From: Bifidobacterium breve
Lineage (GTDB): Bacteria > Actinomycetota > Actinomycetes > Nanopelagicales > Nanopelagicaceae
Reading direction: 5' to 3'
DNA: 64,000 nucleotides
NCBI GenBank assembly: GCA_945885625.1
Contig: CAMCYS010000001.1
Coordinates: forward strand, 1-64,000
The translations under genes and the position numbers were made by a program. This document shows positions 1 through 64,000 of this stretch, one piece after another. Every line of letters begins with the position of its first letter. The first letter of the stretch is position 1. The notes under the pieces are model-generated. The model ran no database searches and had not been told where the DNA came from. It was given only the letters and a program-made list of their open reading frames with translations.

Positions 1-2306
1 TGCTTGATTCCAATATTGACTACTTGGTAACCGTTGTTAGACAAAATAATATCAACCAGGTTTTTGCCAATATCGTGAACATCGCCCTTAACGGTGGCAA
101 GCAACATGCGTCCGCGACCTTGGTCGTCTGTTTTCTCCATATGTGGTTCTAGATAAGCAACCGCGCTCTTCATAACTTCGGCACTTTGTAAAACGAAAGG
201 TAGCTGCATTTCGCCCTTACCAAACAGTTCACCGACTACTTTCATGCCCTCCAGCAGATGGTCATTAATAATCTGCAGCGGCTTAATGCCTTGCGACATA
301 GCTAAATCTAGATCGGAATCAAGGCCAACTTTCTCGCCATCGATGATTCGACGTTGTAGACGTTCTTCAAGTGGCAGCGCAGCCAGACCTGCGGCACGTA
401 AGTTTCGTGTCGCGCCAACTTCAACCCCTTCAAACAACTGTAAAAACTCGGTTAGCGGATCGTAAGTGCATTCTCCATCGGTATAGGTTCGTCGATCATA
501 AATCAGATCAAGTGCTACTTCACGGGCTCTGGCATCAATACGAACCATTGGAGTGATCTTGGAAGGATGAACAATTGCCGAATCAAGGCCAGCTTCTACG
601 CACTCATTTAGGAATACTGAGTTAAGTACGATTCGAGAAGCCGCATTTAGGCCAAAAGAAACATTGCTAACACCTAGAGTTGTTTGAACTTCAGGAAACT
701 CAAGTTTTAGCGCACGGATAGCTTCAATAGTTTCAATCCCATCGCGACGAGTCTCTTCTTGACCAGTAGCAATTGGGAAAGTTAAACAATCGATCAAGAT
801 ATCGCCAGTCGCCATCCCCCAGTTAGACGTCAAATCATTAATCAGACGACGAGCAACCTTAAGTTTCCATTCTTTAGTGCGCGCTTGGCCCTCTTCATCA
901 ATCGTTAAAGCAACAACGCTGGCGCCATGTTCTTGTACCAACGGCATAATCTTGGCAAAGCGTGAAGTCGGGCCATCGCCATCTTCGTAGTTGACCGAGT
1001 TAATAACGCTGCGGCCACCTAATTGTTCAAGACCTGCTTTTAAAACCGCAGGTTCGGTCGAGTCCAAAACAATAGGTAGCGTTGAGGCAGTTGCGAAACG
1101 ACTTGCCAGCTCAGTCATATCTCGTGCGCCATCACGTCCAACATAATCAACCGAAAGATCGAGCATGTGCGCACCTTCGCGAATCTGATCGCGAGCGATT
1201 TCGACGCAGGTTTGCCAATCTTCAGCAACTAGCGCATCTCGAAACGCCCTAGAACCGTTGGCATTAGTGCGCTCACCAATTGCTAAGTAAGTCTTATCCT
1301 GGCGGAATGGAACAAATTGATAGAGTGAAGAAGCGCCACGTTCGGTAACTGGGCTGCGATCTTTGATCTGGTGACCTTTAAATTTTTCAACAACTGCAGC
1401 TAAATGCGCAGGTGTGGTGCCGCAACAGCCACCCAATAGCGAAATACCGTAATCAGCCACGAAAGTATCGAGGGCGGTTGCTAGTTCATCCGGACCAAGT
1501 GGATATTCGGCGCCTTTTTTACCGAGAATTGGTAGACCCGCATTTGGCATAACCGAAAGCGCTACCTGAGAATTTTGCGCTAAATAGCGCAGGTGTTCGG
1601 ACATTTCGGCTGGTCCAGTCGCGCAGTTGAGCCCGATTAAATCAATCTCTAGTGGGGCTAATGCATTTAACGCGGCACCAATTTCAGAACCAAGCAGCAT
1701 AGTTCCTGTCTGTTCAACGGTAACCTGGGCAATCAAAACTATGTCGCGATCTACCTTGGCCATTGCTGCGCGAGACCCATTGACTGCAGCTTTAGCTTGC
1801 AGTAAATCTTGTGTCGTTTCAATTAGAAGTGCATCGGACCCGCCATCTAGTAAACCTTGCGCAGCTGTTTCATAGGCGTTACGTAGAAACTCATAAGTTG
1901 TATGTCCCAAAGTAGGTAACTTAGTACCGGGCCCGAGTGAACCTAAAACAAATCGTGGTTTTTCCGGAGTTGAAAATTTGTCTGCGCACTTGCGAGCTAT
2001 TTTGGCACCCGCAAAGGCCAATTCGTAGATTCGATCTTCGATGCCGTATTCAGCGAGATTAGCCCAGTTTGCACCAAAGGTATTTGTCTCAATCGCATCG
2101 ACGCCGACTGCTAAATATTCATTGTGAACAGTGGCAACAATATCGGGACGCGAAATATTAAGAATCTCATTACAGCCTTCATGATTTTGAAAATCCTCCA
2201 TCGAAGGATCGGCAGCCTGCAACATTGTGCCCATAGCGCCATCTGCAATTACGATGCGCTCGGCTAACGCTTGGCGAAGCAAAGAAGGCGTTTTCACGAG
2301 GCTCAT
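1..2306 (-). CDS. metH: Methionine synthase (5-methyltetrahydrofolate--homocysteine methyltransferase), C-terminus beyond left edge
   Basis: Not in the supplied ORF track (no stop inside the window). Reverse-strand reading from ATG at 2306 gives MSLVKTPSLLRQALAERIVIADGAMGTMLQ...; contains LLGGCCGTTPAH zinc-site motif, pterin-binding domain (GERTNANGS) and start of the B12-binding domain (KGDVHDIGKNLV). Confidence 0.95.
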   Translation of the reverse strand, partial: MSLVKTPSLLRQALAERIVIADGAMGTMLQAADPSMEDFQNHEGCNEILNISRPDIVATVHNEYLAVGVDAIETNTFGANWANLAEYGIEDRIYELAFAGAKIARKCADKFSTPEKPRFVLGSLGPGTKLPTLGHTTYEFLRNAYETAAQGLLDGGSDALLIETTQDLLQAKAAVNGSRAAMAKVDRDIVLIAQVTVEQTGTMLLGSEIGAALNALAPLEIDLIGLNCATGPAEMSEHLRYLAQNSQVALSVMPNAGLPILGKKGAEYPLGPDELATALDTFVADYGISLLGGCCGTTPAHLAAVVEKFKGHQIKDRSPVTERGASSLYQFVPFRQDKTYLAIGERTNANGSRAFRDALVAEDWQTCVEIARDQIREGAHMLDLSVDYVGRDGARDMTELASRFATASTLPIVLDSTEPAVLKAGLEQLGGRSVINSVNYEDGDGPTSRFAKIMPLVQEHGASVVALTIDEEGQARTKEWKLKVARRLINDLTSNWGMATGDILIDCLTFPIATGQEETRRDGIETIEAIRALKLEFPEVQTTLGVSNVSFGLNAASRIVLNSVFLNECVEAGLDSAIVHPSKITPMVRIDARAREVALDLIYDRRTYTDGECTYDPLTEFLQLFEGVEVGATRNLRAAGLAALPLEERLQRRIIDGEKVGLDSDLDLAMSQGIKPLQIINDHLLEGMKVVGELFGKGEMQLPFVLQSAEVMKSAVAYLEPHMEKTDDQGRGRMLLATVKGDVHDIGKNLVDIILSNNGYQVVNIGIK

Positions 2307-2340
2307 TGGGCCAAGGTTACCAGTAGATAGATTTTGGCGA

Positions 2341-3582
2341 TTAGATCGCGATACCCAAGAAGGTATCGATGGCTCTACTCAACTCACCGCTACTGCCACC
2401 AGTTAGACCGCTTTCGGTTTGCTCGATCCAAGCATCTATCGCCTTGATCGCTCGAACTGTGTCTAAGTTATCGGCCAGACTTGCGATGATCAATGCCACG
2501 CATTCTTGGGTAGGTGCAACTTCATTGCGGCTAAGAGCGCTTTGCAGTCGATGCAACCGCGCCTTCGCCTCCTCTAACACTGCATCAGTCCACATACGAT
2601 CTTTACCATAAGCTGCACTGAGAAGTGCTAATCGAATAGCCATTGGTTCAACACCCGTTACAATCAAATTACTGACAAAAATTAAATTGCCTTTACTTTT
2701 GCTCATCTTTTCGCCGTCGAGTCCCACCATTCCGGCATGAACGTAAGTGCGCGCATATGGCTTTCCAGTCATGATCGCTACTTGTGAGGCACCCATCTCG
2801 TGATGCGGAAAAATCAAATCACTGCCGCCACCCTGAATATCAATGGCGAAATCTTCCTCAGGATCAGGCTTCAAATACGCCAGTGCGATTGCGCTGCATT
2901 CAATGTGCCAACCTGGTCGGCCAGCGCCGAAAGGTGATGGCCATGATGGTTCACCTGGACGCGCCGCTAACCAGACTAAACAGTCGAGGACATCCTTTTT
3001 GCCGACTCGATCTGGATCTCCCCCGCGTTCCGAAAAAATCTCGCTCATCTCAACTTGGGAATAGTGTGAACGCGTACCGAATTCAGAGTCACTTCGGACA
3101 GAGAAGTAAAGATCACTCTCTACTGGATAAACAGTATTTTTCGCTTGCAGAACTTCGATTGCCTCAGTAACTAGCGGAATAGCTTCGACAGCTCCGATAT
3201 AACTTTCTGGGGGCAGAACATGCAGATTGACCATATCTCCCCGGAACAGCTCAATTTGGGAATGCGCCAAATCTTCCCAATTAATACCATCACGCGTTGC
3301 ACGTTCAAGAAGTGGGTCATCGATATCAGTTATGTTCTGTACGTAGCGAACCTCTGCTCCGGTCGCTCTCAGATATCGATTAATCAAATCAAAAGTTAAG
3401 TAAGTGGCAGCGTGGCCTAAGTGAGTTGCATCGTATGGGGTAATTCCGCAGACATACATGCGATAAAGGTTCTTGGTTGGAAGAGCTTTCTTGGTACCGG
3501 AGAGCGTATCTTTTAATGTGAGTTTCGGCAGGGAAAATTTCGGATCTACCGGAGGAATTGCAACTGTAGGCCAAGAACGCAT
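2341..3582 (-). CDS. mshC: Cysteine:glucosaminyl-inositol ligase (mycothiol biosynthesis), CysRS-like
   Basis: CysRS-like fold with YVCGITPYDATHLGHAATYLTFDLI and KMSKSKGN, lacking the CysRS C-terminal region; first gene position matches the conserved actinobacterial mshC/SCO1664/DUF3090 neighbourhood. Confidence 0.9.
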   Translation of the reverse strand: MRSWPTVAIPPVDPKFSLPKLTLKDTLSGTKKALPTKNLYRMYVCGITPYDATHLGHAATYLTFDLINRYLRATGAEVRYVQNITDIDDPLLERATRDGINWEDLAHSQIELFRGDMVNLHVLPPESYIGAVEAIPLVTEAIEVLQAKNTVYPVESDLYFSVRSDSEFGTRSHYSQVEMSEIFSERGGDPDRVGKKDVLDCLVWLAARPGEPSWPSPFGAGRPGWHIECSAIALAYLKPDPEEDFAIDIQGGGSDLIFPHHEMGASQVAIMTGKPYARTYVHAGMVGLDGEKMSKSKGNLIFVSNLIVTGVEPMAIRLALLSAAYGKDRMWTDAVLEEAKARLHRLQSALSRNEVAPTQECVALIIASLADNLDTVRAIKAIDAWIEQTESGLTGGSSGELSRAIDTFLGIAI

Positions 3583-3591
3583 TTGCTTATC

Positions 3592-4314
3592 CTAGAACGG
3601 CGGCCACGGAACCGCCGGCCAATCTGGGCTGGGCGAAGGGAAGACTTTAGTGGTCTGTAGACGTGAAACTCTTGCTTTCAAAGCGTTGAACTCTTCGGCA
3701 GTAATCAATTGACTGATTGCTTCGCCGGTTTCATTTTCGAGCTTACTCTGCAGAAGACTAAGCGTGGCGATTTCTGATGGGCTTAAAGTTTGCTGCTCCC
3801 ACTGCCAGAGCACTGTACGCAGTTTATCTTCGGTGTGAAAAGTCACCCCGTGATCACAGCCGTAAATATGACCATCTAATGTCGGCAATAGATGACCAAT
3901 TTTGCGATCAGTATTATTTATCACTACATCTAATAGCGCGATCTTCCTCAATCCAGGGACGTCTTTACGGTACAACTCAGCCAAGTCAACATCATCATCG
4001 ATGTCGATCCAGAGCTGCACCATGCCAAAACCAAACGGTCCTTCGCGCAAAAGTGTTGGTGGGACACAGTCAAAGTGCATCGCCTCGCTGATTAAATAAG
4101 CGGCGTATTCCCGATTAGCCAGAGTGCCGTCAGGGAAATCCCATAATGGTCGTTCTCCGGTTACGGGTTTATAGATACAGTTGAATGAATTCTCGCCAAC
4201 TGTGATCTCACCAAAGAGCGTAGCATTGGATGCGTCAACCAATCGCCCAGTAACTTTTAGATCGCCGTAGCTAAGTGCTGCGAGAATCTCATCGCGATTA
4301 TCTGCGGTAACCAT
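3592..4314 (-). CDS. SCO1664-family protein (PI3K/PI4K-like domain)
   Basis: Sequence style (GEITVGENSFNCIYKPVTGERPLWDFPDGTLANREYAAYLISEA) and synteny. The track's start at 4419 overlaps DUF3090 by ~120 bp; ATG at 4314 (MVTADNRDEIL) is preferred. Confidence 0.8.
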   Translation of the reverse strand: MVTADNRDEILAALSYGDLKVTGRLVDASNATLFGEITVGENSFNCIYKPVTGERPLWDFPDGTLANREYAAYLISEAMHFDCVPPTLLREGPFGFGMVQLWIDIDDDVDLAELYRKDVPGLRKIALLDVVINNTDRKIGHLLPTLDGHIYGCDHGVTFHTEDKLRTVLWQWEQQTLSPSEIATLSLLQSKLENETGEAISQLITAEEFNALKARVSRLQTTKVFPSPSPDWPAVPWPPF

Positions 4315-4846
4315 TTGCCCTCGGACACAGGTGACCTGTGGGATCGATTGGAATTCCGCAGAACGGGCAAGGCAAGCGACCCGCACCAACCACAGCGGCA
4401 GTTCTTTTTGCAAAGGCATCGGCTTGGGCCAAAGTTAATGAGACGCGGAGCAAATCCGGAGCATCTTCTTCATCATCATCGGCCAACTCTTCTTCATCTG
4501 AATCTGATGGAGTAGCGCGCTGCAATTCCACTAGGACAATTTCGGAATCAGTTAAGAATGAAAGGCCGATTACACCGACACGAAACTCTTCAAAGATTGG
4601 CTGCTCTAACGGTTCGGTGTCGGTAAGCAATTTTGGATAGGCAATCAGTGGATTACCTCGCTTAATTTCTTTGAGAATCGCACCAACTCGATCTGCCAAA
4701 GCGGCAGCCTGTATTTTCTCTAGCCCAACTGAGGTGATCCTTGAGCCTGATCGCGCTTGGATAAAGAAAGCACGTTCTCCTGGCTCACCGACTGTGCCGC
4801 AGACAAACCGTTCAACTGGATTGAAATCGTAAACAATCCGGCTCAC
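4298..4846 (-). CDS. DUF3090 family protein
   Basis: MSRIVYDFNPVERFVCGTVGEPGERAFFIQARSG... and C-terminal PFCGIPIDPTGHLCPRANGYRR typical of the family; conserved neighbourhood. Confidence 0.85.
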   Translation of the reverse strand: MSRIVYDFNPVERFVCGTVGEPGERAFFIQARSGSRITSVGLEKIQAAALADRVGAILKEIKRGNPLIAYPKLLTDTEPLEQPIFEEFRVGVIGLSFLTDSEIVLVELQRATPSDSDEEELADDDEEDAPDLLRVSLTLAQADAFAKRTAAVVGAGRLPCPFCGIPIDPTGHLCPRANGYRR

Positions 4847-5514
4847 TTGGTAAGACCTTTTCCCCCGCCAAGTAAGTGTCCGCGTTTACTTTTACTCTGC
4901 AGAATTTCACGAACTGAGGAATCCGAATCGTTAAGACGAGTAATTCTGATCGCGCCACCATTTGATTCAAGAATCGAAATTGAAGCTGGATCAATCACGA
5001 TTCTCTGAAAATCATCTAGGTGCATTCCGAGCGAACTAGCCACAATCGCTTTGATTACATCGCCATGTGAAACCATGATGGTTAGTTCTAAGTTGGAAGC
5101 AAAGAAAGCATGGACTGGCTGCATTGCCCTGACTTGCATTTGAGCAATACTTTCGCCCTCGGGGAAGGTTACTGCGCTCGGCTGTGCCTGCACTTTTCGC
5201 CATAACTTTGCGCGAGAAAGAGTTGCCAACTTCCGACCAGACCATCTACCGTAATCAACTTCTACTAAGTCTCTTTCCGCATTGACCACAACGTTCTCGC
5301 CATATTTTTCCAACCAAGGCGTTAAAGTTTCCAGACAACGATCCATCGGGCTCACTTGAACTTGCGCAATAGTTAGTGGCCCCAGCCGTTCGGCTAACCG
5401 TATGGCTTGTTCTTTCCCTGATTTAGAAAGGTGCACATTCGGCAGTTGACCAGAGAGAACTCCAGCCGCATTAGCTGTTGAGTGGGCATGTCTGATCAAA
5501 ACAATTTTCGGCAC
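4843..5514 (-). CDS. Histidine phosphatase family protein (MSMEG_4193-type putative phosphomutase)
   Basis: LIRHAHSTANAAG (RHG motif) and MVSHGDVIKAIV; overlaps DUF3090 start by 4 nt. Confidence 0.88.
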   Translation of the reverse strand: MPKIVLIRHAHSTANAAGVLSGQLPNVHLSKSGKEQAIRLAERLGPLTIAQVQVSPMDRCLETLTPWLEKYGENVVVNAERDLVEVDYGRWSGRKLATLSRAKLWRKVQAQPSAVTFPEGESIAQMQVRAMQPVHAFFASNLELTIMVSHGDVIKAIVASSLGMHLDDFQRIVIDPASISILESNGGAIRITRLNDSDSSVREILQSKSKRGHLLGGGKGLTK

Positions 5515-5564
5515 CCTGAAAGGTTATCGCAGTAATTGGACCCTCGTCTTGCTAGGTTTGCGCC

Positions 5565-6515
5565 ATGGAAATAAGGCGTGCCGGCGAAAGCGGTTTATCA
5601 CTAACTCGATTAGGTCTGGGAACTATGACCTGGGGTCGAGATACCGATGAACATGAAGCCGCAGATCAGATGCGCGCCTATCTCGATGCAGGTGGAAATT
5701 TCATCGATACCGCAGCGGTCTACGGTGATGGTGATAGCGAACGTGTGATTGGTGGCTTAGCTGGCTCACTCTTTAAACGCGAAGAAATTGTTTTGGCAAC
5801 CAAGGCCGGAATCACTTTTCCGGGAGGGGTCCGTACAGTAAACAACTCACGGTCTTCCCTAATGGCCGAGCTCGATAGTTCGCTGGCTCGACTAGGCACT
5901 GACTATGTTGATTTGTGGCAGGTTCACACTTGGGACAGTGAAAATCCCATCGCAGACGCGCTCTCCGCTTTGGATTGGGCTTACAACACAGGTCGTGCGC
6001 GATACGTTGGAATTTCAAACTTTTCAGGCTGGCAAACCGCGCATTGCGTTACTCGGCAAAGTAATCAAGGTGGCAAAGCCCCGATCGCATCGATTCAATC
6101 GGAGTATTCACTTTTAAATCGTGAAGTCGAACGCGAAATTATCCCGGCAGCGCAAGCTTTAGGTTTTGGGTTCCTCCCCTGGTCACCCCTCGGACGTGGC
6201 GTACTGACTGGGAAATATCGCAACGGATTACCAAGTGACTCGCGCGGCGCAAGCGCTCACTTTGCTGGTTTCGTGGAACCTTATTTAGATGCTCGTTCTT
6301 CACGCATTGTCGAAGCTGTCTGTGTGGCAGCCGATGGACTTGGGTTCTCACCACTTGAAGTTTCATTGGCTTGGGTACGAGATGCACCAGGCGTAACAAG
6401 TGCGATTGTTGGCGCTCGCACCGGGGCTCAACTTCGCGGGATTTTAACTTCGGAACAAATTAGTTTACCTGAAGTCGTTCGCGAAGCACTTAGCGAAGTA
6501 TCAGCAGTTCTTTAA
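5565..6515 (+). CDS. Aldo/keto reductase
   Basis: LGLGTMTWG, GGNFIDTAAVYGDGDSERVIG, YVGISNFSGWQ motifs. Confidence 0.92.
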   Translation: MEIRRAGESGLSLTRLGLGTMTWGRDTDEHEAADQMRAYLDAGGNFIDTAAVYGDGDSERVIGGLAGSLFKREEIVLATKAGITFPGGVRTVNNSRSSLMAELDSSLARLGTDYVDLWQVHTWDSENPIADALSALDWAYNTGRARYVGISNFSGWQTAHCVTRQSNQGGKAPIASIQSEYSLLNREVEREIIPAAQALGFGFLPWSPLGRGVLTGKYRNGLPSDSRGASAHFAGFVEPYLDARSSRIVEAVCVAADGLGFSPLEVSLAWVRDAPGVTSAIVGARTGAQLRGILTSEQISLPEVVREALSEVSAVL

Positions 6516-7811
6516 GAAGCGTTCCATCATGTGTACACCAGCTTTCAAACCATCAATCGGGACTCGCTCGTCAACGCCGTGAAATAGCGAGAAGAAATCT
6601 AGCCCTGGCGGCAACTTTAACGGGCCAAATCCGTAACCGATTATTCCCAACTCGGAAAGCGCTTTATTGTCCGTACCACCACTCATCATGTATGGGACCG
6701 CAATTGCGTCAGGATCTTCAGCCATCAAAGCTTGCACCATCGCTTCGACTAGATCGCCACTGAAGTCGGCTTCTAGCGAGATGTCACGAGTAAGCGTTTC
6801 GATTTCAATATCTGGTCCGACAATTTCACGAATAGTTTGATTGAACTCATCCTCGTAACCCGGTAAGAAACGGCCATCGACAACCGCAGAGGCCGTTTGG
6901 GGAATGACATTTGCTTTATAGCCAGATGACAACATCGTGGGGTTAGCTGTATTTTGCAGCGTCGCACCAAACATCTTGGCGGCCGGGCCGAACTCTTCGA
7001 GAAGTGGGCGAAAGTCTGCTTCGTCGTACTTATTGCCAGATAATTTTGCAACGTTAGAAAAAAGTGACTTTACCGTTGCGGTGTAACGCTGAGGCCAAAC
7101 GTGGCTACCCAGTTTCGAAACAGCTGCACCGAGAGCAGTTAGCGCGTTATCTTTATTGATCATGGAACCGTGTCCTGCGGTTCCCTTAGCAGTTAACTTG
7201 AACCAATGGATTCCTTTTTGCGCAGTCTCGATAATGTACATGCGTTTACCATTTTTGAGTTCGATAGAGAATCCACCCACCTCAGAAACAGCTTCGGAGC
7301 AACCAGCGAAAACTTCCGGGTGATTCGCAGTCATGTAACGAGAACCATATTCACTGCCAGCTTCTTCGTCAGCAAAGAAGGCTAAGACGATGTCGCGAGG
7401 TGGTAGATATCCTTCACGTGCCCACTTGCGCACGATCGCCAAAATCATAGCGTCGACATTTTTCATATCAACAGCTCCGCGTCCCCAAATAAAACCATCT
7501 TTAATCTCACCGCTGAATGGATCAACCGACCAATCTTTTGCCTCTGCAGGAACCACATCGATATGTCCATGCACGACCAAGCCCGATCTGCTCGAATCGC
7601 TTCCTGCTATTTTCGCAACCACATTAACCCGATTAGGCGCTGACTCATAAGTGGTCGCAGCGATGCCAACTTCGGCAAGTGACTTAACAACATAGTCGGC
7701 GACAGCTTTCTCGTCACCTTTACCTTCGCCGTAGTTCACACTCGGAATCCGAATTAGCTCTTGGCAAATACGTATCGTTTCTTCTTCTAACGCCAGTCGG
7801 TCTTGATTCAT
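6501..7811 (-). CDS. M20/M25/M40 family metallopeptidase
   Basis: VVHGHIDVVPAEAKDWSVDPFSGEIKDGFIWGRGAVDMKN, ADEEAGSEYG; 3' end overlaps the convergent AKR by 15 bp. Confidence 0.92.
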   Translation of the reverse strand: MNQDRLALEEETIRICQELIRIPSVNYGEGKGDEKAVADYVVKSLAEVGIAATTYESAPNRVNVVAKIAGSDSSRSGLVVHGHIDVVPAEAKDWSVDPFSGEIKDGFIWGRGAVDMKNVDAMILAIVRKWAREGYLPPRDIVLAFFADEEAGSEYGSRYMTANHPEVFAGCSEAVSEVGGFSIELKNGKRMYIIETAQKGIHWFKLTAKGTAGHGSMINKDNALTALGAAVSKLGSHVWPQRYTATVKSLFSNVAKLSGNKYDEADFRPLLEEFGPAAKMFGATLQNTANPTMLSSGYKANVIPQTASAVVDGRFLPGYEDEFNQTIREIVGPDIEIETLTRDISLEADFSGDLVEAMVQALMAEDPDAIAVPYMMSGGTDNKALSELGIIGYGFGPLKLPPGLDFFSLFHGVDERVPIDGLKAGVHMMERFLKNC

Positions 7812-7860
7812 GGGGCCACTATTTCACTGTTTAAGTCGAAATGTTGAGCGATAACACCTT

Positions 7861-7890
7861 TTGCTGTGTTGTCACCTAAGTTGGTATCCT
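7861..7890 (+). promoter_or_regulatory. Possible sigma70-like promoter for tRNA-Leu
   Basis: TTGCTG (7861-7866), 18 bp spacer, TATCCT (7885-7890), ending ~18 nt before the tRNA 5' end. Weak -35 match. Confidence 0.35.
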
Positions 7891-7907
7891 TCGCAGGAAA
7901 ACCATTC

Positions 7908-7991
7908 GTCCGGGTGGCGGAATTGGCAGACGCGCTAGCTTGAGGTGTTAGTGCCCGCAAGGGCTTAGGGGTTCAAGTCCCCTCCCGGACA
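7908..7991 (+). tRNA. tRNA-Leu, anticodon GAG
   Basis: Acceptor GTCCGGG/CCCGGAC, D-arm TGGCGGAATTGGCAGACGCG, anticodon stem-loop CTAGC-TTGAGGT-GTTAG (GAG), long variable arm, T-arm GGGGTTCAAGTCCCC, discriminator A; no encoded CCA. Confidence 0.96.
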
Positions 7992-8031
7992 CATTTAATG
8001 GAAAAAGAGTTCCGCCAGAAAGGTAGAGCGT

Positions 8032-8565
8032 ATGAAGATTGCCGAAGCGCTCGCGCTGATTCGGCCGATTCCTGATTTTCCAGTTCCGGGCATCCTCTTC
8101 CAAGACATTGCTCCATTAATCGCGAATCAAAACGCTTTTGAATTGGTTACCAAAGAATTTGCCAAGACGCATTCACCTTTTAACTTGGTTGCAGGCATTG
8201 AATCCCGTGGTTTCATTCTAGCTAGTGCGATAGCAATAGATAGCCAAGTTGGTTTCGTTCCGATCCGCAAAGCTGGCAAATTGCCAGGCGCTGTAATCAA
8301 GCGCGATTACGGCTTGGAATATGGCAGTGACAGTCTCGAAATGCAGGTTGATGCGCTCTCCCATGTGTTAAATCCAAAAGTCCTACTCATTGATGACGTG
8401 CTAGCGACCGGCGGAACGATTATTGCTGCGCTTGAACTCATCTCGGATCTCGTTGGTGAGATTTGTGAGGTCGCTGTCTTATTGGAGATTTGTGCTCTGG
8501 GTGGTCGAGCTCGAATTCTGGACACATTCCAAGACCTAAAGATTCGAGCTCTGGTACAGATTTGA
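8032..8565 (+). CDS. apt: Adenine phosphoribosyltransferase
   Basis: IPDFPVPGILFQDIAPLI, GIESRGFILA, PRTase motif VLLIDDVLATGGTI. Confidence 0.95.
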   Translation: MKIAEALALIRPIPDFPVPGILFQDIAPLIANQNAFELVTKEFAKTHSPFNLVAGIESRGFILASAIAIDSQVGFVPIRKAGKLPGAVIKRDYGLEYGSDSLEMQVDALSHVLNPKVLLIDDVLATGGTIIAALELISDLVGEICEVAVLLEICALGGRARILDTFQDLKIRALVQI

Positions 8566-10421
8566 AACCGAGTAACAATAAGATTCTTGAGATCCAAGGG
8601 TTGCGTGCTCTCGCTGTATTCTTAGTACTCGCATTTCACGCGAAGTTTATTCCTGGCGGATTCATTGGCGTTGATATTTTCTATGTGATTTCAGGATTCT
8701 TGATTACTGGGTTACTGCTTAAAGAACTGAGCACGACGGGCCGAATATCCGTCAAGGCTTTCTATTTGCGTCGAAGCAAGCGACTCCTGCCGGCTGCGTT
8801 CTTAGTGCTTTTCGTAACGGCTCTGTTCGCTTGGCTTCTGCTACCACCAAATGCACGAGGTTCGATTGGACGTGACTTAATTGCCACCACTTTCTATATC
8901 TCGAATTACCTTTTTGCTTGGTGGGAGAACGATTATCAAAATCTTAACGCCACACCTTCCCCGTTTATTCACTATTGGTCGCTAGCAGTCGAAGAACAGT
9001 TCTATATTCTCTGGCCACTTATACTTATAGCGCTAACTAAGTTAAAGAGCGCGAGAAAATTCCTAGTCGGCTTCTCATTGGTAACCATTACATCTTTCGC
9101 GCTCGGAGTGTGGCTCACGATTGTCGCGCCAATATGGGCTTTTTATTCGCTGCCGACGCGAGCTTGGGAGTTAAGTGTTGGGGCCTTGATCGCATTGGTG
9201 CCTTCATTAAGGCGAAAAAGTCCTTTGATAGCGCTCACTGGATTAGCATCACTGGCAGTTTCTGCTTTTTGGTTTAACGAAAACACCGCCTTCCCAGGTT
9301 TCTACGCTTTGGTACCAGTCCTGGGTACGGGGGCATTGCTATCAACTATCGGGGCATGGCCAAAGCCTCTGAAAGCTCTCGCGACTAATCGTCTATCAAT
9401 TTGGTTGGGAAAGATTTCCTACCCGCTTTATTTATGGCACTGGCCAGCCTTGGTTCTTCCAATTGCGATTCTCTCTCGTGATCTGGATCTTGGCGAGCGC
9501 CTGGCCGCGCTATTAGTCACGGTAATTCTCGCGGATATAACCAATCGATATGTAGAGGAACCTCTCCGCGTAAAAAGTTTCTTCCCTAGACGTGTTGTTC
9601 TATCAACAGTCGGTGCAATGGCAATCGCAACCCTAGTTGGTTTTGGTATTTCTCAATCAACAACCTCCTCCATTCTGATCGATGGCAAACAAGTCACAAT
9701 AGCCAGCATTGAAACCCGTCCAGCACCTTATAGCGATGGATGTCATCTAAATTACCTCCAATCTCTACCACCGCTTTGCGAATATGGAGAGTTAAATAGC
9801 AATATAACTGTTGTACTGTATGGAGATTCCCATGCCGTTCAGTGGTTTCCAGCATTAGAGAAGTTGGCCCGAGAGAAAGGTTTCAAGCTAGTCTCTCTGA
9901 CCAAATCAGCGTGTCCATCAATTGCGGTCGTTCGCGAAAGTGTTGATGCATTCAACATGAGGAACTGCGCAGAATGGCGTGCGAACGCGATAGCACGAAT
10001 CGTGTCAGCCAAACCAGATTTGATTCTGCTCTCATCCTTTGAACATTATGCGCCACCAGGAAACATTGAGAGCGTCAATCAATGGTGGGGCGATGGATCC
10101 CTGCAAACGTATGAAACTCTTTCCTCATTGACACCGCAGATCATTTATATTCAGGATACGCCATTGCCAAAACGTAATATTCCGGATTGTCTAGCAAGCA
10201 CTAGCGAAGATAAATGCCTAGCGAGTAAAAGGCATGGCTTGCCACAAGTAGCCAAATTCGAAATTGTCGATCCTTCTGAGTGGCTTTGCGATGAACTCTG
10301 CCGGGGAATAGTCCGTGGAAATGTTGCCTATCGCGATTCCTCGCATATTAGCGTCGCAACCGCTTTGGAGTTATCGGATTCACTTTGGACGGCCTTAGTT
10401 CTTAAGGGATTTTCGCTTTAG
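8562..10421 (+). CDS. Membrane acyltransferase (AT3/OafA-like) with C-terminal SGNH domain
   Basis: EIQGLRALAVFLVLAFHAKFIPGGFIGVDIFYVISGF, SLAVEEQFYILWP; SGNH motif VVLYGDSHAVQWFPALE and YRDSSHIS. TTG at 8562 overlaps the apt stop (TTGA) and fits better than the track start at 8490. Confidence 0.9.
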   Translation: MKPSNNKILEIQGLRALAVFLVLAFHAKFIPGGFIGVDIFYVISGFLITGLLLKELSTTGRISVKAFYLRRSKRLLPAAFLVLFVTALFAWLLLPPNARGSIGRDLIATTFYISNYLFAWWENDYQNLNATPSPFIHYWSLAVEEQFYILWPLILIALTKLKSARKFLVGFSLVTITSFALGVWLTIVAPIWAFYSLPTRAWELSVGALIALVPSLRRKSPLIALTGLASLAVSAFWFNENTAFPGFYALVPVLGTGALLSTIGAWPKPLKALATNRLSIWLGKISYPLYLWHWPALVLPIAILSRDLDLGERLAALLVTVILADITNRYVEEPLRVKSFFPRRVVLSTVGAMAIATLVGFGISQSTTSSILIDGKQVTIASIETRPAPYSDGCHLNYLQSLPPLCEYGELNSNITVVLYGDSHAVQWFPALEKLAREKGFKLVSLTKSACPSIAVVRESVDAFNMRNCAEWRANAIARIVSAKPDLILLSSFEHYAPPGNIESVNQWWGDGSLQTYETLSSLTPQIIYIQDTPLPKRNIPDCLASTSEDKCLASKRHGLPQVAKFEIVDPSEWLCDELCRGIVRGNVAYRDSSHISVATALELSDSLWTALVLKGFSL

Positions 10422-10439
10422 TGTGGCAGGATTGCGGTC

Positions 10440-11084
10440 ATGGCTGAATTGACCTATTACTGCGGCACGATGGATAGCGGTAAATCAACGCTAGCCTTAC
10501 AGACCGCACACAACCATCAAAGTCGCGGCCGTACGGGTTTAATTTTTACGAATCAAGATCGCGCCGGAGTCGGAGTGATCTCATCGAGACTCGGTCTTCA
10601 AAGTGCGGCAATAGAGGTTGATCCGGAATTAGATATCCATCGCTTTGTGGTGGATCAATTATCAATTGGATCTCGTGTTGACTACATCATTTGTGATGAA
10701 GCCCAATTTTATGAGCCCATACAAATTGATCAGCTGGCACGAATTGTTGATGGTTTAGGAATTGATGTATACGCCTTCGGAATTCTGGCTGACTTTCGCA
10801 CCAAACTTTTCCCTGGTTCTGCTCGGTTAGTCGAGTTAGCGGATCGCGTAAATACTCTTCAAGTTGAAGCGCTATGTTGGTGTGGCCAGCGTGCCACTCA
10901 CAATGCTCGAACCATTAACGGAATCATGGTTACCGAAGGAGAGCAAGTGGTTGTTGGTGATACTAATAAGGCAGATGAAGTTGCGTATGAGGTGCTTTGT
11001 CGTCGTCATCATATGCGTCAATTAACCGCTCGGGTTTCAAGAGCAGGACATACCTCGAGTGAACCATTACCCTTTAATTCATGA
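10440..11084 (+). CDS. tdk: Thymidine kinase (type II)
   Basis: YYCGTMDSGKSTLALQ P-loop, IICDEAQFY, Cys pairs (CWCG ... CRRHH). Confidence 0.93.
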   Translation: MAELTYYCGTMDSGKSTLALQTAHNHQSRGRTGLIFTNQDRAGVGVISSRLGLQSAAIEVDPELDIHRFVVDQLSIGSRVDYIICDEAQFYEPIQIDQLARIVDGLGIDVYAFGILADFRTKLFPGSARLVELADRVNTLQVEALCWCGQRATHNARTINGIMVTEGEQVVVGDTNKADEVAYEVLCRRHHMRQLTARVSRAGHTSSEPLPFNS

Positions 11085-12121
11085 ATGTACGTGGATTAGC
11101 TGCGCTAAGTAAAAACGGACCCTTAACTCCTTATACATTCACGCGCCGAGAGTTGCGGCCAAACGATATTGCACTTGAAATAAAATTTGCGGGCATCTGC
11201 CACTCCGATATACATCAAGTTAAAGAGGAGTGGGGTGGCGCGCTCTTTCCCATGGTCCCCGGACATGAAATATCTGGCGTGGTAAGCGCAGTAGGTAGCG
11301 CTGTAACCAAATTTGCAGTTGGTGATTTGGCTGGTGTGGGCGTATTCATCGATTCCTGTCGCGATTGCGCGAACTGCGCCAACGGTCTTGAACAGTATTG
11401 TGAAAATGGAATGACCCCGACTTACAACGGATTTGAACGAGATGGCGTCACACCGACAATGGGTGGTTACAGCGATGGGTATGTGGTCGATGAGAATTAC
11501 GCAGTCCGAATTCCAAGAAACTTAGATCTGGCAGCTGTTGCACCCCTTCTGTGCGCCGGTATTACTTTGTACTCACCGCTAAAGCATTGGCGCACTGGGC
11601 CAGGAAAGAAAGTTGCGATCATGGGCCTCGGCGGCTTAGGACACATGGGGGTTAAATTTGCTCACGCTCTTGGAGCAGAAGTAACTGTGCTGTCACACTC
11701 CCCCGTAAAGGAATCTGACGCGCGAAATCTAGGCGCGGATCACTTCGTAGTGACAACCGATCCAGATCAATTGAAGACAGTGAAACGAAAATTTGATTTG
11801 ATTCTAGATACGGTCAGTGCCGAACACGATATCAATGAGTACTTATCACTTTTGGCAACCGATGGAACTTTGGTGGTTATTGGACTACCGGGTGTGCCAT
11901 TTGCTCTTCACGCTGGTTCATTGCTTTCTGGCCGTAGATCAATGGCTGGATCAATGATTGGCGGAATTGCGGAAACTCAGGAGATGCTTGATTTCTGTGG
12001 TGAGAAGGAGATAGTTAGCGAGATTGAATTAATCTCTGCAGATTACGTGAATAAGGCTTACGAACGAACAGTTAAAAGCGACGTTCGCTTTCGCTTTGTT
12101 ATTGATATCGCAACCATCTAA
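11081..12121 (+). CDS. Zinc-dependent NAD(P) alcohol dehydrogenase (CAD-like)
   Basis: GICHSDIHQVKEEW, PMVPGHEISGVV, C-X2-C-X2-C-X7-C structural zinc region, GLGGLGHMGVKFA Rossmann motif. Confidence 0.93.
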   Translation: MNVRGLAALSKNGPLTPYTFTRRELRPNDIALEIKFAGICHSDIHQVKEEWGGALFPMVPGHEISGVVSAVGSAVTKFAVGDLAGVGVFIDSCRDCANCANGLEQYCENGMTPTYNGFERDGVTPTMGGYSDGYVVDENYAVRIPRNLDLAAVAPLLCAGITLYSPLKHWRTGPGKKVAIMGLGGLGHMGVKFAHALGAEVTVLSHSPVKESDARNLGADHFVVTTDPDQLKTVKRKFDLILDTVSAEHDINEYLSLLATDGTLVVIGLPGVPFALHAGSLLSGRRSMAGSMIGGIAETQEMLDFCGEKEIVSEIELISADYVNKAYERTVKSDVRFRFVIDIATI

Positions 12122-12855
12122 ACGAATTGATGTACTACTAGTGCAAGTATTGGCGCGATAGCCAGAGCCGGCAACAAGTTCGCAACTGCGACCTCTTTAA
12201 TCTTTAACAAGCGCAGCGCGATACAAAGCAACATGAGTCCACCAACGATTGTCATTGCGGCGATCTGATAACTACTCAAAATCGAACCTAATCCAAGGCC
12301 TACCAGGGTCCAACCTCCTTGATAAATTCCCACGGGAATCGCAGAGGCTGCCACACCCCAACCGAGTGAGGTGGCAAAGGCCATGGCGGCAAAAAAGTCG
12401 AGAGTGGATTTCAAGATTAATTGATCAATGCCGGTTCCCATGCCATCACTAATCGACCCCAGAATCGCAAGTGGTCCAATCGCGAAGAGCAGCGAAGCAC
12501 TTACGAAACCTTCAATAAAGGGACTCTCTTTAGAAGCACGGAAACGCTTTCGTAAATTCTCGCCGATCACTTCAAGTTTCTCTTCCAGACGAAGTGCGCT
12601 ACCGATCAAAGCACCAATTAATAGTGAAGCTAGAACGCAGAGCAGCGTCCAGCCTTTAGGCATTGCTGTTACATAGTCGGCAGACCAAAGTGGAATCAAG
12701 GCGCTAGCAGCTGCTAAAAGCGTAACTAACCCGAGAATATCGGTAACTAAGTTTCTAAGCTGCTCTCGAACACGTGAACCGACTAGAACTCCGAGCGCTG
12801 CCCCGCCAATGATGGTGACAGTATTGATCAGAGTACCGAGGCCTGGAAATTCCAT
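12118..12855 (-). CDS. DUF554 domain-containing membrane protein
   Basis: GLGTLINTVTIIGGAALGVLVG and G-rich multi-TM pattern (GSISDGMGTGIDQLILKSTLDFFAAMAFA) typical of DUF554. Confidence 0.88.
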   Translation of the reverse strand: MEFPGLGTLINTVTIIGGAALGVLVGSRVREQLRNLVTDILGLVTLLAAASALIPLWSADYVTAMPKGWTLLCVLASLLIGALIGSALRLEEKLEVIGENLRKRFRASKESPFIEGFVSASLLFAIGPLAILGSISDGMGTGIDQLILKSTLDFFAAMAFATSLGWGVAASAIPVGIYQGGWTLVGLGLGSILSSYQIAAMTIVGGLMLLCIALRLLKIKEVAVANLLPALAIAPILALVVHQFV

Positions 12856-12887
12856 TAGGACGCAATGCTATCTCGCGCCGATGTTAA

Positions 12888-13586
12888 GTGGGCTATCCTC
12901 GGCGAATGTCACTGACTGCACGAGTAATGAATTTTCTTCGGCCCCATAAGACGATTCCAGTAACTCCATGGCGAGCGCAGAATCGTTGGGATCTATCTCT
13001 CTCGCGAGTGGCTATTCTCTGCTTCGGTCTCTTTATTTTTGGTATTGGGGACGCGCTTCTAATCCAGTCAAACTTGGGTAATGCCCCGTGGTCAGTGCTT
13101 GCGCAAGGTCTGGCTAAGACTTTCAATTCTGAAATTGGTTTGCTGACTTTCATAATTAGTGCCATAGTTTTATTACTTTGGCTACCGCTAAAAGAAAAAC
13201 CTGGTTTCGGAACAGTAGCTAATATCGTGATCATTGCCGCTGCGATTCAACTTGGTGTTGATTACATTCCACCGGCAGACAACACGATCTGGGGCATGGT
13301 CTACATATTTTCGGGAATCGCATTAGTTGGCGCTGGTTCATCGCTCTACATAACTTGTGGTCTAGGGGCGGGACCTCGTGATGGCCTGATGACAGCGCTA
13401 CACCAGAAAACGGGCATCCGAGTTGGGCGGGTGCGCTTAGCCATTGAAGGAACAGTTTTACTTCTTGGCGCTCTGCTAGGTGGACAGTTAGGCGTGGGAA
13501 CTGCCCTATTTGCCCTCTTAATCGGACAATCGATCGCAATTTTCTTAGGGATCGTGGCTCGGCTTACCTTAAATACTTCTCAGTAA
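12888..13586 (+). CDS. YczE/YitT-like integral membrane protein
   Basis: Multi-TM; FGLFIFGIGDALLIQSNLGNAPWSVLAQGLAKT and GLGAGPRDGLMTALHQKTGIRVGRVRLAIE. The first usable start may be 12906 (MSLTARVMNF). Confidence 0.82.
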   Translation: MGYPRRMSLTARVMNFLRPHKTIPVTPWRAQNRWDLSLSRVAILCFGLFIFGIGDALLIQSNLGNAPWSVLAQGLAKTFNSEIGLLTFIISAIVLLLWLPLKEKPGFGTVANIVIIAAAIQLGVDYIPPADNTIWGMVYIFSGIALVGAGSSLYITCGLGAGPRDGLMTALHQKTGIRVGRVRLAIEGTVLLLGALLGGQLGVGTALFALLIGQSIAIFLGIVARLTLNTSQ

Positions 13587-13682
13587 GCCCTAAGTTTGTC
13601 CTTAAGTTCCCTGCGCTGGCCGAACGTTCTTCGGCTCGGAGTCGCAAACACCTCCGTTAACAAAATCAGAAAGGTAAAACTC

Positions 13683-15176
13683 ATGCTGGATTCTTATTTC
13701 AAAATCTCAGAGAGAGGTTCCTCGGTAGCGCAAGAAATTCGAGGCGGACTCGTAACTTTCTTCACCATGGCGTACATCGTGGCGCTGAATCCGTTAATTC
13801 TGGCGACTACAGATGGAGCTGGTCAGTTCATAGGTGGTGGCGATAGAACCAATGCGATCATAATTGTTGCCGCTGGTACTGCGCTAGTCGCCGGTATTCT
13901 TACGATACTGATGGGTGCCGTCGCAAACTTTCCGTTGGCGCTTGCAACTGGCCTAGGTCTAAATACATTTGTGGCCGTATCAATTGCTAAGAATTCAACT
14001 TGGGAACAAGCTATGGGACTGGTTTTGATCGAGGGTGTATTAATCCTCGTTCTTGTTCTAACTGGATTCCGGATCGCAGTCTTTAAGGCAATTCCGACCT
14101 CACTGAAAATTGCGATCTCGGTAGGTATCGGATTATTCATCGCGCTCATCGGTCTCGTTGATGCGGGCTTCGTTAGAAGAACTCCTAACGTGGTTTGGGG
14201 AAGCACTAATTCAAAGCCTTCGGCGGTACCGCTAGAACTTGGTGATGGTGGGCAACTCGTAGGTTGGCCAATTGTTATCTTCGCATTCGGTCTCTTCCTA
14301 ACCATTATTCTTATGATTAAGAAGATAAAGGGTGCGATTCTGATCGGAATTGTTTCCTCAACACTTCTGGCAATCTTTATTGAGGCGCAATTCAAAGTAG
14401 GCAACAGTTTCCTCAGCCCTACTGAATCAAATCCTCGTGGTTGGGCGCTTAATAATCCAGCGCTTCCGAAAGATGCCAGCGGTAACCTCAATCTCGCAGA
14501 TGCTCCCCGTTTTGACACTCTTGGAATCGGGTTCCAAGATATTTTTGGAGCATTCACAAATGCAAAGACTGGATTGCTCGCTGCTCTGCTCCTAGTATTC
14601 ACACTTCTCTTGGCAGACTTCTTCGACACCATGGGAACAATGACCGCAATTGGTAATCAGGCAGGTCTCGTTGATCGTGATGGAAACATTCAAGGCGCTA
14701 ATCGAATCCTGATAGTTGACTCAATAGCTGCCGCCGCAGGTGGCGCAGCTGGCGTTTCTTCAAATACCAGCTATATCGAATCAGCTACCGGTGTTGGCGA
14801 AGGTGCGCGTACCGGGCTCTCATCTATTGTTACTGGTATAGCGTTCTTGCTGACTACATTCCTGGCCCCGCTGGTAGCGATCATTCCGTACGAAGCAGCG
14901 ACTCCTTCATTGCTCATCGTTGGTTTCCTAATGATGAGTCAGATAAAGAATATTGAATGGGATGATTTAGGAATTGGTATTCCAGCATTCCTTACAATTA
15001 TCTTGATGCCATTCTCATACAACATCTCAGTTGGTATCGGAGCTGGCTTCGTAACTCACGTGGTCATTCGCGTCGTACAAGGCCGTCGCAAGGAAGTGCA
15101 TCCACTTCTTCTATTGGTTGCCGGGCTATTTATGATCTACTTCCTGGCTTCTCCAATTAATAGCTGGACCGCATAA
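13683..15176 (+). CDS. NCS2 family permease (guanine/hypoxanthine-type)
   Basis: EIRGGLVTFFTMAYIVALNPLIL, LLLADFFDTMGTMTAIGNQAGLVD, STSYIES-like motif. ATG 13683 preceded by AGAAAGG; the 29-aa extension in the track lacks family character. Confidence 0.93.
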   Translation: MLDSYFKISERGSSVAQEIRGGLVTFFTMAYIVALNPLILATTDGAGQFIGGGDRTNAIIIVAAGTALVAGILTILMGAVANFPLALATGLGLNTFVAVSIAKNSTWEQAMGLVLIEGVLILVLVLTGFRIAVFKAIPTSLKIAISVGIGLFIALIGLVDAGFVRRTPNVVWGSTNSKPSAVPLELGDGGQLVGWPIVIFAFGLFLTIILMIKKIKGAILIGIVSSTLLAIFIEAQFKVGNSFLSPTESNPRGWALNNPALPKDASGNLNLADAPRFDTLGIGFQDIFGAFTNAKTGLLAALLLVFTLLLADFFDTMGTMTAIGNQAGLVDRDGNIQGANRILIVDSIAAAAGGAAGVSSNTSYIESATGVGEGARTGLSSIVTGIAFLLTTFLAPLVAIIPYEAATPSLLIVGFLMMSQIKNIEWDDLGIGIPAFLTIILMPFSYNISVGIGAGFVTHVVIRVVQGRRKEVHPLLLLVAGLFMIYFLASPINSWTA

Positions 15177-15197
15177 GTCCAGCAGAGCGTTAACAGG

Positions 15198-15233
15198 AAC
15201 GGGCCACGAGCAATCGTGGCCCGTTTTCTTTTT
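15198..15233 (+). terminator. Rho-independent terminator after NCS2 permease
   Basis: Perfect 12-bp inverted repeat AACGGGCCACGA-GCAA-TCGTGGCCCGTT followed by TTCTTTTT. Confidence 0.95.
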
Positions 15234-15873
15234 ACGGTAAACGCCAATCGATTGGTAATTGGCCAGAAGCCACAAGCAATTGATTACATCTAGAAAACGG
15301 CTTGCTACCCAAGAAGCCACGGTAAGCAGAAAGTGGGCTGGGATGAACCGACTCAACCTTGTGCGACTCCGAGAAAGTAGAACCTACTTTCTGCGCATGG
15401 CTCCCCCAAAGAATTGCCACGCAACCATGTTCAGCCAGGAAATTAAGTGTTGCGCTGGTGATGCGTTGCCAACCAATCTTCAAGTGCTCAGTTTTGTCGT
15501 CAAGATTCAAAGTTAGCGAACTGTTTAGCAGCGCTACGCCGTTACTGGCCCAGCTCGACAAGTCACCACTTTTCGGATAACTAAAGCCAGTATCTGACAC
15601 ATACTCGGTGAAAATATTTTTAAGCGAAGCCGGTAATCTAGTTATCTCGGGGCCAACGCTAAACGCTAACCCAGTTGCATAGCCGGGCGTTGGATAAGGA
15701 TCTTGGCCCACAATTACGACTCGGTAATGGTCTACTGGATAGGTGTAGAGTCGAAAAACGTTCTCTTGAGCAGGCGTGATTCGCTGAGAGGTAATTATCT
15801 TCTGGATCTCGGTTAGCTCTTCTTTATGCTCGGCAAATAATGAGTGCCAACTTTTATCGATTTGCGTGAGCAA
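15232..15873 (-). CDS. ung: Uracil-DNA glycosylase
   Basis: VVIVGQDPYPTPGYATGLAFSV, LLNSSLTL, HPSPLSAYRGFLGSKPFS. Confidence 0.96.
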   Translation of the reverse strand: MLTQIDKSWHSLFAEHKEELTEIQKIITSQRITPAQENVFRLYTYPVDHYRVVIVGQDPYPTPGYATGLAFSVGPEITRLPASLKNIFTEYVSDTGFSYPKSGDLSSWASNGVALLNSSLTLNLDDKTEHLKIGWQRITSATLNFLAEHGCVAILWGSHAQKVGSTFSESHKVESVHPSPLSAYRGFLGSKPFSRCNQLLVASGQLPIDWRLP

Positions 15874-16645
15874 AGAATCGAGCGCCTTCTCTAGTAACAG
15901 TCAACGGATAATTAAAGACCTCAGAAACATTGGCGGTTGTTAAGACTTCATCGATCTCGCCTGCGAAAGTAATCTGGCCATTCTTAATTAGCAGCGCATG
16001 CGTGGTTCCAACTGGAATTTCTTCCAGATGGTGCGTGACAATGATTGAAGCGGGCGAAGAAGGATCGCTGGAAAATGCCGCGAATCGGGTTAGTAAATCC
16101 TCGCGACCGGGGAGATCAAGACCTGATGTTGGTTCGTCAAGCAAGATTAATTCTGGATCAACCATAAGTGCGCGAGCAATAGCTACTCGTTTACGCTCGC
16201 CCTCACTCAAGGTGCCATAAGTTCGATCTCCTAAATTACGAACACCGAAAGTGGTTAGCAACGCAATGGCGCGCGATTCATCCCAAAGGTCGTAGCTCTC
16301 ATTCCATCGACCGCTAATTCCATAAGCTGCTGTAAGTACGACATCTCGAACCAGTTCATCATCTGGAATTCCAGTCGTACTATTTGCCGAAACTAATCCG
16401 ATTCGAGTACGCAGTTCAAAAAGATCAACCTTGCCCATTGCTTTATCTAGGATTTGAGCCGAGCCAGTAGATGGGAAAATCCGAGTCGCGATCAATTGCA
16501 GCAGGGTAGATTTACCGGCACCGTTGGGACCCAATATCACCCATCGTTGACCTGTATGTAAGGTCAGTGAAAGTGGCCCCAAGATAGTTGAGGCGCCACG
16601 ACGAACAGTTACTTCATCGAGAGTTAAAACGGTATCGCTTGCCAT
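15854..16645 (-). CDS. ABC transporter ATP-binding protein
   Basis: Walker A GPNGAGKSTLLQL, signature LSEGERKRVAIARAL, Walker B LILLDEPTSGLD. ATG at 16645 (MASDTVLTLDEVTVRRG) preferred over the track start 16945, which overlaps serB. Confidence 0.92.
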   Translation of the reverse strand: MASDTVLTLDEVTVRRGASTILGPLSLTLHTGQRWVILGPNGAGKSTLLQLIATRIFPSTGSAQILDKAMGKVDLFELRTRIGLVSANSTTGIPDDELVRDVVLTAAYGISGRWNESYDLWDESRAIALLTTFGVRNLGDRTYGTLSEGERKRVAIARALMVDPELILLDEPTSGLDLPGREDLLTRFAAFSSDPSSPASIIVTHHLEEIPVGTTHALLIKNGQITFAGEIDEVLTTANVSEVFNYPLTVTREGARFFAHANR

Positions 16646-16685
16646 AGAGCGAAAAGATAGCGTGATTTCACGGTAATCTGCGCAT

Positions 16686-17876
16686 ATGAGCAGCGATGCG
16701 CAACACACTGGCCTGATCCTTTTAACAGGCGTTGATGCCCCCGGCATCACACAAGCGCTTTTCGCCACCCTAGAACCATTTGCGATCACGGTTCTAGATA
16801 TCGAACAGGTGGTAATCAGTGATCGCCTGATTCTGACAGTTCTCATTGGTTTAAGCCCAGCCCACAGCAGCGCAATCGAGGCCGATTTAAACGAATGTGC
16901 CGCGAAGTTGGATGTAGACATTGCGACCTTATTTTCAGATTCCACAATCAGTTCTATTCAAGCCAAGCAAGGCTTATTGCATGTTGTTGCCCTCTCTCAA
17001 AAACTCCAACCTAGCGCTATTACTCAGATTGCAACTGCGATTAGCGCCCAAGGTGGAAATATCGAGAGAATTTTCCGGACCGCTTCATACCCCGTTACCG
17101 CCGTTGAGTTTCAAGTATCAGCAACAAGTGTTGATCAATTGCGTACCTCTTTAGCACTAGTTGCTCGAGATGCTGGAATAGATATCGCCGTCTCCCCAGG
17201 CGGTCTAGCCAGATTGGCCAAGAAATTGGTAGTTATGGATGTTGACTCGACTCTGATTCAGCAAGAAGTTATTGAACTACTTGCTGCAAAAGTAGGCGCA
17301 GAAAAAGAAGTTATCGAGATAACAAAGGCCGCCATGGCTGGCGAACTGGATTTTGAAAGCTCATTACGCGCTCGGGTCGCGCTCTTAGCTGGAGCACCTG
17401 AGGAAATAATCGCGCAAGTTCGTGATGAAATCAAACTCACTCCTGGCGCGAGAACGTTAGTCAAAACTCTGCAGAAACTTGGCCACGAGGTGGCCGTTGT
17501 TTCGGGAGGTTTCACTTGCGTGATCGAACCGTTGCTCAACGAACTAGGAATTACAAACTACCGTGCGAATAATCTTGAGATTGCCAGCGGGAAGTTAACT
17601 GGTCAAATTATGCCTCCGGTAATTGACCGCGCAGCGAAAGCTCAAGCGCTACGCGACTTTGCGGCAAAAGTTGGGGTCACTATCGAACAAACTATTGCGA
17701 TCGGCGATGGTGCGAATGATCTCGACATGATTGCCGCCGCCGGTCTAGGCATCGCATTTAACGCAAAACCCGCGGTTCGTGCCGCTGCTGATAGTTCGCT
17801 ATCTGCCCCGTACCTAGATTCAGTTCTTTACTTGTTGGGTATCACCCGCGAAGATGTAGAAGCCGCAAATATTTAA
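16686..17876 (+). CDS. serB: Phosphoserine phosphatase with N-terminal ACT-like domain(s)
   Basis: VVMDVDSTLIQQEVIELLA, VAVVSGGFTCVIEPL, AIGDGANDLDMIAAAGLGIAFNAKP. Confidence 0.95.
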   Translation: MSSDAQHTGLILLTGVDAPGITQALFATLEPFAITVLDIEQVVISDRLILTVLIGLSPAHSSAIEADLNECAAKLDVDIATLFSDSTISSIQAKQGLLHVVALSQKLQPSAITQIATAISAQGGNIERIFRTASYPVTAVEFQVSATSVDQLRTSLALVARDAGIDIAVSPGGLARLAKKLVVMDVDSTLIQQEVIELLAAKVGAEKEVIEITKAAMAGELDFESSLRARVALLAGAPEEIIAQVRDEIKLTPGARTLVKTLQKLGHEVAVVSGGFTCVIEPLLNELGITNYRANNLEIASGKLTGQIMPPVIDRAAKAQALRDFAAKVGVTIEQTIAIGDGANDLDMIAAAGLGIAFNAKPAVRAAADSSLSAPYLDSVLYLLGITREDVEAANI

Positions 17877-17877
17877 C

Positions 17878-18717
17878 TTATAAACGACAGGCGTGGATAT
17901 CTGTAACCAAGATGCCACGAGCGCCTATCATCCAAAGGTCATCCATTACAGAATTAGTGTCCTGACGCGGAACCATTGCGCGCACGGCTACCCAATCAGC
18001 TTTCTGTAAAGGTGAAATAGTCGGTGATTCCAACCCGGGGGTAAGTTCGCAAGCTCGATCAAGAGCGCTTCTAGGAATGTCGTAATCAAGCAGAACATAT
18101 TGCCTGGCCGTAACAACACCTTGTAGTCGTCGCATCAGAATTTCCAGGCCATCAGCTTGGCTAGTATTTTTAATCAACACCGCTTCGCTGTTAAGAATTG
18201 GCTCACCAAAAATCTTGAGACCTGCTTGTCGAAGTGTGTTTCCAGTGCTGACCACATCGGCGATTACATCTGCGACACCGAGCCGCACGCTACTTTCAAC
18301 TGCACCATCTAACCTAACCACCTCGGCCGAAATCTTTAACTCTTTCAAGTGCGCAGTTACCAGACCAGGATAGGCAGTCGCAATTCGCTTACCGTTTAAA
18401 TCAGCTATCTGCCACTCGCGATCTGAGCTACCTGCGAATCTGAAAGTTGACCAGCCGAAACCTAAACTAAGAATCTCTTTAGCTGGCGCACCTGAATCAA
18501 TCAACAGATCTCGCCCCGTGATGCCAGCTTCAAGCTCACCTGAACCAACGTAAATGGCAATGTCGCGAGGTCGTAAATAATAAAATTCGACTCCGTTCTC
18601 TGGATCTAACAAAACTAAATCGCGAGAATCAATTCGTTGCCGATAACCCGCCTCTCTAAGAATTGCGATCGATGCATCAGCAAGTGAGCCCTTGTTCGGA
18701 ACAGCTATTCGAATCAT
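17878..18717 (-). CDS. hisG: ATP phosphoribosyltransferase (long form)
   Basis: [34 protein letters not shown]-terminal regulatory domain; next to hisE. Confidence 0.95.
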
Positions 18718-18726
18718 TCTCTACTC

Positions 18727-18990
18727 CTACAAGTATCGGTAAACATCGGCAATTGAGATCTGGCGCGCTAACATGAGAACTTGCAGGTGATAGAGCAACT
18801 GACTAATTTCCTCAGCTAGCGCCTCATCACCTTCGTGCTCAGCCGCTAACCAAACTTCGCCCGCTTCTTCGAGAACTTTCTTGCCAATTGAATGAACTCC
18901 AGCATTTACCGCATAAACGGTGGCTGAGTCTGGTGATTGGGCTGTTACCTTTTCGGCTAGTTCAGCGAAGAGAGATTCAAATGACTTCAT
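18727..18990 (-). CDS. hisE: Phosphoribosyl-ATP diphosphatase
   Basis: [37 protein letters not shown]. Confidence 0.94.
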
Positions 18991-19036
18991 GCGGAGAGTT
19001 TACTTGACGTGAATAGATCGTGAGTCATCAATTAAA

Positions 19037-19708
19037 TCAAAGTAGGCTAGAACTGATTTGGGCTTTTTCGCGAAGAATAGTGACCATTTGCGCAGGATCT
19101 GGGCTGTTAAACACAGCGCTTCCAGCTACAAAAGTATCGGCCCCGGCTATCGCCGCGGCTTCGATAGTTTCCAGCGAGATGCCACCATCGACTTGTAGCC
19201 AAATTGCTCTCGCCCCGATCTCTTTGCGGGCCTGGGCAACTTTGGGTAGTTGATCAACCATAAACTTCTGGCCACCAAAACCCGGCTCGACCGTCATGAT
19301 AAGCAACATATCGAGTTCTCCTAAGAATTCCAGATATGGCTCAAGAGGTGTTTTGGGTTTAAGTGCTAAAGCTGCGCGCGCTCCATTACTGCGAATCGCC
19401 CTTAGCGTGCTTCGAATATCGAAGGTGGCCTCGGCATGAATCGTCACGCTGGCACATCCGACTTCGGCATACTTCGGCGCAATCTGATCTACTTCGGCAA
19501 CCATTAAATGAGCATCAACTGGCAACTTGCTAACTGAAATAATCTCCGCAGCTCGGGCAAAATCAAAAGTAAAGTTTGGAACAAAAATATTATCCATGAC
19601 ATCTAGATGAACTAAATCCGAAGTTACCGAAATACGATCTATCTCTGCACCCAGATTATTAAAATCCGCATTCAAAATACTGGGGGTGATTCGAATCTGA
19701 TGAGCCAT
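19037..19708 (-). CDS. rpe: Ribulose-phosphate 3-epimerase
   Basis: PSILNADFNNLGAEI, HLDVMDNIFVPNFTFD, MTVEPGFGGQKFM, QVDGGIS. Confidence 0.96.
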   Translation of the reverse strand: MAHQIRITPSILNADFNNLGAEIDRISVTSDLVHLDVMDNIFVPNFTFDFARAAEIISVSKLPVDAHLMVAEVDQIAPKYAEVGCASVTIHAEATFDIRSTLRAIRSNGARAALALKPKTPLEPYLEFLGELDMLLIMTVEPGFGGQKFMVDQLPKVAQARKEIGARAIWLQVDGGISLETIEAAAIAGADTFVAGSAVFNSPDPAQMVTILREKAQISSSLL

Positions 19709-19717
19709 AACGAAAGC

Positions 19718-21103
19718 CTAACCCGACTTCTGGAAGATGGTCATGAACATTGCATCCGTGTTATGTATCTGTGGCCAAAGCAGAAGAGAACCATCATCAT
19801 TGCTACTTACCAAACCGACTGGGAAGTACGGCCGGAGATCTACTTTCACAAGTTCCGGATGATTTTTGAGAATAGCCGATACTTGGAATTTAGTCTCAGC
19901 CAAATGTGGTGAACAAGTAACGTAGGCGAAGAAACCATTTGGGTTTAACACTGCAATAGCCGCATTGCTTAACTCAATCTGCAGATCGGTCAGAGTACGA
20001 AGATCGGCAAGTGTGCGCCGCCAGCGAACCTCTGGGCGACGCCGCAGAGCCCCTAAACCAGTGCATGGAACATCGGCCAAGATCGCATCAAAAGTCCGGC
20101 CACTCTTTGCGATCTCGCGACCATCACCCACAATTACCTGGCCGAACTCAACTACTTGTGAAACCAAGTTTGCTCGTGGTTCTGAGATTTCATTCGCGGT
20201 AAAGGTGTGATCTCCCAGGGCTGCGATACTTGAAATTAAAGCTGCTTTGCCACCGGGACCAGCACAAAGATCAAGCCAATCGTGAGCGTTCCTACTAACT
20301 GCAGCGAAAATCTCGGCAACTAACTGCGAACCTTCGTCTTGTACTCCAGCTCGTCGATCTCTGATCGCCGAAATTGCACCTGGTGAACCAGATAGTCGCA
20401 CGCCGTATGGCGAATATTGAGTGGGCACTCCCCCCAGTTCGACTAACTCAGCTTGAGTAGATCGACCAGGCCAAGAAACTAAGGTTGGTTGCGCCGGAAT
20501 GTTATTGGCAATCAAGGCCGCTGTTACATCAGCTTCGTTTTTTAACAAATCAAAATATGCCGAAACTATCCATTGCGGATGCGAATATTGAATCGAAAGG
20601 CGCTCGATCGGATCTTTGATTTCGGACAGTGGTGCCAACCATTCCTCTAGCGATTTCTTCAAAACTGCTCGGAGTAAAGCGTTTAGAAACGAGCCTTGCC
20701 CCTCACCTAGCCTTTTGCGAGCAATATCAACGGATGCCGAAACTGCGGCATGATCTGGTACCCGCATCTCATGAATCTGGTGGAGCGCCATGCGGCCCAC
20801 GTCGATTACACCTGCATCTATTTCCGCCCAAGGCCGATTAGAGACTTGCGCCAAAATCCAATCATGACGACCCTGCATACGCAGAGTTCCGTAAAGCAAC
20901 TCGGTCGCAAATGCTTTATCCCGATCGTCGAGATTACTTGCAGTAAGCGCCTGTGGCAGCAGAAGATTCGAGTATCCATCGCTACGATTTACCTCAGTTA
21001 GTAAATCAAAGACTAAGAGTCGAGTTGCATCTGGATTGGCGCGCTTGTAGGTGCGTGGAACCGGATTATTCAATGGTTTCGCCAGTCGTAAATCGAGCTC
21101 CAT
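19718..21103 (-). CDS. rsmB: 16S rRNA m5C methyltransferase (RsmB/NOL1-NOP2 family)
   Basis: NusB-like N-terminal domain plus LDLCAGPGGKAALISS, ILADVPCTGLGALRRRPEVRWRR. Confidence 0.92.
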   Translation of the reverse strand: MELDLRLAKPLNNPVPRTYKRANPDATRLLVFDLLTEVNRSDGYSNLLLPQALTASNLDDRDKAFATELLYGTLRMQGRHDWILAQVSNRPWAEIDAGVIDVGRMALHQIHEMRVPDHAAVSASVDIARKRLGEGQGSFLNALLRAVLKKSLEEWLAPLSEIKDPIERLSIQYSHPQWIVSAYFDLLKNEADVTAALIANNIPAQPTLVSWPGRSTQAELVELGGVPTQYSPYGVRLSGSPGAISAIRDRRAGVQDEGSQLVAEIFAAVSRNAHDWLDLCAGPGGKAALISSIAALGDHTFTANEISEPRANLVSQVVEFGQVIVGDGREIAKSGRTFDAILADVPCTGLGALRRRPEVRWRRTLADLRTLTDLQIELSNAAIAVLNPNGFFAYVTCSPHLAETKFQVSAILKNHPELVKVDLRPYFPVGLVSSNDDGSLLLWPQIHNTDAMFMTIFQKSG

Positions 21104-21971
21104 TAGCCCAAGCCGAAGCCCTCATAGGTTTCTTTCCCGCCGGAGTCACTTCAAGAAGTTCCACTGCAGTTGTACCAGTACCCACAAAAACCGATCCACC
21201 GAAAAATGAAATCTCACTTACCGGCATGGTGTGGTCGGACAATCGTGCCTTTGTAATACGCAAAACTTCGCCGCGAAACTTTGCAGTAGCGCCAGGATTA
21301 GGTGCAAAACCTAAAATCTTATTCACGATCTTCTTAGCCTCATGAGACCACTCAATCTGCGCTTCGATTTTAGATAACTTGGCAGCGCTGGTTGCTTGCA
21401 AGTGGTCTTGTGGTATCGGTGAGACACCGTTCTCAATTGCTTTCAGGGTTTCACCGATAGCGCTAGGCCCCAAAAGTGATAATTCATTGAGTAGGTCGCC
21501 AGCCGTAGTGTTCGGTTTGATTGTCCACTTTCTCTGTAGATGGATCGGGCCAGTATCCATGCCGGCATCCAGCTGGAAAACTGTAATGCCTGTTTCGCTT
21601 AGCCCCTCAATAATCGCCCGTTGAGCCGGAGCTGCGCCACGCAATTTTGGAAGAAGCGAGAAATGAAGGTTAATGAAGCCATACTTTGGTTGGTTCAAAA
21701 TAAATTCTGGTAACAACAGTCCGTAACCAATCGTGATTACCAGATCAAAATCTCTAAGTCGATCATCAAAGTCGACAGCTTTCGCTGGGCGGTAAAGCTC
21801 AATTTTATTAGCCATTGCCCAATTGGAAACCTCGGTCGGAGTAAGCTCCTGCCCTCTACCCACTTGGCTGTCGGGTCGTGAGATAACCAGTGCGAGATCA
21901 TGTTGGGAGCCAAGCAGATATTCCAGGGTCGGAATAGCAACTTGCGGTGACGCAGCGACCGCAAGCTTCAC
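21066..21971 (-). CDS. fmt: Methionyl-tRNA formyltransferase
   Basis: FINLHFSLLPKLRGAAPAQRAIIEGLSETGITVFQLDAGMDTGPI. Confidence 0.96.
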   Translation of the reverse strand: MKLAVAASPQVAIPTLEYLLGSQHDLALVISRPDSQVGRGQELTPTEVSNWAMANKIELYRPAKAVDFDDRLRDFDLVITIGYGLLLPEFILNQPKYGFINLHFSLLPKLRGAAPAQRAIIEGLSETGITVFQLDAGMDTGPIHLQRKWTIKPNTTAGDLLNELSLLGPSAIGETLKAIENGVSPIPQDHLQATSAAKLSKIEAQIEWSHEAKKIVNKILGFAPNPGATAKFRGEVLRITKARLSDHTMPVSEISFFGGSVFVGTGTTAVELLEVTPAGKKPMRASAWANGARFTTGETIE

Positions 21972-22531
21972 TAGTTTCCTAAACCGTTAGTGAAATGAGG
22001 TGAGAGCTTAATTATTGGCGAAGCACCATTTGCAGTCACTGAGCCAAACCATTCTGACTCGCGGATCTCTTTCATGGCAAGCTTACGATCAGCCGTTGCC
22101 AATCGATCAATGAAAACAATTCCATCTAGATGATCAGTTTCGTGCTGGATAGCGCGAGCCAGAAGTTCACTTCCTTCAACTATTATTGGATCGCCGTACA
22201 TATTAAAGCCTTTAGCAACTACGCGCATTGACCGTGGTGTTGGATAACGTAAATCCGGAAAACTCAAGCAGCCTTCTTCACCTTCTTGTATCTCATCACT
22301 AAGGTCAAGGGTTGGGTTAATCAGGTGTCCGAGTTCGTCATCGACATCCCAGACGAAAACCCGGAGTGATACTCCAATCTGCGGAGCAGCTAAACCGGCA
22401 CCTGGCGCTTGAATCATCGTGTCCGTTAAGTCGGCCACTAGATTTCGAAGTTCTTTGTCGAAGTCGATAACAGGGGCAGCTGGAGTGACCAGTACTGGAT
22501 CTCCGAAAAGACGGATTGGTTGAATCGACAT
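21971..22531 (-). CDS. def: Peptide deformylase
   Basis: GAGLAAPQIGV, EEGCLSFPDLR, QHETDHLDGIVFIDR. Confidence 0.96.
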   Translation of the reverse strand: MSIQPIRLFGDPVLVTPAAPVIDFDKELRNLVADLTDTMIQAPGAGLAAPQIGVSLRVFVWDVDDELGHLINPTLDLSDEIQEGEEGCLSFPDLRYPTPRSMRVVAKGFNMYGDPIIVEGSELLARAIQHETDHLDGIVFIDRLATADRKLAMKEIRESEWFGSVTANGASPIIKLSPHFTNGLGN

Positions 22532-22558
22532 AAGGGCAATGCTACCAACTCGATGGAC

Positions 22559-24436
22559 TCAATCGAGTGAGTATGGATTTACCCGATAGTTCAGCATTGG
22601 CTTCTTTGAGATTGCGCGCCGGTTATTGATTTCACGCAGCAAAGCAACCAGTTCTAACAGATCCGATGGATTTACTAGGAGTGTGAGTTTCGCGCCATCA
22701 CTGCCATAGGCAGAAGGTCCGTAAACTCGCAGCGAACTTGGCGCTCTATTCTCTTCTTGGGCGCTCAGCAGTGCACTTTTGAGGCGTGTCAGTTCGGATG
22801 AATCGGCTAACACCAAAACAGCGTTCGTAATCGGTGGTAGCTGCAACGAGATCCGTTGTTCGATCTCTCGCTTTGAGATTGTTGCTGGATTCCAAGTCGT
22901 CAACGCGCTAATGATTGGTGCTCCATCATCATGTACTAAAGCGATAGTCCCGGAATCACTGAGTAGAGCACTGGCAGCAAAGAAGCTGGCATAAGCGCGT
23001 TCAACACCATTTGAAGCACTAGTACTTAAGAACCGATCTACTTGCAGAATGACTACAGCTGAGTAACCGCTGTCGGCAATTGGTTCAACACCCGGAGTTG
23101 AGACCACTAAGGCGGGTTCATCGCCGACAGAATCGCGTGGATCGCTCGCGGTTGATTGAATAACAACTTGATTTGGAAATGATCGCCCTATTTCTTCCGC
23201 AAAACGCTCAATACCGCGACTTGTTAAGAATACTCTGGCTTCACCACACCAACCGCATCTCCAGTTTGGGTACTTCTTGCTGCAGAGAACACAGATCGGT
23301 TCGCTCTTAGCACTGCTCTTTGAAAGTTTTCCGCCACATTCACACATTGCGATGTTACGACATTTGGCACAACTAATTGCTGTGGCATAGCCTTTAGTCG
23401 GAACCAGAAATAAAACCGGGCCAACTAATAGCGCTTTTCGAACCAGTTGATAAATCTTGCTCGGGATTAGTTCGCCGTTAGAACTTGGTTGCGCGAGCAC
23501 CGGAATTTTCTGGCGAATTGCCCGATATTTGACGTCTTTAGCATCGATATCTATCGCAACATCAAGGCTAGGAACATAGCCAGTCAAATGAATATTTACT
23601 CTTGAAAGTTTCGAACGCATCCAAGCGACTTCACGAGCATTCCAATAAGGAGATCGGCGCTCAAAATAGTGCTCGCTGCCCTCTTGATGTAAGAAAATAT
23701 CGGTTAAATTTGGAATTGGAGCGAAAATTGCGCCACGCATGCCGATGACTAGTTTGGGCCCACCAAGTGAGACTGATAGAAAATTTCGATAACGGTCAGC
23801 GCGAGGCAAATTTGAGTCGAGCGATGTGAAAGCAATACCAGCTTGAACTAGAACGGCTGCTAGACGATTCAGATCACGAACTGTAGGAACAATCACGAGC
23901 CGAGCCCCAGCTGACTTTTGAGTTGCAATCAAGTGACTCAACGCTGCCACCGAATCTACTTTTGGTGGTAACAAGTGAAAAGTCGAGACTGCCTCGGAAT
24001 TGGATCGCTTTTGCCCAGCTAGAAAAGCGAGACCTTTCTCCGCACTGGCAACCCGCGGTGGAATTGCACTTCGAAGAACATCGTAAGGTGAACCACCCCA
24101 GAAATTCGCAGTTACGGAAATCAGTTCAATTGTCTCTTGGGTTGCTACCGGAAAATCGCCAAGTAATTTATAAATTGATTTCATTTCTCTAGAATCCGTC
24201 AGCAAGGGAGTTCGATCAATAACGATACCCTCTAGCTGCTTATCTTTAAATGGAACCTGAACCCGTGACCCAATCTTGATTTGCGAACTTAATTTTTCTG
24301 GGATCAAATAGGAAAAGGGATCAGTTAAAGTTGCGATACCCGAATCAACCCAAACAGATGCGACCGGTAAATCGCTAGCGGTTGGCCCAGCAGATTGCGG
24401 AGCGCGTTGAATTCTAAGTTTTAACGGGCGCAGCAT
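22559..24436 (-). CDS. priA: PriA-like primosomal protein N' (helicase motifs degenerate)
   Basis: N-terminal 3'-binding domain VPFKDKQLEGIVIDR and paired zinc-finger Cys motifs (CAKCRNIAMCECGGKL...CVLCSKKYPNWRCGWCG); synteny with metK/def/fmt. Confidence 0.85.
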   Translation of the reverse strand: MLRPLKLRIQRAPQSAGPTASDLPVASVWVDSGIATLTDPFSYLIPEKLSSQIKIGSRVQVPFKDKQLEGIVIDRTPLLTDSREMKSIYKLLGDFPVATQETIELISVTANFWGGSPYDVLRSAIPPRVASAEKGLAFLAGQKRSNSEAVSTFHLLPPKVDSVAALSHLIATQKSAGARLVIVPTVRDLNRLAAVLVQAGIAFTSLDSNLPRADRYRNFLSVSLGGPKLVIGMRGAIFAPIPNLTDIFLHQEGSEHYFERRSPYWNAREVAWMRSKLSRVNIHLTGYVPSLDVAIDIDAKDVKYRAIRQKIPVLAQPSSNGELIPSKIYQLVRKALLVGPVLFLVPTKGYATAISCAKCRNIAMCECGGKLSKSSAKSEPICVLCSKKYPNWRCGWCGEARVFLTSRGIERFAEEIGRSFPNQVVIQSTASDPRDSVGDEPALVVSTPGVEPIADSGYSAVVILQVDRFLSTSASNGVERAYASFFAASALLSDSGTIALVHDDGAPIISALTTWNPATISKREIEQRISLQLPPITNAVLVLADSSELTRLKSALLSAQEENRAPSSLRVYGPSAYGSDGAKLTLLVNPSDLLELVALLREINNRRAISKKPMLNYRVNPYSLD

Positions 24437-24484
24437 GAACCCAGTCTACGAGATGTATTTTGCGAGGTTGCTTTTTGAAGGCGT

Positions 24485-25675
24485 CTACTTGATTGCGGCT
24501 TGGAGAGCAGCAGCGCGATCGCTCTTCTCCCAAGAGAATTCAGCCAGCTCGCGACCAAAATGTCCGTATGCACTTGTTAGCGAATAGATCGGCCGCAATA
24601 GATCAAGATCACGAATAATCGCGGCTGGACGTAGATCAAATACCGAGAGAACCGCATCTTGAATTCTAGAAACTGGCACCTTTTCAGTTCCAAAGGTTTC
24701 TATGAAAAGACCAACTGGTTGCGCTTTGCCAATGGCATAGGCAACTTGAACTTCGCAGCGTGACGCGAGCCCAGCTGCCACAATATTTTTAGCGACCCAA
24801 CGCATCGCATAAGCCGCAGAGCGGTCGACTTTCGATGGATCTTTTCCGCTAAATGCACCACCACCATGTCGAGCCATGCCGCCATAAGTATCAACAATGA
24901 TTTTCCGGCCCGTTAAACCAGCATCTCCCATCGGGCCGCCGATTACGAATCGACCCGTTGGATTAATCAAAGTGCGAAAATCTGTTTTAGGTAAATCCAC
25001 ATCAGCTAGAACTGGATTGATTACCAGATCAATTATTTCTGGGCTTAACTTTTTAGCAACATCAACATCAGCGCTGTGTTGTGAAGAAATCACAATTGTA
25101 TTTAGTGCGATTGCTCTGTCACCATCGTACTCAATTGTTACCTGGGTCTTTCCGTCAGGACGTAAATAAGCTAGCTCGCCGGACTTACGAACTTTCGATA
25201 ATTGTTGCGCCAATTTATGGGCTAATGAGATTGGCAGTGGCATGAGCTCTTTCGTATCTTCACAAGCGTAACCAAACATTAAACCTTGATCACCGGCACC
25301 TTGTAGATCTAGCGGATCGACTGAAGAATCCAAACGCTTCTCATAAGCATCATCAACGCCCTGAGCGATATCTTGCGATTGCTGACCAATAGAGAGCGAA
25401 ACGCCACAAGAATTTCCATCAAAGCCTTTATCGGAGGAGTCATACCCGATATTCAAAACAGTATCGCGAACAATTGTCATGACATCTGCGTAGCCATTCG
25501 TTGTCACTTCGCCAGCTACATGCACCTGACCAGTTGTAATCAAAGTTTCAACTGCGACTCGGGATTTAGAATCTTGACTAAGTAGAGAATCAAGAATCGC
25601 ATCCGATATCTGATCTGCAATCTTATCTGGATGGCCTTCGGTTACAGATTCAGAGGTAAATAAGCGCTTTGACAT
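24485..25675 (-). CDS. metK: S-adenosylmethionine synthetase
   Basis: [55 protein letters not shown]. Confidence 0.97.
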
Positions 25676-25679
25676 TGGG

Positions 25680-26864
25680 CTAATTTAACTTATCTAGGAC
25701 CAGATCGAGTAATTGGTTAGCCAGTGTCGCCTTATTGCTCTTGGTAACAGGTATCTCATCACCATCGGATTTAATGAAAACACCTTGTGTAGAATCACTT
25801 CCGAATATCTCGCCAGTTGATACATCATTCAAATAGATAAGATCTAAGCCTTTTGCTAGTAATTTGCGGTTTGCTTCAGCAATATTCAAAGATGTCTCTG
25901 CCGCAAAACCGACAATTACCTGCTTACCCTTTTGTTCTGAAATTCGGCCTACCAAGTCTGGATTCTCCATCAAAGTGATTTCACGATAAGAGTCTTTCTT
26001 TAGTTTTTCAGCACCAACCTGACTTGGTCGAGCATCGGCGACAGCTGCCGCCATCACCAGTAAATCGGTAGTATGAAAATAAGTACCAAGGGCAATTTCC
26101 AAATCTTTTGTGCTCTCGACTCGAACAATTGTGGCTCCTACTGGATCTGGCAAACTTACATTTGCACTTAAAATAGTTACTTCTGCGCCACGATCGAGTG
26201 CTGCTTGGGCGACTGCATAGCCCTGTTTTCCAGATGATCGATTACCGATGAATCGAACCGGATCAATTGCTTCGCGAGTTCCACCTGCTGTAACTAGAAC
26301 CCGTTTACCAAGTAGGTTCTGAGTATCTGAAATAACAGAAGCTAAATAGGAGAGAATCTCTGAAGTCTCTGGCAATCTACCTATGCCAATATCTATACCA
26401 GTTAGTCGGCCGATTGCCGGTCGCATTACCTGAAAACCACGTTCTTGCAGCAGCGCAATGTTGGCAACGGTTGCCGGGTTATTCCACATATTTGGATGCA
26501 TCGCCGGAATCAAAATCTTAGTGGCGTTGCTGGCAAGAACTACATTTGTTAACAAATCATCGGCTCGACCCATGGCTAGGCGAGCAATCAGATCAGCAGT
26601 TGCCGGTGAGATTAAGATTAAGTCATTGTCAGCAGCTAGCTTGACATGTCTGACTTCATCTACTGATTCCCAAACTTGGGTAGTAACTTTTTTGCCAGAC
26701 AGCGCTTCCCAGGTAGCGGTTCCAACGAAATTGAGAGCTGACGGGGTTGGAACCACGGTAACTTCGTAGTTGCGTTCTTGCAGTCGACGCAATAGATCAC
26801 AGGATTTATAGGCAGCAATCCCGCCACCAACGCCAAGAATTACTTTATTGATTCGCTTTGGCAC
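25680..26864 (-). CDS. coaBC: Bifunctional phosphopantothenoylcysteine decarboxylase/synthase
   Basis: [58 protein letters not shown]. Confidence 0.95.
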
Positions 26865-26891
26865 TTAGACCACCTCGCCTACTGGCAAAAA

Positions 26892-27140
26892 TTAAGCGGT
26901 TGGTTCGAGATTCTCGATAGTTAGCAAACCTTCATTGATTTCACGAAGTGCTATTGAAAGTGGCTTCTCGTGGACATGCGTCTCGACTAGTGGGCCAACA
27001 TATTCAAGTAAACCTTCGCCAAGTTGTGAGTAATACGCGTTGATCTGGCGTGCGCGCTTTGCAGCGTAGAGAACCAAGCTGTACTTAGAACCGGCCTTAT
27101 CGAGCAGTTCGTCGATAGGTGGATTTGTAATGCCGTCCAT
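26892..27140 (-). CDS. rpoZ: RNA polymerase omega subunit
   Basis: [44 protein letters not shown] and adjacency to gmk/coaBC. Confidence 0.93.
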
Positions 27141-27194
27141 ATGTCCTCCAGTAGCAAGCGTTAAACCAAAAAAATTGGGAAAAATCTGGGCTGA

Positions 27195-28061
27195 TCAAGA
27201 GGCAAAGGATACCAGTTCGCTTAGAACCTGGGTTACCGAGTGATTTACGATGCGACGGTCAAAATTGGGGGCATGAGCGAGTTCTTCCTGCGCCAATGCC
27301 AGCCGGTGCGCCCTTCGCTCTGGCGAATCTGTGCCGCGAGCCTCAAGTCGAGTAACCAACTCTTCCCATGATGGTGGCTCTAAAAATACCAAAATTGCTT
27401 CGGCGCTAACTTTTCGTACTTGTTCGGCGCCAGCTATATCAATCTCCAACAGCACATTCTTCCCACGCGCTAGGGCAGCTTCAACTTGTGACTTTGGCGT
27501 CGCGTACTTCGCGCCAGCAAATTCAGCCCATTCCAAAAAATCACCGGCGGACTTACGCGCTTCAAACTCGGCATCAGAAATAAAGAAATAATCAACCCCA
27601 TCTGATTCGTTATGACGCGGAGATCTAGTCGTAGCACTTATTGACACATAAAAGTTCGCCTCTTTGCGAAGTTCTTTCGCAACGGTACTTTTGCCAACTC
27701 CGCCAGGCCCCGAAAGAACTAGCAATTTTCCCCGCTCGACCAGTGTCGGAGCAACAAACTCGGCCATCAATGCCGGCAATTGTTTAGTGCCTAGTCCTTG
27801 AATTCGTCGAGTCGGTGAGATATTCAATCTCTCCATGACTGATCGCGCTCTAACTTTTCCAACACCCGAAATTGATTCTAAGAGCTCGAACACTCTCATC
27901 TTAGCTACCGCTTCATCACTTTTACTTAACTCGAAAACTTGGCCTAGCGAATACTTTCCACTTTTAATCAGCGCTTTTACTTCTGCTCTTCGCTTTCTAG
28001 CAGCGCCAGCTTTGGCAAGAGCTAACGCGCGATCTTCGGGCGATAGTTGCGGAGGCTGCAT
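27195..28061 (-). CDS. gmk: Fusion protein: N-terminal mIHF-like DNA-binding domain + C-terminal guanylate kinase
   Basis: Residues ~1-100 (LSPEDRALALAKAGAARKRRAEVKALIKSG...VGKVRARSVMERLNISPTRRIQGLGTKQLPALM) resemble actinobacterial integration host factor; residues ~110-288 have LVLSGPGGVGKSTVAKEL, SISATTRSPRHNESDGVDYFFIS, LLEIDIAGAEQVRK. Confidence 0.93.
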   Translation of the reverse strand: MQPPQLSPEDRALALAKAGAARKRRAEVKALIKSGKYSLGQVFELSKSDEAVAKMRVFELLESISGVGKVRARSVMERLNISPTRRIQGLGTKQLPALMAEFVAPTLVERGKLLVLSGPGGVGKSTVAKELRKEANFYVSISATTRSPRHNESDGVDYFFISDAEFEARKSAGDFLEWAEFAGAKYATPKSQVEAALARGKNVLLEIDIAGAEQVRKVSAEAILVFLEPPSWEELVTRLEARGTDSPERRAHRLALAQEELAHAPNFDRRIVNHSVTQVLSELVSFAS

Positions 28062-28070
28062 GGGCTAAAT

Positions 28071-28778
28071 CTATCGGGCTAAGAGCGGTTCACAAATCTC
28101 TAGCAAGTTGGTGCTGAAGGCGGTTTCGCCTTGACTCCAAAATCGGGTCAATGGACGACCAATAACAACGTAACTGGCTCCGGCTTGAATCGCGGCTAAT
28201 GGCGTCATAGTGCGAACTTGATCATCAATTGGTGCACTTGGATCAACTGGACGAACGCCTGGGGTAATGATTGCTGGCGCAACACCGATCGCAGCACGTA
28301 TTGCCGAGACCTCCATTGGAGAGCAAACAATTGCGCTAGCGCCGGCCTGAATTGCCAATTTTGCGAGTCCGACAGCGCTATCTAGCGCGTTGCTGCGATA
28401 ACCGATTTCGACCAAATCTGAATCAGCTAAACTCGTCAAAATAGTTACTGCAGTGACCTCTGTGCTCGGGAGTTGTTGGGCGGCTGCAGCGATCATCGCT
28501 TGGCCACCAGATGCATGTACCGTTAAAAATCTAGGTCTTAGTTGCGCAACTGTAGCTGCTGCTTGCGCTACCGTATTAGGAATGTCATGCAATTTTAGAT
28601 CAAGAAAAAGGTCTAGCTCATGATCGGCGACAACTTCGCGAACACCTTCAGCTCCAAAATTAAGAAAGAATTCGAGACCCAACTTAATCCCAGATATGTG
28701 CGGAGCAACTAATTTCGCCCAACTCTTTGCGATCTCGAGATCTGAGGTATCAGTAGCTAAAATGATGGGTGCTTTCAT
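28071..28778 (-). CDS. pyrF: Orotidine-5'-phosphate decarboxylase
   Basis: ILATDTSDLEIAKSW, LFLDLKLHDIPNTVAQA, TPGVRP, YVVIGRPLT. Confidence 0.95.
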   Translation of the reverse strand: MKAPIILATDTSDLEIAKSWAKLVAPHISGIKLGLEFFLNFGAEGVREVVADHELDLFLDLKLHDIPNTVAQAAATVAQLRPRFLTVHASGGQAMIAAAAQQLPSTEVTAVTILTSLADSDLVEIGYRSNALDSAVGLAKLAIQAGASAIVCSPMEVSAIRAAIGVAPAIITPGVRPVDPSAPIDDQVRTMTPLAAIQAGASYVVIGRPLTRFWSQGETAFSTNLLEICEPLLAR

Positions 28779-29722
28779 CGTACGCTACTCTCCGGTCGAT
28801 GTGCGAAACCAATCGCTTCGCGAAGCGAAGTAAAACCCTTATCTTTGAGAATCTGGCGGAGTTCGTTTTGAATTTTTACAATCGCAGTGGGATTTCCAAA
28901 CGAGGCGGTCCCCACCGACACTCCACTTGCGCCGGCCATAATTAATTCAAAAGCGTCGGCGCCAGATGAAACCCCACCCATTCCCAAGATCGGGACTTTC
29001 GGTAGCGCTTCATGTACCTGGAAAATTGCTCGAACTGCAATCGGTCGTATAGCTGGACCAGATAAACCACCAGTACGACCGCCTAAATGAGGTCGCATAG
29101 TATTTGGATTAATTACCATGCCCAGAACCGTATTAATAAGAGCAAGGCCGTCGGCTCCCGCATCAACAACGCCACGAGCAATCGAAACAATATCTGTTAC
29201 ATCGGGTGAAAGTTTGGCAATGATTGGTAAATCTCCACCGATGGTTCGACGTACGCCTTCAATAACGTTTTGAGCTGATTCGAGATGGCAAGCGAACACC
29301 ATTCCTCGATTTTCTACATTGGGACAAGAGATATTGACTTCCAGAGCCGAAATTCCAGCTACACCACGAAGTCGGCGAGCCAGCGATGCGAATTCTTCGG
29401 CAGTTTCACCGGCAATTGAGACGATTATGCGTGCCTTCTGTTCAACCAACCAAGCCAAATCATTTGCTAAGAAGGCATCTATTCCTGGACCCTGTAACCC
29501 AATGGAGTTGAGCATTCCACTAGGAGTCTCAGCCATGCGCGGAGTTGCTCGACCAGCGCGTGGTTTACTCATAATGGATTTTGTAACAATCGCACCCATA
29601 TCGCGTAAGTCGAAGAATTGTGCCAACTCTTTTCCCGAACTAGCACATCCGCTGGCAGTAAAGATCGGAGTGGGAAACCACGCGTTACCCAGAGTTGTAG
29701 AGAAATCTAGTTGTGACATCAA
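28775..29722 (-). CDS. pyrD: Dihydroorotate dehydrogenase, class 1B-type catalytic subunit
   Basis: TASGCASSGKELAQFF, NSIGLQGPGIDAFL, EVNISCPNVENRG, LSGPAIRPIAVR; followed upstream by pyrK. Confidence 0.94.
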   Translation of the reverse strand: MMSQLDFSTTLGNAWFPTPIFTASGCASSGKELAQFFDLRDMGAIVTKSIMSKPRAGRATPRMAETPSGMLNSIGLQGPGIDAFLANDLAWLVEQKARIIVSIAGETAEEFASLARRLRGVAGISALEVNISCPNVENRGMVFACHLESAQNVIEGVRRTIGGDLPIIAKLSPDVTDIVSIARGVVDAGADGLALINTVLGMVINPNTMRPHLGGRTGGLSGPAIRPIAVRAIFQVHEALPKVPILGMGGVSSGADAFELIMAGASGVSVGTASFGNPTAIVKIQNELRQILKDKGFTSLREAIGFAHRPESSVR

Positions 29723-30576
29723 AGCACCACGGTCTTACCTACGAGATCCCATTGAATACTCGCGCCATCCATTACTGGGCCATCAATACAAGAACGTAAG
29801 TTACTGATTTTCCCGGACGGATCCTTAACCGGAAGAACACAGGTCATACAGATACCGATACCACAAGCCATTGCTTCTTCAACCGCACATTGATGGACTA
29901 CATCTCCCCCACTCAGTATTTCAGAGATAGCTTTTAACATCGCCATTGGACCACAGGAGTAAATAACATCAATCTGAAGTTCGGAAACTAACTGCGGAAT
30001 CGGTGCTGTGATGCGGCCAGTTTCACCCATTGATCCATCTTCAGTGAAAATTCGAAGCGAATTAACACTGCGCTTGCCTTCAAGAGGTGCATAAATTTTG
30101 GCAGCCGTACTTGCTCCAAGCAACATATCAACGCGACAACCTCGCTCCTTCAAGACTTCAGCCAAACCAAAGAGTGGCGCCGAACCATAACCTCCACCAA
30201 CTAGGAGTGCATTTACATTTGTGGTAGGAATTCCAAAAGCGGTTCCGAGCGGTAGCGTGATATCTATCTGCTCACCTTCAGCTAGACCACAGAGCCAAGT
30301 GGAACCATTTCCATGGGGCGCAACAATTAATTCAATAGCACCACCAAACTGTGGTGAGGTAGTTGTGCGCGAGATTGCAAATGCGCGTCGCAGAACCATC
30401 TTAGAATTGGGACCACCGACACTTATTGCGACGAAGTTGCCGGGCTTGCACTGTGAAACTAGTTCACCAACACTGATCAAAATTTGGTGGTACTGGCCAA
30501 CTTTCTTGTTGCCAACAATGGTGGCGAGTAGTTGAGCAGCGCTTCGGTTAATTCCAGCCATGGCTAAGCCAACCAT
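29719..30576 (-). CDS. pyrK: Dihydroorotate dehydrogenase electron transfer subunit
   Basis: FAD/NAD binding ([25 protein letters not shown]) and C-terminal [2Fe-2S] Cys cluster [18 protein letters not shown]...C. Confidence 0.9.
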
Positions 30577-33500
30577 TTCTGGATAGATTTAACGCTCATC
30601 TCGCCTTGTTGAAGTGCCGCAATCCCTGCAACCGCCGCGGCAAAACCAGCCGTAGTAGTAATACAAGGAATAGAGCGCTGGATTGCTGCGGTTCGAATCA
30701 TCCAGCCATCGGCTCGGGTGCCACGACCGACCGGAGTGTTGATTACTAGATCGATTTCGCCTGCGTGTAGAAGATCAACAATTGTGCGTTCTCCCATAGC
30801 ACCTTGACCTTCAGAGTACTTACGTACTTCGGTCACCGAAATCCCTGCTTCACGTAAGTGGGCAGCAGTTCCGGTCGTTGCCAAAATCAAAAAACCTAAA
30901 TCGATTAGCGACTTAGCTGGCCCAATTCCGTGGTTCTTATCTTTATCAGCTAACGACACAAAAACTTTTCCGGCCTTAGGAAGTGGGCCGAAGGAAGAAA
31001 TTTGACTCTTGGCATAACTTTCACCAAAGGTGGCGGCGATGCCCATGACTTCGCCAGTTGAACGCATCTCCGGACCAAGTACTGAATCAACACCGCGACC
31101 ATCAACGCGTCGAAAACGATTCCAAGGCAGAACAGCTTCCTTAACTGAAATACCTTTTGCTTCACCATTTCCGGCTGGCAGCATTGCTTCGCTACGCAGC
31201 TGCGCAATTGTGGCTCCCACTGAAATACGCGCAGCAGCTTTTGCTAGCGGAACGCCAGTTGCTTTGCTGACGAACGGAACGGTTCGAGAGGCTCGTGGGT
31301 TAGCTTCCAGAACGTATAACTGCTGATCTGCGATGGCGAATTGAATATTTATCAAGCCACGGACACCAACACCACGCGCAATCTTTTCAGTCGCAACCGA
31401 TATTTCAGCGGCCATCGCAGGTGTCACAGTCATGGCTGGTAGTACGCAGGCGCTATCGCCTGAGTGGATACCAGCCTCCTCAATGTGCTCCATCACGCCA
31501 CCCAGAAATAGCTCTTCGCCATCGAAAAGAGCATCAACATCAATTTCAATAGCGCTATCTAAGAATCGATCTACTAAGACTGGGCGATATGGAGTTATGT
31601 CAGTAGCTCTTGTGATAAACCCCGCGAGTGATTCATCATCATAAACAATTTCCATGCCCCGACCGCCGAGTACAAAACTTGGGCGAACCAGAACTGGGTA
31701 ACCAATTTCATGAGCAATCTTTAGCGCTTCTAACTGCGAAGCTGCCATCCCAAATTTCGGTGCAATTAGATTTTGTTGAGCTAAGACTTCGCCAAATTCA
31801 CCACGATCCTCGGCCAAATTGATGGCCTCTGGTGAGGTACCTAGGATGTTTACGCCAGCGGCCTTTAAGCCTGCTGCCAAACCAAGTGGGGTTTGGCCAC
31901 CAAGTTGAGTAATAACACCTAGCACCGGACCTGCCAACTCTTCAGCGCGCACAATCTCTAATACATCTTCCAGGGTCAAGGGTTCGAAATAGAGTCGATC
32001 ACTGGTGTCGTAATCAGTAGAAACTGTCTCGGGGTTGCAGTTGATCATTACTGTTTCGAAGTTGGATTCTCGCAAGGTAAACGAGGCATGGACGCAGGAG
32101 TAATCAAATTCGATACCTTGACCAATGCGATTTGGGCCAGATCCCAAGATTATTACTGCGGGCTTAGTTCGTGACTTAACCTCTGTTTCTTCCTCATAAC
32201 TTGAGTAATGATAGGGAGTAAAGGCCTCAAACTCGGCCGCACAAGTATCGACGGTTTTATAGACAGCATGAACATTAAAATTTGCTCGTGCGGCACGAAC
32301 ATCTGCTTCAGATAACCCTCGCAAATCCGCAATCTGTTTATCAGAGAAACCAAGTTGTTTTGCATTACGCAAGAGCTCGTCGGTTAATTCACCTGGAATC
32401 GCGATAACTCTCGCAGCTTCATTCAACTCGGCAATTTGGTTTAGAAACCACGGATCAATCTTGCAGGCGCTGAAGACGTCAGCGATTGAAGCGCCCCACC
32501 AAAGGGCTCGTTGCACCTGCTGTAAGCGATATTCAGTTGGAATTTCAATCGCTTTAAGCAGCGCCTCTAACTCGCCGGACTTAGGTGCTACTGGCCAAGC
32601 GAAAGGCGCTTCTTTTCGTTCTAACGAACGTAGCGCCTTCTGCAGAGCTTCGGCAAAGGAACGGCCAATCGCCATCGCCTCACCAACTGACTTCATAGTG
32701 GTGGTAAGTCGTGGATCTGCATCGGCAAACTTTTCAAAAGCAAAACGTGGCGCTTTAACCACTACGTAGTCCAGAGTTGGCTCGAATGAAGCAGGAGTGA
32801 CTTTAGTAATGTCGTTTTGAATTTCATCTAGTGAGTAGCCAATTGCTAACTTGGTTGCAATCTTGGCGATCGGAAAACCAGTTGCTTTTGAGGCAAGCGC
32901 ACTTGAGCGCGAAACTCTCGGGTTCATCTCAATTACAATTATGCGACCATCAACTGGATTTACCGCAAACTGGATATTGCAACCACCAGTGGCCACGCCA
33001 ACTTCACGAATAATATCAATTGAAAGATCTCGCAGACGTTGATATTCAACATCAGTCAACGTCATTGCAGGAGCTACAGTTATCGAATCTCCAGTATGTA
33101 CACCCATTGGGTCAACATTTTCAATGGTACATACAATCACCACATTATCTTTATGATCGCGCATGACCTCGAGTTCGTACTCTTTCCAACCGATAATTGA
33201 CTCTTCAATCAGAACTTCAGTTGTTGGACTGTGAGTCAGGCCAGCTCCGGCTATCTGTCGTAAAGTTGATTCATCAAAGGCAATACCAGAACCAAGGCCA
33301 CCCATTGTAAAAGATGGACGCACAACAACTGGATAATTCAAAACTGCTGCGGCAGCCAAGACTTCATCAATCGTGTGACAGATGATTGACTTGGAAGATT
33401 TTCCGCCAACTTTCTCGACAATAGCTCTGAAGAGTTCGCGGTTCTCGCCCCGATTAATAGCCGGAATATCTGCCCCGATTAACTTAACATTGAATTTCGC

Positions 33501-33824
33501 CAATGTGCCTCGTTCACTTAAAGCGATCGCTGCATTAAGAGCGGTTTGGCCACCAAGAGTTGCCAAGATTGCATCTGGGCGTTCGATTTCAATAATTTTC
33601 TCGATGTACTCAGCAGTGATCGGCTCGATATAAGTCGCATCGGCAAATTCTGGGTCAGTCATGATCGTGGCCGGATTTGAGTTGACCAAAATTACGCGAA
33701 TACCTTCGGCGCGTAGTACGCGACAAGCTTGAGTGCCGGAATAATCAAATTCGCAAGCTTGCCCAATTACGATCGGGCCGCTGCCAATTACTAGAACACT
33801 TTTAATTGAATTATCTCTAGGCAC
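30564..33824 (-). CDS. carB: Carbamoyl-phosphate synthase large subunit
   Basis: 1086 aa; [53 protein letters not shown], second half [19 protein letters not shown]. Confidence 0.98.
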
Positions 33825-34944
33825 TTACTACTCCGACTGGGTTGGCAGCCATTAAGTCAACAAAACGATCGAATAGATAACTCGCATCGTGTGGCCCGGC
33901 TGCGGCCTCTGGGTGGTATTGCACACTAAAGGCAGGTTGCTCAAGTAAGGCCAAGCCCTCGACTACATCGTCATTCAAATTCACATGTGTGACCTGTCCA
34001 GGTCCAAAGACTGTTGTGAAAGTACCTGTTGTTGGTGCGTTGATAGCAAACCCATGATTGTGAGCTGTGATTTCAACTTTCTCACTCACTTTATCAATGA
34101 CTGGCTGATTGATTCCGCGGTGACCAAAAGTCAGTTTGTAGGATTCAAAACCAAGAGCTCGACCCAGAATTTGATGTCCAAAACAGATGCCAAAGATCGG
34201 AATTTTTGCGTGTAGCACCTCTCTAACTAACTCAACGGTCTCATTCATAGTAGCCGGGTCTCCGGGCCCATTAGAAATAAAGACCCCGTCTGGTTTCAGC
34301 GCAAGGATTTGACTGAAGCTAGTAGTGGCTGGCAACACGTGGACTTCGATTCCACGAGCCGCCATCGAACGAGGAGTTGCTGCTTTTATACCCAGGTCCA
34401 AAGCGGCAACTGTATATCTCTTTTCACCAACTGCCGGCACTACATAAGGTTTCGGAGTAGATACATCTTGGGTTAAGTACGCACCTGACATCGCACTACT
34501 TGCTCTAACTTGGCTAACCATTTCTTCGATTGAGAACTCTGTACCGGAAAAAATTCCGACCTTCATAGCACCGCGATCACGTAAATGTCTGGTTAGCGCC
34601 CTGGTATCTACGCCACGAATTCCAACTACACCTTGGGCAATCAGATCATCTTCAAGGGAACGTTCACTTCGCCAGTTACTAACGATTGCCGATGGATTTC
34701 GAACTACGAACCCACTGACCCAAATTTTTGAAGATTCTTCATCAGATATATTCATGCCCGTATTGCCAATATGAGGCGCGGTCATAATTACTACTTGCTT
34801 GTGATAACTCGGGTCAGTTAACGTCTCTTGATAACCGGTCATACCAGTTGAAAAAACTGCTTCACCAAAAGTTGTTCCAACGGCTGCCCAGGATCTTCCA
34901 GTAAAAATTCGACCATCTTCTAAAACCAAAAGAGCCTTACCCAC
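33817..34944 (-). CDS. carA: Carbamoyl-phosphate synthase small subunit
   Basis: [22 protein letters not shown], class I GATase [30 protein letters not shown]. Confidence 0.98.
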
Positions 34945-36202
34945 CGAAGACCAACTTTCCGTTATAGAAGGTATGCGTTACAACGCCTGGTAGTTCAAAA
35001 CCATGGAACGGTGTGTTCTTAGATCTAGTGGACATTAAGTCGCGATCAACGACCCATTTAGCCAAGGTATCGACCACGATTAGATTCGCTGGGTTACCGA
35101 TCACTAAGTCCTGTCCATGGTTCTCGTAACGAGCAATGCGAGCAGGCGCGATCGAAAGTCGTTGCGCAACATGTTCATAGTTCATTAAACCGGTTTCGAC
35201 CATAGTCTTAATCACGATCGATAGTGCAGTTTCTAACCCGACCATTCCGAAACTAGCAATTGACCATTCGCAATCCTTACTTTCCGAACTGTGCGGCGCG
35301 TGATCAGTTGCCACGATATCGATGGTGCCATCTGCCAATCCCGCACGAAGCGCTAGGACATCGCTCTCTAACCGCAATGGCGGATTGACTTTGAAGATTG
35401 GATCATAGGTTTTTGCGTAATCATCAGTTAGTAATAAATGATGCGGTGTTACTTCAGCGGTTACCTGGATACCGCGTGCCTTCGCCCAACGGATTATCTC
35501 TACCCCGCCGGCAGTTGTTAGATGGCAAATGTGTAAACGGGACTTGGTATGCTCAGCAAGTAAAACATCGCGAGCGATAATTGCTTCCTCAGCTACAGCT
35601 GGCCACCCTTTGAGCCCTAGCTGCGCTGACACTTCGCCTTCGTTCATCTGCGCGTCTTGGGTTAAAGCAGGTTCTTGCGCATGTTGCGCAATGACACCAT
35701 CGAATTTCTTTACATACTCCAAAGCGCGACGCATGATGAGGGGATCAAAGACACATTTACCATCATCACTAAATACTCGAACTCGGGCGGCCGAATCTGC
35801 CATTGCGCCGATTTCAGAAAGCGCCTGACCGTTTAGTCCTTGAGTTACAGCACCGATTGGAAATACATCGCATAGCCCTGCGGCTTGACCAAGTCGATAA
35901 ACCTGTTCAACAACACCTGCGGTATCGGCAACCGGAGAGGTGTTAGCCATCGCGCTAATTGCGGTGAAACCACCACGAACCGCAGAGAGTGAACCTGTTG
36001 CGACAGTTTCAGATTCTTCAAATCCTGGCTCACGTAGATGTGTGTGTAGATCCACTAAACCCGGTAGCACTTGCTTGCCAGCTAAGTCAATAATTTGATG
36101 ATCTCTCGATAGTGAACTAGTTGCGACTAAATGACCGTCATGAATCGCTAAGTCCGCTTTACTGCCATTTGGCATAGTTGCGTTCTTCAATAGATAACTC
36201 AT
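34937..36202 (-). CDS. pyrC: Dihydroorotase
   Basis: VLPGLVDLHTHLREPGFEESETV, ATDHAPHSSESKDCEW. Confidence 0.97.
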   Translation of the reverse strand: MSYLLKNATMPNGSKADLAIHDGHLVATSSLSRDHQIIDLAGKQVLPGLVDLHTHLREPGFEESETVATGSLSAVRGGFTAISAMANTSPVADTAGVVEQVYRLGQAAGLCDVFPIGAVTQGLNGQALSEIGAMADSAARVRVFSDDGKCVFDPLIMRRALEYVKKFDGVIAQHAQEPALTQDAQMNEGEVSAQLGLKGWPAVAEEAIIARDVLLAEHTKSRLHICHLTTAGGVEIIRWAKARGIQVTAEVTPHHLLLTDDYAKTYDPIFKVNPPLRLESDVLALRAGLADGTIDIVATDHAPHSSESKDCEWSIASFGMVGLETALSIVIKTMVETGLMNYEHVAQRLSIAPARIARYENHGQDLVIGNPANLIVVDTLAKWVVDRDLMSTRSKNTPFHGFELPGVVTHTFYNGKLVFGG

Positions 36203-37149
36203 TAGTTGATCCCGCCTTCGATTGGTGCCCCACCTAGTAGCAGATAAAGAATTGCCATTCGCACACTCACGCCATTACTTACTTGTTCGACAATGACTGA
36301 TCTAGCACTATCGGCAGCCTCCGCCGTAATCTCGAGCCCTCGGTTCATTGGACCTGGATGCAGGATTATCGCGTTTGGATTAAGAGCTTTCATGCGATCG
36401 CGATTCAAGCCGTAATAGCGAGAATATTCACGAGCACTCGGAAAGAAAATCTCCTGCATTCGTTCTTGTTGAATGCGTAACATCATGATTGCGTCAATTT
36501 GTGGAATAACGGAATCGAAATCATATGAGACTGTGACTGGCCAACTCTCTACCCCAAACGGCAACAAAGTCGGTGGCGCAACAAGAGTTACGTGAGCACC
36601 TAGTTTGGCTAACAATAAAACATTTGAACGTGCCACTCGAGAATGCAGAATGTCACCAACTATTGCGATTCGCAGACCAGCTAAATCATTAGCACCTTTA
36701 CCAAGATGTTTACGAATCGTGAAAGCATCCAGTAAAGCTTGGCTCGGATGCTCATGAGTGCCATCACCAGCATTTATTACCGCACCACTCATCCATTGAT
36801 TATCTGCTAATCGAAACGGTGCGCCAGAGGCTGGATGGCGAATAACCACAGCATCAGCACCCATGGCCTGCAGAGTTAAGGCTGTATCTTTTAGTGACTC
36901 TCCCTTGCTCAGACTTGATCCCTTAGCCGAGAAATTGATTACATCCGCCGAGAGTCGTTTGGCAGCAGCTTCAAATGAAATTCTGGTTCGGGTGGAGTCT
37001 TCGGCGAACAAATTTACAATGGTGCGACCACGAAGTGTGGGCAACTTTTTCATCGGGCCATCAGAGATGCGAGCTAACTCAGCGGCAGTATCAAGAATTA
37101 AGATTGCATCTTCGCGAGAGAGATCACTAATACTCAATAAATGTTTCAC
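36202..37149 (-). CDS. pyrB: Aspartate carbamoyltransferase catalytic subunit
   Basis: [57 protein letters not shown]. Confidence 0.97.
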
Positions 37150-37682
37150 TTGACTCCCCCTTCGGCGATGGTTACTCCATCAACTCCATCGACCTCAACC
37201 AAATTGACTTTGATAATCTCAGAGCGTGAAGTAGGAATGTTCTTGCCCACGAAATCTGCCTTGATTGGTAACTCACGATGTCCGCGATCTACTAGGACTG
37301 CTAGCGAGACGCTGGTGGGGCGGCCTATTTGACCGAGTGCGTCGAGTGCGGCGCGAATGGTACGGCCCGAGTAGAGAACGTCATCAACTAAGACAACGTG
37401 TCGACCTTCAACGCCAGCTGCTGGAATCAATGTCGGTAGCAGAGCTTTGGGAGAACGGGTGCGCAGATCATCGCGATGCATTGTGGTATCTAAGGTTCCG
37501 ACTGCGACTTCTCCGCCCTCGATAGCGTTGATAGCGGCTGCGATTCGAGTTGCCAAATGAGCCCCGCGAGTGGGAATTCCTAAGAGAGTGATTGTGTCAG
37601 CGCCGTCATAGCGCTCTAAAATTTCGTGAGCTATGCGCACTATTGCGCGCGAGATATCGGGCGCAGGCAGAACTGTTTTCAT
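37146..37682 (-). CDS. pyrR: PyrR, bifunctional pyr operon regulator/uracil phosphoribosyltransferase
   Basis: IARRIAHEI-like start [63 protein letters not shown] 37682 has AAGGAG ~8 nt upstream; the track start 37700 lies inside the leader element. Confidence 0.95.
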
Positions 37683-37688
37683 ATGAAT

Positions 37689-37722
37689 CTCCTTCCCCAC
37701 CTCGCAGGATGGGTCTTAAAGG
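37689..37722 (-). promoter_or_regulatory. PyrR-binding RNA element in pyrR leader overlapping the SD
   Basis: Minus-strand RNA UCCUUUAAGACCCAUCCUGCGAGGUGGGGAAGGAG: core CAUCCUGCGAGGUG matches the PyrR binding-loop consensus ARUCCNGNGAGGYU except for a compensated terminal pair; UCCUU/AAGGA lower stem includes the SD. Confidence 0.82.
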
Positions 37723-37806
37723 ATGCAGCCGAAGAATAGCAGGAGGAAGGCCAAACCTGTGGATTGGCTAAATCACGCTCGTTCTGATCAGAGTAACTTT
37801 GCGCTC

Positions 37807-38319
37807 ATGACCACAGATTTAGAGCCGGATACCTTCGCTCGCCCATTTCCGACCAACATTGAAATTGGTCGCCGCATGCGTGCTGCCCGTCGCAAGCGAG
37901 GTTGGACCATCGCCGAGATGGCCGAAGCCGGAGGGATCAAGGCGGTCGTAATTGGATCTTATGAACGCGGGTCACGGAACATGCCGATCTCGCGCCTCGG
38001 TGAAATCGCGCGAATCTTAGGGGTCGATGTCATTTACCTACTCGGGCAGCAACCGAATCAGCAGAAGTTGCCCCAGGATTTAACACTAGATTTACGAGCA
38101 ATTAGCCGACCAAACTTCGCCACCCCGGCTCGGTTAGAACTATTAGTGAATTACTGCGCCGGGATTGTTAAAAAGCGAAATGATTGGAATGGTGAAGTTT
38201 TATCGATCAGGGACTCTGATCTAGTCAATTTGAGTTTTGCGATGGGAATTGAACAAGTTGAACTATTACAATGGCTTAACGTTGAGAACTATCTAATTAA
38301 AGCGATAAATCACTCTTGA
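37807..38319 (+). CDS. BldD-like XRE-family transcriptional regulator
   Basis: HTH IGRRMRAARRKRGWTIAEMAEAGGIKAVVIGSYERGSRNMPISRLGEIARILGVDVIYLL; C-terminal RND-WNGEVLSI-RDSD; location next to nusB/efp/pyrR as for bldD in other Actinobacteria. Start may be 37723 or 37807. Confidence 0.88.
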   Translation: MTTDLEPDTFARPFPTNIEIGRRMRAARRKRGWTIAEMAEAGGIKAVVIGSYERGSRNMPISRLGEIARILGVDVIYLLGQQPNQQKLPQDLTLDLRAISRPNFATPARLELLVNYCAGIVKKRNDWNGEVLSIRDSDLVNLSFAMGIEQVELLQWLNVENYLIKAINHS

Positions 38320-38719
38320 TTGAAGCAATTTTCGCTAAGACGCCGTGAATGTATCCCGCAGACTCCTCAGTGGAGAGGTCTTTTGCGAGAATCAAGGCTT
38401 CATCAATGGCCACCGCATCAGGTATCTCGTTGGCCCAGAGGATCTCAAATATTGCGATGCGAAGAATGTTTCGATCAACTGCAGCTAACCGATCTAAGTC
38501 CCAGCCTTGAATATAGGTAGCTATTAATTCATCAATCTTACGTTTATGGTCGGTAACGCCTGAGACTAAATCTTTGGTGTAATCACGTACTGGCGGTAAC
38601 TCTGCCTCTTCACTGACATTGAGCCGAGTTTCAATGATCGCTAACGGATCACTTTTCCGGATGTCGGCCTCGTAGAGAATATCCAGACTGTGTTTTCGAG
38701 CTTTGCTACGTGCTGACAC
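38297..38719 (-). CDS. nusB: Transcription antitermination factor NusB
   Basis: ARKHSLDILYEADIR, LAAVDRNILRIAIFEIL, IPDAVAIDEALILAKDLSTEESAGYIHGVLAKI. Confidence 0.95.
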   Translation of the reverse strand: MSARSKARKHSLDILYEADIRKSDPLAIIETRLNVSEEAELPPVRDYTKDLVSGVTDHKRKIDELIATYIQGWDLDRLAAVDRNILRIAIFEILWANEIPDAVAIDEALILAKDLSTEESAGYIHGVLAKIASIKSDLSL

Positions 38720-39279
38720 TAGTTAGCGCGACCTTGATACGATCCGTCTCTAGTATCAACCATAATTTTCTCATCTTGCTTGATGAAGAGTGGAACCTGA
38801 ATTTGGATTCCGGTCTCAACCGTTGCCGGCTTGGTGCCACCAGAAGAGCGATCTCCTTGTAGACCTGGTTCCGTGTAGGTAACGGTTAATTGAACGGATG
38901 CTGGTAATTCAATGTAAAGCGGATTACTTTCATGTATCGCAACAATTGCCTCGGTATTTTCTAACATGTAGTTAGCGGCATCGCCCACAGTTGCAGCAGA
39001 AATATTCATCTGGTCATACGTTTTGTTATCCATGAATACGAAATCTTCTCCTTCTTTGTAGAGGAACTGCATTTCGCGCTTCTCCAGAATTGCAATATCA
39101 ATTTTTACGCCTGCATTAAGAGTCTTTTCAACCACTTTGCCAGTTAAAACTTGGCGCATCTTTGTGCGCACAAAAGCGGGGCCCTTGCCAGGCTTTACAT
39201 GCTGAAATTCGATTACCGTCCAAAGCGAACCTTCAATATCGAGACACATGCCATTTTTAAGATCACTTGTGGTTGCCAC
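38719..39279 (-). CDS. efp: Elongation factor P
   Basis: [51 protein letters not shown]. Confidence 0.97.
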
Positions 39280-39400
39280 TTTGAAACTCTCCTAGATGCG
39301 CAATAAGGCGCTAACTTTTAGCCACCGCAGATCGGTGGGCTCGAATAGATGCTTAGGATACCGAATAGTTGTATGAAAACTTAAATCGGTGGTCTATGTA

Positions 39401-39838
39401 TTACTTAGTTAGGCCCTTAAGCGCTGAAATGGCTAGAACGTATGAATTAGGACCAAAACCACCAATAGTGCCGTTCGCGACCCCGGAAATAACCGACGTG
39501 TGACGAAATTCCTCCCGTGCTAGCGGGTTAGAGAGATGTACTTCAATTAATGGTGACTTCACAAGCTCGGCCGCATCGCGAATGGCATATGAGTAATGAG
39601 TAAATGCAGCGGGATTAATAATTACTGGTGTTGAATTATCGGCAGCTTCATGTAACCAGGAAATAATGGTTGCTTCGTCATCGCTCTGCCGTACATCTGC
39701 CTCGTAACCATGTTTCTTAGCGGACTCTTCTATAAATGATTTCAGTTGCGGATAATTGAAATCTCCATAGATACTCGAGTCGCGAATATCTAAACGAGCT
39801 AAGTTGGGCCCATTTATTACCAAGATCTTCATGAGCAA
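39401..39838 (-). CDS. aroQ: 3-dehydroquinate dehydratase, type II
   Basis: LVINGPNLARLDIRDSSIYG, IINPAAFTHYSYAIRDA, EVHLSNPLAREEFRHTSV. Confidence 0.95.
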   Translation of the reverse strand: MLMKILVINGPNLARLDIRDSSIYGDFNYPQLKSFIEESAKKHGYEADVRQSDDEATIISWLHEAADNSTPVIINPAAFTHYSYAIRDAAELVKSPLIEVHLSNPLAREEFRHTSVISGVANGTIGGFGPNSYVLAISALKGLTK

Positions 39839-40884
39839 AGCCTCTCATATGCCGCGAGCAAGTCGCTTTCAACAGGCGCTTCAATTCGTAACGTCTTGCC
39901 TATCTCACTGATCGCGACGAATCGCAATGTCCCGGATCGCGATTTCTTATCAATTGCCATGTTAGCTCGCAACTCTGGCCAATGTCGGCTTTCATAAGAA
40001 ACTGGCAAACCAAGTCTTTCCAAGATGCTGACATGAAGGGTTGTAATTTCATCGGAAAGGATTCCAACTTGATTGGCTAGGTTGGCAGCAAAAACCAAAC
40101 CGATTGAAACGCACTCGCCATGTCGCAACATATATTTACTATGCAGCTCAATCGCGTGCCCAAGAGTGTGACCGTAATTGAGAATCTCACGATCAAAACT
40201 CTCTTTGAAATCACCGCTCACTACCTTGGCTTTTACCGTTACAGTGCGAGAGATTAATTCCAGAGTTAAGGCTTGATTGGTGCGTACTTCCGAAAGTGTC
40301 TTTGCCTTAAGTAATTCAACTATTTGCCCATCTGCGATAAACCCACTTTTTAATACTTCAGCGAGACCAGCAGCGAAGTCTCGATCACTCAGCGTGTCTA
40401 ACCAAGAAAGATCCACTAGTACCGAAATAGGCGAATAGAACGACCCAATCAGATTCTTACCGTATTCACTATTAATCCCAGTCTTTCCGCCGACTGCAGC
40501 ATCAACCATGGCGGCAAGCGTTGTTGGCACGGCTATCCAGTCAATCCCTCGTAACCAGGTACTAGCTACGAAGCCAGAGAGATCAGTAACGGCGCCACCG
40601 CCGACGGCGATAACTAAGTCGTTGCGCGTGAATCCAGCCGCACCTAACCAGTCGAGCAATTTCTGGTAAGTCGCAAAAGATTTACCCGCCTCAGAATCTG
40701 GAACTGTGAAAATATGAATTTGCGCATCCGTCTGCGGCAAATCAGTAATGCGCTCACGCATCGTTTCAGAGACTATAACGGCGACTTGGCCACGGTTATT
40801 CAAATATGGCTCAATAGATTTCTGCCAATTGATCTCGATGAGAATTTCATAGTCGCGATCAGCAGAAACCGAAATTCTCTCCAT
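39829..40884 (-). CDS. aroB: 3-dehydroquinate synthase
   Basis: VIAVGGGAVTDLSGFVASTWLRGIDWIAVPTTLAAMVDAAVGGKTGIN. ATG 40884 overlaps the aroK stop; the track start 40911 is probably too long. Confidence 0.96.
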   Translation of the reverse strand: MERISVSADRDYEILIEINWQKSIEPYLNNRGQVAVIVSETMRERITDLPQTDAQIHIFTVPDSEAGKSFATYQKLLDWLGAAGFTRNDLVIAVGGGAVTDLSGFVASTWLRGIDWIAVPTTLAAMVDAAVGGKTGINSEYGKNLIGSFYSPISVLVDLSWLDTLSDRDFAAGLAEVLKSGFIADGQIVELLKAKTLSEVRTNQALTLELISRTVTVKAKVVSGDFKESFDREILNYGHTLGHAIELHSKYMLRHGECVSIGLVFAANLANQVGILSDEITTLHVSILERLGLPVSYESRHWPELRANMAIDKKSRSGTLRFVAISEIGKTLRIEAPVESDLLAAYERLCS

Positions 40885-41387
40885 TACGCCACCGCCAAGA
40901 TATCTGCACAAATTTCATTTACAGAGCGATCATCAACTGGAATAACCGCAGTGGCCAAGCTCTCGTAAATTGGTCTACGGGAGTTCATTAGTTCGTTCCA
41001 TTGCGCGCGTGGATTACCTAGTAAAAGTGGACGATCCCGATTAAAACCTACTCGAGCGGCAGCCTTGCCGAGTGAAATATCTAGAAAGATCACGGTAGCG
41101 CCACTATTGCGTAACAAATCCTGTGCTTGCGACGAGATGGGTGCGCCTCCCCCAAGGGAAATGACGCCATTATCTGACTGCAAAACTTCGGCGAGTACGA
41201 TCAACTCTTCTTTACGGAACACCGGTTCGCCTAGATCTACAAATATGTCAGAGATTTTTTTATTCAATTTAGCCTCGATTAAGGCATCAGTGTCGGCAAA
41301 CTTAACCTGTAGTTTTTTTGCCAAGGAATGTCCGATGGTGCTTTTTCCAGCTCCGGGCGGACCGATCAGAATAATCCGAGTGCTCAT
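40884..41387 (-). CDS. aroK: Shikimate kinase
   Basis: [42 protein letters not shown]. Confidence 0.96.
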
Positions 41388-42565
41388 TTTATCGATAGGT
41401 GCGCGATGTAGCTTTCGAAATTGCGCTTCGTTTCACCAACACTATCGCCACCAAACTTTTCTAACACAGCCTCAGCTAGCACCAAAGCAACCATCGCTTC
41501 AGCAACTACTCCAGCTGCAGGCACAGCGCATACATCAGAACGTTGATTAATTGCTTTGGCAGCCTCACCAGTTTTAACATCGATGGTATCTAACGCTTTT
41601 GGTACTGTGGAAATCGGTTTCATCGCAGCGCGCACGCGCAATATTTCACCGTTGGACATTCCGCCTTCAGTACCGCCGGCACGATCGGTACGTCGACGAA
41701 TTGATCCGTCTGGCCCGCGTTCAATCTCATCATGCGCGACTGAACCACGACGAGTGGCAGTGGTAAAACCATCACCGACTTCAACACCTTTTATTGCTTG
41801 AATACCCATCATCGCGGCTGCTAAGCGAGCATCAAGTCGACGATCCCAGTGCACATGTGAACCTAGCCCTGGTGGCAAGTTGTATGCCAACACTTCGGCG
41901 ACACCACCAAGCGTGTCACCATCTGAATGAGCAGACTCAATCTCAGTGATCATCGCCGCACTCGTCTTGGAATCAGCGCACCGGACTGGATCTTCATCAA
42001 TTCGTTTCATGTCACCTGCACTTGGCAACTGGGTGTTTTCCGGCACTCGAACTGAACCAATTGATAACACATGGCTCAAAACCGTTATGCCGCATGTCTG
42101 TGCTAAGAACGCTCGAGCGACAGCACCGAGAGCTACGCGCGCAGCAGTTTCACGAGCACTGGCACGTTCTAAAATTGCCCGCGCATCATCGAAATCATAC
42201 TTTTGCATTCCAACTAAATCCGCATGCCCAGGTCGCGGACGACTAAGCGGAGCATTTCGACCTAAATCTTTAATCTCTTCTTCCGGAACTGGGTCAGCCG
42301 ACATAACTTTTTCCCATTTGGGCCACTCAGAGTTTGCGACTTGAATTGAAATCGGACCGCCTTGAGTTAAACCCAACCGAATTCCACCAAGAATGGTGAC
42401 TTTATCGGCCTCGAAATTCTGTCGCGCTCCACGACCAACGCCTAAACGGCGGCGCGCAAGGTGATAGTCGATATCGGCAGTAGTAATTTGAACTGAAGCC
42501 GGGATTCCCTCAATGATCGCACTGAGAGCTGGACCATGAGACTCACCCGCAGTTAACCAACGCAT
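41384..42565 (-). CDS. aroC: Chorismate synthase
   Basis: [54 protein letters not shown]. Confidence 0.97.
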
Positions 42566-42592
42566 GGGGTAATTCTCGCAGATGATTGGCTT

Positions 42593-43009
42593 TTATGTCG
42601 CCATATTAAGTGCTGCCGCAAGCAAGATGGCTGGCGCGAAAGCTATCCGTTTTGGAAAGACACGATGCTTTAGTGAAATCACGACCAGCTGCAGCCAAGA
42701 AACTCCTATCAGAATAAATAGGATCTCGCTCATGTTCTCGTACTTCAACCAAGGAGCCAAAAAAAGTATCAATTTCACATCGCCCATTCCTACCGAAGAG
42801 GTCATTCCAGCTACCAAAGCAGCGACTGCAGTAACGAAGACCCCTGATGTGAATTGAAATTTTTGACCAAGCAGTAATAGCGATGGCCATACCAGAGCCA
42901 GGCCCATCAGAAGTGAGGGATTACTTATTCGATATGTGAGTAAATCTCTATGAGCAATAACCATCGCCCACAAGATGCAAGTGCCTAGTGCAAGAAACTC
43001 AAAATACAT
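42593..43009 (-). CDS. Short A24-family prepilin peptidase-like protein
   Basis: Aspartate motifs AHRDLLTYRISN and GMGDVKLILFLAPWL, multi-TM, 138 aa, no N-terminal methylase domain. Confidence 0.85.
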   Translation of the reverse strand: MYFEFLALGTCILWAMVIAHRDLLTYRISNPSLLMGLALVWPSLLLLGQKFQFTSGVFVTAVAALVAGMTSSVGMGDVKLILFLAPWLKYENMSEILFILIGVSWLQLVVISLKHRVFPKRIAFAPAILLAAALNMAT

Positions 43010-43074
43010 ACCGGATAATTTACTCAGTTGCTTTCGCCTAATTATTTAGAGCTGGCTTGCTGTGTAGAACTCTG

Positions 43075-43884
43075 TTACAGCCGCTTCAGGGCAGCCTCAC
43101 GCATTAGCGGCGCTAATTGTGAACGCTTAACTGAGGTACCCGCAAAGATTGCGATCTGTGAAATAGCTTGATGAACTAAGAGATCTAAACCATCAATACT
43201 TTCAAGACCCACGTTTCGCCAGAAACCCATCAACGCGGTGGGCCATGGATGGTAAAGAGATTCAAAGAGAAGCGCACTAGCCCCCGCGATCTTCCCTACT
43301 AGTTCGTCAGCCGCCCCAGCTGGTGAAGTGTTTATGATCAAATCATATTTAGACCAATTAATCTGATGATCGAAGCCAATCACAGAAACTGGCGCAAAAA
43401 GGGCTGACTTAATCAAACTCTCACTGCGATGCTCGCTTCGACTGGCGACATCGATTGAAACTCCAACGCTATCGAAAGCGGCAATCGCTGCTCGAGCGGT
43501 TGCTCCCCCACCTAAAATCAAAACATTTTGGAAAGTTGCGTTCGTTTTAGCGGCAACACTTTGTTGAAAACCAACTACATCGGTACTTTCAACTTTCCAA
43601 GAGTCGCCAACTTTAATCAAGGTGTTAGCGCTTCTAATGCGTTTTACTAACTCAGAAGTGGGAAAACCTAAATCAATCAACTCTTCCTTCAGTGGCATAG
43701 TGAGCGAAAAACTATTCAATTCTGGTGGCGTAGATTCTAAATACTTAGCCAGGCTGCCGCCCTTAACTTCAACTGCGGTGTACTTCGCGGAGATCTCTAA
43801 ACATTCATAGGCAACTTGATGTATTACTGGTGATAGCGAGTGTGAAATAGGTGAGCCAAGAACTGCGCCATTAAAAGTCCTCAT
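43075..43884 (-). CDS. aroE: Shikimate dehydrogenase
   Basis: GAVLGSPISHSLSPVIHQVAYECL, LTMPLKEELI, ILGGGATARAAIAAF. Confidence 0.93.
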   Translation of the reverse strand: MRTFNGAVLGSPISHSLSPVIHQVAYECLEISAKYTAVEVKGGSLAKYLESTPPELNSFSLTMPLKEELIDLGFPTSELVKRIRSANTLIKVGDSWKVESTDVVGFQQSVAAKTNATFQNVLILGGGATARAAIAAFDSVGVSIDVASRSEHRSESLIKSALFAPVSVIGFDHQINWSKYDLIINTSPAGAADELVGKIAGASALLFESLYHPWPTALMGFWRNVGLESIDGLDLLVHQAISQIAIFAGTSVKRSQLAPLMREAALKRL

Positions 43885-44924
43885 CCGAATGCACCCGCCC
43901 TACGGTTCTTTTGATAAAGCAGCTTCCATTCGCTGAATTCTGCAAACGAGTTGGTAAAACGAGTATCACCTGGTGCGACCGTGATGAAGAATAGCCAATC
44001 GCCTTTAGCTGGTGCGATCGCAGCCTTAAGGGCCGCTAAACCAGGATTACCGATCGGCCCAGGAGGCAAGCCGTAACTCTGATACGTGTTATATGGCGAC
44101 TTAAGCGTCGTTGATTGACGGCTTAAAAAAATCTGGCCTCGAATTTTTTGCAGATAATGCACCGTTGAATCAAACTGCAGCGGCATGCCTAAGGTCAACC
44201 GATTTCTAATGACTCGAGAAATCTGTGCGAAATCTTCTGGTCTACCTTCGGCCTGAATCAAAGAGGCTAAAGTCACTAACTCTTGAGTGTTGAAGGTACC
44301 TGTTGGATCATTAAAATCAATTCTTGAAATCACTTGGCTAAATCTTTGCACCATGCTTTGTAGGGCATTGACCTGGCTCATTCCTTCGGCGAAACTATAT
44401 TGAGCTGGAAAAAGAACACCCTCTAGTTTGTTAATTCCCTTCGGTAATACAACTTTACTGGCCGACTCAGCAGGTTCCTCATTCCAAATCTTGGTCGCAG
44501 CCATCTGTTTGAAAATCTCCGAGTTCCAAGCGCCTTCGCCAATCTTAATTAGGTTAGTTATACGGCTCGGGTCTAACAGCTGTTCTAACGCTGTAACTCC
44601 ACTTATCTTAAGTGAGAGCGAATGGGTTCCAGGAGCAATCGCAGTTGACTTTGGATTGGCGACTGCAGCTCTAAAAAAACTTTCAGCCGATGCTACTACC
44701 CCAGCCGCCTGCAGAATTTCCGCTATCTCAGCTCCAGTAGCTCCAGTTGGAATCGAGATCGAAACACTCTTTTCGCTCTCTGAAATGACCCGGTCTGGAA
44801 AGTTCGCGTATCCCCCACCTGATTGATTGATTTCCCGTAGCCCAAATGTAAACGCAAGGATCACAATGCCTGCAACGCTTAAACGTTTGAGGGATTGGAA
44901 ATTAAACATTCTGGTTCTTCTCAA
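43881..44924 (-). CDS. mltG: Endolytic transglycosylase MltG
   Basis: Single N-terminal TM; LASLIQAEGRPEDFAQISRVIRNRLTLGMPLQFDSTVHY, PYNTYQSYGLPPGPIGNPGLAALKAA. Start could be 44909. Confidence 0.94.
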   Translation of the reverse strand: MRRTRMFNFQSLKRLSVAGIVILAFTFGLREINQSGGGYANFPDRVISESEKSVSISIPTGATGAEIAEILQAAGVVASAESFFRAAVANPKSTAIAPGTHSLSLKISGVTALEQLLDPSRITNLIKIGEGAWNSEIFKQMAATKIWNEEPAESASKVVLPKGINKLEGVLFPAQYSFAEGMSQVNALQSMVQRFSQVISRIDFNDPTGTFNTQELVTLASLIQAEGRPEDFAQISRVIRNRLTLGMPLQFDSTVHYLQKIRGQIFLSRQSTTLKSPYNTYQSYGLPPGPIGNPGLAALKAAIAPAKGDWLFFITVAPGDTRFTNSFAEFSEWKLLYQKNRRAGAFG

Positions 44925-45330
44925 TAGCTAAAGCTTGCTCAAGAATTGCAACCGCAGCTGCCATATCTATTCTGCCTCTAGCATCCTTGGCGCTGATCCC
45001 GCTCTGTCGCATCGAGTTGGTGGCTGACACTGTTGATAGGCGCTCATCAATCAAAGCGACTGGTACCTTGAACTCAGCGCGTAATTTCTCGGCAAAAATC
45101 GCCGCTTTCTCCGCGGAATTGCTGGACTTGCCCGAAAGATTCATCGGGTTACCCACATAAATGCCAACCGGTTCATGTTCAACCATTAATTCTGCTATTT
45201 CCGTAAAGAGTTTAGGATCCCCGCTGGAAAGCGTGGTTAGTGGCGATGCCAAAATTGAATCTGGATCGGAAATGGCCACACCTATTCGCACATCACCATA
45301 ATCAAAAGCGATCCGGCGACCTCGTAACAT
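44902..45330 (-). CDS. ruvX: Holliday junction resolvase RuvX (YqgF)
   Basis: RRIAFDYGDVRIGVAISDPDSILASPLTTL, IYVGNPMNLSGK, LIDERLSTVSA. Confidence 0.95.
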   Translation of the reverse strand: MLRGRRIAFDYGDVRIGVAISDPDSILASPLTTLSSGDPKLFTEIAELMVEHEPVGIYVGNPMNLSGKSSNSAEKAAIFAEKLRAEFKVPVALIDERLSTVSATNSMRQSGISAKDARGRIDMAAAVAILEQALAIEKNQNV

Positions 45331-45335
45331 CTGCG

Positions 45336-48011
45336 TTATAGCGCTGCCACTGCAGCTGTAATTGCGGCTAGCGCATCGACTGACTTGCTGGCATCGGTTC
45401 CGCCGCCTTGCGCAAAGTCATCTTTTCCGCCGCCGCCGCCGCCAAGAACTGCTGAACCAATTTTTACCAACGAACCTGATTTAGCCCCAAGCGCTCGCGC
45501 CGAATCTGATGCGGCAACCACCAGGACCGACTTACCAGCGGCCGAACTTATGAGCGCAATAACCGAGGTCGTAAAACGATTGCGAAGATCAAGTGAGATA
45601 GTCCGCAAATCATCACCTGAAATACCATCAGGCAATACCGCAGTAATCAAATCGATCTGACCTACTTTAGTTACTGATTCCGCAATCGAGGAGACCGTAC
45701 TTAGTGCTTGAGCCGATCGAACCGCAGCTAACTCTTTTTCGATCTCTTTAATCTTCTCCAACAAATCATTGATTCGTTCTGGCAGCTCTTCAACTCGAGC
45801 GCCCTTGATGATTTGAGTTAACGAATTAAGCAGCAGATGTTCGCGCGCTAGGAACTTGTAAGCATCGACACCAACCAAAGCCTCAACGCGTCGAACGCCA
45901 GCGCCAATTGAAGACTCACTTAAAAGTTTTACCACACCTAGTTGACCCGAACGCGATACGTGTGTGCCGCCACAAAGTTCGCGAGCCCAATCACCTACGC
46001 TCACTACGCGAACAGTGTCACCATACTTTTCACCAAACAACGCCATCGCACCAATCGCTTTTGCCTCAGACTGTGACATGCTCTGTGCGGTTACTTCGAG
46101 GTTATCAAGTAGCAAGGTGTTAACTCGTGACTCAACTTCATCAAGTGCTGAATCAGAGACTGCGCCAGTTGCTGGAAAATCAAAGCGGAAGCGACCTGGC
46201 GAGTTTTCAGAACCAGCTTGGGTAGCCGTTTCGCCTAGAACTTCGCGAAAAGCTTTGTGCACCATGTGCGTAGCTGTGTGCGCACGCGAAATGGCATCAC
46301 GCCGTTCTTGATCAATTGTCGAAAGAGCACTTTGACCAACTTCAACCTCGCCGCTGAGTACACGGCCACGGTGAACTGATAGACCATTTACTGGTGCTTG
46401 CACGTCATCGATTTCAATAAGCGCGCCATTTGCCAGCTTGATTAAACCCGCATCAGCCAACTGCCCGCCGCCTTCGGCATAGAACGGCGTGCGATCAAGT
46501 ACAACTTCTACTTCATCGCCACTCTTGGCGCTTTGCGCAATCACACCGTCTACTAGAAGGCCGTTGATTTTTCCTTCAGCTTCAGTGTGCGTATAGCCAA
46601 GAAAAGTGGATAAACCGGACCCATGAGCGATCTGTTTGTACTGTGATAAATCGGTATGACCAGATTTCTTTACGCGAGCATCCGCCTTGGCTCGATCTTT
46701 CTGCTCTTTCATAAGACGGTGGAAACCGTCGGTATCAATTTGCAAGCCAACTTCTTGCGCCATCTCAAGGGTCAAGTCGTATGGAAAACCGTAAGTATCG
46801 TGCAATTTAAATACTTCTTCGCCAGCCAAAGTCGATACCTTCTTAGCCTTTAAAGCTGTCGCAGCTAAATCAAAAATCTGAGTGCCACTCTTAAGGGTCT
46901 GCAAGAAACTCTCTTCTTCGGCAACTGAAACTGCCAAAATTCGGTCTTGCGCTGTAACTAGTTCTGGATATTGCGGCCCCATCGCACCGATAGCTACTCT
47001 AGTTAGCTCAGAGATAACTGGATCGTGTGAACCGAGTAAACGCATATTGCGAATGGTCCGACGCATCATGCGACGCAATACATAGCCACGTCCTTCATTT
47101 CCAGGTGTTACGCCATCGCCAATTAGCATCGCTGAAGTGCGGGCATGATCGGCAATAACCCGAAGCGAAATATCAGATTTTTCAGCTTTGCCGTATTGGA
47201 TACCGGTAAGCGAGCTAGCCACATTAAGAATCTGCATCGTGGTATCGATTTCATAAATATTCTCAACACCTTGTAACAGAGCTGCGGTGCGTTCTAAACC
47301 TAAGCCAGTATCAATACTTTTTGCTGGCAGTTCGCCCAAGATTGGATAATCATCTTTACTAGTGCCTGCGCCACGTTCATTCTGCATGAACACTAAGTTC
47401 CAGATCTCCAAATAGCGATTCTCATCAGCTATCGGTCCGCCTTCGGCGCCATATGCCGACCCGCGATCATAATAAATTTCCGAACATGGACCACATGGAC
47501 CAGGTACGCCCATAGACCAGAAATTATCAGCCATACCGCGACGCTGAATTCGTTCTTTTGGTACACCTACTTTGTGATGCCAAATATCTGCGGCTTCATC
47601 ATCAGTATGGAAAACTGTTACCCATAATTTATCTTCTGGAAAACCATAGCCACCTTGGGCAATTGGCTTCGTTAATAGCTCCCACGCCAAGGCAATTGCG
47701 CCCTCTTTGAAGTAATCACCAAATGAGAAGTTGCCACACATCTGAAAAAATGATGCGTGGCGGGTTGTCTTGCCAACTTCGTCAATATCTAAAGTACGAA
47801 CACATTTTTGAACTGAAGTAGCGCGTGCATAAGGTGGTGTTACTTCACCTAAGAAAAATGGTTTAAATGGAACCATGCCGGCATTTACTAAAAGCAGGTT
47901 TGGGTCATCGGCAATTAATGAAGCAGAAGGAACAACAGTATGACTTAAGCCCTGAGAGTTCTCAGATTCGAAAAAGCGCAGCCAGCGTGAACGTATCTCG
48001 GCAGATTCCAC
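45336..48011 (-). CDS. alaS: Alanyl-tRNA synthetase
   Basis: 891 aa; [64 protein letters not shown]. Confidence 0.98.
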
Positions 48012-48020
48012 TAGAACTGA

Positions 48021-48386
48021 TCACTCTGCCTTTGTTTTTTTAGCTTTGCGCTTCTTTGACGCGCCGGCAGCAGTCATGAGGGCGCCTGCAATCTTTAAGG
48101 CAGGCCCACCTTTATCAACGAAACTAGAAGTTGCCTCAGATGCTTTAGTTGAGATGTTCTCAACATTCTTAGTGATCTTGTTGAAGCTCTCAAGTGGACC
48201 GTTTACGAGGTTCACGGTCTGAGTGACGTTATCTAGTAACGGAACGGTCTCGTCGGTTAGAGACTTAAGCGAAACTTTTGCTTCATCTATCAAGCGCCCG
48301 AAACGAATCACGGCGTAGGCAACTGCCACGGCGATCGCAAAAAGCGATACCGCACAAATAATTAAGGCAATTCCGCCTGCGCTCAT
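48021..48386 (-). CDS. DUF948 domain-containing protein
   Basis: N-terminal TM, then coiled-coil-like VSLKSLTDETVPLLDNVTQTVNLVNGPLESFNKITKNVENI; basic C-terminus; between aspS and alaS. Confidence 0.85.
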   Translation of the reverse strand: MSAGGIALIICAVSLFAIAVAVAYAVIRFGRLIDEAKVSLKSLTDETVPLLDNVTQTVNLVNGPLESFNKITKNVENISTKASEATSSFVDKGGPALKIAGALMTAAGASKKRKAKKTKAE

Positions 48387-48437
48387 AACTTCCCTTTCCG
48401 TTAACTCTTAACTAAATCCTACCGCGTAGGCGTAGAA

Positions 48438-50186
48438 CTACTTCTTTTCAGCCACTTCTGGAACCCAGTCAATTGCCGCTTCCTTGCGTTGAGCGGGAGT
48501 AATTGGAGTTGGTGCACCAGTTAACGGGTCGCCACCAGAGGCGGTCTTCGGAAAAGCGATGACTTCACGGATTGAATCAGAGAAACTTAAGAGTGCGCAT
48601 ACGCGATCTAGGCCAAGAGCGATTCCGCCATGAGGAGGTGGTCCATAATTGAAGGCATCAAGCAAGAAGCCAAATTTACTATTAGCTTCTTCATCTGTTA
48701 ATCCGATAACTTCAAAGACTTGCTTCTGCATATTGCGATCATGAATACGAATCGATCCGCCACCTAATTCAGTACCGTTCAAAACAATGTCATAGGCATA
48801 AGCAAGAGCCGATGCCGGGTCACTCTTAAAAGTCGCTGCAAATTCTGGCTTAGGTCCCGTAAACGGATGATGTACTGCAGTCCAGCCACCACCATCGGTT
48901 GGTTCAAACATTGGCGCATCTACTACCCAGAGAAATTCCCAAGCGCCCTCATTAATTAGGTTGCAACGCTTACCAATTTCATTACGGACAGCACCCAACA
49001 AATTTTGAGACGCGGTACGTTCACCGGCGGCAAAGAAAATCGCGTCGCCATTAGCGGCACCGGCTGCAGAAACTATTCCAGCTAACTCTGACTCGGAAAG
49101 ATTCTTAGCAACTGGTCCACCAAGCGTGCCATCGGCATTTACTAAAATATAGGCAAGTCCTTTAGCGCCACGAGCTTTCGCCCAGTCTTGCCAAGCATCT
49201 AGTTCGCGTCGTGGTGAGTCTGCTCCCCCAGGCATAACAACGGCTCCAACATAAGGCGCTTGAAACACTCGGAACGGAGTTTGACTAAAGAAATCAGTTA
49301 GCTCAATTAACTTTTGTCCGAAACGCAGATCTGGTTTATCTGAACCATAATCGGCCATGGCATCGGCATACGTCATCCGTTTCAGCGGCAGTGGAATCTC
49401 ATAGTTGACCGTTTCGCGCCAGACTGTCGAAACGATCTTCTCGGCAATAGCCAAAATATCTTCTTGATCAATAAATGACATTTCAATATCGAGCTGCGTA
49501 AATTCTGGTTGCCGATCTGCACGGAAATCTTCGTCGCGGAAACAACGGGCAATTTGGTAGTACTTCTCCATGCCGGCGACCATCAAGAGTTGTTTGAACA
49601 ACTGCGGAGATTGCGGCAAGGCGTACCAAGAACCTGGTTGCAAGCGAACTGGAACCAGGAAGTCACGCGCACCTTCTGGAGTAGAACGAGTTAAGTAAGG
49701 TGTTTCAATATCAAGAAACTCTTCGGAGTCCATTACTCGGCGAATCGCAGCGGTAACTTTTGACCGCATCCGTAAGTTTGCTGCTGGTTTCTCGCGACGC
49801 AAATCTAGATATCGATACTTCAGCCTTACTTCTTCCGAAATATTCGCTTCATCGCCACTATCAACTGGAAACGGTAGAGCAGCGGCTTCGCTAAGCACGA
49901 TAACTTCATCGGCCATGATCTCGATTTCACCAGTCGCGACATTGGAATTTTCATTACCGGCTGGACGTTCAGAAACAACACCTGTGATCTTGAGACACCA
50001 TTCAGCGCGCAACATGTTTGCGATAGCTTCATCGCGGATAACTACTTGAACCCATCCAGTAGCATCACGAAAATCGATAAAAGCAACTCCACCATGATCG
50101 CGGCGACGTGCAACCCAGCCAGCCAGTGTGATGGTTTGACCAACCTGGCTCTTGCGGATAGTGCCTGCCCCGTGCGTACGGATCAA
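48438..50186 (-). CDS. aspS: Aspartyl-tRNA synthetase
   Basis: [73 protein letters not shown]. Confidence 0.98.
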
Positions 50187-50240
50187 TTTAGCTACCTAGC
50201 TTTCCTTTAGTTATTTCGAATCGCAAATCTGGTCCGGCGC

Positions 50241-51485
50241 TTATCTCAAAGCGCTTGCTAAGGAGTCAAGTCTAACCGAGGTGGCAGTTCCGCTGCTCAT
50301 CTCTTTTACTTCAACTACCCCGCTAGCCATCTCTTCATCGCCAATCACCAATGAAAAGCGAGCACCACTCTTATCAGCTGCCTTCATTGCTGTTTTTAGA
50401 GCGCGATCGCCAAAGGCCAACTCGACTTTGAATCCATTTACTCGTAAATCGGCTGCGCATTTAAGAGCGGCAGATTTAGCTGATTCGCCCATCGGAATAA
50501 TAAATAGATCACTGGCAAACGTATCTGGAATAACTACACCTTCGGCTTCTACGGCCAGAAGTGCGCGATCTAACCCGAGGCCAAATCCGATTCCAGTTAT
50601 ATCTTGACCACCAATCTCTCCCATTAAACCGTCGTAACGCCCACCACCACCGATACCTGATTGTGCTCCTAGCAATTCGTGCACGAATTCGAAAGTTGTG
50701 CCAGTGTAATAATCCAGACCTCGAACCATTCTAGGGTTGATGGTGAAGGCGATTCCCATCGAAGTTAAGTGGCGTTGCACTTCAGCAAAATTTGCCGCTG
50801 ATTCCGATGATAGATAATCTAGCAAAATCGGAGCTTGAGCCATCAAATCGCGAACTTCATCACGCTTGTCATCAAATAATCGCAACGGACTTAATCGAGC
50901 TCGTTCCTTGGTTTCTTCATCTAGGTCAAGCTTGTTGATGAACGCAACTAGATCAACTCTATGAGCAGCTCGCGATTCGCCATCACCAAGCGAGGTCATT
51001 TCTAGACGATATTTGGTTAAACCTAACTTTTTAAAGCCGGCATCTGCAATCGAAATAATTTCTGCATCAAGGGCTGCATCATGCGTCCCAATCGCTTCAA
51101 TCCCGATTGAATAAAATTGACGATAGCGACCTTTCTGCGGGCGTTCCGCGCGGAAGAAGGGGCCACAGTAGTAAATCTTTGCCGGTAACGAGCCACGGTC
51201 TAACCCATGTTCATTAATTGCACGTAACGCACCAACTGTTCCCTCAGGGCGCAGGGTTATTGAGCGTCCACCGCGATCTTCAAATGAGTACATCTCTTTA
51301 GAAACCACATCAGTCGAAGCACCCATGCGCGTAAACAATTCGGTATCTTCAAAAATTGGCAATTCAAGTAATTGATAACCTGCAGCACGAATTGTGTCCT
51401 CTAAAGTTGAACGCACCCAAGCGAATAAGTTGCTGCGCGGTGGAACATATTCACTTACGCCTTTAGGTGCTTGAAACTTCATCAT
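50241..51485 (-). CDS. hisS: Histidyl-tRNA synthetase
   Basis: [58 protein letters not shown]. Confidence 0.96.
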
Positions 51486-52156
51486 CTGCTCGCTCTCGCA
51501 GCCTCAATTAAATATGGATTGCTCTTTCGTTCATCACCAATCTTAGTTTCTGGTCCGTGACCGGGGAGCACCCTTATCTCATCGCTCAGAGTAAGCACCT
51601 TCTTAGTCAAAGTTCTTTGCATATCCGCACTTGATCCGGTTGGCAGATCGGTTCGCCCGATTGAGCCAGCGAATAAAACATCACCACTTAGTAAAGTTTG
51701 GTCATCGACTAAAAACATCAGTGAACCTCGAGTATGCCCGGGACTATGAATAGCCTTAATTTTCAAACCAACTAATTCAAATTCTTCACCACTCTTTAAC
51801 TCTTTTACTTCGCGAGGTTCACTAAAACTCATGCCTGCTAACGTTGAACCAAACTCAGGGCTGACAGCAGCTGCGGGATTTAGTAAAAGATTTCGATCTT
51901 CACTATGGATATACGCCGGGATACCGTAACCATCGCAAACTGGAACGATAGAGAAGGTATGGTCTAAGTGCCCGTGCGTTAAAAGCGTGGCGACTGGCTT
52001 TAACCGATGCTTACCTAATAACTCAGCTAACTCCATGGATACATCAGGCATGCCTGGGTCAATTACTATGCATTCAGCGCCCTCGCCTGTGGCCAATACC
52101 CAACAGTTAGTGGCATACATTTGAGCTGGAAAGCCAGCAACTAGCATCGCCACCAC
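51482..52156 (-). CDS. MBL-fold metallo-hydrolase (glyoxalase II-like)
   Basis: [52 protein letters not shown]. Confidence 0.93.
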
Positions 52157-52373
52157 ACCCTTCCACGCTCAATTTCGCTACCTGCCAATTGGCCATTGGA
52201 AATACCCTAGGCGGACAGGGTACCTTTACCTTTCCAACCAACGACGTAGTGCGGCGATGATTTCGATCATTTTTGTACATCGTCACCCAAATGTTTCGCC
52301 ATCTAACAATTAACCCAATAGCGAAGGCTCTACCGAGAACTTCTCAAGAGCTACCGCGCTGAAAGGATCCACC

Positions 52374-53687
52374 ATGACCGAGAATCCAGTAACTCCTACC
52401 CAATCCCCTGCAGTTGTATCAGCGGCTTCAGCGCTTATTGGGGACCCGGCTCGTTTCGGTCGCGTGGGCGAAGATGGCACGGTCTATGTGATTACGCCAG
52501 ATGGCGATAAGCCAGTTGGCTCATACCCTGGCAAGAGTAACGAAGAAGCACTGGCTTACTTTGTCCGTAAATTTGAAGCGATTGCATCTGAAGTCGCACT
52601 CTTATCAGCGCGTATAAAGTCAGGAGCAATGGTTCCTGGCGATGCGACTGCTGCCGTAATCAAATTGCGTGAACAAGTTCGTGAGTTAAATGGTGTTGGT
52701 GATCTAGCTGCACTAGCTGTGGCCGTTGAACAACTTTCTCCGCTCATTGAAGATCATCGTGGTGCTTATGAAGCTAAGAAAGCTGCTGAAGAGATTGTGA
52801 AAGCTGAGCGATTGGCGCAAGTATTAATTGAGAAGGAAAAGATTGTTGCTGAAGCTGAATCACTTGCCGAATCAACTAGTTGGAAAGTAACTGGTGATCG
52901 CCTCAAAGCACTTCTTGATGAATGGAAGTCAGCCCCACGTTTAGATAAGAAAACTGATACTGATCTCTGGAAGCGGTTCTCCTCATCTCGGAATAAGTTT
53001 GATAAGCGTCGCCGTACCCACTTCGCATCCCTTGAAGAAGTAACTGCTGTGGTATCCGAAGCCAAAAAGAAACTGGTGGCCGAAGCTGAAAGCCTGGCAA
53101 CTTCGACTGATTGGGTTGCGACAGCTCGTCGCTTTAAATCTTTAATGGATGCTTGGAAAGCTGCTGGTCGCGGAAAGATGAGTGATGACACGAAACTCTG
53201 GGCCCGCTTTAAAGCATCACAAGATACTTTCTTTGCCGCCAAGAATGCCGACCTCGAAAAGCGCGAAGTCACCATGAGTGCAAACCTCGAAAAGCGTAAT
53301 GCACTGATTAGTGAGATCGAGAAGTTGCTTCCAATTACCGATTTAGCCGAGCAGAAAAAAGTGCTTCGCGAATTGCAGAACCAATGGAGCAAGATCGGCA
53401 TGACTGCTCGTGATAAGCGTGCCGCCCTTGATGCCCGTTTGGAAGTTGTTGAAGCGGCCTATAAAGAGGCCGAAGCCACGATTTGGCGCAAATCTGATCC
53501 AGCTGCCAAAGCACGTGCAGCCGATGTAGTTCGTCAGCTGTCCGAGGCAATCGCCAATTACGAAAAAGTTGCTGCTAAGGCAACTGCGGCCGGCAATTTG
53601 AAGAAGGCACAAGAGGCTACTGACTCAGCAGTTGCTCGTAGAGTTTGGCTGGCTGAAGCTGAAAAAAATCTGGCAGAATTTAGCTAA
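52374..53687 (+). CDS. DUF349 domain-containing protein
   Basis: Repeats of AESLAxSTxWxxTxxRxKxLxDxWKxA...LWxRFxxSxxxF typical of DUF349; AAAGGATCC upstream of ATG. Confidence 0.92.
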   Translation: MTENPVTPTQSPAVVSAASALIGDPARFGRVGEDGTVYVITPDGDKPVGSYPGKSNEEALAYFVRKFEAIASEVALLSARIKSGAMVPGDATAAVIKLREQVRELNGVGDLAALAVAVEQLSPLIEDHRGAYEAKKAAEEIVKAERLAQVLIEKEKIVAEAESLAESTSWKVTGDRLKALLDEWKSAPRLDKKTDTDLWKRFSSSRNKFDKRRRTHFASLEEVTAVVSEAKKKLVAEAESLATSTDWVATARRFKSLMDAWKAAGRGKMSDDTKLWARFKASQDTFFAAKNADLEKREVTMSANLEKRNALISEIEKLLPITDLAEQKKVLRELQNQWSKIGMTARDKRAALDARLEVVEAAYKEAEATIWRKSDPAAKARAADVVRQLSEAIANYEKVAAKATAAGNLKKAQEATDSAVARRVWLAEAEKNLAEFS

Positions 53688-53697
53688 ACCAAACCAC

Positions 53698-55860
53698 CTA
53701 ATTATTAAAGGTGCGATACACGTCGTAAACACCTTCAATATTTCGTACCGCACTGAGTACGGCGTCTAGATGCGTAGCATCAGCCATTTCGAAGGTGAAT
53801 CTAGAAATTGCAGTGCGATCTCTTGACGTTGTAACTGATGCGCTCAAAATATTCACGTGCTGCTCTGATAATGTGCGAGTGACATCTGCAAGTAGTCTGG
53901 CTCGATCAAGCGCCTCGACTTGGATATTAACTAGAAATACACTCGCTGCTCCAGCTAACCATTTAACCCCGACAACACGTTCGCTCTGATGTGTCTTAAG
54001 GTCGCCAGCATTGATGCAATCGCCACGGTGAACTGAAACTCCATTGCCTTTAGTTATAAAGCCCATAATCACATCGCCCGGAACGGGTGTACAACAACGC
54101 GCCAGCTTGACATAAACATCGCCAATTCCAGCAACTTCGATCGAACTACTTGAACGTCTGGTGGTTTGAACTCCGGTTGGAAAGGTTGGAACAGTAGCTT
54201 CGGGGTGTGAATCTTCCTCCCCCATTGAAGCGATCAATTTCTCGATAATCGATGCTGATGAGACATGTCCATCTCCAACGGCGCTGTATAAAGCAGAGAT
54301 ATCGGGGTAATGCAGTTCGTGAGAGAGCTCTAACAATGCGTGCCCGGCAAAAATCTTCTGTAGCGGTAAGCCAGCCTTGCGCATCTGACGAGCAATTGAT
54401 TCTCGACCAGCTTCAATCGCTTCCTCGCGACGTTCTTTGCTGAACCACGCTTTGATCTTCGAGCGAGCCCGTGGACTCTTTACAAAATTCAGCCAATCAC
54501 GACTTGGTGCAGCATGTTCACCCTTATTGATAACCACTTCGACAACATCACCATTGTTCAACTTTGACTCCAGTGGAACCAGACGGCCATTCACTTTTGC
54601 GCCAGCGCAACGATTGCCCACATCGGTATGCACCGAGTAGGCGAAGTCCACGGGCGTTGATCCACCCGGAAGCGCGATGACACTTCCTTTAGGTGTGAAG
54701 ACGAAAACTTCTGGTGAGCCCAAATCAAAACGTAGTGAATCTAAAAACTCAGATGGATCTTCAGTCTCCTTCTGCCATTCGTGTAATTGACGTAACCAGA
54801 GCATCTCAGGTGACGAGGAGTTGGCTTCGCTACCTTGCTTATATTTCCAATGCGCAGCGATACCGAACTCAGCACGCGAATGCATGTCGTAGGTACGGAT
54901 CTGAATCTCAATTGCTTTACCGCTCGGACCAATCACAGTGGTATGAAGTGATTGATAAAGGTTGAACTTTGGCATCGCAATGTAATCCTTGAACCGACCA
55001 GGCACTGGTGACCAACGAGCGTGGATCGCGCCAAGAACTGCATAGCAATCACGGACATCTTCGACTAATACCCGAATGCCAACTAGATCGTAAATGTCAT
55101 TGAAGTCGCGACCACGGACCACCATTTTTTGATAGACACTATAAAAGTGTTTCTGTCGCCCGGTAACTGTGCACTTAACGCCATCGACTAGAAGATCTGA
55201 TTTTACAGCTTCTATAACTTCATTAGTTAAGGTGACTCGGGCTGGATTTCGCTCAGCTACTAGCCGCGAAATCTCTAAAAACTTCTTCGGTTCAAGTACC
55301 TCGAAGCTCAAATCTTCTAGCTCCCACTTAATAGCGTTCATGCCTAATCTGTGCGCAAGGGGGGCGTAGATATCGAGAGTCTCGCGCGCTTTTCGCTCGG
55401 CGGATTCGGGTGAAACAAACTTCCAGGTACGGGCATTGTGAAGCCGGTCAGCCAACTTGATTAATAGGACTCGAATATCTCGAGACATCGCAACAATCAT
55501 TTTTCGAACTGTTTCAGCTTCTGCGGTCGGCCCGTAAGTTAACTTATCTAGCTTTGTGACACCATCAACCAGAAGTGCAATCTCTTCGCCAAAGTCTTTA
55601 CGCAATTGGGTCAATGAATAACTTGTATCTTCAACTGTGTCATGTAGCAACGCGGCAATTACAACTGCTTCGTTTAAACCAAATTCGGCCAAGATTGCAG
55701 CAACCGCTACCGGATGAGTTATGTAATCTTCACCGGATTTACGAAGTTGACCATGATGTGCCTCTTTAGCTACCAAGAACGCGCGCTGTAGATTCTCTAA
55801 TTTATCGCTCGGATGATGCTCGGTTAAAGCACTAACCACCGGCGCTAACAGAGTGTCCAT
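53698..55860 (-). CDS. rel: Bifunctional (p)ppGpp synthetase/hydrolase RelA/SpoT
   Basis: VIAALLHDTVEDTSYSL (HDxxED), synthetase YQSLHTTVIGPSGKAIEIQIRT, TGS and C-terminal ACT domains. Confidence 0.97.
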   Translation of the reverse strand: MDTLLAPVVSALTEHHPSDKLENLQRAFLVAKEAHHGQLRKSGEDYITHPVAVAAILAEFGLNEAVVIAALLHDTVEDTSYSLTQLRKDFGEEIALLVDGVTKLDKLTYGPTAEAETVRKMIVAMSRDIRVLLIKLADRLHNARTWKFVSPESAERKARETLDIYAPLAHRLGMNAIKWELEDLSFEVLEPKKFLEISRLVAERNPARVTLTNEVIEAVKSDLLVDGVKCTVTGRQKHFYSVYQKMVVRGRDFNDIYDLVGIRVLVEDVRDCYAVLGAIHARWSPVPGRFKDYIAMPKFNLYQSLHTTVIGPSGKAIEIQIRTYDMHSRAEFGIAAHWKYKQGSEANSSSPEMLWLRQLHEWQKETEDPSEFLDSLRFDLGSPEVFVFTPKGSVIALPGGSTPVDFAYSVHTDVGNRCAGAKVNGRLVPLESKLNNGDVVEVVINKGEHAAPSRDWLNFVKSPRARSKIKAWFSKERREEAIEAGRESIARQMRKAGLPLQKIFAGHALLELSHELHYPDISALYSAVGDGHVSSASIIEKLIASMGEEDSHPEATVPTFPTGVQTTRRSSSSIEVAGIGDVYVKLARCCTPVPGDVIMGFITKGNGVSVHRGDCINAGDLKTHQSERVVGVKWLAGAASVFLVNIQVEALDRARLLADVTRTLSEQHVNILSASVTTSRDRTAISRFTFEMADATHLDAVLSAVRNIEGVYDVYRTFNN

Positions 55861-55909
55861 GGCTGGATTCTAGTTAACAACACGGTGGTTAGTTACTTGA
55901 GGCTATCGT

Positions 55910-56968
55910 TTACTTCTTTTTAACTTTACGTTTTGGTTGATTACGAGGCCCGCGCTTCTGACTTTCTTGCGAACCTACTTCAGTCGCAACTACTGGTGTT
56001 GACGCTCCACTGCGTGCGTTAACTCGCTTAGTGAGGGCGATCATCGCAGGTTCACGCTCGCGAAGAGCAGTGAGAACTTGTGGTGCAATGAATAGTGATG
56101 AATAAGTACCGATTGCTAGGCCAATGAAGAGAGCTAGCGAGAGGTCTTTCAAAGTACCAGCACCAAGTAGTCCGGCCCCGACGAAGAGGATTGACCCTAC
56201 TGGCAGCAAGGCAATGATTGTGGTGTTCAATGATCGAACAATTGTCTGATTGACAGCCAAGTTTGTTGCCTGCGAGAAAGTTGACTTTCCAGTCGTCGTA
56301 ATGCTCCGCGTATTCTCTCGAACTTTATCAAAGACAATAACTGTGTCATAGAGGGAGTAACCTAAAATGGTTAGGAATCCAATGACCGTCGCAGGCGTTA
56401 CATCGAAGCCAACCAGTGCGTAAATACCAACGGTGATGACCACATCGTGAATAACGGCAACAATTGCTGCAATCGCCATCTTAGGTTCAAATGCCATGGC
56501 CAAATAGAGCATCACCGCGAACAAGAACCCGAATAGTCCATAGAGCGCCTTCTTGGTGATCTCTTCACCCCAAGATGGTCCGATGATTTGAGTATCGATA
56601 CTCTCGGCGCTAATGGCAAATTTGGCTGCTAATGAATCCTGAACTGCATTTGACTGCGTAGTAGAAAGAGAGCCAGTTTGGATTCGAATCTTGTCATTGC
56701 CGACGCTTTGTACGATCACTTCGGAGGATACGCCGGCAGATTCAACTGCCGATCGAGCTTCTTCAACAGTGGCGCTAGCTTTAGTAATCGTGTAACTAGA
56801 GCCACCCTTGAACTCAATACCCAAGTTCAAGCCCTGGATAACAATTGTGCCGATAGAGATCACTAAGAGAAGAGTTGATAGCGTGTACCAACGTTTGCGC
56901 GAGGCGATGAAATCAAATGAAGTCTCACCACTGTAAAGACGCGCACCAAGCGTTGTTCCATGTGCCAT
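55910..56968 (-). CDS. secF: Protein translocase subunit SecF
   Basis: GLNLGIEFKGGSSYTI, ATVIGFLTILGYSLYDTVIVFDKVREN. Confidence 0.96.
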   Translation of the reverse strand: MAHGTTLGARLYSGETSFDFIASRKRWYTLSTLLLVISIGTIVIQGLNLGIEFKGGSSYTITKASATVEEARSAVESAGVSSEVIVQSVGNDKIRIQTGSLSTTQSNAVQDSLAAKFAISAESIDTQIIGPSWGEEITKKALYGLFGFLFAVMLYLAMAFEPKMAIAAIVAVIHDVVITVGIYALVGFDVTPATVIGFLTILGYSLYDTVIVFDKVRENTRSITTTGKSTFSQATNLAVNQTIVRSLNTTIIALLPVGSILFVGAGLLGAGTLKDLSLALFIGLAIGTYSSLFIAPQVLTALREREPAMIALTKRVNARSGASTPVVATEVGSQESQKRGPRNQPKRKVKKK

Positions 56969-56971
56969 TCT

Positions 56972-58513
56972 TTATGCCCCCAAGCCTGTCGTTGATACTT
57001 GAACATTTTGAACCTCTTCAATGCCCGAACTCTTCTTGGATAATCCAGATAACGGATGTCCATTGGCAAAGAATTTGAACTTAGAAAGAATTGTCATCAT
57101 TGGCTTAGTAAAGGCGAAGATCACCAACAGATCTATCAACGTAGTTAAACCAAGCGTGAACGCAAATCCACGAACTCCGCCTACTGCTATGAAGTAGAGC
57201 AGTACCGCGGCTATTAGCGACACAAAGTCAGCTACTAGGATTGTTCGGCGAGCCCTTAACCAACCTGATTCAACGGATGTCCGAAGCGACTTGCCTTCAC
57301 GTAATTCGTCTCGAATACGTTCGAAATAGACGATGAACGAGTCGGCCGTGATACCAATTGCCACAATAATTCCGGCGATACCGGCCAAGGTGAGAGTAAA
57401 TCCGATCCATTCTCCCAAAAGTAAAATTAGCAGGTAGATAAAGCCAGCAGCGATGGTGAGAGAACCAACTGTGACAAAACCAAGCCCACGGTAGTAAAGA
57501 ACTGAGAAAAGAAGTACCAGACCTAGACCAAGACCTCCTGCTAGTAGGCCGGCAGCAAGTTGATCAGAGCCAAGGGTTGGTGAAACTTGCTGCACTTCGC
57601 CGCGATCAAAGGCAAGTGGCAATGAACCGTACTTTAGAACATTTGCTAAGTCTTGAGCCTCTAACTGTGTGAAGTTGCCAGTGATCTGCGCACTGCCGCC
57701 ACGGATAGCTTCATTAATTCTTGGTGCTGATACGACTAGACCATCAAGAACAATCGCAACTTGGTTCTGAGGCGCCGTTAAAGAAACTACCCGAGCTGTT
57801 TGATCACCAAAGGCCTTTGTTCCTTCACCATTAAAGGTTAAAGATACAAACCAGTTTCCGCCCGTTGTGGTATCAACGCCAGCAGTTGCCTTAGAAACCT
57901 GCCGACCTAGAACTTCAGCACCGGCCAAAATGTACTTTGCGCCACCATCTGTCGAGCAAGCAATAATTACATCAGTTGCGACATCAGTACCAGTTCCTTG
58001 GCGGTTTTCTGGAAGCGTGCAATCAAGAGCTGCGTAACGCGCGTTTAAATCTGCACTGATTCCAGCGGGTGGCGTTGCAGCTGCATCAGTTGCTGTTGAC
58101 TGCACTCCTGAGCTCTCGGCGAGTACTTGACGGAAGCGGAGTTCAGCTGTTTGACCAACTAATTCGATAACCCGACGACCGCTTTCACCAGGGACTGAAA
58201 TAACTATCTGGCGATTAGTGCCGGTACCTTGCGAGGCAACCTCACTTTCGGCAACACCAAGTGAATTAACACGTTGTCTAATGATTGACACAGCTTGATC
58301 AATTGCCTCAGAAGTAACTTTGCCGGTCTCGCCTGCACCAATTCGTGGTTGCAGAGTAACGCTGGTTCCACCACGCAGGTCTAGGCCTAACCGAACCGAC
58401 GTTGCGCCTTGAATAAAGACAGCGGCAGTCAATAGGGCAAAGGCGCCAGCCAAGATCGCTAATGTGCGACCTGGTCGACTAGAGGTTTTTACAGGTTTTG
58501 TAGGTGTTGACAT
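56972..58513 (-). CDS. secD: Protein translocase subunit SecD
   Basis: VRLGLDLRGGTSVTLQPR, LTLAGIAGIIVAIGITADSFIVYFERIRDELREGKS. Confidence 0.96.
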   Translation of the reverse strand: MSTPTKPVKTSSRPGRTLAILAGAFALLTAAVFIQGATSVRLGLDLRGGTSVTLQPRIGAGETGKVTSEAIDQAVSIIRQRVNSLGVAESEVASQGTGTNRQIVISVPGESGRRVIELVGQTAELRFRQVLAESSGVQSTATDAAATPPAGISADLNARYAALDCTLPENRQGTGTDVATDVIIACSTDGGAKYILAGAEVLGRQVSKATAGVDTTTGGNWFVSLTFNGEGTKAFGDQTARVVSLTAPQNQVAIVLDGLVVSAPRINEAIRGGSAQITGNFTQLEAQDLANVLKYGSLPLAFDRGEVQQVSPTLGSDQLAAGLLAGGLGLGLVLLFSVLYYRGLGFVTVGSLTIAAGFIYLLILLLGEWIGFTLTLAGIAGIIVAIGITADSFIVYFERIRDELREGKSLRTSVESGWLRARRTILVADFVSLIAAVLLYFIAVGGVRGFAFTLGLTTLIDLLVIFAFTKPMMTILSKFKFFANGHPLSGLSKKSSGIEEVQNVQVSTTGLGA

Positions 58514-58524
58514 AAGAGGTGAGT

Positions 58525-59571
58525 CTAGGCGTCATTTAGCGGTGTGTCGAAAAGCGAAGCAGCAGCTGCAGGCGGGACTTTGCCCAAATGCGACCAGCCT
58601 AAAGCGGTGGCCACTCGACCGCGCGGGGTGCGGGCCATAAATCCATTTCGAACCAGAAATGGCTCCGCTACCGACTCGACTGTTTCAGTTTCCTCGCCTA
58701 CGGCAATGGCGAGCGTCGAAAGGCCTACTGGTCCCCCGCCAAACCTTTCGATCAAGGCCGTAAGAACAGACCGGTCGAGTCGGTCAAGGCCGGCGGCATC
58801 GACTTCATACATTTCAAGGGCATCATTTGCGTGATCGAGTGAGAGTTTTTTGGAACCTTTCACTTGGGCATAATCGCGAACTCTTCGAAGTAACCGATTA
58901 GCTATCCGCGGAGTTCCACGCGAGCGACTAGCAATTTGCTCGATGGCTTTGGCTTCAATCACTAAACCAAGTAGCGCTGCCGATCTGGAAATAACTAAGG
59001 CAAGTTCGGACTCAGCATAGAAATCTAACTGCGCAGTAAATCCAAATCGATCGCGTAAGGGGCTCGGCAATAACCCAGCCCGAGTTGTTGCGCCAACTAG
59101 GGTAAATCTGGGCAACTCTAATGGAATCGCAGTAGCGCCAGGACCTTTACCAACAACAACATCTACTCGAAAATCTTCCATTGCTAAATAGAGAAGTTCT
59201 TCAGCCGGTCGCGGCAAACGATGAATCTCGTCAATGAAAAGAATTTCGCCTTCGACTAAGGAAGAAAGAATTGAGGCTAGATCGCCGGCGTGAGTAATCG
59301 CCGGCCCAGATGAAATGCGGATTGGTGCCTGCATCTCGGCAGCAAGGATAAGCGCCAAGGTTGTTTTACCAAGACCTGGTGGACCACTTAGTAAAATGTG
59401 ATCCGCACTTGTTCCGCGATGTTTGGCCGCAGTTAACAGAACATCAATTTGTTGACGTACACGCTCTTGTCCAATAAATTCTTGTAAATCCTTCGGCCGC
59501 AGTGCGCCTTCGGCCGCAGATTCATCTAACGCTGCAACAGGTGAAATTAAACGATCTTCGTTCTCCATCAT
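58525..59571 (-). CDS. ruvB: Holliday junction helicase RuvB
   Basis: [46 protein letters not shown]. Confidence 0.98.
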
Positions 59572-60176
59572 TTACGACCGCCACTTTGTAGTGCCCTTTT
59601 TAAGAGCTCGCTCATCTCGAGCTCACCTGGCTCAATACCTTCGCCCTGAAGTTCGTTTATCACCGTCGTGATAGCTCGATCAGAATCTTTTGGCGCAAAA
59701 CCTAGCGAAATCAGAGCATTAGTTAGTTGTTCACGCCAAATTGGTTGGTGGCTTGAAACTCGCGCCCCGTCGGATAGGTCAGATAACTTACCCTTTAACT
59801 CAAGAATCAAGCGTTGTGCCCCCTTACGGCCAATGCCTGGAACGCGTTCAATGGCAGCAATATTCTCGCTCGCAATTGCCGTCGCTAATTCTTCTGGCGA
59901 TAACGAACCCAGAATAGCCAACGCCACCTTAGGGCCGATACCACTTACGGTTTGAACTTGTTCAAATAATTGTTTTGATTCGGCGGTGAGAAAGCCGTAG
60001 AGAGTTAAGGAATCTTCTCGAACCACTAGAGAAGTATGAAAAGTTACTACGGTGCCCAAATTTAAATGCGCAGCTGAATTTTGAGTTAGATTTACCGAGA
60101 GACCAACGCCCCCGACTTCAACGACAGCACGATCTAACGAGATAGTTTTGATTTCACCGGTAAGCGTGGCAATCAT
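59568..60176 (-). CDS. ruvA: Holliday junction binding protein RuvA
   Basis: [52 protein letters not shown]. Confidence 0.97.
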
Positions 60177-60727
60177 TTCTTGATAGATCCCGTCTTCTTC
60201 AACAGTGCTAGGCGTTTCTTCTCTTTAGCTAAAGCATCTGCAATTTTGGTATTTCCACTACCGCGCCAAATATGACAGATCGCTAACGCTAAAGCGTCAG
60301 CACTATCAGCTGGCTTAGGAGCTTCATCTAGTTTCAAGATATTAAGCACCATCTTACCTACCTGGGCTTTGTTAGCTCGGCCCGAGCCAGTCACTGCCGC
60401 TTTCACTTCACTTGGCGTATGCATTACTACTTTTATCTGGTTGCGCGCCGCCAAAAGAAGTGCGATACCGGCAGCTTGAGCCGTGCCCATAACGGTACGT
60501 AGGTTATGTTGTGAAAAAACCCGCTCAATTGCGATTACATCTGGCTTGAACTCGGTAATCCAAAGTTGAATTTCACGTTCGAGTTGCAATAGTCGAGATT
60601 CAGTCGGATCTTCCGATGAAGTCAAAATTACCCCGACCGAGACCATTTGAAGTGGAGTTCCAATAGACCCATCTACGACGCCGATTCCGCAGCGCGTCAG
60701 ACCAGGATCAATACCTAGAACTCTCAT
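60173..60727 (-). CDS. ruvC: Holliday junction endonuclease RuvC
   Basis: [60 protein letters not shown]. Confidence 0.97.
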
Positions 60728-60757
60728 TTGCTAAGCCTAGATAGGGGTGGAAGATAG

Positions 60758-61510
60758 TTAAGCGAGGCTCGCCATTACTTCATCAGAAACATCGAAGTTA
60801 CTAAAGACGTTCTGTACATCATCTAATTCTTCGATGGCATCAATTAACTCAAAAACTTTAGTGGCACCTTCGGCATCTAGCGGAATTGTCATTGATGGCA
60901 AGAAGGAGGAATCAGCTGATTCATAGTCAATGCCTGCTCCTTGTAGCGCAGTTCGCACGGCAACTAGATCGCTGGCTTCGCAGACTACCTCAAAAGATTC
61001 GCCTAAGTCATTTACTTCTTCGGCTCCGGCCTCAAGAACTGCTTCGAGTATCGAATCTTCTGTGAGTCCGCCAATCTTATTGACAATAATTACACCCTTG
61101 CGATTAAACAAATAGGAAACTGACCCAGGATCAGCCATACTGCCTCCGTTACGAGTGACTGCAACACGAACTTCAGAAGCTGCGCGGTTACGATTATCAG
61201 ATAAACATTCGATCATAATCGCAACACCATTAGGGCCATAACCTTCATACATAATTGTTTGCCAATCAGCGCCACCTGATTCAAGACCTGCTCCGCGTTT
61301 TACGGCGCGTTCAATATTATCTGCCGGCATTGAATTCTTCTTGGCCTTAGCGATCGCGTCAAACAAAGTTGGATTGCCATCAACATCAGGGCCGCCATTA
61401 CGTGAGGCGACTTCGATAGCTTTGATCAACTTTGCAAAATTTTTCGCGCGGCGGCTATCAATGATTGCCTTCTTATGCTTTGTCGTTGCCCATTTGGAAT
61501 GGCCGGACAT
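60758..61510 (-). CDS. YebC/PmpR family protein
   Basis: [55 protein letters not shown]. Confidence 0.97.
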
Positions 61511-61559
61511 GATCTACCCCCTAGAAATTTCACCGCACCTACCGATGAAAGTTATGAAC

Positions 61560-62159
61560 CTACTTTACCGCAGCTCTTTCCAAAGCTGGACGCGCTACCG
61601 ACTCAATAAAGAAACGATGAATTCGATTATCCCCCGTTAACTCGGGATGAAAGCTGGTAGCTAACAGCTCACCTTTTCGAACCGCTACTGCGTGTTCATA
61701 AGTGGCCAATACTTCAACTGTTGCACCAACTGACTCGACCCATGGTGCGCGGATGAAAACTGCTCTTACTGGCGGATTTGTAATGCCGGCAAATTCTAAG
61801 TCGGTTTCAAAGGAATCAACTTGACGTCCGAAAGCATTGCGCCGAACTGTAATGTCGAGACCACCAAATGTTTCTTGGCCAACAGCTGCATCCAAAACGC
61901 GATCTGCCAGCAAGATCATGCCCGCGCATGAGCCATAAACTGGCATACCACTAGCAATCCGTGCTTTTAGTGGCTCGAAGATATCGAAACTACGCGCTAG
62001 ATTAGCAATGGCCGTTGATTCACCACCAGGTAGAACTAAGGCATCTACTGCGGCCAATTCACTTGGTCTGCGGACGGTGCTGGCAAGAACACCACACTCT
62101 TCGAGCGCTAATAGGTGTTCGCGGAAATCGCCTTGTAGCGCTAGAACACCGACACGCAT
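61560..62159 (-). CDS. pdxT: Pyridoxal 5'-phosphate synthase glutaminase subunit
   Basis: [58 protein letters not shown]. Confidence 0.97.
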
Positions 62160-62176
62160 TTTTACAGAACCTTAAA

Positions 62177-63064
62177 TTACCAACCGCGTTCAGCTAAGCG
62201 ATGTGCAACTGGAAGATCGGCAACATTAATGCCAACCATTGCTTCACCTAAGCCACGCGAAACATCTGCCAATACTTTTGGATCATCATAGAAAGTTGTA
62301 GCTTTAACGCAAGCTGCAGCACGTGAAGCTGGATCGCCTGATTTGAAAATTCCAGAACCGATGAATACGCCATCGGCACCCATCTGCATCATTAACGCAG
62401 CATCGGCTGGGGTTGCAATTCCACCAGCAGTGAAAAGGACTACTGGCAACTTTCCCGTTTGTGCAACTTCCTTAACTAAGTCGTAAGGAGCCTGCATGTT
62501 CTTAGCCGCTACGTAAAGCTCGTCTTCGCGAAGGGCCGACAGACGTCGAATGTCGCCACCAATCGAACGCATATGGGTCATAGCGTTTGAAACATCCCCC
62601 GTACCAGCCTCGCCCTTAGAGCGAATCATGGCGGCGCCTTCATTAATGCGACGAAGTGCTTCGCCTAAGTTGGTAGCACCACAGACAAAAGGAATAGTGA
62701 AATTCCATTTATCAATATGGTTTTCCATATCTGTCGGAGTTAGAACTTCAGATTCATCAATATAGTCAACGCCTAAGCTCTGCAGGATTTGCGCCTCAAC
62801 AAAATGACCGATGCGCGCCTTTGCCATCACTGGAATTGATACAGCAGCCTTGATTTTTTCAATCATGTCAGGATCGGACATCCGAGCAACGCCACCTTGG
62901 GCACGAATATCTGCAGGTACTCGCTCAAGTGCCATAACTGCAACAGCTCCTGCTGCTTCAGCAATCTTGGCTTGCTCGACATTGACGACGTCCATAATGA
63001 CGCCACCTTTTAGCATTTCTGCCATGCCGCGCTTTACTCGTGCTGTTCCTACATTCTGGCTCAT
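62177..63064 (-). CDS. pdxS: Pyridoxal 5'-phosphate synthase lyase subunit
   Basis: [49 protein letters not shown]. Confidence 0.98.
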
Positions 63065-63124
63065 GCCGATGCTCCTAGTTTTATTCTCTTGGCGAGTAGT
63101 TAGCTCGCGGTCAGGACTCTAACT

Positions 63125-64000
63125 CTACTTTGAATCAGGTGAAGTTGGCGCGGTGAGCGTAAAAATAGGCTCACGATCGGTCAGTGCCACCCAGATGGAA
63201 CCAGGCGCGAATCTAATCTCACTGCCATCTTCCCCAGTCCAAGTTGTTCCAGATTCGGCGCTAGCTCTATTCCAGTTGGCTTTGAAAGATTGCCCGTTGC
63301 GCAAAATGTAGCCAGTGCCAGTTCCAACAGTTTCTGACAACGGCGTATACCCACCATCAGAACTGCGAAAGATCGAATTTGAGATCTCTACATTTTGAAT
63401 CACAAAGGTCGTGGCACCAAGTTGTTTCCCGCTTGCCGCAAAATTAGGAACACCGCTGTTGCTCAATAGCCAGCGCTTTTCAGATTTTGACCAAGTTACT
63501 TCGTACTTTGAAGCTGGCCATTGAACGAGGGCCGAATCTACTTCGACGCCCCCTTTTGGTGATTTCCCAAAACTCCAACCTGCTGATTTGGAAAGTGCCA
63601 CTTCGCGCTGATCGTTCTTTACTTTCTCCAGTAGTAAGTCAGCTCGCAAGACCATGTCATACGGCCCTGGTCTTGCGTCATCACGAGTATAAATTGTTGG
63701 TGACTGACGTTGTGCGCCGTAGTCCCAGAGATTTGAATTAGCGATGACCGTCAGCATGGTTCGTTGCGCACCGCTGTAAGCAAAAATCACTTTGCCGTAC
63801 TGAGCCAAGATATCAATATCGGAAATTCGAGCGCTGCGAACTGGTCCGATATTCTGCGGAATAACGGAGGAGAAAATTGCGGCTAATCGAGTTAGGCCGC
63901 CTTCAACTTGTTCGATGTAAACCAAATCTGCATCGTCTACCCCAATCTGAGGCCGCGCTAAGCGAGTGTCGTCAATTTTTACCGCAAGTATCGGCCCATC
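63125..64000 (-). CDS. DUF3048 domain-containing protein (YerB-like lipoprotein family), N-terminus beyond right edge
   Basis: Reading extends past the track start (63925, internal TTG) to the window edge: DGPILAVKIDDTRLARPQIGVDDADLVYIEQVEGGLTRLAAIFSSVIPQNIGPVRSARISDIDIL. Confidence 0.88.
   Translation of the reverse strand, partial: DGPILAVKIDDTRLARPQIGVDDADLVYIEQVEGGLTRLAAIFSSVIPQNIGPVRSARISDIDILAQYGKVIFAYSGAQRTMLTVIANSNLWDYGAQRQSPTIYTRDDARPGPYDMVLRADLLLEKVKNDQREVALSKSAGWSFGKSPKGGVEVDSALVQWPASKYEVTWSKSEKRWLLSNSGVPNFAASGKQLGATTFVIQNVEISNSIFRSSDGGYTPLSETVGTGTGYILRNGQSFKANWNRASAESGTTWTGEDGSEIRFAPGSIWVALTDREPIFTLTAPTSPDSK

Follow-up and report, generated by a model that had tools for sequence, protein, structure and literature searches.

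A single 288-residue protein encoded in the window, by which we mean the whole 64,000-nucleotide stretch of DNA analysed here, joins an actinobacterial integration host factor (mIHF) to a guanylate kinase (Gmk), and this fusion is the sole match to each of the two families in its 1.44 Mb genome (G000). The merger looks real, old and repeated. Very probably it arose when two abutting genes, transcribed together, lost the stop codon between them; both activities would have been kept, with one tethered product in the window organism, a dual product in a sister clade, and the tether carried along as a passenger.

Guanylate kinase is needed for the supply of GTP and dGTP. In Mycobacterium tuberculosis the same two proteins are encoded in the same order and co-expressed (mihF-gmk-rpoZ; Rv1388-Rv1389-rpoZ), but each is a protein by itself with a gene of its own; deleting mihF there has polar effects on gmk and rpoZ, and mIHF is essential in mycobacteria (PMC6155035). 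A literature search that paired guanylate kinase or gmk with mIHF or IHF terms turned up no paper describing the fusion. It is new to the searchable papers, and the proteins must already stand in databases as guanylate kinase; the label “equivalog_domain” that NCBI gives to actino_IHF suggests that curators had already met this domain within longer proteins. A fused cell without a free copy of either gene offers a clean natural test of a nucleoid protein that carries an enzyme, and of guanine nucleotides touching chromosome structure, while the sister clade seems to present a gene fusion caught half way, its stop codon lost and its second start kept under selection. A bench test is warranted by how widely the fusion occurs, by the missing free copies and by the half-fused clade, and it could begin at once in easily grown Microbacteriaceae, which carry the fusion too.

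The fusion gene is a single uninterrupted frame whose ATG lies 9 bases beyond the stop codon of pyrF. An earlier note on this DNA had correctly given the single-frame fusion, its coordinates, the domain boundary and an internal ATG (Met99). The features of the locus are as follows.

27195 to 28061, minus strand: mIHF-guanylate kinase fusion gene, 288 aa; homologues are in frame in all own-genus genomes with a full match.
27756 to 28052, minus strand: actinobacterial IHF (S13-like H2TH) domain, residues 4-102 (NF041260, PF22525, 4itq/6tob).
27732 to 27755, minus strand: linker, residues 103-110, whose sequence and length vary and in which this clade conserves no start codon (64 junctions compared in genera g1 and g25; model pLDDT about 71).
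27765 to 27767, minus strand: Met99 codon, not conserved (Leu in L002 and L003) and without a Shine-Dalgarno (SD) sequence (SD score 0).
27204 to 27731, minus strand: guanylate kinase domain, residues 111-286 (TIGR03263; top Foldseek match 1s4q).
27687 to 27710, minus strand: P-loop GPGGVGKS, residues 118-125 (from the translation; G118, P119, V122, G123 and K124 invariant in 41 fusions).
28071 to 28778, minus strand: pyrF, the next gene upstream, separated from the fusion start by 9 bases (conserved order).
26892 to 27140, minus strand: rpoZ (RNA polymerase omega), downstream neighbour (domain match, conserved order).
53713 to 55782, minus strand, as the fusion: RelA/SpoT (p)ppGpp synthase/hydrolase, in the same window.

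Profile searches bear out the proposal that the first 100 or so residues are mIHF-like and that a complete guanylate kinase with a P-loop follows. The actino_IHF profile (NF041260, NCBIfam) matches residues 4-102 with 119-121 bits (E 9.5e-35; curated cut-off 60), the S13-like H2TH profile (PF22525, Pfam) matches residues 32-102 with 91 bits (cut-off 27), and the guanylate kinase profile TIGR03263 (NCBIfam) matches residues 111-286 with 210-211 bits (E 2e-62; cut-off 160). Pfam is consistent with both assignments. The solved structures nearest by sequence are Streptomyces coelicolor sIHF (4itq, E 1e-25), mIHF (6tob) and M. tuberculosis Gmk (1znw). A second mIHF or Gmk elsewhere in the window genome was ruled out by a profile search of that genome, and in every complete fused genome tested the fusion is likewise the only mIHF and the only Gmk.

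Structure prediction, which the earlier note had proposed, returned both domains with confidence. The AlphaFold (AF2) model, built from 41 fusions, has a pTM of 0.64 and a mean pLDDT of 93.6 that drops to about 71 over residues 101-110, and depicts what would be two well-folded domains on a flexible link, their mutual placement uncertain. The IHF part is a helical domain of high pLDDT, and the top Foldseek match of the model is M. tuberculosis Gmk (1s4q; E 1.8e-21, TM-score 0.87 by target length). Compared with that enzyme (Rv1389; 1s4q, 1znw), the window protein has the full domain at 45-46% identity and shares the P-loop and GMP-site residues, but adds an N-terminal DNA-binding domain. Invariant in the 41 fusions are G118, P119, G123, K124, S140, R146, R149, E152, Y158, E177, R238, R242 and R253, positions that include P-loop and GMP-binding or lid residues.

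The N-terminal domain is a member of the family of sIHF (S. coelicolor; 4itq, 6bek) and mIHF (6tob). Its RRxR segment, the basic residues of which are presumed, on mIHF mutant work, to bind DNA, retains R85 and R86 but has Gln at position 88, the third Arg of outgroup proteins. Loss of this Arg as a result of fusion was considered and rejected, because Gln or Gly at position 88 is also found in unfused relatives (Gln in the unfused genus g30). Between close species of the family Nanopelagicaceae (f1, acI), dN/dS is mostly 0.02-0.1 in both domains, and by this sequence-based measure purifying selection on both is strong; on the same values, a decay of the mIHF domain following fusion was rejected for the window lineage. 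The mIHF domain is more divergent than Gmk in most fused groups, and likewise in unfused g30.

In one search, all 63 of 63 genomes of the window's own genus (g1) held a full-length match without an internal stop, single-contig genomes included, and in a second search the own-genus genomes without the fusion were incomplete (57-82%). The frame is likewise unbroken in relatives at 90% and at 59-67% identity and in IMCC26103 (CP015604.1), and a Candidatus Planktophila record holds a fusion of the same kind. The fusion is lineage-wide, and of the refuting conditions named in the earlier note none applies, save that some more distant genera of the family have two genes. Within Nanopelagicaceae, genera g1, g25, g26, g27, g29, g32, g33, g35 and g37 are fused. 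In genera g28, g30, g31, g34, g36 and g38 the two genes are separate, and in most cases they adjoin directly, have a short overlap of a few bases, or lie in one frame with a single stop codon between them. All 11 of 11 named loci from Microbacteriaceae are fused (Curtobacterium, Leucobacter twice, Frigoribacterium, Planctomonas, Frondihabitans, Pseudoclavibacter, Microbacterium, Naasia, Agreia and Gulosibacter), and for this reason the family coded f35, fused in all 10 genomes checked (one broken at a contig end), is most likely Microbacteriaceae. These proteins have the same domain order in one frame as the window protein, but are not its closest kin in the tree and differ in their linkers; the identity of their mIHF domain to the outgroup consensus is 36%, as against 48% in the window genus. 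Genus g86 of family f33 has the fused architecture too. The genes are separate in Streptomyces, Mycobacterium, Arthrobacter, Cellulomonas, Frankia and others, as the earlier note had stated for Mycobacterium and Streptomyces. One apparent fusion, in genome G054, where both matches report a 363-aa open frame, was rejected since a domain search puts the two domains in different frames, and the genes there are separate.

The fusion lies in a minus-strand run, pyrD-pyrF-[fusion]-rpoZ-coaBC-metK-priA (metK and priA identified from their translations), and the ancestral order is pyrD-pyrF-[mihF-gmk]-rpoZ-coaBC. In relatives with separate genes, mihF and gmk mostly abut, with a spacing of about -13 to +50 nt; in several of them, and in many genomes from other classes of the phylum, both genes share one frame with a single stop between. 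Because the genes of relatives abut or overlap, often in this in-frame, single-stop arrangement, the fusion arises by an ordinary mechanism, the loss of one stop codon, and one stop codon often separates the fused from the separate state.

The tree of both domains (77 rows) needs four state changes, two in Nanopelagicaceae, one in f35 and one in g86. Within Nanopelagicaceae it places the separate-gene genera g30 and g34 among the fused genes, with a fused group on either side. An AU test did not reject one clade for all the fused genes of this family (p 0.097), so that its history may comprise either a fusion with a later fission or two fusions. The flanking-gene tree (a short search with moderate support) gives the same nesting, with 3 changes in the family and g33 beside g34. 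The linker of genus g33 (L061-L063) exceeds that of other acI genera by about 12 residues and may stem from a separate fusion event; together with the place of g33 beside g34, this suggests a further event. The fusion arose at least three times, in the freshwater Nanopelagicaceae (2-3 switches, one possibly a fission), in Microbacteriaceae, a family of soil and plants, and in one further lineage. Genome compaction, which the earlier note had offered as the cause, is therefore not the cause, given these repeated origins and the same fusion in Microbacteriaceae genomes of 2.8-4.3 Mb; in addition, the genes already abut in relatives.

Junction codons were compared among fused genes of nine Nanopelagicaceae genera, with a focus on two groups that together comprise 106 genes: the sister clade, clade 2, with 42 genes from g26, g27, g29 and g32 (L035-L040, L044-L046, L058-L060, L108, L112-L140), and the window clade, g1 and g25, with 64. 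In clade 2, 42 of 42 genes carry an in-frame ATG, GTG or TTG between codons -17 and -14 ahead of the P-loop, the position where the former gmk gene began, against 28.9 expected from amino acids and synonymous usage (P 7e-10). Related genes are not independent, and after thinning at 70% identity the count is 16 of 16, against 9.8 expected (P 3.5e-5). The P values are optimistic because the codon window was picked after the alignment had been viewed. Codon -15 encodes Leu, Val, Met or Ile, with TTG or GTG used for Leu or Val in 26 of 32 cases, versus 22% elsewhere (Fisher 3.6e-12). This codon ranks first of 61 Leu/Val columns; the runner-up lies at the start of the gene itself and serves as a positive control that had not been planned. 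The clade 2 genes that lack a start at -15 have one at -14 or -17 (12 of 12), as if the start position shifts compensatorily. An SD match of at least 5 bases precedes 22 of the 42 internal starts, compared with about 5% of control positions, although the SD partly overlaps a conserved Glu motif where mIHF ends; for about half of the internal starts the match is only 3-4 bases long. Clade 2 most likely makes both the fusion and free Gmk from two starts. In infB and clpB a second in-frame start yields a short isoform, the mechanism proposed for the sister clade; unlike in those genes, the sister-clade start would be the relic of a separate gene, and its products would have different functions. 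Microbacteriaceae fusions lack an internal start where gmk once began.

We propose that the operon pyrD-pyrF-mihF-gmk-rpoZ lost its mihF stop codon and came to yield one polypeptide, in which a short, flexible linker would join the cell's only mIHF to its only guanylate kinase, both activities probably being retained. Since no start is conserved at the junction of the window lineage, one tethered product is expected there; this lineage appears to have lost the internal start, and Gmk would be carried, 1:1, on a mobile, DNA-binding nucleoid protein. The sister clade would hold the full-length fusion plus free Gmk. Fused cargo is tolerated, as essential msIHF can be replaced by fluorescent-protein fusions with near-normal growth (PMC10028186), and the tether is most likely a tolerated passenger coupling, not an evolved sensor, although its repeated, family-wide retention could mean that it is useful and not merely tolerated.

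A functional tether would go further: oligomerisation of Gmk would turn the normally monomeric mIHF into a bivalent, DNA-bridging protein, and/or binding of GMP, ATP or ppGpp would tune its hold on the nucleoid. Because sIHF is a monomeric DNA binder (PMC10028186) and Gmk is a dimer in the bacteria studied (PMC6783271), a fusion dimer with two DNA-binding heads is predicted; the RelA/SpoT synthase is present in the window, and ppGpp could act on the kinase part. Retention of the fusion in at least three lineages and whole families also speaks for such a role. Against it, no co-variation or interface was shown, the linker drifts freely in sequence and length, the pTM of 0.64 indicates no fixed arrangement, the sister clade seems to retain free Gmk, and separate-gene groups sit between fused groups in the tree. 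We consider this role unlikely, and give a similarly small chance to the broader proposal that a repeated one-codon switch, by way of a two-start intermediate, couples a nucleoid protein to an essential nucleotide kinase and makes mIHF bivalent or nucleotide-responsive.

It is quite improbable that the window organism, too, obtains free Gmk from an internal start. TTG and ATG codons lie at 27765-27770, an ATG occurs at -16 in part of the genus, and in six clade genes a start there is preceded by an SD match of at least 5 bases; yet 34 of the 64 clade genes lack any start codon between -17 and -14, with no general pattern of internal starts, and the Met99 ATG, put forward earlier as a possible second start, lacks an SD and is missing in the two closest relatives (90% identical), so that it was rejected for this organism. 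Post-translational cutting at the linker, which would restore two normal proteins, is very unlikely: the linker is the least certain and most variable part of the protein, but it differs even between close species, has no conserved cleavage motif, and a protease site would have to be kept in every separate origin. A sequencing or assembly error (a lost stop or frameshift, raised in the earlier note as a possible refutation) has almost no chance of accounting for the fusion, for although the window genome is in 27 contigs, the same frame recurs in relatives, in dozens of independent genomes, several of them single-contig, and in named Microbacteriaceae isolates.

Six near-complete actinobacterial genomes, G227, G318 and G350 (f33, g60), G040 and G197 (f5) and G278 (f38), have gmk and no mIHF match. 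Genome G123 has partial gmk copies at contig ends (L108 at the end of C83, L109 at the start of C28) and 3% contamination, probably from assembly or mixed strains. A metagenome-assembled record titled Bifidobacterium breve (L173) has a fusion of the acI type whose junction is the same as that of L006, and the label of the record is very likely wrong.
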